Assembly (NCBI GenBank): GCA_902541825.1
Contig: CACBRY010000001.1
Location: 95,924-136,826, forward strand
From: an uncultured Pelagibacteraceae bacterium
Lineage (GTDB): Bacteria > Pseudomonadota > Alphaproteobacteria > Pelagibacterales > Pelagibacteraceae
Length of the DNA stretch: 40,903 nucleotides
Direction of reading: 5' to 3'
In this document: positions 1 through 40,903 of the stretch, piece by piece
Position numbering within the stretch: position 1 is the stretch's first letter
How the letters are laid out: each line of letters starts with the position of its first letter
The notes under the pieces: generated by a model
The model's input: only the letters and a program-made list of their open reading frames with translations
Told to the model about the DNA's origin: nothing
The model's database searches: none
Position numbers and translations under genes: made by a program

Positions 1-1
1 A

Positions 2-400
2 TTACTTGTAGTAATTGGTTTTGCAGGAGCAACAATCGCAGCTCTTGAAATTCAAGGTATCTTAGGTTCAGTAATCTGGGCTTTTGACTTTGCGATGTCA
101 GGACTATTCTTCCCGCTTGTACTTGGTGTATGGTGGAAGAGAGCTAACAAAGAAGGTGCTATAGCTGGTATGTTCTTAGGATTAGTTTCTGGTGCTGCTT
201 ACCTAGTTTGGGTAAGAACAGGCGGAAGTGGATTCTTAGGAATTACTCAGTTAACGTTTGGTATCTTTGGTTCAGCTGTCAGCTTAGTAGCTATGGTTGT
301 AGTGAGTTTAATGACTCAAGCACCAAACGCTGCAACGCAGAAAATGGTTGATGAGGTTCGTGTACCATCTGGTAAATCGATCCTTGGCAAACAACACTAA
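2..400 (+). CDS. Sodium:solute symporter family protein, C-terminal part (5' truncated by window)
   Basis: Frame is open from the window edge upstream of the listed ORF (LLVVIGFAGATIAALEIQGILGSVIWAFDFAMSGLFFPLVLGVWWKRANKEGAIAGM...); this is a typical SSS-family C-terminal TM region. Confidence 0.8.
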   Translation, partial: LLVVIGFAGATIAALEIQGILGSVIWAFDFAMSGLFFPLVLGVWWKRANKEGAIAGMFLGLVSGAAYLVWVRTGGSGFLGITQLTFGIFGSAVSLVAMVVVSLMTQAPNAATQKMVDEVRVPSGKSILGKQH

Positions 401-410
401 ATAATCTTTT

Positions 411-440
411 AAAGGGGCGATTAATTTCGCCCCTTTTAAT
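411..440 (+). terminator. Rho-independent terminator after the symporter gene
   Basis: Perfect 10-bp stem AAAGGGGCGA / TCGCCCCTTT with a 6-nt loop, followed by a T-rich tract. Confidence 0.85.
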
Positions 441-469
441 TTCGACTTTTTTCCAATATAAATTTCTCA

Positions 470-814
470 ATGTCAGCTAACTTTCATCCTTTAGTATATA
501 TAATTGACTATATTCTTGGGGTGATCATGTGGACTTTGATTGGAAGGGTTGCAATGAATATTTTTCAAAGAGAAGATTCTCAATTTTTTTTTATGAGAGT
601 CTTTGTTAAATTTACTAATCCTTTAATCAATTTATTCAAACCTGTAACTCCATCTTTTATAATACAACCAATCGTGCCTCTTTACGTTGCTTGGTTTTTT
701 TTCATGATAAGGTTTTACTTTATGCCTTGGGTTCTAGGATACTCGGTGATGGGTATGTTGTCATTTCCATTAGAAAGTGAGATTTCAAGACAAATTTATC
801 AATTTTTTAATTAA
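470..814 (+). CDS. Small integral membrane protein, YggT-like
   Basis: 114 aa, hydrophobic, with 'FTNPLINLFKPVTPSFIIQPIVPLYVAWFF' resembling the YggT-family pattern. Confidence 0.55.
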   Translation: MSANFHPLVYIIDYILGVIMWTLIGRVAMNIFQREDSQFFFMRVFVKFTNPLINLFKPVTPSFIIQPIVPLYVAWFFFMIRFYFMPWVLGYSVMGMLSFPLESEISRQIYQFFN

Positions 815-854
815 ATTAGATTTTAAAATTTGGTACTAGTTAATTTAATAATCT

Positions 855-1514
855 ATGAAAAAAATACAAATTTCCCCCTCAATATTATCTGCTGACTTTA
901 GTCAGCTAGGAAATGAGATTAAGAGACTCGAGGATGCGGGTGCAGATATGATACATGTTGATGTAATGGATGGTCATTTCGTTCCTAATTTAACTATTGG
1001 ACCTCCAGTCATTAAGACACTTAGAAAGCATTCAGAACTAACCTTTGATGTGCATTTGATGATTTCACCTGTCCATAAATATATAAAAGATTTTGCAGAT
1101 GCAGGAGCTGATATAATTACTATACACCCTGAAGCCACTGATAATTTAGCAGAATCAATTAAACATATTAAAAGTTTTAAGAAAAAAGTTGGTGTTTCTC
1201 TAAATCCAAATACAGACATCAACATAATTGAAAATGAATTAAAAAATGTGGATTTGATTTTAGTCATGAGTGTTTATCCGGGTTTTGGAGGGCAGAAATT
1301 TATTCCTGACGTTATTAAAAAAATTGAACTTTTAAAAAAACTTAAAGATGATAAAAATTATGAGTACGACATTGAAGTAGATGGCGGAATAAATTTTTCA
1401 AACTCAAAGGATGTAATAAATGCTGGCGCAAATATTCTTGTATCAGGAACTACAATATTTAAAGAAAACAACGGAAACATTAAAAAGAATATAGAAACAC
1501 TTAAAGAAGTGTAG
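855..1514 (+). CDS. rpe: Ribulose-phosphate 3-epimerase
   Basis: ISPSILSADFSQLG..., HVDVMDGHFVPNLTIGP, MSVYPGFGGQKFI, EVDGGI motifs. Confidence 0.97.
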   Translation: MKKIQISPSILSADFSQLGNEIKRLEDAGADMIHVDVMDGHFVPNLTIGPPVIKTLRKHSELTFDVHLMISPVHKYIKDFADAGADIITIHPEATDNLAESIKHIKSFKKKVGVSLNPNTDINIIENELKNVDLILVMSVYPGFGGQKFIPDVIKKIELLKKLKDDKNYEYDIEVDGGINFSNSKDVINAGANILVSGTTIFKENNGNIKKNIETLKEV

Positions 1515-1515
1515 A

Positions 1516-3141
1516 ATGCTGTTAGATGTATTTTTTGAAACTTTAAATGAGTTTGCAGAAATAATAAAAAAAAAATTCAGAAGTATTTATCAAAATTCAA
1601 GTTTATACGAAAAAAAAATTTCTAAAACATTTGATAATGAGTTCATATACAAACCAAGTCCTCACTTACTTTCATCGATAATCAAATATCAAAATAAGAA
1701 ATATAAAATTGAAGATTTTGAACTAGAAACAGTTTGGCATAACCAAATTAAACGTAAAGATTTTGAAAAATTAAATAATTTTTTTTGGTTATTCAGTCTT
1801 GACCTTAAATCCTCCAAAAAATCTGTGAAAAAAGTCATAACAAATTGGATAACTAATAACAGTCACTTTAAAAAAGAAAGTTGGGAATTTGATATGACCG
1901 CTAAACGTATTATTTCCTGCTTATCAAATCACCCACTTACTTATGACGATAATGATAAAGAATACAGATTAATGTTCGATCACATGATACAAAAGCAAAC
2001 AAATCATTTATTAAATGAAATAAAAAACTCTAAAGATTTGGAAAACAAAATAATTGGTTGTTCAGCAATAATTTTAGCAGGGCTATGTTACAAAATTGAA
2101 AAAAGCTATTTAGATACTGGTTTAAATTTTCTAAAAAAAATTACTAATTCCTCAATAGATAACCAAGGATTTACAAATTCACGGAACATAAAACAGTTAA
2201 TATTTTTTTTAAAATATTTTATAATTATAAGAGAATGGTTTAAAGAGTCTCAGGCTGAGGTTCCAGATCACATAGAAGAAAACATTTATTATTTTGGAAA
2301 AAGTTATGCTTTTATAAGACAAAATATAAACGCAGATCTTTTGTTTAATGGTAATAATAAGTCTAATACACAAGATTTTGATCATTACTTAAGGAGGCTT
2401 GGTTATAAATTTAAAAATGAAAGTAAAGATTGTGGTGGATATATAGTTCTAAGGAATAAAAAAATTTGCCTAGCAATGGATACAGGATCTTCACCAAATT
2501 CCAAGTATACGCAGGATTATCAGTCAGGCGCTCTTTCATTTGAAATAATTTCTAACGGAAAGAAACTTATAACTAATTGTGGTTACTACAAAAAAAATAA
2601 TCAAAATCTTAATGAAATATCAAAATCTTCAGCTGCTCACAGCACATTAATAATCGATGACAATTCCTCGTGCAAATTTGTAAAAAGTAGAGATAAGTTA
2701 ATTTTAAGAACAGGTTTAAAAATTACTCAAAAAAATTCTGTATTTGAGAAAAATTATTGGAAAATTAGTGCTGCTCATGACGGATATTTAAAAAGATTTA
2801 AATCAATTCATGAGAGAAATATTGAATTTTTTCCTGAGCAAATGAAATTTGTTGGAAATGATAAGATTATTAGAAAAAAAAATGATTATAATTTCAAGTT
2901 TGATATTCGATTTCATTTGGAGCCAAATATTAAATTGATGAAAACTCAAGATAATAAATCCATTTTAATAGAGTTAGAAGATGAGGGTTGGAAATTTACC
3001 TGTGATAATTATGAAATTAATATTGATAATGGATTATACTTCGGTAATAAAAATTCATATATTGAGAACCAGAATATTTTCGTATCCGGAATATTGAATA
3101 ATAATGAAGAGAACGTTAAATGGGAAATAAAACAGTTATAA
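1516..3141 (+). CDS. Heparinase II/III family protein
   Basis: C-terminal half resembles the heparinase II/III domain (SFEIISNGKKLITNCG, AAHSTLIIDDNSS, AAHDGYLKRFKSIHERNI); located upstream of purH. Confidence 0.8.
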   Translation: MLLDVFFETLNEFAEIIKKKFRSIYQNSSLYEKKISKTFDNEFIYKPSPHLLSSIIKYQNKKYKIEDFELETVWHNQIKRKDFEKLNNFFWLFSLDLKSSKKSVKKVITNWITNNSHFKKESWEFDMTAKRIISCLSNHPLTYDDNDKEYRLMFDHMIQKQTNHLLNEIKNSKDLENKIIGCSAIILAGLCYKIEKSYLDTGLNFLKKITNSSIDNQGFTNSRNIKQLIFFLKYFIIIREWFKESQAEVPDHIEENIYYFGKSYAFIRQNINADLLFNGNNKSNTQDFDHYLRRLGYKFKNESKDCGGYIVLRNKKICLAMDTGSSPNSKYTQDYQSGALSFEIISNGKKLITNCGYYKKNNQNLNEISKSSAAHSTLIIDDNSSCKFVKSRDKLILRTGLKITQKNSVFEKNYWKISAAHDGYLKRFKSIHERNIEFFPEQMKFVGNDKIIRKKNDYNFKFDIRFHLEPNIKLMKTQDNKSILIELEDEGWKFTCDNYEINIDNGLYFGNKNSYIENQNIFVSGILNNNEENVKWEIKQL

Positions 3142-4676
3142 TGAGAAAGATTAGATCAGCTTTAATATCATTATCTGATAAATCTAATCTTAAACCCTTA
3201 TTAAAAGAACTGAGAAGAAACAATATCAAAATAATAAGTTCTGGTGGAACATTTAAAGCAATCAAGAAACTTAAATTTAAATGTTTAGACGTTTCAGATT
3301 TTACAGGCTTTAAAGAAATACTTAACGGAAGAGTCAAAACTTTACACCCAAAGATACATGCAGGAATTTTGAACAAAAGAAATAACAAATCTCACTTTAG
3401 TGATATTAAAAACAATAATTTTGAAAATATTGATTTAGTAATAGTAAATTTCTATCCATTTGAAAAAACGATTGAACAAACTAAAAACCATTCAAAAATA
3501 ATAGAAAATATTGATGTTGGTGGACCTACAATGGTTAGAGCTGCTGCAAAAAATTATAATGATGTGACTGTAATTACATCTGTTGATCATTATTCAGGAC
3601 TTATAAATGAATTAAAGAAAAACAAGGGTAGCACTTCTCTCAAATTTAGAGAAAAAATGTCTAGATTAGCATTTGGTGAGACTGCTTATTACGATGCTGT
3701 AATTTCTAACTATTTCAACAAATTTAACAATATCAACTTTCCTAAAAGAAAAATTCTTTATACTAATTTAATAGAAAATCTTAGGTATGGAGAAAACCCT
3801 CATCAAATAGGCGCATTCTATTCTCAAAATATGAAAAATAAATTAGAACAATTACATGGGAAAACTTTGAGTTATAATAATTACAGTGATATTTTTGCTG
3901 CACTTACTATTTCAAAATCACTACCAAAAAAAACAGGTACAGCTATTGTTAAACATGGAAATCCCTGTGGGGTCTCAGCTTTAAAAAATAATTTTGATAG
4001 CTATAAATCAGCATTAGAGTCCGATCCGATAAGCGCATTTGGTGGTATTATTTCGTGTAACTATAAAATTACTCAAAAACTCGCATTAATTTTAAATAAA
4101 ATTTATCTTGAAGTAATCGTGGCAGATGGTTTTGAAAAAAAAGCTCTTAAAATATTAAAATCTAAAAAGAATTTAAGGCTTATAGATTCATCAAAAATTA
4201 CTTTCAATGAAATTTGGAAATTTAACTCTGTGGATAATTTTACACTAATACAATCAGAAGATAGAAAAATTTTTTCAAAGAAAGATTTTAGAATTGTTTC
4301 GAAAAAAAAACCGAATAAATCTCAACTTGATAATTTAATGTTTGCATTTAATGTTTGTCGTTATGCAAAATCTAATGCTATCGTTCTTGCCAGTAATAAG
4401 TCTACCGTTGGTATAGGTTCGGGTCAACCCAGTAGATTAGACAGTTGTGAGATTGCAATAAATAAAATGAACAAGTTTTCAAAAATTAAAAATGAAATTG
4501 TAGCTGCATCAGACGCTTTTTTTCCATTTGTTGATGGGGTAGAAAAACTAGTCCAGTCAGGAGTTAGTGCCATTATTCAGCCTGCTGGATCAATAAGAGA
4601 TAAGGAAATTATAAAATTTGCTAACGAAACAAATACTGTTTTGATTTTTTCAAAAACTCGTCATTTTAGACATTAA
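3141..4676 (+). CDS. purH: Bifunctional AICAR transformylase/IMP cyclohydrolase
   Basis: IRSALISLSDKSNL, GRVKTLHPKIHAGIL, NIDVGGPTMVRAAAKN, LRYGENPHQ, KHGNPCGVS, ASDAFFPFVDGVE. Likely start is the ATG at 3141; the ORF track lists 3120. Confidence 0.97.
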   Translation: MRKIRSALISLSDKSNLKPLLKELRRNNIKIISSGGTFKAIKKLKFKCLDVSDFTGFKEILNGRVKTLHPKIHAGILNKRNNKSHFSDIKNNNFENIDLVIVNFYPFEKTIEQTKNHSKIIENIDVGGPTMVRAAAKNYNDVTVITSVDHYSGLINELKKNKGSTSLKFREKMSRLAFGETAYYDAVISNYFNKFNNINFPKRKILYTNLIENLRYGENPHQIGAFYSQNMKNKLEQLHGKTLSYNNYSDIFAALTISKSLPKKTGTAIVKHGNPCGVSALKNNFDSYKSALESDPISAFGGIISCNYKITQKLALILNKIYLEVIVADGFEKKALKILKSKKNLRLIDSSKITFNEIWKFNSVDNFTLIQSEDRKIFSKKDFRIVSKKKPNKSQLDNLMFAFNVCRYAKSNAIVLASNKSTVGIGSGQPSRLDSCEIAINKMNKFSKIKNEIVAASDAFFPFVDGVEKLVQSGVSAIIQPAGSIRDKEIIKFANETNTVLIFSKTRHFRH

Positions 4677-5010
4677 TAATTTTGTCAATTTTTGCGGCTA
4701 ATATAAAATCATTTTCAGATAAACCCTCGATAGCATGAGTTGTAATATTAATCTTAGCATATCCCCATCCAAACATAATGTCTGGATGATGTCCCTCATC
4801 CTCTGAAACTCTTCCTACCTCATTTACAAATTTTTGACTTTCTATAAAATTTTTAAACTCAAATTTTTTTTCCAAAAGATAAACTTTTTTATCATTTTGA
4901 ACAATTTCCCAGCCATCTACTTTTTTTTGATATTTATGAATTTCAGAAATATCAAAAGCCTTGACACCACCTTCACAAGGAACACATTTTTTGTCAAATA
5001 AATCACTCAT
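4666..5010 (-). CDS. 4a-hydroxytetrahydrobiopterin dehydratase (pterin-4a-carbinolamine dehydratase)
   Basis: KKCVPCEGG...WEI..., EDEGHHPDIMFGWGYAKINITTHAIEGLSENDFILAAKID motif. Confidence 0.92.
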   Translation of the reverse strand: MSDLFDKKCVPCEGGVKAFDISEIHKYQKKVDGWEIVQNDKKVYLLEKKFEFKNFIESQKFVNEVGRVSEDEGHHPDIMFGWGYAKINITTHAIEGLSENDFILAAKIDKIINV

Positions 5011-5019
5011 AAATAAAAA

Positions 5020-5754
5020 TTATACTTTTTTTAACATCATTATTCCATTCCAAAAACTTGGATGACAATGGTTATTAGCAGTCTTTATTTCTTTTATAAT
5101 CTTATATCTAGACTTAGTTTTATTTATAAAGTCTAAAGTGCCCTCATACACTTCATCAAAATTTATGTCATCAATTAATATCAAAGATCCAACATTTAAG
5201 AAATTGTCGGCTATTTCTAGGTTCTTAAATTGATTATCATAAGAATGCTCTCCATCATAAAAATAAAAATCAAATTTATCTTTGGTGTGGTCTAAAGATT
5301 CAAAATATTTTTCATAATCTTGCTCAAAAAAAAAATGATTACTTTTTTTGGAATTTTCAAAATTCTTAATGAAATCATTTTTTGGTCCTGTAAATTGAGA
5401 AAAATTATCAACACCAATTACTTTACATTGGGTATTAATCATCCCTGCAACTAAGGAAAAGCCTTTCCAACATCCAATATTTAAGTAAACCTGATTTTTA
5501 GATAAATTCTTACATATTCTGTTTATCAAGTATCCAATAGCGTATGTTGACATGCTATCTATCTTAATTAATTCTTTTCTTAAATCTAAATCAATCTTTT
5601 CTTTGTTTATAATACAATTATCAAAAACGTAATTTTTTTCTTTTTTAAAAATTTTATAAAAAGATTTTATAAATCTAAATTTATAAGAAGATCTGTAATC
5701 ATCTTTTGGACTAACTTTGAAACTTATGTCATCAAATATATTTTCAATATTCAT
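5020..5754 (-). CDS. Class I SAM-dependent methyltransferase
   Basis: QVYLNIGCWKGFSLVAGM (motif I-like), VIGVDNF, FYFYDGEHSYDNQFKNLEIADNFLNVGSLILIDDIN. Confidence 0.7.
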   Translation of the reverse strand: MNIENIFDDISFKVSPKDDYRSSYKFRFIKSFYKIFKKEKNYVFDNCIINKEKIDLDLRKELIKIDSMSTYAIGYLINRICKNLSKNQVYLNIGCWKGFSLVAGMINTQCKVIGVDNFSQFTGPKNDFIKNFENSKKSNHFFFEQDYEKYFESLDHTKDKFDFYFYDGEHSYDNQFKNLEIADNFLNVGSLILIDDINFDEVYEGTLDFINKTKSRYKIIKEIKTANNHCHPSFWNGIMMLKKV

Positions 5755-5773
5755 TTACAGACAATTTTAATTT

Positions 5774-5848
5774 TGGAGCGGGCAAAGGGGGTCGAACCCT
5801 CGACCTTCTCGTTGGCAACGAGACGCTCTACCACTGAGCTATGCCCGC
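5774..5848 (-). tRNA. tRNA-Gly (anticodon GCC)
   Basis: Reverse complement GCGGGCATAGCTCAGTGGTAGAGCGTCTCGTTGCCAACGAGAAGGTCGAGGGTTCGACCCCCTTTGCCCGCTCCA folds as a cloverleaf: 7-bp acceptor stem, TCTCG/CGAGA anticodon stem with TTGCCAA loop, GGTTCGACC T-arm, encoded CCA. Confidence 0.97.
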
Positions 5849-5896
5849 AATATAATTTAATATAGAGAAAGTAAATTATTATTTCAAGAAATTAAG

Positions 5897-6748
5897 TTAT
5901 TTATAATCTAATTCAATTAAATTCTTTTTAAAAATATTATTTAATTTCTTAACAAATTCTTTATCAAAGTTTTTTTGCCAATTATTCTTTGGACCTAAAT
6001 GGAAAAAAGGTATCTTTTTTTTTTCTTCTCGTGAGATAATGGACTCACTAAACCCGTTTGTTTCTTCTATTTTTTTTAAGTTTTCAAAAGAAGTAGTGTT
6101 AACAGCGTTTTTAGCTTTTTCCCTACTAAATCCACTTTTATCATTTGTTAGTTTATTTATGAATTCTATTATCTCTTTAAATACAAAAAAAGTTTCTGAC
6201 AATAAATCTTCATATTTTAAAAATTTTGTTGGTAATAATTTGTTATTTTTCCAAGATTGATAATTTAATTCCCAAGAACTTATAAATTGATAATCACTAT
6301 AATCCTTTATCTTCTTAAAATCATAAGTAAAGTTTTTTTTATCTTGCATCACCCCTAAAGCTTTATCGTGATCGATTTGAAAATGTCTGGACATGGAGTC
6401 TAAAACATTTCTAGGATCTCTTACTATGTAAATTCCACCAAGTGAATTAGCTCGATTTGTAAAATCATAATTTCCCAATTTCACTAAAGCATTATGTGTC
6501 TTGAAAAATTTTATCTTTCGGTCTTCATTAATTTTTTCTTGCGCTAAGACCCATAATCTCGAAGTATCTCCTGGTATTGATAAATCATAATCAAAACTTT
6601 CTAAATATTTTTTTACAGGAAACTGTTGAATATTCTTTAAATGATTATCACCAAGAAAAATGCCGTCTTTTGTATAATAATAAGCACTAATCAACGATCT
6701 TAACCATGTGTTTCCATTTTTAGGATAAGAAGCGAGCCAAATTATCAT
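5897..6748 (-). CDS. Sulfotransferase domain protein (paralog 1)
   Basis: N-terminal PAPS-binding loop SYPKNGNTWLRS, YIVRDPRNVLDS 3'-phosphate-binding motif, C-terminal GPKNNWQKNF. Confidence 0.88.
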   Translation of the reverse strand: MIIWLASYPKNGNTWLRSLISAYYYTKDGIFLGDNHLKNIQQFPVKKYLESFDYDLSIPGDTSRLWVLAQEKINEDRKIKFFKTHNALVKLGNYDFTNRANSLGGIYIVRDPRNVLDSMSRHFQIDHDKALGVMQDKKNFTYDFKKIKDYSDYQFISSWELNYQSWKNNKLLPTKFLKYEDLLSETFFVFKEIIEFINKLTNDKSGFSREKAKNAVNTTSFENLKKIEETNGFSESIISREEKKKIPFFHLGPKNNWQKNFDKEFVKKLNNIFKKNLIELDYK

Positions 6749-6798
6749 ATTTTTATCTTTTAATTATTTTTATATTATTAATATATATTTAATAAATT

Positions 6799-7440
6799 AT
6801 GAAACTTCCAAAAACTATACCTGTTTTTCCGCTCAGTAATTTTATAATTTTTCCTAAAACTACAGTGCCTTTAAACATTTTTGAACCAAGATATATAGAT
6901 ATGGTCAATGATAGTATGAAAGCAGATAAGTTTATAGGCATGGTTCAACCAAAAATCACAAAGGATTTTAATGATAATAAATTACCTTCACTTCATAAAG
7001 TTGGTTGTTTAGGTAAAATTACAAGCTTCAAAGAAGCTGATGATGGAAGATATTTAATTGACCTAAAGGGTGTAATTAGATTTGAAATCAAAAAAGAAAT
7101 AGATTCAAATAAAAAGTATAGAGAATTTGAGATAAATTTTGAGAATTTTTTAGATGATTTAGAAGAAAAAAAAGAAAACTTAAAATTTTCTGATTTGGAA
7201 CTTATTTTCAAAGATTTAAAAACTTTATTTGAAAAAAGAGGATTTATCATTAATTGGAAAGCTCTAGAAAAACAAAGTTTAGACGAAACAATAAATGCTC
7301 TAGCGATGACATCACCATTTAGTCTGGAGGAAAAACAAGTTTTATTAGAGGCTAAAAATCTGGAAATTAGAAAAACAAAAATTTCTGAAATTTTAAATAC
7401 TTATACTTACGATCAATTTGATAATACCACTCTTCAATAA
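6799..7440 (+). CDS. Stand-alone LON N-terminal (substrate-binding) domain protein
   Basis: IPVFPLSNFIIFPKTTVPLNIFEPRYIDMVNDSM...IGMVQP...VGCLGKITSF. Confidence 0.9.
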   Translation: MKLPKTIPVFPLSNFIIFPKTTVPLNIFEPRYIDMVNDSMKADKFIGMVQPKITKDFNDNKLPSLHKVGCLGKITSFKEADDGRYLIDLKGVIRFEIKKEIDSNKKYREFEINFENFLDDLEEKKENLKFSDLELIFKDLKTLFEKRGFIINWKALEKQSLDETINALAMTSPFSLEEKQVLLEAKNLEIRKTKISEILNTYTYDQFDNTTLQ

Positions 7441-7441
7441 A

Positions 7442-8524
7442 TTAATTTTGTAAACCCATATCAGCGATATTTTTAAAATATTTGTTTAATATTTTATTCT
7501 GTCCAATTAATCTAGCTGTTGAGTCAATTAAATCTTCTCCGATTTTATTTTCAGAATTAAAATATTCATAGATAAAATTAATTCCTTCCGAAAAAACAAA
7601 ATTTTTGCTTTTTACATTATTCTGAAATTCAACACATACACTTTGATCTATAGGTAAACCAAGTTTTATTTTGTAATCAATTATTTTTAGAAATTCTTTT
7701 ATATCTCTAATTGACATGTTGAAACCCTGACCAGCTAAAGGATGAAGTTTATGCAACAAATCACCAAATGCTAAAATATTATCTTTATAATATTCTCTTA
7801 AATTTATTGATTTTAAATCAAATTTTGAAATCTTGTAAATTTTCTTTATTTTATATTTAGGGTTGAACTTATTAATAATTTTGTTGATCTCCGATTCAGT
7901 TTTATATTTTTTTATTCTTGCAGAATAAACAATTGAAGTTTTTTCGTTTGATATTGGCAAAAATGCTATGGGGCCGTCATTTGTAAAAATTTGTATTGCT
8001 TCGTTGTTAGATGATAATTTTATGTGATCTATAATTGTTGTGAATGCAATGCTATTATATTCTTTTTCAAATTTTTTTGAAAAATATCTTTTTGTTATTT
8101 CATTTCTTGTATCACAATTAATTATTAGATCATAACTTATATAATCAGATTTTCTGTATTTTACATACTTTTTGAATTTAAAAAATTTACTTTTTTTAAG
8201 TTCGATAATTAATTGATTAAATATTTTTTGATTCTGCAAGATTGAAAATAAATTGTCCTTTTGATCTTCAAATTTTAAAATTTCTTTGTCGTTAGAGTTT
8301 TCTGTAAAAATTTTTATTTTCTTAATTGGCCACAACATTTTTTTAATATTTGTTATTTCCATATTAAAAAAATCAATATTTGATTTTGAAATTCCGATTG
8401 TACGAGTGGTATCTATTATAGTGTTTTTTTTCTCATAAAATAAATCAACAAATATCTCTTTTTTAACTAAGGCTTTTGCTAGAGCTAAGCTTGTAAGATT
8501 ATCACCCAATATACATACTTTCAT
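7442..8524 (-). CDS. FAD-dependent UbiH/COQ6-type hydroxylase (ubiquinone biosynthesis)
   Basis: KVCILGDNLTSLALAKAL N-terminal Rossmann-like motif and NILAFGDLLHKLHPLAGQGFNMSIRDI (GD...HP.AGQG.N). Start chosen at MKVCILGDN; the ORF track lists 8563. Confidence 0.85.
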   Translation of the reverse strand: MKVCILGDNLTSLALAKALVKKEIFVDLFYEKKNTIIDTTRTIGISKSNIDFFNMEITNIKKMLWPIKKIKIFTENSNDKEILKFEDQKDNLFSILQNQKIFNQLIIELKKSKFFKFKKYVKYRKSDYISYDLIINCDTRNEITKRYFSKKFEKEYNSIAFTTIIDHIKLSSNNEAIQIFTNDGPIAFLPISNEKTSIVYSARIKKYKTESEINKIINKFNPKYKIKKIYKISKFDLKSINLREYYKDNILAFGDLLHKLHPLAGQGFNMSIRDIKEFLKIIDYKIKLGLPIDQSVCVEFQNNVKSKNFVFSEGINFIYEYFNSENKIGEDLIDSTARLIGQNKILNKYFKNIADMGLQN

Positions 8525-8554
8525 AATAAATTTAATTTTAACAAGAAAAATTAG

Positions 8555-10675
8555 ATGATACAAAGTGATAAATTTGATTCACTTAATATGAACATAAAAA
8601 AAATTGTTAATATAACTCTTCTTTTTATCGCTAAAAGGTTAACAGAAATATTTGGTTTTCTAATATTATCTGCAGGTATCTTTTTGTTTGTCTCATTAAT
8701 CTCATACTCTCCAGAGGATCCAAATTTTATATTTCCTGAGAACACAGAAATAAAAAATCTTTTAGGCTTTAGGGGAAGTTATATTTCTGATATTTTTTTT
8801 CAATCAATTGGTTTAGTTTCTTATTTAGTCTCTTTAACTTTAATTTTTACTGGTATTAATATTATCGTAAAAAAAGATTTTTTTTTAATAATTGAAAATA
8901 TTTTTTATACAGTTTTATATTCAATTTTTGGATCACTATTTTTAAATCATTTTTATAATACCACATTTGCCCTTTTTATTAATGGCAATGGAGGTTTTAT
9001 TGGAGACTATTTAAATGAAAATTTTTTTAAAAATATAATTAGTTTTAACGAAAAAATATCCTATTACTTTTTAATCGTATTAATAACTGCACTTTTTTTG
9101 CTTAGTGTAAACTTTAATCTCAAAAAATTTTTTAATTTTCTTAAAAAAATTAATTTTCTCAATCCTAAAAATAATAAAAATTATACGGACAAGAGTGAAG
9201 TTATTAACGAATATATTCCACAAGAAGAAATTAAAAATTTAATTCAAGAAGATTTACCTTTCATAAAGGCTGACGAGATAAAAAAAGGTGAAATGCAAAA
9301 ATTCAAATTACCTAGCCTAGATTTACTTAAAATTCCATCTAAAAAGGAAAGAGAGAATTCTGAAAAAAAACAATCAAGTGATCCTGAATTTTTAGAAAAA
9401 ATATTATTAGATTTTGGTGTTAATGGAAAAATCAAAAAAATAAGTCATGGACCAGTTGTTACATTGAATGAATTTGAACCCGCTGCTGGTGTAAAGGTTT
9501 CGAAGATAATAAATCTTTCTGATGATATTGCTAGAAATACTAGTTCTGAGTCAGCTAGAATTTCCACCATTCCTGGGAGTAACACTGTTGGAATTGAATT
9601 ACCTAATTCATCAAGAGAAAATGTTTACTTGAGTGAGATTTTAGATAACTCCGACTTCAAGAAAAAAGAAATTAAATTACCAATCGCTTTAGGTAAAAGT
9701 ATTTCTGGAAATCCAATAGTTGGAGATTTATCCTCGATGCCTCATTTATTAATAGCTGGAACAACTGGATCTGGAAAGTCAGTTTGCATCAACACAATAA
9801 TATTGTCACTCCTTTACCGTCATACCCCTGAGAGATGTAAATTTATTTTGATTGATCCTAAAATGCTTGAACTATCAACATATGAAGGTGTGCCTCATCT
9901 TTTGTGTCCAGTGATAACTGAAGCTAAAAAAGCAGCCTCAGTTTTAGGCTGGGTGGTAAAAGAGATGGAAAGTAGATACAGACTTATGACTAAAGAGGGA
10001 GTTAGAAATATAGATGGTTATAACTCAAAACATAAACTTCCAATGCCTTATATAGTCGTAGTGGTCGATGAAATGTCAGATTTAATGTTGGTTGCAGGAA
10101 AAGAAATTGAAAACTATATTCAAAAATTATCTCAAATGGCAAGAGCAGCTGGAATACACATTATAATGGCTACTCAAAGACCAAGTGTTGACGTAATTAC
10201 AGGGACGATTAAGGCAAACTTTCCTACACGAATATCTTTTCAAGTTACATCTAAAATAGACAGTAGAACCATATTAGGAGAACAAGGTGCTGAACAATTA
10301 TTAGGTAAGGGTGATATGTTGTATATGTCATCTGCTAACAGGGTTATAAGAATACATGCACCATTTGTATCTGACAATGAAATTGAAAATATTAACAATT
10401 CTTTGAGATCCCAAGCAGAGCCAGATTATGTGGACGAAATTTTAAATTTTGCAGATGAAAAAGAAATGGGTGACGGATCTAAAAATATGGCTGATAAAGA
10501 TGAACTTTATCAAACGGCTGTAGAAATAATAAAATCTGAAGGGAAAGCATCAACATCTTTTTTACAAAGAAAACTTCAAATTGGATATAATCGAGCAGCA
10601 AGAATAGTTGATATGATGGAAGAAGAGGGAATTGTGAGTAAAGCCAATCATGTAGGAAAACGTGATGTTCTTTGA
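8555..10675 (+). CDS. ftsK: DNA translocase FtsK
   Basis: N-terminal TM segments, then HLLIAGTTGSGKSVCINTIILSLL (Walker A), YIVVVVDEMSDLM (Walker B), ATQRPSVDVITGTIKANFPTRISF, C-terminal winged-helix gamma domain. Start may be 8588. Confidence 0.96.
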   Translation: MIQSDKFDSLNMNIKKIVNITLLFIAKRLTEIFGFLILSAGIFLFVSLISYSPEDPNFIFPENTEIKNLLGFRGSYISDIFFQSIGLVSYLVSLTLIFTGINIIVKKDFFLIIENIFYTVLYSIFGSLFLNHFYNTTFALFINGNGGFIGDYLNENFFKNIISFNEKISYYFLIVLITALFLLSVNFNLKKFFNFLKKINFLNPKNNKNYTDKSEVINEYIPQEEIKNLIQEDLPFIKADEIKKGEMQKFKLPSLDLLKIPSKKERENSEKKQSSDPEFLEKILLDFGVNGKIKKISHGPVVTLNEFEPAAGVKVSKIINLSDDIARNTSSESARISTIPGSNTVGIELPNSSRENVYLSEILDNSDFKKKEIKLPIALGKSISGNPIVGDLSSMPHLLIAGTTGSGKSVCINTIILSLLYRHTPERCKFILIDPKMLELSTYEGVPHLLCPVITEAKKAASVLGWVVKEMESRYRLMTKEGVRNIDGYNSKHKLPMPYIVVVVDEMSDLMLVAGKEIENYIQKLSQMARAAGIHIIMATQRPSVDVITGTIKANFPTRISFQVTSKIDSRTILGEQGAEQLLGKGDMLYMSSANRVIRIHAPFVSDNEIENINNSLRSQAEPDYVDEILNFADEKEMGDGSKNMADKDELYQTAVEIIKSEGKASTSFLQRKLQIGYNRAARIVDMMEEEGIVSKANHVGKRDVL

Positions 10676-11223
10676 TGATTTATAGATTAATTTTTTTATT
10701 TCTTTTATTTTCAATTGTTGAGGCTTCAGCAAACATTAAAGAAAAGATTATTCAAAATTTAGAAACCACTAATAACTTAACATTTAACTTTGAGCAAAAC
10801 GTTAATGGTAAAACAGAAAATGGTCATTGTGCTCTTTCATACCCACAAAAAATATTTTGCAAATATAATTTAAAAAATAACAAAATATTAGTTTCTAATG
10901 GAAAATCCATAGTTATCAAAACCAACAGTAGCTATTACCTATATCCCCTAGAACGAACACCATTAAATCTAATATTAGATAAAAAATTTTTAATTAATAA
11001 AATCAAAAATTTAGATGAGAGAGTATTGGATAATAAATTTATAAATTTTAAGTTTTTTGAAGAAGATTTTGAAGTTAATATTTTCTTTGATTATAAAACT
11101 CTTGATTTAATCGGTTGGCAAACTACTGATATTTATCAAAATCTTAGTATCACTTTTTTAGACTCAGTTAAAAAAAATCAAAAATTAAATAGTAATTTAT
11201 TTGATTTACCTCAACAAAATTAA
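10675..11223 (+). CDS. lolA: Outer-membrane lipoprotein carrier protein LolA family
   Basis: Signal peptide, LTFNFEQNVNGKTENGHCALSYPQKIFCKYN...; immediately downstream of ftsK. Confidence 0.85.
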   Translation: MIYRLIFLFLLFSIVEASANIKEKIIQNLETTNNLTFNFEQNVNGKTENGHCALSYPQKIFCKYNLKNNKILVSNGKSIVIKTNSSYYLYPLERTPLNLILDKKFLINKIKNLDERVLDNKFINFKFFEEDFEVNIFFDYKTLDLIGWQTTDIYQNLSITFLDSVKKNQKLNSNLFDLPQQN

Positions 11224-11723
11224 ATTGAAATAGACTCCGTTTTATAAATTCTCATACCCCTTGAAATATAATTATTTAACGCATTTTTATGGTCTAAAGA
11301 GCAAGTATGTACCCAAACTCTATTAGTATTTTCAGAAAAAGAATTTTTTATAGCTGATGTCAAAAGGAAAGAACCTAATTTTTTATTTTGATATTCTTTG
11401 AGTAAACCAAGATAAGCAATTTCTGTCTCCTTTTTTTCCTCATGGAAAATAAGTTCAAAATATCCAGCCATATCGTTAGCTTTTTTAAGAATATAAGTTT
11501 TTACCTTTTGATCAGAAATATATTCTATCCATTGTTTATCTGTCCAAACTAATCGATCCGTCCATCGATGTTCTTTACCGATACTTTTATAAAAAAACTT
11601 ATTTATTTGAAAATCTGCTGGATCACTAAGATCAATTAAGCAGTCATCTGGAGAAAATTTAGTTTTTTTTAAGTCTTTAATTGAATTGATTTCTAAATAA
11701 TTTCTTTCAACTTTAGTACTCAT
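11220..11723 (-). CDS. GNAT family N-acetyltransferase
   Basis: ETEIAYLGLLKEYQNKKLGSFLLTSAIKNSF resembles the acetyl-CoA binding motif A region. Confidence 0.8.
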   Translation of the reverse strand: MSTKVERNYLEINSIKDLKKTKFSPDDCLIDLSDPADFQINKFFYKSIGKEHRWTDRLVWTDKQWIEYISDQKVKTYILKKANDMAGYFELIFHEEKKETEIAYLGLLKEYQNKKLGSFLLTSAIKNSFSENTNRVWVHTCSLDHKNALNNYISRGMRIYKTESISI

Positions 11724-12085
11724 TCCACCATCTTTCCAACTTTTTCTCCTCCAAATAGATGAAAATGTAAATGAGGTACCTCTTGACCGCCGTGTTCAGA
11801 AATATTAGCTAAAGCACGATAACCTTTACCACCGTCTACCGACATACCAAGTTTTTTTGCAACTAAATTTATACCCTTTAATAAACCTACCATTTCCTCT
11901 GGAGAGGCTTTTTGACTAAAATCATCAAGGTCAATATATTTTCCTTTAGGTATTACCAGTGCATGAATTTTTTTTTGTGGGTTTATATCATGAAATGACA
12001 AGACGTGATCATCTTCGTAAATCTTCTTACAAGGAATTTCTCCCCTTAAGATTTTAGCAAAAATATTATTATCATCGTAGTTCAT
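11720..12085 (-). CDS. Histidine triad (HIT) family protein
   Basis: NNIFAKILRGEIPCKKIYEDDHVLSFHDINP and the HxHxHxx triad VPHLHFHLFGG. Confidence 0.95.
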   Translation of the reverse strand: MNYDDNNIFAKILRGEIPCKKIYEDDHVLSFHDINPQKKIHALVIPKGKYIDLDDFSQKASPEEMVGLLKGINLVAKKLGMSVDGGKGYRALANISEHGGQEVPHLHFHLFGGEKVGKMVE

Positions 12086-12354
12086 TTTTTTCTTTTGTTT
12101 AGCTCTTCCATTACATCCTCAATTTTCACATCATTTGCTTCTAGATACATTATCAAATGATAGAAAACATCAGCTGCCTCATGAATTTTATTTGAATTTT
12201 TTTCTACTGCCTCAATAAGTTCGTTAATTTCCTCTAGGATCTTTTCTTTGCTCAAAGATTTATCACTAAGTAGTTTATTAGTATAAGAACCATCTACTGG
12301 AGTTTTTTTCCTCTCTCTTGCAAGATAAAATAAGCTTTCTAAAGTATTAAGCAT
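12082..12354 (-). CDS. hisE: Phosphoribosyl-ATP diphosphatase
   Basis: YTNKLLSDKSLSKEKILEEINELIEAVE...EAADVFYHLIMYLEANDV; adjacent to hisF. Confidence 0.93.
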   Translation of the reverse strand: MLNTLESLFYLARERKKTPVDGSYTNKLLSDKSLSKEKILEEINELIEAVEKNSNKIHEAADVFYHLIMYLEANDVKIEDVMEELNKRKK

Positions 12355-12355
12355 G

Positions 12356-13111
12356 TTAAATTCTAACAGGTATTCCTTTTGAGTCCAAATAATCCTTGGC
12401 TTCTTTTACCGAGTGTTTTCCATAATGAAATATAGAAGCTGCCAAAACTGCACTAGCTTTTCCTAGTTTAATTCCATCCACTAAATGATCTAAATTACCT
12501 ACGCCGCCAGATGCAATAACTGGAATATTTACTTTAGATGAAATTTTTGACATGAGATCAATATCATAACCTACTTGTGTTCCGTCTCTATCCATAGATG
12601 TTACTAATAACTCCCCAGCACCGTTTTTTTCCATTTGTTCAGCATACTCTAAAGCGTCAATACCACTATTATTTCTTCCTCCGTGAGTAAACACTTCCCA
12701 CTTATCTCCATTTTTTTTAGCATCAATTGCAACTACAATACATTGAGATCCAAATTTTTTCGAACTTTCTGCAACTACTTTTGGATTTTCAACTGCTGCA
12801 GTGTTAATGGAAACTTTATCTGCCCCACAATTAAGTAATTTGTTAATATCTTCAACACTTCTGACGCCACCTCCTACAGTTAATGGCACAAAACATTTTT
12901 TCGAAGTTTTCTCCACAACATCATAAATAGTATCTCTATTTTCATTTGAAGCAGTAATATCTAGAAAACAAATTTCATCTGCTCCACCATCACTATAAAT
13001 TTTTGCTTGTTCCACAGGATCTCCTGCATCTTTAAGATCAACAAAGTTAATTCCCTTAACAACCCGGCCATTTTTGACGTCTAAACAAGGTATTATTCTA
13101 TTTTTAAGCAT
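12356..13111 (-). CDS. hisF: Imidazole glycerol phosphate synthase cyclase subunit
   Basis: [49 protein letters not shown]. Confidence 0.97.
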
Positions 13112-13820
13112 CTTCTTTAACTAGTTCCTCTAATTTTATATCACCATCATAAATAGCTTTACCAACTATTATACCTTCAACATTTTTTAAATTCTTTGCC
13201 TTTTTAATATCATCTATTGATGAAACACCACCCGATATAATAACAGGGCACTTTGAAATTTCAGCAACTTTCATTGTTTCATTAAAATTTGGACTTTGTT
13301 TCATACCGTCTCTATTAATATCAGTATAAATTAATCTACTAACACCATAGTCGTTAATTTCTTTTAAATAATCTAAAGTTAATTGATTAGAGCTTTCTTT
13401 CCATCCAGATACTGACAAATACTCATCTTTAGCATCTAAACCTAGAGCAATATGTTTTTGAAATTTTTCACATGATTCTTTTAAGAAATTTTTATCTTTA
13501 ATAGCAGCACTTCCCAGAATTACTTTCTCTACACCAGCATCAATGTATTTTTGAATATTATCAGAATTTCTAATACCGCCACCCACTTCAACTTTTAAAT
13601 TAAATTTACCAACTATATCCTGAATAATATCTAAATTTACTGTTTCACCAGTTAAAGCACCATCTAAATCAACTATGTGTAAATTTTTAAATCCATGATC
13701 CTTAAATTTTCCTGCTTGCTCAATTGGAGACAATTCATACTCAGTCTTTTTATCAAAATCTCCTTTAACTAATCTTACACACTTTTTATCTTTAATATCT
13801 ATTGCAGGAAATATTTTCAT
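13104..13820 (-). CDS. hisA: Phosphoribosylformimino-5-aminoimidazole carboxamide ribotide isomerase
   Basis: [49 protein letters not shown]. Confidence 0.97.
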
Positions 13821-13821
13821 T

Positions 13822-14448
13822 TTACAAATTTATAAAATTATCAATTATTTTAAGCCCAATCCTATCACTCTTCTCTGGGTGAAATTGAGTTCCAAAAATA
13901 TTTTCTTTTTCTACAGAGCAAACAATATTTGACGAATAATCTGTTGTTGCTGAAATCACTTTTTTATCATTAGGAACAAATTCATAACTATGAACAAAAT
14001 ACATGTGTGAATTATTTTCTATATCTTTAAAAATTTTACTACCTTTGACAATATTAATTTGGTTCCAACCGATATGAGGAAGTTTAAATTTTCCATTTTG
14101 ATTATCTATTTTTGAAACTTTACCTGAAATCCATCCTAAGCCTTTAGTTTCAGTTTCCTCATAGCCAATATCAGCAAACATCTGCAAACCAACACAAATT
14201 CCAAGTAGAGGTTTTTTATTAGTTATTGCAAATTCATTTAAAGTATCAGTGAGACCTTTAATTTTATTCAAGGCATCTACACAACTTTTAAATGAGCCCT
14301 GCCCTGGTAAAACTACTTTGTCACTTGATTTTATCTTATTCAAATCTGAGGTAACCTTGATATTTACTTTGTCTTTTGCAACTTCTTTAAAAGAGTTTAT
14401 TACCGAGCTTATATTGCCCGATTTATAATCAACAATTGTGACATTCAT
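13822..14448 (-). CDS. hisH: Imidazole glycerol phosphate synthase glutaminase subunit
   Basis: VTIVDYKSGNISSV, VLPGQGSF, LLGICVGLQMF (catalytic Cys), GTQFHPEKS. Confidence 0.97.
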   Translation of the reverse strand: MNVTIVDYKSGNISSVINSFKEVAKDKVNIKVTSDLNKIKSSDKVVLPGQGSFKSCVDALNKIKGLTDTLNEFAITNKKPLLGICVGLQMFADIGYEETETKGLGWISGKVSKIDNQNGKFKLPHIGWNQINIVKGSKIFKDIENNSHMYFVHSYEFVPNDKKVISATTDYSSNIVCSVEKENIFGTQFHPEKSDRIGLKIIDNFINL

Positions 14449-14453
14449 TAAAC

Positions 14454-15044
14454 TTATAAAGAACCTTTTGTAGAAGGAATAGTTTTTTTATTCCTCGGAT
14501 CTATTTCCAATGCAGTTCTTAAAGATCTTGCTAATCCTTTATAGCAAGACTCGATAATGTGGTGACTATTGTCCCCGTAAATATTTTCAACGTGTAGAGT
14601 AATTCCAGCAGCTTGAGAAAATGCTTGAAACCATTCTTTAAACAGTTCTGTATCCATTTCACCAAGTTTTTCGACCTTTAGATTAACTTTCCAAATTAAA
14701 TAAGGTCTATTTGAAATATCAATTGCAACACGTGATAAAGTTTCATCCATTGGGATCATCGCGTGAGCATACCTTTTGATACCAACAGATTTATTTAAAG
14801 CTTTTTTTAAAGCTTCACCAATAGCAATTCCTGTATCTTCAGTTGTGTGGTGTAGATCAATATGAGTATCTCCTTTAGCTTTTATACTCATGTCTATTGA
14901 AGAATGCTTGGATAGTTGTTCAAGCATGTGGTTTAAAAAACCTATTCCTGTGTCAATTTTGTATTTACCTTTACCGTCAATATTTAAATCAACACTAATG
15001 CTTGTTTCTTTTGTTTTCCTGCTTATTTTGCCTTTACGCTTCAT
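14454..15044 (-). CDS. hisB: Imidazoleglycerol-phosphate dehydratase
   Basis: [58 protein letters not shown]. Confidence 0.97.
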
Positions 15045-15100
15045 AATTAAAAACAGGTATACATATATTATTCAATTATGGCAATAATACTAAACCTGGG

Positions 15101-15130
15101 CTTGAAGTATCAAATTTAGTATCCATTTAT
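15101..15130 (+). promoter_or_regulatory. Candidate sigma-32 (RpoH)-like promoter for hslVU
   Basis: CTTGAA at 15101-15106, 16-bp spacer, CCATTTAT at 15123-15130, ending about 6 nt before the hslV ATG. Confidence 0.45.
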
Positions 15131-15135
15131 AAGCT

Positions 15136-15651
15136 ATGACAACGATTGTGTTAGTTAGAAAAAACAACGAAGTGGTAGTAGCTGGTGATGGCCAAGTAAG
15201 TATGGGCAATACTGTCGTAAAAAGCACTGCCTCAAAAGTCAGAAAAATTGAAAAGAGAGATGTGGTAGCTGGTTTTGCTGGATCAACAGCTGATGCATTA
15301 ACTTTATTTGAAAGATTAGAAGGAAAATTAGAAAAACATGCTGGTAACTTATCTAGAGCTGCTGTGGAGTTAGCTAAAGATTGGAGAACAGATAAATATC
15401 TAAGAAGATTAGAAGCGCTAATGGCAGTCGGTGACAAGAACAATAGTTATATAATTTCAGGCACTGGTGACGTTCTAGAACCTGAGGGAGATGTTATTGG
15501 TATTGGCTCTGGTGGTAATTATGCTTTAGCTGCAGGAAAAGTCTTAATGGAAAGTAATATTTCAGCAGAAGAAGTTGCAAAAAAAGCTATAAAAGTTGCA
15601 GCTGATATCTGCGTATTCACAAATGAAAATGTCAAAGTTGAAAAAATATAA
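15136..15651 (+). CDS. hslV: ATP-dependent protease peptidase subunit HslV
   Basis: [36 protein letters not shown] with the catalytic N-terminal Thr after Met. Confidence 0.97.
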
Positions 15652-17024
15652 TGGATAAATCAAACGTAACTCAATTACATCCTAAAGGTGATCAGCAAAA
15701 AGAGGAAGCTTCATTAGTAAGCTCTTTGTCACCAAGAGAAATTGTTTCTGAATTAGACAGATTTGTTGTCGGTCAAAATAAAGCTAAAAGAGCAGTTGCT
15801 GTTGCCTTACGAAACAGATGGAGAAGACAAGCTTTAAAAGGCGAAATGAGAAATGAAGTTTTGCCAAAAAATATTTTAATGATTGGACCAACTGGTGTTG
15901 GAAAAACAGAAATTTCAAGAAGACTATCTAAATTAGCAGAGGCTCCTTTTGTAAAAGTTGAGGCAACTAGATTTACTGAGGTGGGATATGTTGGAAGAGA
16001 TGTAGAACAAATTGTCAGAGATTTAATTGAAATAGCAATTTCAATGGAAAAAGTTAAAAAAAGAAAAGAAGTCTTCGCAAAAGCTCAAAAATTAGCTGAA
16101 GAAAAAGTATTAGATGCCTTAGTTGGTAAAAAAGCAAGTGCGGCTACAAGAGAAAGCTTTAGAAAAAGACTTAGAGATGGTGATCTAGATAATAACGAGA
16201 TAGAAATAGCTGTCAGCGAAAGTGGTGGTAATAGTACATCATTTGAAATTCCTGGAATGCCTGGTGCTAATGTAGGAATGATTAATATTGGCGAGATGCT
16301 TGGAAAATCTATGGGTAAGCAGGAAAAGAAGAAAAAAATGACTGTTAAAGAATCTCATGAAATTTTAATTAATGATGAGTCTGATAAATTAATCGAACAA
16401 GATAAAATAATTAAAGCTGCAAAGATCTCAACAGAAAATAATGGAATAGTTTTCTTAGATGAAATAGACAAAATTTCTGGAAGAACAGACAGGGTTGGCG
16501 GAGATGTATCTAGAGAAGGTGTGCAGAGAGATTTATTACCTTTAATTGAAGGAACAACAGTTAATACAAAATATGGACCTATAAAAACTGACCATATATT
16601 ATTTATTGCATCTGGTGCTTTTCAATTAGCCAAGCCTTCTGATTTACTCCCCGAGTTACAAGGAAGACTGCCAATCAGAGTTGAGCTAGAGGCTTTATCA
16701 AGTGAGGATTTCAAAAGAATTCTTAAAGAACCTGATTTTAGTTTAATTAAACAGTATGTGGCTTTATTGAAGACTGAGAATGTTGAGCTTGAGTTTACCG
16801 AAGATGGAATTGATGCAATCGCAAATATTGCATCAGAAGTAAATGCAACTGTTGAAAATATTGGTGCTAGAAGATTACACACAATAATTGAGAAAATCCT
16901 TGATGAAATTAGTTTCACTGCAACTGATAGATCTGGTGAAAAAATCTCAATAAATAAAGAATATATAAACAAAAATCTTGATAATCTTGTCAAAGATACA
17001 GATCTATCAAAATTTATTTTATAA
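15651..17024 (+). CDS. hslU: ATP-dependent protease ATPase subunit HslU
   Basis: [72 protein letters not shown]. Confidence 0.97.
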
Positions 17025-17432
17025 TTTTTTTTTTAAAAAAATATAAAAAGCCCCACTGCCACCATCTTCAATTTCGGCATCAGTTATAGTTTTTATTTTT
17101 TTCATTAAGCTAGAATTATTTTTAATAAAATCAGGAACAGAATTTTTTAAAATACCAAATTTCTTTGAAATATATGGGTCTTTGTCGTTTTGAGAATGCA
17201 GTCCTTTACCGGTAACTATGGTAATTTTAGAGACTTTTTGATCAAAACACTCAGTTATAAAACTTTCAACTTTTTTGTTTGCTTCATCAAGTGTGTAACC
17301 ATGAAGATCTAATGATTTAGTAATATGAAATTTATTCTCTTTTTTTTCTAAATCTTTATTTGGTAACTTTTCATTTTTTTCTAAAAAGTCTTCCCAATCC
17401 TTTTTGTCTTTATCTGAAATATTACTGTTCAA
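17019..17432 (-). CDS. Smr/MutS2 C-terminal domain protein
   Basis: [20 protein letters not shown]...[12 protein letters not shown]. Confidence 0.9.
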
Positions 17433-18029
17433 TTAAGAAAGGGTATCAACTAACTGCCAATTTGGATTATTAGTACTTGTATCTCTTGAAAATACCCAGG
17501 TATCATAAATCTTCTTAATCTTTTCGGGGTCTCCAGAAACTATCTTTTTATCTTTATCCCTAATACAAGTGATTACTTCACCTACAAATTCTACAGTTAC
17601 CTGTAAAATTTTTCCTAAATACTTGTGCTCTTTTATATTAGCTGAATTTACTCCAATAAAAGTAATTTCAGCAAGATGACCTCTTTTACCTCTTTCTTTT
17701 AGTGCAGTGTTAAACTGATCGTAAATTTTATTGCTTAATAAAGGCTTGCTTGTAGTTAATTTATTATCACTATCACCAAAGTCTGTAATAATAGTTTCGT
17801 ATGCTATTTTAGCACCTTTTAAAAAGTCTTTTTTTGCATTTTCATCAAAATCAGTTTTTTTATTTATTTTTGTTTCAGGATTAATATTTTTCAACATTTC
17901 CTCAAACTGTGGTGAGGCTTTTCCCTCAAAACCTGTTCTTTTACCTAAAATTCCTCTAAGTCTTAAAAAAATGAAACCAGCAATCATTGCTAATAAAATA
18001 ATATCGATGTACTCAAAACTATAATTCAT
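17433..18029 (-). CDS. Tim44/TimA-like domain protein
   Basis: N-terminal TM anchor followed by LRLRGILGKRTGFEG and a Tim44-like C-terminal domain (LKERGKRGHLAEITFIGVNSANI...WVFSRDTSTNNPNWQLVDT). Confidence 0.85.
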   Translation of the reverse strand: MNYSFEYIDIILLAMIAGFIFLRLRGILGKRTGFEGKASPQFEEMLKNINPETKINKKTDFDENAKKDFLKGAKIAYETIITDFGDSDNKLTTSKPLLSNKIYDQFNTALKERGKRGHLAEITFIGVNSANIKEHKYLGKILQVTVEFVGEVITCIRDKDKKIVSGDPEKIKKIYDTWVFSRDTSTNNPNWQLVDTLS

Positions 18030-18086
18030 AGCCTAAACTTAATTACTATGTTGATTAATTTCAACTAACAATTACATTAAAGACAA

Positions 18087-18512
18087 ATGAACACAGTACT
18101 TTTAGCTGTTATTTTAATCCCAATTGTAGAGATTTACCTCTTTATAAAGATCGGGTCTCAAATAGGAGCCTTCAGCACCATATTCTTGGTATTTTTTACT
18201 GCGGTTTTAGGAGTGTACTATGCCAGATACGAAGGGTTTAACACTCTGAGATCTGGAATGACGCAAATAATTAAAAATCAAATTCCAACCCTCGAATTAA
18301 TTTCTGGTGCCGCAATAGCATTTGCAGCTATTCTCTTAATAATACCAGGATTTGCAACTGACTTGATTGGTTTCCTCTTAATCATCCCAATAACACGAAA
18401 GTTAATATTAGGAAGATTTAATAAAAAATTTGAAAATAAAGAGACGAAAAAGGATGATTTTATTGAGGGGGAATTTGAAGATATAGAAGATGACAATGAC
18501 AGAAAAATTTAA
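18087..18512 (+). CDS. fxsA: FxsA family membrane protein
   Basis: PIVEIYLFIKIGSQIGAFSTIFLVFFTAVLG...GAAIAFAAILLIIPGFATDLIGFLLIIP. Confidence 0.9.
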   Translation: MNTVLLAVILIPIVEIYLFIKIGSQIGAFSTIFLVFFTAVLGVYYARYEGFNTLRSGMTQIIKNQIPTLELISGAAIAFAAILLIIPGFATDLIGFLLIIPITRKLILGRFNKKFENKETKKDDFIEGEFEDIEDDNDRKI

Positions 18513-18918
18513 AATTTTAGCAAAATATATAAAAGATATGTCTAGTGAAACACCAGATGTTGAAACTTACATATCTGCAGGAAATAACATGGGTAAATAT
18601 CAATTAGATATTGATATCAAATCAATAGCCCTTAAAAATAAAACGATTGAGGTGAATATAACATTAAAATTTCAACACAAAGACACTCAAGTCAAAAAAT
18701 CTCATTTTGAAATTGTTTACGCTGTAGCAGTAAAAATTGATGAAACCATTAAAGAAAAAAAAGATCTAGAAAAAATTGTTCTATGTGATGTACCTAATTC
18801 AGTTTATCCAGACTTAGAAAAATCATTTTTAGATATGATGCATAATTCTGGATACCCTAATCTCAAATTAGAAAAAAAAATTGATTTTACAAAACTTTAT
18901 TTAGAAAGATTTAATTAA
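18496..18918 (+). CDS. secB: Protein-export chaperone SecB
   Basis: AKYIKDMSSETPDVET...QLDIDIKSIALKNKTIEVNITLKF...EIVYAVAVKID. Overlaps the fxsA 3' end; the ORF track start 18490 is an alternative. Confidence 0.9.
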   Translation: MTEKFKILAKYIKDMSSETPDVETYISAGNNMGKYQLDIDIKSIALKNKTIEVNITLKFQHKDTQVKKSHFEIVYAVAVKIDETIKEKKDLEKIVLCDVPNSVYPDLEKSFLDMMHNSGYPNLKLEKKIDFTKLYLERFN

Positions 18919-19577
18919 TAGAAGTTTTTTTTAAGAAAAGTTTTTAAATAAATTTGGTGATTTTTTAGTTCTTCAGGAGACGGTTTGATGACCTTGGTAG
19001 AATAGATAACTTTTCCAGTATTTAATTTTGAAACTTCTTCCTCTTTATTTTTAAAATCTAATGTTGGTTCTTTTTGATCTATTAAATTTATATAGACCTT
19101 AGATAGCAAATCACAATCAATAAGCGCAGTATGTTGTATTCTTTTGGAGTTGTCTATCCTATATCTCTTACATAAAGCATCCAAACTTATTTGGGATCCA
19201 GGAAATTTATTTTTGGCTAATGATACCGTGTCTATTATTTCATTATCAATTTTGTTTTTTCCGATAATCTGTAGTTCATTATTTAAATGAGATAAATCAA
19301 ATTCTGCGTTATGAATTATTAATCTTTTATCTTTAATAAATCTTAGAAAATCATCAGCTATATCTCTAAATTTCATTTTGTCTGATAAAAAACTATCTGA
19401 ATATCCATGCACTTCGAAAGCTTTCTCAGATACTTTTCTTTCAGGATTTAAATAACAATGAAATTGTTTTTTTGTCGGTATTAAATTATCTAACTCAATA
19501 CACCCTATTTCTACAATTCTATGCCCTTCTTTAACTGAAAGACCAGTTGTTTCTGTGTCTAAGACAATTTCTTTCAT
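18915..19577 (-). CDS. dnaQ: DNA polymerase III epsilon subunit
   Basis: EIVLDTETTGLSVKEGHRIVEIGCIEL (ExoI), IIHNAEFDLSHLN, HTALIDCDLL. Confidence 0.95.
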   Translation of the reverse strand: MKEIVLDTETTGLSVKEGHRIVEIGCIELDNLIPTKKQFHCYLNPERKVSEKAFEVHGYSDSFLSDKMKFRDIADDFLRFIKDKRLIIHNAEFDLSHLNNELQIIGKNKIDNEIIDTVSLAKNKFPGSQISLDALCKRYRIDNSKRIQHTALIDCDLLSKVYINLIDQKEPTLDFKNKEEEVSKLNTGKVIYSTKVIKPSPEELKNHQIYLKTFLKKNFY

Positions 19578-20143
19578 ACTAAATTTTTTATAATTTCCTT
19601 TACTCTAACTTTAACAGAATTTTTTTTAAAATTGTTCTTAATTATAAATTGAGACTTTTTCTTTTTTAAGACAAGCGACAGTTGCATCTTTTTAAAATTA
19701 TTTAGTATTTCCATATTAAAATTTTTTCGTTTTTTTAATCTTTTTAAAATTTCTGATTTCTTAGACTCAACAAAAATTAATATATCTTTTTTTTTATTAA
19801 TCTTATTCTCCAATAGAAGAGGAATATCTAATACAACAAATTTTTTATTTTTGTTCTTTCTTAAAAAATCATTCATTTTTTTTCTAACTTCACGATGAAC
19901 AATCATAATAATTCTTTTTAAATTTTTCCTATTAGATAAAATTGCATTAATAATTTCTTTTTTTTTTACGGGAAAAGAATCAAAATAATTTGGAAGTTCT
20001 TTTTTTAATTTTTGAAAAACTTTTCTGTTATATTTATAAATTTTAGCAACTTCTAAATCAGCGTTAAATACAGGAAAACCAAAACATTTAGCTATGTAAG
20101 TTTTGCCAGAACCTATATCTCCTAAAATACCTATTCTTTTCAT
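19574..20143 (-). CDS. coaE: Dephospho-CoA kinase
   Basis: RIGILGDIGSGKTYIAKCFGFPVFNADLEVAKIY; VVLDIPLLLENKIN. Confidence 0.9.
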   Translation of the reverse strand: MKRIGILGDIGSGKTYIAKCFGFPVFNADLEVAKIYKYNRKVFQKLKKELPNYFDSFPVKKKEIINAILSNRKNLKRIIMIVHREVRKKMNDFLRKNKNKKFVVLDIPLLLENKINKKKDILIFVESKKSEILKRLKKRKNFNMEILNNFKKMQLSLVLKKKKSQFIIKNNFKKNSVKVRVKEIIKNLV

Positions 20144-20934
20144 AAATCTAATAATTTCTTTAATTCTTCGTTAATTTCTGGTTCAACCCCGTGCCATAAT
20201 TTAAACGCCTCTAAAGCCTGATAAATAAACATCATTTTACCATTAGAAATCTGACAGCCTAAATTTTTTCCAGTTCTTAAAAAATTGGTCTCTTTTGGAT
20301 TGTAGATAACATCATAGAATAGTTTTGTTTTATTCATGTTTTTGAAGTTCAAACCAATGTTATCTTCTTTATTTAAGCCTAGACTGGTGGCATTAATAAT
20401 CATATCAAATTCAGGTTGATCTCCCCAGTCAACCACGCTGATATTTGAAAAATATTTTTTTAAGTTTTCAGTTTTTTGCTTAGTTCTATTACTTACTATA
20501 ATTTTAGAAGTACCTAGTTTTTCTAAAACATAAATTATAGAAGGTACAACGCCTCCGGCTCCCAATATAAATATTGTTTTATTTTCTAAATTAAATTGGG
20601 TTTCCTTTAAACTCAATTCAAAACCTTTTATGTCAGTGTTATGACCGATTAGTTTTTTATCTTGTTTGTATATAGTATTAACAGATTGCGTAATTTGAGA
20701 CTCTTTACTTAGCGTATCCAAAAAAGGAATGACATCACTTTTATAAGGGACAGTAACATTTATTCCATCTAATTTATCCTCCCTAATTTCAGAAATAATT
20801 TTTTGGATTTCGCTTTTATCTATTTTTTTTCTATCATAATTTGCATCAATATTATTTTTTTCAAACCAATAATTATGTAATTTAGGTGATAGTGAATGCT
20901 CAATAGGATTTCCAATTACAAGATATTTTTTCAT
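20140..20934 (-). CDS. aroE: Shikimate dehydrogenase
   Basis: YLVIGNPIEHSLSPKLHNYWF, INVTVPYKSDVIPFLD, NTDIKGF, ILGAGGVVPSIIYVL, INATSLGLN. Confidence 0.95.
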   Translation of the reverse strand: MKKYLVIGNPIEHSLSPKLHNYWFEKNNIDANYDRKKIDKSEIQKIISEIREDKLDGINVTVPYKSDVIPFLDTLSKESQITQSVNTIYKQDKKLIGHNTDIKGFELSLKETQFNLENKTIFILGAGGVVPSIIYVLEKLGTSKIIVSNRTKQKTENLKKYFSNISVVDWGDQPEFDMIINATSLGLNKEDNIGLNFKNMNKTKLFYDVIYNPKETNFLRTGKNLGCQISNGKMMFIYQALEAFKLWHGVEPEINEELKKLLDL

Positions 20935-21515
20935 TTATAGTTATCTAAATATTTTTTAATTTTTTCAATTGGAAGTCCCATTATTGTATTTTCGTTTCCA
21001 TCAATACTTGAGAATAAATCTCTTCCCTCACCCTCTATCTGATAAACATTATAAGCATATAACGCCTCATCCGAAATTTTTGATAAATATTCTTTTAGTT
21101 CTTTCTCTGTCATTTTTTTCATTGTCAGTAATGCTTTATCAGTATGATTCCATACCATAGATCCGTTTTTGGAGATACAAACTGAGCTTATTAAATAATG
21201 TTTTTTACCATTGAGTTTTTTTAAAATTCCTAAAGCTTCATTTCTATCGTTAGGTTTTGATATCAGTTCTCCCTCTAAGTCAATTACACTGTCAGCACCC
21301 AAAACTAAATCATCAACATATTTATTGCTTACTTTGTTAGCTTTTAATTCAGCTAAATTTTTTGATATGATTTCAGGTGTAGCTTTTTCTTTTAATAAAC
21401 TTAGTTTCACAATATCTTCATCTACATTTGATGGTTTTACCTCATTTAAAATATCATTTTCGTCCAATATTTTTTTTCTAACCTTGCTTTTAGAAGCTAG
21501 AATAATTTTAGGCAT
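20931..21515 (-). CDS. Maf family nucleotide pyrophosphatase
   Basis: IILASKSKVRKKILDEN...LVLGADSVIDLEGELISKP...YQIEGEGRDLFSSIDGNENTIMGLP. Confidence 0.95.
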   Translation of the reverse strand: MPKIILASKSKVRKKILDENDILNEVKPSNVDEDIVKLSLLKEKATPEIISKNLAELKANKVSNKYVDDLVLGADSVIDLEGELISKPNDRNEALGILKKLNGKKHYLISSVCISKNGSMVWNHTDKALLTMKKMTEKELKEYLSKISDEALYAYNVYQIEGEGRDLFSSIDGNENTIMGLPIEKIKKYLDNYK

Positions 21516-22332
21516 TTTCTTTGTATATTTCGTATATTTTGATTACAGAGGCTGCGGTTTCCTCTACAGATTTTCGTGTTACATCAATGAGTGGCCATTT
21601 ATATTTTTTGAAAGTATTTTTTGCCATATCTACTTCTTTTTTAATTTGTTCCAAATCTGTATATAATTTATTTTTATTTTCTTTAAGAGAATTCATCCTG
21701 TTTTTTCTAATTTCTACAAGTCTTTCTGGCTCGGTATTTAATCCAATAATGCATGAGATTTTAGGGTTCTCTCTTAAAACTTCTGGTAAAGAGTTTTCAT
21801 TTATCAAAGGTATGTTGGATGTTTTAAAACCTTTGTTAGCTAAAAAGATTGCGGTTGGGGTTTTGCTTGTTCTGCTTACTCCTAACAAAATTATATCAGA
21901 CTCTTTTATTTCTTTTACAAGATTGCCATCATCATGGTTCATTGTAAATTGAATTGCTTCGATTCTTTTATAATATTCTTCATCAAGAGCATATTGTCCA
22001 CTTGGTTGGTGTGAGGCTTTTTGATTTAAAAGTTTTGAAAAACTTAATATTAGATCACCTAACACCCCAAAGCATGGAATTTTTTTCGTGTCACTATTTT
22101 TTGCAAGATACTTTGCCAAATTACTATCAACAATGGAGTATAAGATTATTGAGTTTTTTTCTTTTTCTGCACTTTCTAAAATTTTTATAATTTGATTTTC
22201 TGTTCTGGTAAAAGAATAAGTATGTATTTTATAATTTATATTTTTAAATTGGGCTTTGATGGCTATAAAAATTCGATCAAGAGTTTCACCAGTTGCATCT
22301 GATATAAGATAAATTTGATATAAATTACTCAT
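21508..22332 (-). CDS. ppsR: Pyruvate, water dikinase regulatory protein (PPSR/DUF299 family)
   Basis: YLISDATGETLDRIFIAIKAQF, GVSRTSKTPTAIFLANKGFKTSNIPL. Confidence 0.93.
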   Translation of the reverse strand: MSNLYQIYLISDATGETLDRIFIAIKAQFKNINYKIHTYSFTRTENQIIKILESAEKEKNSIILYSIVDSNLAKYLAKNSDTKKIPCFGVLGDLILSFSKLLNQKASHQPSGQYALDEEYYKRIEAIQFTMNHDDGNLVKEIKESDIILLGVSRTSKTPTAIFLANKGFKTSNIPLINENSLPEVLRENPKISCIIGLNTEPERLVEIRKNRMNSLKENKNKLYTDLEQIKKEVDMAKNTFKKYKWPLIDVTRKSVEETAASVIKIYEIYKENA

Positions 22333-22615
22333 GTATAATGTGTGTATAAATTTGTAATATTTTTATCATCATTGAAAATTTTCCATATTTTTAAATTTAT
22401 GCTGTAAAACAATGCTTTTATTAACAAAATTAAACATGTTAAAATCTCCAGTAATCATTCGGTGTATTTAGTTAATAAGCTTCAATTTTGCGTATATATT
22501 TATTAAAATTTAAACTCTAAATGTTAACAAACTGTTTATAAAATGTTCAATAAATTTAATCACCATTATTCACAGAATATACTAACATTACAATTAATTA
22601 TATTTAATTATTAAT
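22333..22615. other. oriC: Candidate chromosomal replication origin (oriC)
   Basis: 283-bp AT-rich noncoding gap between ppsR and hemE, the Caulobacter/Rickettsia oriC context. Perfect DnaA boxes TGTGTATAA (22341-22349, - orientation) and TTATTCACA (22566-22574, +), plus one-mismatch box TGTTTATAA (22533-22541). Confidence 0.75.
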
Positions 22616-23617
22616 ATGTCTCCAATCGAAGAAGTAATAATAAACAAGAAAAGTGATATTAATCCTATTTGGATAATGAGACAGGCTGGTAGATATTTAC
22701 CTGAATTTAGAGAAATAAGAAAACAAAATCCTGATTTTATCAAATTATGTCTTAACGAAAAATTATCAAGTGAGATCACCTTACAACCTTTGAAAAGATT
22801 CGATTTGGATGCAGCAATAATTTTTTCTGATATCTTAATGTTACCATATGGCTTAAATCAAACTGTTGAATTTAAAAAAAATGTAGGCCCATTACTTGGT
22901 AACTTTGACTTAAAAGAAATTTCAAATATTGAAGAAGTTGAATTTGTAGAAAAACTATCTTCCGTCTATGAATTAATTAAATTAGTAAGTAATTCTCAAT
23001 TTACTAAAAATAAAACTACCATAGGATTTGTTGGAGCACCGTGGACTTTATTGGTTTATATGATAAATAAAAAATCACCAAAATTAAGCTTGAATGAAAA
23101 TTTTTTTGAAGACAAATATTTAATTGATAAAATTCTTAAAATTTTAGATAAATTTTTAAAAATACATATCAAAAATCAAATTGATAGTGGTGCTCAGATA
23201 ATTCAAATCTTTGATAGTTGGGCTGGTCTGCTAAAAGAAAAAGATTTACCTCATTACATTTATGACCCCACTTTAAGCTTGGTTAATTATACTAAATCCT
23301 TAAATGCGCCCGTTATCTGCTTTCCAAGAGGTATTAAAAATTACAAAAATTATTGTGAAATTATTAAACCAGACGCAATTTGCATTGATTATGAGGTTGA
23401 TCCAGCCAAAATTAATAAAGAAATAAACATTCCTGTTCAAGGTGGAATGGACCCAAAGCTTTTGCTTTCTGATAAAGAAAACTTAAAAAAAGAAACAACG
23501 AAATATTTAGATATATTTAAAGATCATCCATATATATTTAATTTAGGGCATGGCGTTCTTCCAGAAACGGACCCTAATATGATGGACTATTTAGTAAAAA
23601 CTGTGAAAGATTATTAA
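22616..23617 (+). CDS. hemE: Uroporphyrinogen decarboxylase
   Basis: PIWIMRQAGRYLPEFREIR, DAAIIFSDILMLPYGL, GFVGAPWTLLVYMI, FNLGHGVLPETDP. Confidence 0.97.
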   Translation: MSPIEEVIINKKSDINPIWIMRQAGRYLPEFREIRKQNPDFIKLCLNEKLSSEITLQPLKRFDLDAAIIFSDILMLPYGLNQTVEFKKNVGPLLGNFDLKEISNIEEVEFVEKLSSVYELIKLVSNSQFTKNKTTIGFVGAPWTLLVYMINKKSPKLSLNENFFEDKYLIDKILKILDKFLKIHIKNQIDSGAQIIQIFDSWAGLLKEKDLPHYIYDPTLSLVNYTKSLNAPVICFPRGIKNYKNYCEIIKPDAICIDYEVDPAKINKEINIPVQGGMDPKLLLSDKENLKKETTKYLDIFKDHPYIFNLGHGVLPETDPNMMDYLVKTVKDY

Positions 23618-24615
23618 TGAAAAAAAAAATAGAACACCCGCCAGTTAATTTCGGAAAAACAGGAGTTTTAATTGTCAATCTTGGAACTCCTGACTCAACA
23701 AGTTGGTTTGATATAAGAAAATACTTAAAAGAATTTTTATCAGATAGGAGAGTAATCGAAGTTAACCCGATAATTTGGCAAATCATATTAAATGTTATTA
23801 TATTAACTTTTCGGCCATCCAAAACAGCCAAGGCTTATAAAGAAATTTGGATGAAAGACAAAAACATTTCTCCTCTTTTGCATTATACGCAAAGGCAAGC
23901 AGAAAAGCTTTCAAACCTAATATCTGAAAAAAACTTAATAATAGATTATGCTATGAGATATGGAAATCCTAGCATAAGAAGTAAAATTGCAACCCTTCAT
24001 GAAACGGGTTGTGAAAATTTAATAATTCTTCCTCTTTATCCCCAATATGCTGCGGCAACCACTGCAACTGTCTGTGATGAAGTATATAGAACTCTTATGA
24101 AAATGAGATGGCAACCATCACTAAAAATAGTGCCACATTATGAGTCGGATCCATTATATATAGAAGCGCTCGTAAATTCTTTGAATAAAAAAATTAAAGA
24201 AATAAATTGGAAGCCAGATTTGATATTAGCTTCTTATCATGGAATACCTCAAAAATATTTTGATAAGGGCGATCCTTATCATTGCTATTGTCACAAGACC
24301 ACGAGACTAATATCAGAAAAGTTTACTTCAATTGAAATTAAGACAACATTCCAATCTAGATTTGGTCCTGAAAAATGGCTTCAACCTTACACAGATAAAA
24401 CTTTAGAAAATTTACCCAAAGAAGGTAAAAAAAATGTTTTGGCCATATGTCCAGGATTTTCCTCAGACTGCGTCGAAACTTTAGAGGAAATCCAAATTCA
24501 AGGAAAAGAGAGTTTTTTAGAATCTGGTGGAGAAAACTTTGATATGGTACCGTGTTTGAACGATAATGACGATCACATAATTTTATTAAAATCTTTAATT
24601 CAAAAAAACATTTGA
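23617..24615 (+). CDS. hemH: Ferrochelatase
   Basis: VLIVNLGTPDSTSWFDIRKYLKEFLSDRRVIE, LPLYPQYAAATTATVCDEV, SYHGIPQKYFDKGDPYHCYCHKT. Confidence 0.96.
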   Translation: MKKKIEHPPVNFGKTGVLIVNLGTPDSTSWFDIRKYLKEFLSDRRVIEVNPIIWQIILNVIILTFRPSKTAKAYKEIWMKDKNISPLLHYTQRQAEKLSNLISEKNLIIDYAMRYGNPSIRSKIATLHETGCENLIILPLYPQYAAATTATVCDEVYRTLMKMRWQPSLKIVPHYESDPLYIEALVNSLNKKIKEINWKPDLILASYHGIPQKYFDKGDPYHCYCHKTTRLISEKFTSIEIKTTFQSRFGPEKWLQPYTDKTLENLPKEGKKNVLAICPGFSSDCVETLEEIQIQGKESFLESGGENFDMVPCLNDNDDHIILLKSLIQKNI

Positions 24616-24618
24616 TTA

Positions 24619-25053
24619 ATGAACACTTACTTACTTTTTAAATCGTTACATTTGATATCTGTCATTTCTTGGATGGCTGGATTGTTATATCTCCCAAGAA
24701 TTTTCGTTTATCATTCTCAAAACAACACTCAGCCAATTATATCAGAGGTGTTTAAGGTTATGGAAAGAAAACTATTTTTTTATATCATGACACCAGCAAT
24801 GATGTTATCTTGGCTATTTGGCTTGCTTCTTATTCACGAAATAGGATTTGAAAAACTTGGACAAACTTGGATGATTTTGAAATTGATATTTGTGGTTATT
24901 TTAACAATTTATCATTTTTATCTTGGTCGTATTTTAGGACAGTTTAAATTTGACCTTAATACGCATTCACATAAATTTTATCGATTTATAAATGAAATAC
25001 CCACATTATTGCTTATTTTAATCATATTTGTTGTAGTTTTTAAGCCTATCTAG
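24619..25053 (+). CDS. hemJ: HemJ-type protoporphyrinogen oxidase / CopD-family membrane protein
   Basis: LFKSLHLISVISWMAGLLYLPRIFVYH, MILKLIFVVILTIYHFYLG; adjacent to hemH. Confidence 0.88.
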   Translation: MNTYLLFKSLHLISVISWMAGLLYLPRIFVYHSQNNTQPIISEVFKVMERKLFFYIMTPAMMLSWLFGLLLIHEIGFEKLGQTWMILKLIFVVILTIYHFYLGRILGQFKFDLNTHSHKFYRFINEIPTLLLILIIFVVVFKPI

Positions 25054-25055
25054 GG

Positions 25056-25106
25056 TTGAAAATTTGCAAATAGCATATATATTTAATTTATCATTAAGTC
25101 CTTAAT
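25056..25106 (+). promoter_or_regulatory. Candidate rho promoter with downstream dyad
   Basis: TTGAAA (25056-25061), 16-bp spacer, TATATT (25078-25083), followed by inverted repeat ATTAAG-tc-CTTAAT (25093-25106). Confidence 0.4.
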
Positions 25107-25117
25107 AATCTCTAATC

Positions 25118-26386
25118 ATGAACATACAAGAATTAAAACTTAAATCATCAGAACAACTTATTACACAGGCAGAAGAGCTTGGTATTGAAAATGCTAGCAC
25201 ACTGAGAAAACAGGAAATTCTCTTCGCAATTCTTAAAAAGGTTGCTGAAAAAGAGGAAATTACAGGCGCAGGAGTTTTACAATTGCTTCAGGATGGATTT
25301 GGTTTTTTAAGAGCAATGGAGTCAAACTATCTTCCTGGTCCTGACGATATTTACGTTAGTCCAAGTCAAATAAGAAAATTTGGTTTAAGAACTGGAGATA
25401 CTGTTGAGGGTCCTGTAAGAGCTCCTAAAGAAGGTGAAAGATATTTTGCTTTATTACAAGTTAGTAAAATAAATTTTGAGGAACCCGATAAATCTAGACA
25501 CAAAATAGCGTTTGATAACCTGACTCCCCTGTATCCAGATAAACAATTAGTTATGGAAGTTGAGGCTACAAAGCCAGATAAAAAACAAGATTTAACACCG
25601 AGATTGATAGATCTTGTTAGCCCAATTGGAAAAGGTCAAAGATCGATAATTATTTCTCCACCTAAAGCAGGAAAGACTATGATTTTACAAAGTATTGCAA
25701 ACTCAATTGCTAAAAATTATCCAGAGTGTTATCTCATAGTATTATTGATTGATGAACGTCCAGAAGAAGTGACGGATATGCAAAGAACTGTCAAAGGTGA
25801 GGTTATTAGTTCAACTTTTGATGAACCTGCACAAAGACACGTTGCAGTAGCTGAAATGGTAATAGAAAAGGCGAAAAGACTTACAGAACATAAGAAGGAT
25901 GTGGTGATACTACTAGACTCAATAACAAGACTAGGTCGAGCTTATAATGCTGTTATACCAAGCTCGGGAAAGGTTTTAACTGGTGGTGTAGATGCTAATG
26001 CACTCCAAAGACCCAAAAGATTTTTTGGTGCAGCAAGAAACATAGAGGAAGGCGGATCTTTAACTATTATATCTACCGCTTTAATAGATACTGGAAGCAG
26101 AATGGATGAAGTAATTTTTGAGGAATTTAAGGGAACTGGAAATAGTGAAACCGTGTTAGATAGAAAAATTGCAGATAAAAGGATTTATCCCGCTATTGAT
26201 ATAACAAAATCAGGCACTAGAAGAGAAGAATTGTTATTTGATAAAAATGATCTTCAAAAGATGAATGTTTTAAGAAGAATAATCGCCCCAATGGGAACAA
26301 TGGATGCAATCGAGTTTATTAGTTCTAAATTAAAAGATACAAAAAACAACTCTGATTTCTTCAATTCAATGAACAAACCAAGCTAA
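25118..26386 (+). CDS. rho: Transcription termination factor Rho
   Basis: [76 protein letters not shown]. Confidence 0.98.
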
Positions 26387-26387
26387 T

Positions 26388-27230
26388 TTAAAGATAGCCA
26401 AGTTCTTTTAATTCATTATTAAGCTCAGTTTCCAAATCTTTCTGTATTTTTGTTGGTAGTGTCTTTTGCCAATTATTGCTAGGTCCTTTGTTAAAGAATC
26501 TTACTTTTTCACTTCTTCCTTTAACGAAAACGTTTTCTGTAAAATCACCATTATCTTCAATTTTTTTTAATGCTTCGAAGGAGGTTGATTTTATAATATT
26601 TTCTTTTTTGGTATCAGACACCTCTAAATCAATGTAATTTTTAAGAAATGCAATAATTTTATCAATTTCTTGATGTATATTTTTTACTAAGTCCTCGTAT
26701 TTGATTATCAACAAATTTTCATTATCGTTCGTCCAAAACTTATAATGTTCTTTCCACGATCCAAGGTATGTAATAACGTTTCCACCTCTTAACTCAATTT
26801 CTTTACCTGGAGAAAGAATTTTTGATGTGAGAAGAAACTTTTTAGACTCTTCAATAGATTTGCTGAAGTGATTTGATATGGAGTCAATAAGATTTCTAGG
26901 ATCTCTAACAATGTAAATCGTAGCTAGTGTGCATTCTTTATTGGTAAAAGGATAATTGTCAATTTTACAGTTTAAATGATGTGTTTTGAAAAATTTTATT
27001 TTAGTGTCTAAATTAATTCTTTCTTGAGATGTAATCCAATGCTTTTTGATTTCGTGAATATTATTATAATCTTGTGTGAAATGTTCTAAAAACCTTCTTT
27101 GTGGATATTGGTCAATTTTTTTTATACTAGGAAAATCAAATATTCCATTCTCTGTATAGACTAGAGAAGAAATTATAGATCTGACCCATGTATTTCCACT
27201 CTTCGGATATGATGCTACCCAAATAATCAT
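26388..27230 (-). CDS. Sulfotransferase domain protein (paralog 2)
   Basis: SYPKSGNTWVRS PAPS loop, YIVRDPRNLIDS, GPSNNWQK. Clear paralog of 5897-6748. Confidence 0.88.
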   Translation of the reverse strand: MIIWVASYPKSGNTWVRSIISSLVYTENGIFDFPSIKKIDQYPQRRFLEHFTQDYNNIHEIKKHWITSQERINLDTKIKFFKTHHLNCKIDNYPFTNKECTLATIYIVRDPRNLIDSISNHFSKSIEESKKFLLTSKILSPGKEIELRGGNVITYLGSWKEHYKFWTNDNENLLIIKYEDLVKNIHQEIDKIIAFLKNYIDLEVSDTKKENIIKSTSFEALKKIEDNGDFTENVFVKGRSEKVRFFNKGPSNNWQKTLPTKIQKDLETELNNELKELGYL

Positions 27231-27268
27231 AAAAGTTTATAATTATATAAAATAAAAAACCAAATTAT

Positions 27269-28600
27269 ATGACAATTTATGCATTATCTAGTGGGCCTGG
27301 TATTTCTGGTATAGCCGTTGTGAGGATTTCAGGTTCAGATTCTTCAAAGGTTCTAAAATTGTTAACAAAGAATGAGCTACCAACTCCTAGAGTGGCTACT
27401 CTTCGAAAAATAAACAATATCAACACTTCTGAACTTATTGATGAAGGGTTAATCTTATGGTTTCCTGGCCCTCAGAGCTACACTGGCGAAGATATGGTCG
27501 AAATTCATATTCACGGTGGTAAAGCAGTTGTGGAGGCGCTTCTAAATACTCTTTCAAATATAAAAGGGTGTCGACTTGCAGATCCTGGTGAGTTTACAAA
27601 ACTTGCTTTTCAAAACAGTAAAATAAATTTGCTAAAAGCAGAGAGTATAGCTGATTTGATCTCAGCAGAAACTGAAATTCAGAGATTGCAAGCTGTAAAA
27701 ATGATGAAAGGAAAATCTTCAGAAAAATTTAATGAATTGAGAGAAAAATTATTGAAAATTTTGTCATTCGTTGAGGCAAAAATAGATTTTCCCGATGAAG
27801 ATTTGCCAGAAGAAAATTTAAAAAAGATAAAACAGGATTCATCGAATGTCTTAAATGAGATTAAAAAAATTTTGAATGATCAAAAAGTTGGTGAGATAAT
27901 TCGTGAAGGTTTTAAAATTGCAATTGTAGGTCCAACTAATGCTGGTAAGTCTAGTCTATTAAATAATTTATCAAACAGGGAGGTTGCTATAGTGTCTGAA
28001 ATTGCTGGTACCACAAGAGACGTTGTCGAAACACATTTGAACATAGACGGTTATCCAGTTATAATTTCAGATACAGCTGGTATAAGAGACTCCAAGGACG
28101 AAATCGAAAAAAAAGGAATAAAATTATCATTAAAAAAAGCTGAAAATGCTGATCTAAAACTAGTAGTGGTGGATGCAAAAAGTATTGATTTAAGCGGATT
28201 TTTGAATGATTTATTAAAAAAAGACGCAATTCTAGTTATAAATAAATCAGATCTGTTGAAAGAAAAATTAGATTCTGAAACTTCTAAATTTAATCATGTT
28301 TTGATTTCACTAAAAGACAATTTAAATATAGATAAATTAATTTCTAAAATAAAAAACCACTTAAAAAATAAATTTATATCAGATGAAGATATCTTAATTA
28401 CAAGAGAAAGGCATAGACAACATTTGCTTCAGTGTGTTGAACATTTGAAAAATTTTTCCGACAAAAATGATAAAAAAGATTTTGATAAAGGTGCTGAGGA
28501 CTTAAGATTAGCCACAAGACAATTAGGTATGATTGTAGGAAAAGTTGATGTAGAGGAGATATTAGGCAGTATTTTTAACGATTTTTGCATTGGTAAATAA
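27269..28600 (+). CDS. mnmE: tRNA uridine-5-carboxymethylaminomethyl modification GTPase MnmE
   Basis: IYALSSGPGISGIAVVRISG, GEDMVEIHIHGGKAVVEALL, IVGPTNAGKSSLLNNL, EIAGTTRDVVE, C-terminal GSIFNDFCIGK. Confidence 0.98.
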   Translation: MTIYALSSGPGISGIAVVRISGSDSSKVLKLLTKNELPTPRVATLRKINNINTSELIDEGLILWFPGPQSYTGEDMVEIHIHGGKAVVEALLNTLSNIKGCRLADPGEFTKLAFQNSKINLLKAESIADLISAETEIQRLQAVKMMKGKSSEKFNELREKLLKILSFVEAKIDFPDEDLPEENLKKIKQDSSNVLNEIKKILNDQKVGEIIREGFKIAIVGPTNAGKSSLLNNLSNREVAIVSEIAGTTRDVVETHLNIDGYPVIISDTAGIRDSKDEIEKKGIKLSLKKAENADLKLVVVDAKSIDLSGFLNDLLKKDAILVINKSDLLKEKLDSETSKFNHVLISLKDNLNIDKLISKIKNHLKNKFISDEDILITRERHRQHLLQCVEHLKNFSDKNDKKDFDKGAEDLRLATRQLGMIVGKVDVEEILGSIFNDFCIGK

Positions 28601-28715
28601 TAACGTTTTTAAGGATTTTTTTTGAAGCTTTTTATTGATTTTCGTTGAAAAACAGCACTTTTTTTAAAAAAAACAGAAATCTTGTAAATATCCTAATCGA
28701 ATATAAATTTAACTC

Positions 28716-30587
28716 ATGAAAAAAAATTTTCAATTTGATGTAGTTGTTATCGGAGGTGGTCATGCTGGCTGTGAAGCTGCAGCGGCCTCAGCAAGGCTTG
28801 GTGTAAATACCGCTTTGTTTACGCATAACAAAAATACAATCGGAGAAATGTCATGTAATCCAGCTATAGGTGGTTTAGGTAAAGGTCACCTGGTTAGAGA
28901 AATTGATGCTTTAGATGGAGTCATGGGAGAGGTTGCTGACAAGTCTGGAATACAATTTAGATTATTAAATAGAAGTAGAGGACCTGCGGTAAGAGGTCCC
29001 CGAACTCAGTCTGACAGATCATTATATCGTAAATATATGCAAGAAAAACTTGTAAACTATTGTAATTTAAGCATTTTTTCGGATCCTGTAGTAAAGTTTA
29101 TTTTTGAAAATAACCAAATAAGTGGATTTATTACGTTAAATGATAACAAAGTGAGTTGTAACAAGTTAATCTTAACAACAGGCACTTTTTTGAATGGTTT
29201 GATACATATAGGTGATGAAAGAACTCCTGCTGGCCGATTTAATGAAAAACCGAGCACAGGGTTAAGCGAACAGCTAAAAAAGTATAATTTCAAAATTGGA
29301 AGATTAAAAACAGGGACACCTCCTAGATTAGATTCTAGAACAATTAATTTTGAAAATTTGGAACAGCAGTTTGCCGATGAAGATCCATATTTTTTTTCTT
29401 TTCTGACCAAAAAAAATTTAAACAAACAAGTGTCTTGCTCCATGACCTACACTAACGAGAGAGTTCATAAAATAATCGAAAAAAATTTATCTAAAAGTGC
29501 AATGTATTCTGGAAGCATACAAGGTGTTGGTCCTAGATATTGCCCCTCTATTGAAGACAAAATAGTAAAATTTGCTGATAAGACAAGACATCAAATATTT
29601 CTAGAGCCCGAGGGTCTAAATGATCATACTATTTACCCTAATGGCATATCTACATCTCTACCTGAGGTTGTGCAATACGAAATACTCAATAATATCAATG
29701 GTTTAGAAAATGTAAAAGTAATTAGACCAGGATATGCTATAGAATATGATTATATTGACCCTAGAGAGCTCCTTTTAACACTGGAGACAAAAAAAATAAA
29801 AAATTTTTATCTTGCTGGTCAAATTAATGGAACTACAGGTTATGAGGAAGCAGCTGCTCAAGGCCTTATAGCAGGAATTAATGCTGCTCTATCCTTTAAG
29901 AATATGGAGCCTTTTATATTAGATAGATCAGATGCTTATATTGGCGTTATGATAGATGACTTAGTTACCAAAGGCGTTGCAGAGCCTTATAGAATGTTTA
30001 CATCTCGAGCAGAATATAGACTAAGTCTAAGGTCAGATAATGCTGACTTAAGGCTTACTCATAAAGGAATTAAAATTGGTTTAATAGCAGAAACTAGAAA
30101 ACAGCTCTTTGAGGACAAATTTAATAAATTAAGCAAAATATCTCTTCAAATGTCTAATTTAAACATTTCACCCTCAAAGGCAGATAAATTTGGAATAAAA
30201 ATAGCGAAAGATGGTGTTTTTAGATCAGCAGAGGAAATTCTTACCCAAAAAAGTGTTGATATGACAAAAATAAGGAATATCTGGCCTGAAATCGCTGATT
30301 ATGGGGATGAAATTGATGAGCAAATTGAGATTAACTCTCATTATAGAGGATATTTAAAGAAACAAAAGGCTGATATTTTAGCTTTTAAACGAGATGAGAA
30401 TTTAAAAATACCAGATAATATTGATTATGATCAATTTTCAGGCCTTTCTAATGAAGTAAAAGCTAAATTCAAAGAAATAAGGCCTAAAACTATGGGCCAA
30501 GCCTTAAGAATCGATGGAATAACCCCTGCAGCCGTATATATTTTGTTGTCACACGTCAAAAGAAAGTCTATTAAGCATATAGCTTAA
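28716..30587 (+). CDS. mnmG: tRNA uridine-5-carboxymethylaminomethyl modification enzyme MnmG
   Basis: [87 protein letters not shown]. Confidence 0.98.
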
Positions 30588-31234
30588 TGGATAACTTAAT
30601 TTTAAATTCCTATTCCAAAATTTCCAATTTAAATGTTTCACGTGAAACTTGTAATGAGCTTGAGAACTTAATTACGATGATACAGGAAAAAAATCAGAAA
30701 ATTAATATTATAAGTAAAAAAACGTATGAAAAAGAAGCAATAAGAGAGCGCCATATAATTGATTCAGTGCAAATTATTGATTTTGTTGATTTAAATTGCA
30801 ATACAACCTCAGATTTAGGAACAGGGGGTGGAATGCCTGGATTAATAGTGGCTATAGTGATGAAAAAAATTAAAAACGACCTGAAAGTAAATCTTTATGA
30901 AAAAAGCTACCACAAATGTGCTTTCCTTAGAGAAGTTTCAAAAAAATTAAATTTAAATACAGAAATAATTCAGAAAGATATTTTTTCACTTAAAAATATT
31001 GAAACAGGAACAATTATGTCAAGGGCGTTTAAGCCAATGCCTGTGATTTTAAACTTGGTTAATGAAAATTTTAAAAAATATAAAAATATTATTTTTTTTA
31101 TGGGAAGTAGTGGAAGAAAAATTCTTAATGAAACACTTCAAGAGTGGGATCTAGATTATGAAGAAAAAAAAAGTTTAACAAGCAACGACTCGTTTATATT
31201 AAATATTAAAAAAATTAAAAAAAAAATTTCATGA
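30587..31234 (+). CDS. rsmG: 16S rRNA (guanine527-N7)-methyltransferase RsmG
   Basis: RERHIIDSVQIIDF, TSDLGTGGGMPGLIVAIVM; NVSRET N-terminal segment. Confidence 0.95.
   Translation: MDNLILNSYSKISNLNVSRETCNELENLITMIQEKNQKINIISKKTYEKEAIRERHIIDSVQIIDFVDLNCNTTSDLGTGGGMPGLIVAIVMKKIKNDLKVNLYEKSYHKCAFLREVSKKLNLNTEIIQKDIFSLKNIETGTIMSRAFKPMPVILNLVNENFKKYKNIIFFMGSSGRKILNETLQEWDLDYEEKKSLTSNDSFILNIKKIKKKIS
30634..30649. promoter_or_regulatory. parS: parS centromere-like site (ParB binding)
   Basis: TGTTTCACGTGAAACT matches parS TGTTNCACGTGNAACA at all but the last base; inside the rsmG ORF, about 0.6 kb upstream of parA. Confidence 0.88.
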
Positions 31235-32025
31235 AAATAATTTCAATTATAAATCAAAAGGGCGGGGTTGGAAAAACAACAACTGTTATCAATTTAGCAT
31301 CAGCATTATCTCAACTCGGTAAAAAAATTTTAGTAATTGATCTAGACCCTCAGGGGAATGCTACCACAGGATTAGGATTGTCCAACACCTCTCAATCCGA
31401 TCAGACCATTTACGGGATTCTCAATGGCACCATGTCGATTTCAAACGTAATTAAAAAAACAGACTTTCAAAATCTTGATTTAATATCATCCAATGTAGAT
31501 CTGTCAGGATTAGAGGTTGAGACTGCCGGTGATAGTGATAGAGCCTTTATACTTAAGACTAAATTAACCGCGTATTTAAACGATTCTAGAGGATTATATG
31601 ATTATATTCTTATAGATTGCCCTCCTTCTTTGAGTCTTCTAACAGTAATGGCTTTGGTATCATCTAACTCACTGCTTGTGCCATTACAAACAGAATTTTT
31701 TGCTTTAGAAGGACTTACACAACTTATGAAGACTATTGAGAGAATTAAAACTAACTTGAATCCTGAATTGGAGATTCAAGGCATACTTTTAACAATGTAT
31801 GATCGAAGAAATAAACTTTCATCACAGGTTGAACAAGAAGCGAGAGATTATTTCAAAGATAAAGTTTACCAAACAGTGATACCTCGAAATGTAAGATTAT
31901 CAGAGGCACCATCTCATGGTATTCCAGTATTGATTTATGACAAGAATTGTCCAGGAAGTAAGTCATATTATAGTTTTACAGATGAGTTCATGGCACAAGA
32001 AAATAAAGTTGGGAGTGCAGCGTAA
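31231..32025 (+). CDS. parA: Chromosome partitioning ATPase ParA
   Basis: IISIINQKGGVGKTTTVINLASALSQLGKKILVIDLDPQGNATTGLG (deviant Walker A). Confidence 0.97.
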   Translation: MKIISIINQKGGVGKTTTVINLASALSQLGKKILVIDLDPQGNATTGLGLSNTSQSDQTIYGILNGTMSISNVIKKTDFQNLDLISSNVDLSGLEVETAGDSDRAFILKTKLTAYLNDSRGLYDYILIDCPPSLSLLTVMALVSSNSLLVPLQTEFFALEGLTQLMKTIERIKTNLNPELEIQGILLTMYDRRNKLSSQVEQEARDYFKDKVYQTVIPRNVRLSEAPSHGIPVLIYDKNCPGSKSYYSFTDEFMAQENKVGSAA

Positions 32026-32867
32026 TGAACAAAATAAAAAAAGGGTTGGGACGAGGTTTATCTTCTTTAATAGGTGAAACTAAAGTTGAGAATAAAACAA
32101 ATAATTTAAGCTTAGCCGAAATAGTTCCAAACAAATATCAACCAAGAAAAAATTTTGATGAGGAAAATTTAAATGATTTAGTTAATTCAATAAAAGAACG
32201 GGGTGTTATTCAGCCAATTATAGTTAGAAAATCTAATACGGATAACTCTAAATACGAAATTATAGCTGGAGAAAGAAGATGGCTAGCAGCTCAGAAAGCT
32301 GGACTGCATGATATTCCAGTAGTTGTAACAGATGCTGATGATCTTAAATCTTTAGAATTTGCGATTGTTGAAAATGTTCAGAGACATGATCTAAATCCTC
32401 TAGAGGAAGCACAAGGCTACAAAAGATTAATAGATGAATTTGCATATGATCAAGATAAAGTATCAAAATTTATAGGTAAGAGCAGGAGCTATATTTCCAA
32501 CTCGTTAAGATTACTTAATTTACCCAAAGAAGTTCTTGATTTTGTAGAACAAAAAAAAATCACAGCTGGTCATGCAAAGATATTAGTAGGTTTAGATAAT
32601 GCTACGTTTTTAGCAAATAAATTTATTGAAAAAAAATTATCTGTTAGACAAGCTGAAAATTTGGTTAAAATATTTAGAAAAACTAAAAGAAACACCTCCA
32701 ATAGAGTAGACTCAAATATTAAAGATTTGGAAAACTCTATATCTGAAAAAATTGGGCTTAGTGTTTCTATTAAAAATAATAAAAATAATAAAGGCACAAT
32801 ATCATTTTATTACAAAGAGCTTGATCAACTAAACAAGATAATTGATATAATTAAATCTGGATATTAG
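32025..32867 (+). CDS. parB: Chromosome partitioning protein ParB
   Basis: KKGLGRGLSSLIGE, IVPNKYQPRKNFDEENLNDLVNSIKERGVIQPIIVR, IAGERRWLAAQKAG, NVQRHDLNPLEEAQGYKRLI. Confidence 0.97.
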   Translation: MNKIKKGLGRGLSSLIGETKVENKTNNLSLAEIVPNKYQPRKNFDEENLNDLVNSIKERGVIQPIIVRKSNTDNSKYEIIAGERRWLAAQKAGLHDIPVVVTDADDLKSLEFAIVENVQRHDLNPLEEAQGYKRLIDEFAYDQDKVSKFIGKSRSYISNSLRLLNLPKEVLDFVEQKKITAGHAKILVGLDNATFLANKFIEKKLSVRQAENLVKIFRKTKRNTSNRVDSNIKDLENSISEKIGLSVSIKNNKNNKGTISFYYKELDQLNKIIDIIKSGY

Positions 32868-33849
32868 TATTTTCAACTTTATCTAAAATCATATTGTTTA
32901 CGATTTGATTAGAAATCTGAGGATTTTTTTTAATTAAACTCTCAGTATTGTTTAGATCTACAATAAAATTCTCAATATCATTCAATTCCCATATTTTAAT
33001 CTGTTGTTTGATTATATTTTTATCTTTCCAGAATATTGGAGGCTTAAATGAGTTAATTACTTGATCAATATTATTATTTTCGTTTAAATCTATCCTTAAC
33101 TTTCTAAGTCTTTTTAACTTATTTAAAAAAGTTCTTAAAATTAAAATATTATCCTCACTAGATGGGATATTTTCATTAAGAATATTGAGAGTTCTTTTTT
33201 TATTTTTACTCAGACAATTATCTACTAACTCTCCAGCACTGTAATTTTCACTTAGGTTTGTTAATTTTAAAATATCTTCTAATTCTAATTTTTTATTGTT
33301 TTGACTTAGGTTAATAATTTTTTGTAATTCATTTTTAAGATTAATTCTATCTCCTTGTGATCTTTCAATGATTAAATTTATGTTTTCAGAAGATAAATTA
33401 ATCTTACTTTCAAACAAAATTTTCTTTGCGATAGATAAAAGAGTTTGTGGAGTATCTTCGTAAAAAGGGACGATTAGTACAATCTTTTCTTTTTCAAAAT
33501 AATTCCTAAGTCTTGATTTCTTATCTAATCTTTTTGCGATCAAAATTATTACAACGTCATTTATATTTGATTCAATTATCTCCTCTATTAAATTTAATAT
33601 TTTGTCAGAGACGTCAGATATTAAAATTAGCTTCTCATTTTCAAAAAAGGACTTTGAATAAATATTTTCTAAAAATATTTGTTTATTTTCAATTATATCT
33701 TTTTCAGTATATTTGAAGATATTCTCTTTTGTAAATTGGGAAAAATTAGCTTGAATAACATCCTGTTTTTGACCCTCGTTCTCACCATAAAATAAAAAAT
33801 AATTAGTTTTATTTTTAAACTTTTCTATTTCATAATATTTAGAGATCAT
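32851..33849 (-). CDS. holA: DNA polymerase III delta subunit
   Basis: NYFLFYGENEGQKQDVI..., QGDRINLKNELQKIINL; next to lptE-leuS as commonly found. Confidence 0.85.
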   Translation of the reverse strand: MISKYYEIEKFKNKTNYFLFYGENEGQKQDVIQANFSQFTKENIFKYTEKDIIENKQIFLENIYSKSFFENEKLILISDVSDKILNLIEEIIESNINDVVIILIAKRLDKKSRLRNYFEKEKIVLIVPFYEDTPQTLLSIAKKILFESKINLSSENINLIIERSQGDRINLKNELQKIINLSQNNKKLELEDILKLTNLSENYSAGELVDNCLSKNKKRTLNILNENIPSSEDNILILRTFLNKLKRLRKLRIDLNENNNIDQVINSFKPPIFWKDKNIIKQQIKIWELNDIENFIVDLNNTESLIKKNPQISNQIVNNMILDKVENTNIQI

Positions 33850-34306
33850 TTTTTAAATTTCTTAGATATAAATTGATATCCTGTAAAATTTGAGAAATCA
33901 TATTTTTCTCAAGACTTAATCTATATTGATCAAGCTCAAATTTGTTATCTTTAGAATTAAAAGATGTATTTTTTGAGAATTTTTTTGTGAATCTTTTATC
34001 ATTAGAAATGTTTCTCAAATTTATATCGACTTCTAAAGTCAATTTATAACTAGTAGCATTACCTTTTTTATCTTTTGTAACAATGTCCTCTCTCTTGGAT
34101 GAATTTATGGATAAATCAAAAATGTTATTGGTATCACCACCTCTATATTTATCTAAATTTTTAACTATTTCTCTATTGATATCTTTATCTCCTGAGGAAT
34201 TTACGTTATCTAGTTTGATATTTAATATTTGATCTGTTTGATAGATTGGAGTGTAACCACAACTCAAAACAAACACAAAGATAAAAAGATATTTTAAATT
34301 TTTCAT
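33839..34306 (-). CDS. lptE: LPS-assembly lipoprotein LptE-like
   Basis: Lipobox LSCGYTPIY; located between holA and leuS. Confidence 0.8.
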   Translation of the reverse strand: MKNLKYLFIFVFVLSCGYTPIYQTDQILNIKLDNVNSSGDKDINREIVKNLDKYRGGDTNNIFDLSINSSKREDIVTKDKKGNATSYKLTLEVDINLRNISNDKRFTKKFSKNTSFNSKDNKFELDQYRLSLEKNMISQILQDINLYLRNLKNDL

Positions 34307-34308
34307 GT

Positions 34309-36849
34309 TTAATTGATAATAAAATTTATTAATTTTTTTTCTATATATATTGTTTTTATAATTTCTTTATTATCAAGGTATTTCTTAATTTGTTCATCTT
34401 TTTTAATATTTTCAATTAATGTTTTTTCATCAATTGATTTACTGATTGAGAAAACCTTTCTTTTTTTTCCATTAATTTGAGTTACTATATTGAATATTTC
34501 CTGTTCAAGATATTTTTTATCAATCGTTGGCCACTGCATGTCTTTTGTTGACATATTAAGTTTCTCAAGACATTCATTTGAAAAATGTGGAACTATTGGG
34601 TTAATTGCTTTTAAAATATTTATATAATTTTTATGAAAATTGCTTCCCCAATCCTCTTTATTTGTATGTTGATTAAAAAAAGAGTGAATTTTGTGGACGG
34701 ATGCAATGGTTACATTGAAACCAAATCTATCTAAGTCATCGCTTAGTTTTTTAATAATTTGGTTTGTAAATTTTTCCAATTCATTATCAAATTTCGAGAA
34801 TTTCGTTTTGTTATTAATAATTTTTTCGTTCAACGACCATAATTTTTGAAGAAATTTGTAAGATGCACTGATACCAGTATCAGACCATTGTATGTCTTTT
34901 TCTGGTGGACTGTCAGATAAAATGAATAATCTTACAGCATCTGCTCCATACATTTTAATAATTTTTTCTGGATCAATAGTATTTTTTTTTGACTTTGACA
35001 TCGATTCTGATGGACCAACTATAACTTTTTCGTTTGGGTTGTTATTTAGGAAATAGTTTTTGCCATCTTTACTGGAAACATCATCAGGATAAATCCAATT
35101 ATTATTTTTATCTTTATAAGTTTCATGACAAACCATACCTTGCGTAAATAAACCCTCAAAAGGCTCTTTTAAATTTGTATCTTTATTATTTAAACTTATA
35201 GCTCTCATAAAAAAACGAGAATAAAGAAGATGTAATATTGCGTGTTCAACTCCACCAATATATTGATCGACAGGCATCCAGTAATCTAATTCGTTTTTAT
35301 CAAATGGTTCTTTTAAATTTTGCGCTGAACAAAATCTTAAAAAATACCAAGAGGAGTCTACAAAAGTATCTAAAGTATCTGTTTCACGTCTACATTTTTT
35401 CCCATTTATCTCAATCTCTTTCCATCTTTCTTGGGCATCAAGTGGATTGCCATTAGTATTAAGATCAATATCTTCTGGAAGTTCAACTGGTAATTCTTTC
35501 TCTGGAACTTTTACTACATTATTATTTTCATCATAGGCTATTGGAATAGGACATCCCCAATATCTTTGTCTTGATATTCCCCAATCTTTTAATCTAAAAT
35601 TTGTTTTTCTTTTACCTAATTTTTTCTCTTCAAGAATTTTTATAGCTTCATTTATTGATTCATCTGGAACTTTTAAATTATTTAAAAATTTAGAATTTAT
35701 AATCACACCTGGACCAGCATAAGCTTCATCCTCAACCTCATAAGTGTCATCTTTATCAATAGGTCTTACAACTGTTTTAATTTCAAGTTTATATTTTTTT
35801 GCAAAATCAAAATCCCTTTGGTCGTGAGCCGGACATCCAAATACGGCTCCAAATCCATAATCCATTAAAACAAAGTTTGCAAAAAAAACAGGGACTTTTG
35901 ATCCATTTTCAAATGGATTGATTGCAGTTAGCTCAGTTCTAAATCCTATTTTTGTTGCTTGAGCAATAGACTCTTCTGTAGTTCCTGTTTTTGAACATTC
36001 TTTTTTAAATTTCTGAAAGTCCTCATTTTTTTCATAATATTTGGAAAGAGGATGGTCAACTGATAATGCTAAAAAAGAAAATCCAAATAAAGTATCTGGT
36101 CTTGTTGTATAACATTTAATTGATTTTATGTTTTCTGAACCTTCTATTTTAAAATCAATTTCACATCCATATGATTTTCCAATCCAATTTTTTTGCATTA
36201 TTTTAACTTTATCCGGCCACTCACTAAGGGTTTCTAGACTGTTCAAGAGTTCCTCAGAGAAATGTGAAATTTTAAAAAACCACTGATTTAGTTTTTTTCT
36301 TTCAACTATTGCTCCAGATCTCCAACCTTTTCCGTCTATAACTTGCTCGTTAGCAAGCACAGTTTTATCAACTGGATCCCAGTTGACATAGCTTTCCTTC
36401 CTATAAACTAAACCTTTATCGTATAGATCTAAAAATATTTTTTGCTGATGTTTAAAGTAATCTGGTGAACACGTTGAAATTTCTCTATCCCAGTCAATAG
36501 ATAGGCCCAACATTTTTAATTGAGATTTCATAACTTTAATGTTTGTTTCTGTCCAGGCTTTAGGGTTTAAATTATTTTGTTTAGCTGCATTCTCTGCTGG
36601 CATTCCAAATGAGTCCCATCCCATTGGGTGTAGAACATTAAATCCTTTTAAAGTTTTGTATCTAGAGAGCACATCTCCGATAGTGTAATTTCTGACATGA
36701 CCCATATGGATTTTTCCTGATGGATAAGGAAACATTTCTAAACAATAAAATTTTTTTTTATTTCTATTTATCTGAGATTTAAAAGATTTATTTTTATCCC
36801 AATATTTTTGCCACTTATCTTCGACTACCTTAAAATTATATCTTTCCAC
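34309..36849 (-). CDS. leuS: Leucyl-tRNA synthetase
   Basis: [26 protein letters not shown] (HIGH-type), [31 protein letters not shown] (KMSKS), [15 protein letters not shown]. Confidence 0.98.
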
Positions 36850-36875
36850 AATAATTGAATTATTACAATTTATTT

Positions 36876-37493
36876 TTAATTTTTTTTCCTACTGTCACCT
36901 TGTTTAGGGTCTCCAATTATGTAGGGGTTTTCTTTTATATTTTTATCAATGATTTCTTTTTTATATTTTGTAGCTTTTTTAAGTATACTTAAGTTGAGAT
37001 CAGCAACTAAATCATTATTATTTTTACTAATTGAACAATTAGTTAAATTGTCAGAGCATTTTTTTAAATAGACATTTATATCTAAAGCATCTGACCTTAT
37101 TTCATTTGTTAAAAATCTTACAGAAATTTTTACAGATTCATTAGGTGAATTATTTTCACTGTACCAATCAGTGATTACTATTCCACCACTATAATTAGCA
37201 GAAGCTAAAGGCATAAAATCTAAAGTATCAAGTGTTGCACGCCACAAAGGATTTGCACTAGCAAATTCATAATTGGTCCCTGTCTGGGAATTTCCACCCA
37301 TTAATCTAAAACCTCTACCTTCATTAATGTTCTTTTCAACTCTTTTTCTTGGATCTGGCGGAAAATCTTTAGCACTAACTTTTTTAGGCTTTAATGCGTT
37401 ACAAGCAGTTTGTGTTAAAAGTATTAAAATAGATAATAAAATTAGTATACTTTTCTTTAAAGCTATTATTTTGTGCATAATCTTTATTAACAC
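36876..37493 (-). CDS. DUF3576 domain lipoprotein
   Basis: Signal/lipobox [22 protein letters not shown]..., [36 protein letters not shown]. Start may be 37478. Confidence 0.85.
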
Positions 37494-37532
37494 ATAATAT
37501 TCTGTTTAAAATTAAATATGTACATTACTGTT

Positions 37533-37563
37533 CTAAAAGTGAGAAAACACAAGCTAAAAGTGA
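37533..37563 (+). repeat. Tandem 10-bp direct repeats CTAAAAGTGA, 21 bp apart, upstream of porin
   Basis: CTAAAAGTGA at 37533-37542 and 37554-37563. Confidence 0.6.
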
Positions 37564-37667
37564 TGTAAAAATGCAACACTAATTGAAATTATTACCTATA
37601 TAATTAAAATTTTATAATGGAATTAGTGATATTTGCTAAAAATATCCTGTTTATAATTAATTATAAA

Positions 37668-37673
37668 AAGGAG
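37668..37673 (+). promoter_or_regulatory. Shine-Dalgarno sequence for porin gene
   Basis: AAGGAG 7 nt before ATG at 37681. Confidence 0.75.
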
Positions 37674-37680
37674 TATATTT

Positions 37681-38607
37681 ATGAACAATTTAAAAAAAGT
37701 AGGGTTAACAGCTTTAGCTACTACTCTTGTTTCAACAGCCTCTGTTGCTGGTGAGCTAAGTGTTTCAGGTGGTGCAGCTTTATCTTACACAGGTCTTAGC
37801 ACCGCTTCAGGCACTAACCCGTGGGCTATGGGTGACAGTGTTAAGTTTAACGGTAGTGGAGACTTAGACAATGGTATGACTGTATCAGTATACTATGAGT
37901 TAGATGGTGGTACTTACGATGACTACAATCTAAAATTAGGTATGGGTGATATGGGAACATTATCATTCTCAGGTGCATCAAGCTCAGGAAGCGGTGTTGA
38001 TAAACTAAAAGATATCGTTCCAAATGCTTACACACCAGTATACGAAGCAACTGATGCTACAGACAGTGGTTTAATTGATGCTTCAGGTAATAACCAAACT
38101 GGTCAATGGGGTTATGACATGACTGTAGGAAATGCAGCATTGTCAGCATCTTACAATCCAAAACCAGCAGCTGGAAAAGAAGCTGAAACTGGTTTTGCTA
38201 TTGTTTACAGTGGCTTAATGGACGGTTTAGAGTTAAGTGCAGGTTACTTTGACGATGGTGATGAAGCAGAAAACGACACTTTAGGTATTAAATACACTAT
38301 GGGTGCAATGACTGCTGCTTACCAAATGACAAAAGTAGATTACACTGCAACTGGTACTAATGATCAAGATGCAACACATGTTGGTGTATCTATAGCTGTT
38401 AATGACTCATTATCAGTGTCAGCTGGTCAACAAAGCATCGAGTTTGACGGTACTGCAGAAGATGAGAAAAACTCAGGTGTTGGTGCTTCATATACAATGG
38501 GATCGATCTCAATGTATGGTGGTTTCAATAAACTTGAGAACGCAAATGGATCAACTTCAGCGAAAGATGTTGAAGCTTCTATCTTTAATATTTCGTTTGC
38601 ATTCTAA
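37681..38607 (+). CDS. Outer-membrane porin (general bacterial porin-like beta-barrel)
   Basis: Signal peptide MNNLKKVGLTALATTLVSTASVAG, alternating beta-strand pattern, terminal Phe (NISFAF). Confidence 0.9.
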   Translation: MNNLKKVGLTALATTLVSTASVAGELSVSGGAALSYTGLSTASGTNPWAMGDSVKFNGSGDLDNGMTVSVYYELDGGTYDDYNLKLGMGDMGTLSFSGASSSGSGVDKLKDIVPNAYTPVYEATDATDSGLIDASGNNQTGQWGYDMTVGNAALSASYNPKPAAGKEAETGFAIVYSGLMDGLELSAGYFDDGDEAENDTLGIKYTMGAMTAAYQMTKVDYTATGTNDQDATHVGVSIAVNDSLSVSAGQQSIEFDGTAEDEKNSGVGASYTMGSISMYGGFNKLENANGSTSAKDVEASIFNISFAF

Positions 38608-38631
38608 TCATCTGATTAGCTAATTTATATT

Positions 38632-38660
38632 AAGGCCCCTAGAAATAGGGGCCTTTTTTT
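38632..38660 (+). terminator. Rho-independent terminator after porin
   Basis: 9-bp perfect stem AAGGCCCCT / AGGGGCCTT, 6-nt loop, T7 tail. Confidence 0.92.
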
Positions 38661-39192
38661 ATTCAAAATAAGAAATACCTGCAAAACCAAAAGGTTTTAT
38701 TATATTAAGTTTTTTAATATTTTTGTCATTAATACCACCTAAAGAGACATCTCTCATTTTCGTTATTCTCCTAAGTTTCAAATATTTATAAATATTTAAC
38801 TTTTTATTAGTTTTTTTTTTAAATAAAGGAGATAAAAAAATTTCCTCTATGTTTTGAAGTTCTTTTATTTTAATTTCTTTAAGATTATGCGCAGATCCTA
38901 AAATCTTAAATCCTTTTTTAAATTTATTAATTCTTAAGTTTAAATTTCTATTAGTAGACGAAATGTAAACTCCATTAGCCTTTATTCTTTTAGCCAACTC
39001 AACGTTATTACTAATATAAAAATTTCTCTGATTTTTTTTACAGAAATTGCGTAATTTTATTAGAGTATTTATTGGGGTTTCTTTATCTTTATTTCTCCAT
39101 ATAAAAGATATATTTTTGTTTAAATTTATTAAACGAGTGTGATTAAACTCATTAATAAAATAATATTTTTTTAATTTATGAATATGCATCAT
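38659..39192 (-). CDS. Thiamine phosphate synthase/TenI-like TIM-barrel protein
   Basis: YISNNVELAKRIKANGVYISSTN, KILGSAHNLKEIK, IFLSPLFKKKTN, MRDVSLGGINDKNI; located next to yggS. Confidence 0.75.
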   Translation of the reverse strand: MMHIHKLKKYYFINEFNHTRLINLNKNISFIWRNKDKETPINTLIKLRNFCKKNQRNFYISNNVELAKRIKANGVYISSTNRNLNLRINKFKKGFKILGSAHNLKEIKIKELQNIEEIFLSPLFKKKTNKKLNIYKYLKLRRITKMRDVSLGGINDKNIKKLNIIKPFGFAGISYFE

Positions 39193-39849
39193 ACTGAAAG
39201 TAATTTAATTGAAATAAACAATAAAATTAAGAATAAAATTAATTCATTATCCTTTGATCAATATAATCCAAAAGTGATTGCAGTATCAAAAACTTTTAAA
39301 GAGCAAGATGTTTTGCCCTTATTAGACTATGGTCATTGTGACTTTGGTGAGAATAAAGTCCAAGAGGCATTGTTAAAGTGGCCAAATCTCAAAGAAAAAT
39401 ATAAAAACGTAAAATTACACATGTTAGGAAAGCTGCAAACAAACAAAGCTAAATTTGCAGTTGAAATATTTGATTACATACATTCTTTGGATAATCTCAA
39501 ACTTGCTAATAAGTTAGCAAATGAAATTCACAAAAAAGATAGAAAAGTAAAGATGTTTATTCAGATTAATTTAGGCGGTGAAAAACAAAAATCTGGGATA
39601 GAGCCAAATGATTTAGAAACGTTTTATAAAAGCTGTTTATTATTGAAATTAGATATTGTGGGAACCATGTGTATCCCACCAGATAACCAAGATCCAAAGT
39701 TTTTTTTTAAAGAATTACTAAATTTAAATAATAAGATTAAACTTCCTGAGATTAGCATGGGTATGACCAACGATTATTTGGAAGCTTTAGAATATAGATC
39801 AACATATTTAAGAATTGGCACAGGTATATTTGGTAAAAGAACTAATTAA
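39178..39849 (+). CDS. YggS/PLPBP family PLP-dependent enzyme/PLP-homeostasis protein
   Basis: KVIAVSKTFKEQDVLPLLDYGHCDFGENKVQEALLKWPNLKEKYKNVKLHMLGKLQTNKAK, SMGMTNDYLEALEYRSTYLRIGTGIFG. Confidence 0.96.
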   Translation: MNMHHTESNLIEINNKIKNKINSLSFDQYNPKVIAVSKTFKEQDVLPLLDYGHCDFGENKVQEALLKWPNLKEKYKNVKLHMLGKLQTNKAKFAVEIFDYIHSLDNLKLANKLANEIHKKDRKVKMFIQINLGGEKQKSGIEPNDLETFYKSCLLLKLDIVGTMCIPPDNQDPKFFFKELLNLNNKIKLPEISMGMTNDYLEALEYRSTYLRIGTGIFGKRTN

Positions 39850-40339
39850 TTTTAATCTTTGTTTTTTTGTTAATCAATTTAGCTAAAACTAAAAAATCTT
39901 TTTCACACAATGTGACACATCCTTTTGTTGGTAAATAATTTGTTGTTAAATGTAAAAAAATAGCACTTCCTTTGAACTTAACTGGATCTTTATGGTTATA
40001 TTTTATCAAAATCAAAAAATCATACTTATGATCTTTACGATACAATTTTTCATGTCTTATTTTTAGATTCTTTTTTATTTTTATTTGTTTATTATAGAAT
40101 TTGCTATTTGGATCATCACACCAACCCATATTTTTTTTTATAGGAATTGACTTAAGTTTCGAAAGAGGTTTTTGAACTCTATCTGCTCTATAATAAATAT
40201 TACCTAAATTAAATTTGCCCTTTGGGGTTGTAAGATCACCCTCAAGCTTTTTTTTGCTAAATCCGTTTTTTCCAATAGAACACCTAAATTTAAAGTCATC
40301 TATTAAAAGTGTATCTTTATTTTTGACAAAGATTATCAT
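39842..40339 (-). CDS. L,D-transpeptidase (YkuD) family protein
   Basis: GDLTTPKGKFNLGNIYYRADR, GSAIFLHLTTNYLPTKGCVTLCEKDFLVL (HX..SxGCh-type active site). Confidence 0.88.
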   Translation of the reverse strand: MIIFVKNKDTLLIDDFKFRCSIGKNGFSKKKLEGDLTTPKGKFNLGNIYYRADRVQKPLSKLKSIPIKKNMGWCDDPNSKFYNKQIKIKKNLKIRHEKLYRKDHKYDFLILIKYNHKDPVKFKGSAIFLHLTTNYLPTKGCVTLCEKDFLVLAKLINKKTKIKIN

Positions 40340-40350
40340 ATTTTAAAAAA

Positions 40351-40903
40351 ATGAGTTCTCGAATATTAATAATATATGAATATCAAATTTTATACCAAGT
40401 ATTAAATGAAATTAGTGAATGTTTAAATTGTAAAATTATTCAATCTAATAATAAGGATTTTAAGGAGTTAAAGTTTGATCCAAAGAACAACTATTTGATT
40501 ATCTCAGAAAAAAAAATTGAGGGGGTTAAGAATATTTTAATTTTAGATAATCTCCCAATTAAATTTGAACAGCTTATTGAAATGATCAATATAAAGTTTT
40601 TAAAAAATAAATTTTTAGATCAATCACATATTAAATTAGGTGAATATAATTTAGATTTGAATTCCAGAAAAATTTCACTTGCAAATAAAAACTTAAGTTT
40701 AACTGAAAGAGAAACAAATTTGATAATCTTTATTAAAGAAAAAAAAGATGTTACGATTAAAGAATTACAAAAAATGGTCTGGGATTATTCACCTAATTTA
40801 GATACACACACTGTTGAAACACATATTTATAGATTAAGAAAAAAAATGAAAGAAACTTTTGGAGACGAAGATTTTATTTCAAATACTAATAATGGTTATT
40901 CGA
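40351..40903 (+). CDS. OmpR-type winged-helix regulator with degenerate receiver domain (3' truncated by window)
   Basis: Manual translation from ATG 40351 is open to the window end: MSSRILIIYEYQILYQVLNEISECLNCKIIQSNN...LSLTERETNLIIFIKEKKDVTIKELQKMVWDYSPNLDTHTVETHIYRLRKKMKETFGDEDFISNTNNGYS. Trans_reg_C pattern is clear. Not in the ORF track. Confidence 0.85.
   Translation, partial: MSSRILIIYEYQILYQVLNEISECLNCKIIQSNNKDFKELKFDPKNNYLIISEKKIEGVKNILILDNLPIKFEQLIEMINIKFLKNKFLDQSHIKLGEYNLDLNSRKISLANKNLSLTERETNLIIFIKEKKDVTIKELQKMVWDYSPNLDTHTVETHIYRLRKKMKETFGDEDFISNTNNGYS

Follow-up and report, generated by a model that had tools for sequence, protein, structure and literature searches.

Layout and conservation of the ppsR–hemE gap

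The DNA analysed here (the window) is a stretch of 40,903 nucleotides that ends contig C1 (positions 95924–136826) of a SAR11 assembly comprising 873 kb in 41 contigs, which is 74% complete. Within the window, the genes ppsR (21508–22332, minus strand; Kinase-PPPase, PF03618) and hemE (22616–23617, plus strand; URO-D, PF01208) diverge from a noncoding gap of 283 bp (22333–22615). The AT content of this gap (82%) exceeds that of the window as a whole (71%), as in hemE-type origins. A preliminary description of this DNA had singled out the gap as a large noncoding interval in an otherwise densely packed genome and as a probable replication origin. Both the size of the gap and the surrounding gene orientations are as reported there. 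No other spacer of near-fixed length in the neighbourhood comes close to it in size: most of the others are overlaps or a few bases long, two measure ~60 bp and the one between rho and mnmE varies in length.

We fetched 110 related loci, nearly all of which carry Pelagibacteraceae or Pelagibacterales labels, which places the window in SAR11. In 105 of them, ppsR and hemE bound a gap of 261–283 bp; excision of these gaps yielded 81 distinct sequences. Their length is nearly constant, with a median of 282 bp, a 5–95% range of 271–282 bp and a value of exactly 282 bp in 54 of the 81 cases. One of the loci, contig L048, belongs to a metagenome-assembled genome named Flavobacteriaceae, yet carries SAR11 hemE and ppsR (88% and 85% identity) and is probably mis-binned or misnamed.

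Pairs of gap sequences have a mean identity of 0.746 vs 0.455 at the fourfold sites of hemE; among divergent pairs, the two values are 0.701 and 0.396, with saturation of the fourfold sites at 0.36. Judging from these alignments, strong selection acts along most of the gap length, since its identity lies far above that of the hemE fourfold sites. Around 22443–22465, the sequence varies freely among the 81 gaps.

Predicted DnaA boxes and AT-rich elements

Scoring of 9-mers against TTATNMACA over the 81 gaps produced five clear peaks (22418 +, 22522 −, 22341 −, 22533 − and 22566 +) and a weaker sixth one (22544 −), corresponding to six predicted DnaA boxes. The two perfect TTATNCACA boxes noted in the preliminary description are indeed present. 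One of them, B1 (TTATACACA; 22341–22349, minus strand), is separated by 8 bp from the start codon of ppsR and matches at 7/8 or better in 93% of the gaps. The other, B5 (TTATTCACA; 22566–22574, plus strand), has a C at position 6 (22571) in 80 of the 81 gaps, whereas no other box has a C there in nearly all relatives; in B2, this position is an A in 75 of 81. The third, one-mismatch box of that description, B4 (TTATAAACA; 22533–22541, minus strand), was likewise recovered and scores at least 7/8 in 88% of the gaps. Another one-mismatch box, B2 (TTATTAACA; 22418–22426, plus strand), had been missed; it is of the relaxed type (TTATWMACA), matching TTATNMACA at 8/8 in 93% and at no less than 7/8 in all 81 gaps. 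The degenerate box B3 (22522–22530, minus strand) reads TTGTTAACA in the window and TTATTAACA in most relatives and in the family consensus, and it scores at least 7/8 in 95% of the gaps. The weak box B6 (22544–22552, minus strand) reaches this score in 48% of them and has a strongly conserved TGTT core. We read this arrangement as one universal strong box (B5) accompanied by several weak ones.

B3, B4 and B6 share the same orientation and follow each other in steps of 11 bp, with B6 as the third unit of the array, and B5 lies 22 bp, or two helical turns, from B6. Same-strand spacings of 11 bp were observed 101 times vs 2 expected, a count that comes from related genomes and hence not from independent events. 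The window gap contains four relaxed boxes vs 0.19 in Markov shuffles, none of 2000 shuffles reaching four, and its relatives carry 3.26 per gap on average vs 0.21 expected. For perfect boxes, the 43 matches in the 873-kb genome correspond to ~0.014 per 283 bp, near the 0.02 estimated previously.

Apart from the boxes, the gap contains a near-invariant TGTAAAA block (22403–22409) that is not a DnaA box, in which positions 22404 and 22406–22409 are identical in all 81 gaps, 22405 in 80 and 22403 in 78. Two segments are candidates for an unwinding element. The first, at 22479–22515, is a conserved block between B2 and B3, to the left of the array, and consists of a conserved GCTTCAATTTTGC followed by an AT-rich TATATATTTATTAAAATTTAAAC; a stretch starting near 22491 is the second least stable one in the family average. 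The AT-rich centre previously placed at about 22490–22520 is real; the lowest stability of any 30-mer in the gap is nevertheless seen at 22583–22613, adjoining hemE. This 30-mer forms part of the alternative candidate, an AT-rich segment at 22576–22615, which is probably shared with the hemE promoter or leader and includes a −10-like TATACT motif (22578–22583) conserved in relatives.

The box cluster stands out at the genome scale. In 800 kb of the complete relative G003, two or more relaxed boxes within 283 bp occur nowhere but in the gap, and in 300 kb sampled from G020, the gap is the top cluster and the sole place with more than two. Among 100 of the 103 sites listed for the host genome, no other cluster contains four boxes, and the next densest group among these consists of three TTATTAACA boxes on one strand within 63 bp (G000:C7:26783–26845). 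The window itself contains a second box-like group at 37472–37687, between genes for a DUF3576 and a Porin_4 protein, composed of TTATGCACA (−), TTATTAACA (+), TTATAAACA (−) and TTATGAACA (+). At least two of its boxes are kept in close relatives, and none in G020, G026 and G224. We rejected this group as a rival origin, given that one of its boxes overlaps the start codon of the porin gene, that the group fades in relatives and that it is absent from these three genomes; it is possibly a regulatory region.

Distant relatives and chromosomal position

The preliminary description had proposed conservation of the boxes in orthologous ppsR–hemE gaps as a check, and across the 81 distinct gaps they are indeed conserved. 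In other genera of the family, ppsR and hemE are separated by ~258–283 bp, with boxes at shifted places and with a box 5–8 bp from ppsR also kept in many genomes; in two loci from these genera (L118 and L124), the strict pattern detected no box in the gap. In genus g2, represented by the complete genomes G001 and G007, hemE, hemH and hemJ are missing at this place (L231, 2283–2637; L230). Here, ppsR lies opposite rho, and the 353 bp between them retain three TTATAAACA boxes, one of them 5 bp from ppsR. The sole hemE match elsewhere in g2 is ~30% identical, and the sequences suggest that the heme genes were lost or replaced in this genus. Conversely, no ppsR was found in five genomes of family f2, in which another leftward gene, by our reading of its sequence maf, faces hemE with 275–281 bp between them. 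Six of the seven f2 gaps retain boxes, the exception by the strict pattern being L138. Since the boxes outlive either neighbouring gene, they are not simply parts of the hemE or ppsR promoter.

GC skew was sampled on 20-kb stretches of five complete relatives, with 40 stretches for G003, 20 each for G026, G005 and G011 (1,308,759 bp) and 15 for G020. The skew is weak (R² 0.08–0.35) and mostly reflects gene-strand bias, so that we treat it as supporting rather than decisive. With the terminus fixed opposite the origin, the fitted origin lies 3, 81, 30, 4 and 0 kb from the gap in G003, G026, G005, G011 and G020, respectively. A better fit than that of the gap was obtained for 0–11% of positions, the upper value applying to G026. 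Fits with a free terminus are looser (27–320 kb from the gap), with G020 preferring a position 320 kb away and G011 one 124 kb away. In G003, the fitted terminus falls near the antipode, at 670–680 kb. Along the contig that contains the window, the cumulative skew reaches its minimum at ~120 kb, a bin edge, and the gap is located at 118.3 kb. The skew minimum, another check named in the preliminary description, is therefore at or near the gap in this contig and the five complete relatives, albeit in a weak signal. Skew at fourfold sites was too noisy to place the switch, and a search for dif with a general proteobacterial consensus returned scattered matches with 2–3 mismatches that did not clearly exceed the reversed control.

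A parS site (TGTTTCACGTGAAACT; 30634–30649, plus strand) lies within rsmG, in its 5' part, ~8 kb from the gap, and is closely followed by parA-parB. Sites matching TGTTTCACGTGAAACA with at most one mismatch are located 7–18 kb from hemE in nine of nine genomes, and five genomes of family f2 have one at a distance of 9–10 kb; exact sites number zero or one per genome in the 61 genomes searched. In the genus, ~62 kb separate hemE from dnaA, which lies downstream, and it is the gap, not dnaA, that has parS nearby.

The gap as a probable replication origin

Collectively, the conservation of the gap, its box array, the uniqueness of the cluster, the skew, the linkage to parS and the independence of the boxes from the neighbouring genes support the earlier proposal, and we conclude from these sequence features that this SAR11 bacterium very probably (probability about 0.94) replicates its chromosome from a single origin (oriC), the ppsR–hemE gap. 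We assign the putative origin to the entire gap (22333–22615), based on its near-fixed length, its conservation above fourfold sites, the densest box cluster and the position of the skew switch. We infer that DnaA would bind the strong box B5, and also B1, and assemble on the weaker boxes B6, B4 and B3, whose single orientation and 11-bp steps would place them on the same face of the helix. The resulting filament may melt the adjacent AT-rich stretch, most likely at 22479–22515 or else at 22576–22615, where the helicase would be loaded and from which two forks would depart, with the nearby parS–ParAB set segregating the new origins.

The gap could instead be merely a divergent regulatory region that harbours the ppsR and hemE promoters, perhaps under the control of DnaA, with the origin located elsewhere nearby, for instance at dnaA. 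The conservation of the TATACT motif and of the gap ends would suit such a role, and skew, which cannot separate places within ~60 kb, does not by itself exclude dnaA. However, the boxes persist in g2 without hemE and in f2 without ppsR, and the central part of the gap shares in its conservation and constant length. Moreover, no box cluster is present in the dnaA stretch sampled in G003 (120–140 kb), and parS lies near the gap rather than near dnaA. Together, these observations make this explanation very improbable. Strong noncoding conservation could also point to a small RNA encoded in the gap, by analogy with CcnA of Caulobacter, which is linked to the origin. CcnA is described as a noncoding cell-cycle RNA (PMC8959179). 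Yet the gap has no Rfam match up to E = 1, its consensus fold amounts to −0.09 kcal/mol with zero compensatory changes, and it contains no terminator-like site. On the basis of these three results, we rejected an RNA gene in the gap, which we regard as very improbable.

With the ppsR–hemE gap taken as the origin, an analogy can be drawn with oriC of Escherichia coli, which combines strong boxes with arrays of weak, close-set DnaA sites on the same strand beside an AT-rich unwinding element and is not adjacent to dnaA. The SAR11 gap appears to share the strong boxes, the weak phased array, the AT-rich element and the distance from dnaA, but differs in gene context, array period and box order. 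In gene context, it resembles the origins of Caulobacter and Rickettsia, which sit between hemE and a COG1806 gene (ppsR), as the preliminary description had stated for the hemE-flanking gap (PMC1914354). The Caulobacter crescentus Cori and the Rickettsia oriC share with it this gene pair, DnaA boxes and an AT content above the genome average (PMC1914354), whereas the SAR11 gap is shorter (~282 bp vs 383–404 bp), has mostly relaxed TTATWMACA boxes in an 11-bp phased array and, in the window, lacks a CtrA or IHF consensus site. The predicted origins of Wolbachia, Ehrlichia and Anaplasma (hemE–COG1253) are also hemE-linked and have few DnaA boxes and, in these reduced genomes, a relative paucity of CtrA sites (PMC1914354); in these bacteria, the ppsR/COG1806 gene is apart from hemE, whereas the two genes still adjoin in the SAR11 genus.

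The CtrA site TTAA-N7-TTAA is absent from the window gap and occurs in 23 of the 81 relatives, which by our estimate is about the chance level for such AT-rich DNA. Since a comparative analysis detected no ctrA in Pelagibacter (PMC2877005) and CtrA sites are relatively scarce in related reduced genomes (PMC1914354), such sites are not required of an origin in this group. The IHF site WATCAANNNNTTR has no match in 22333–22615 by its strict consensus, from which an actual site may have diverged. GANTC (CcrM) sites are nearly absent from the gaps (mean 0.04), and a CcrM homologue has been reported in SAR11 (PMC3973325). SAR11 metagenomic coverage is V-shaped, pointing to a single origin, in a study whose relevant passages give no origin coordinate (PMC9589681).

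These comparisons support the view that the gap is an expected, pared-down member of the hemE-type family of alphaproteobacterial origins, whose points of interest are the phased array of relaxed boxes and the lack of consensus sites for CtrA and IHF. It is tempting to speculate, at slightly worse than even odds, that SAR11 has a nearly DnaA-only origin of ~282 bp, in which one strong, universal box is combined with weak TTATWMACA boxes in helical phase and from which control sites for CtrA and IHF are missing. If so, initiation would be set chiefly by DnaA and not by a cell-cycle circuit of the CtrA type. Among the papers searched, we found none that names the ppsR–hemE gap as the SAR11 origin, nor any that pairs DoriC with Pelagibacter; DoriC-type databases may well predict it. 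SAR11 bacteria rank among the ocean's most abundant cells, and a base-level map of their putative origin would anchor growth estimates from metagenomic coverage (peak-to-trough). Genetic tools for this group are few, and the gap offers a candidate fragment on which a replicating vector might be based; it may also show which parts of an origin survive genome streamlining.

Two further features of the surroundings deserve mention. A regulator gene at 40351–40902, which runs off the window end, matched only Trans_reg_C, with no receiver match in its N-terminal part. The rho–mnmE spacer, whose length ranges from 41 to ~1700 bp among relatives, is a variable insertion spot ~4 kb from the putative origin and contains in the window a gene (26388–27230) whose product is similar to that of a second one at 5897–6748; both proteins share the sequence MIIW[LV]ASYPK[NS]GNTW... 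and look sulfotransferase-like by eye.
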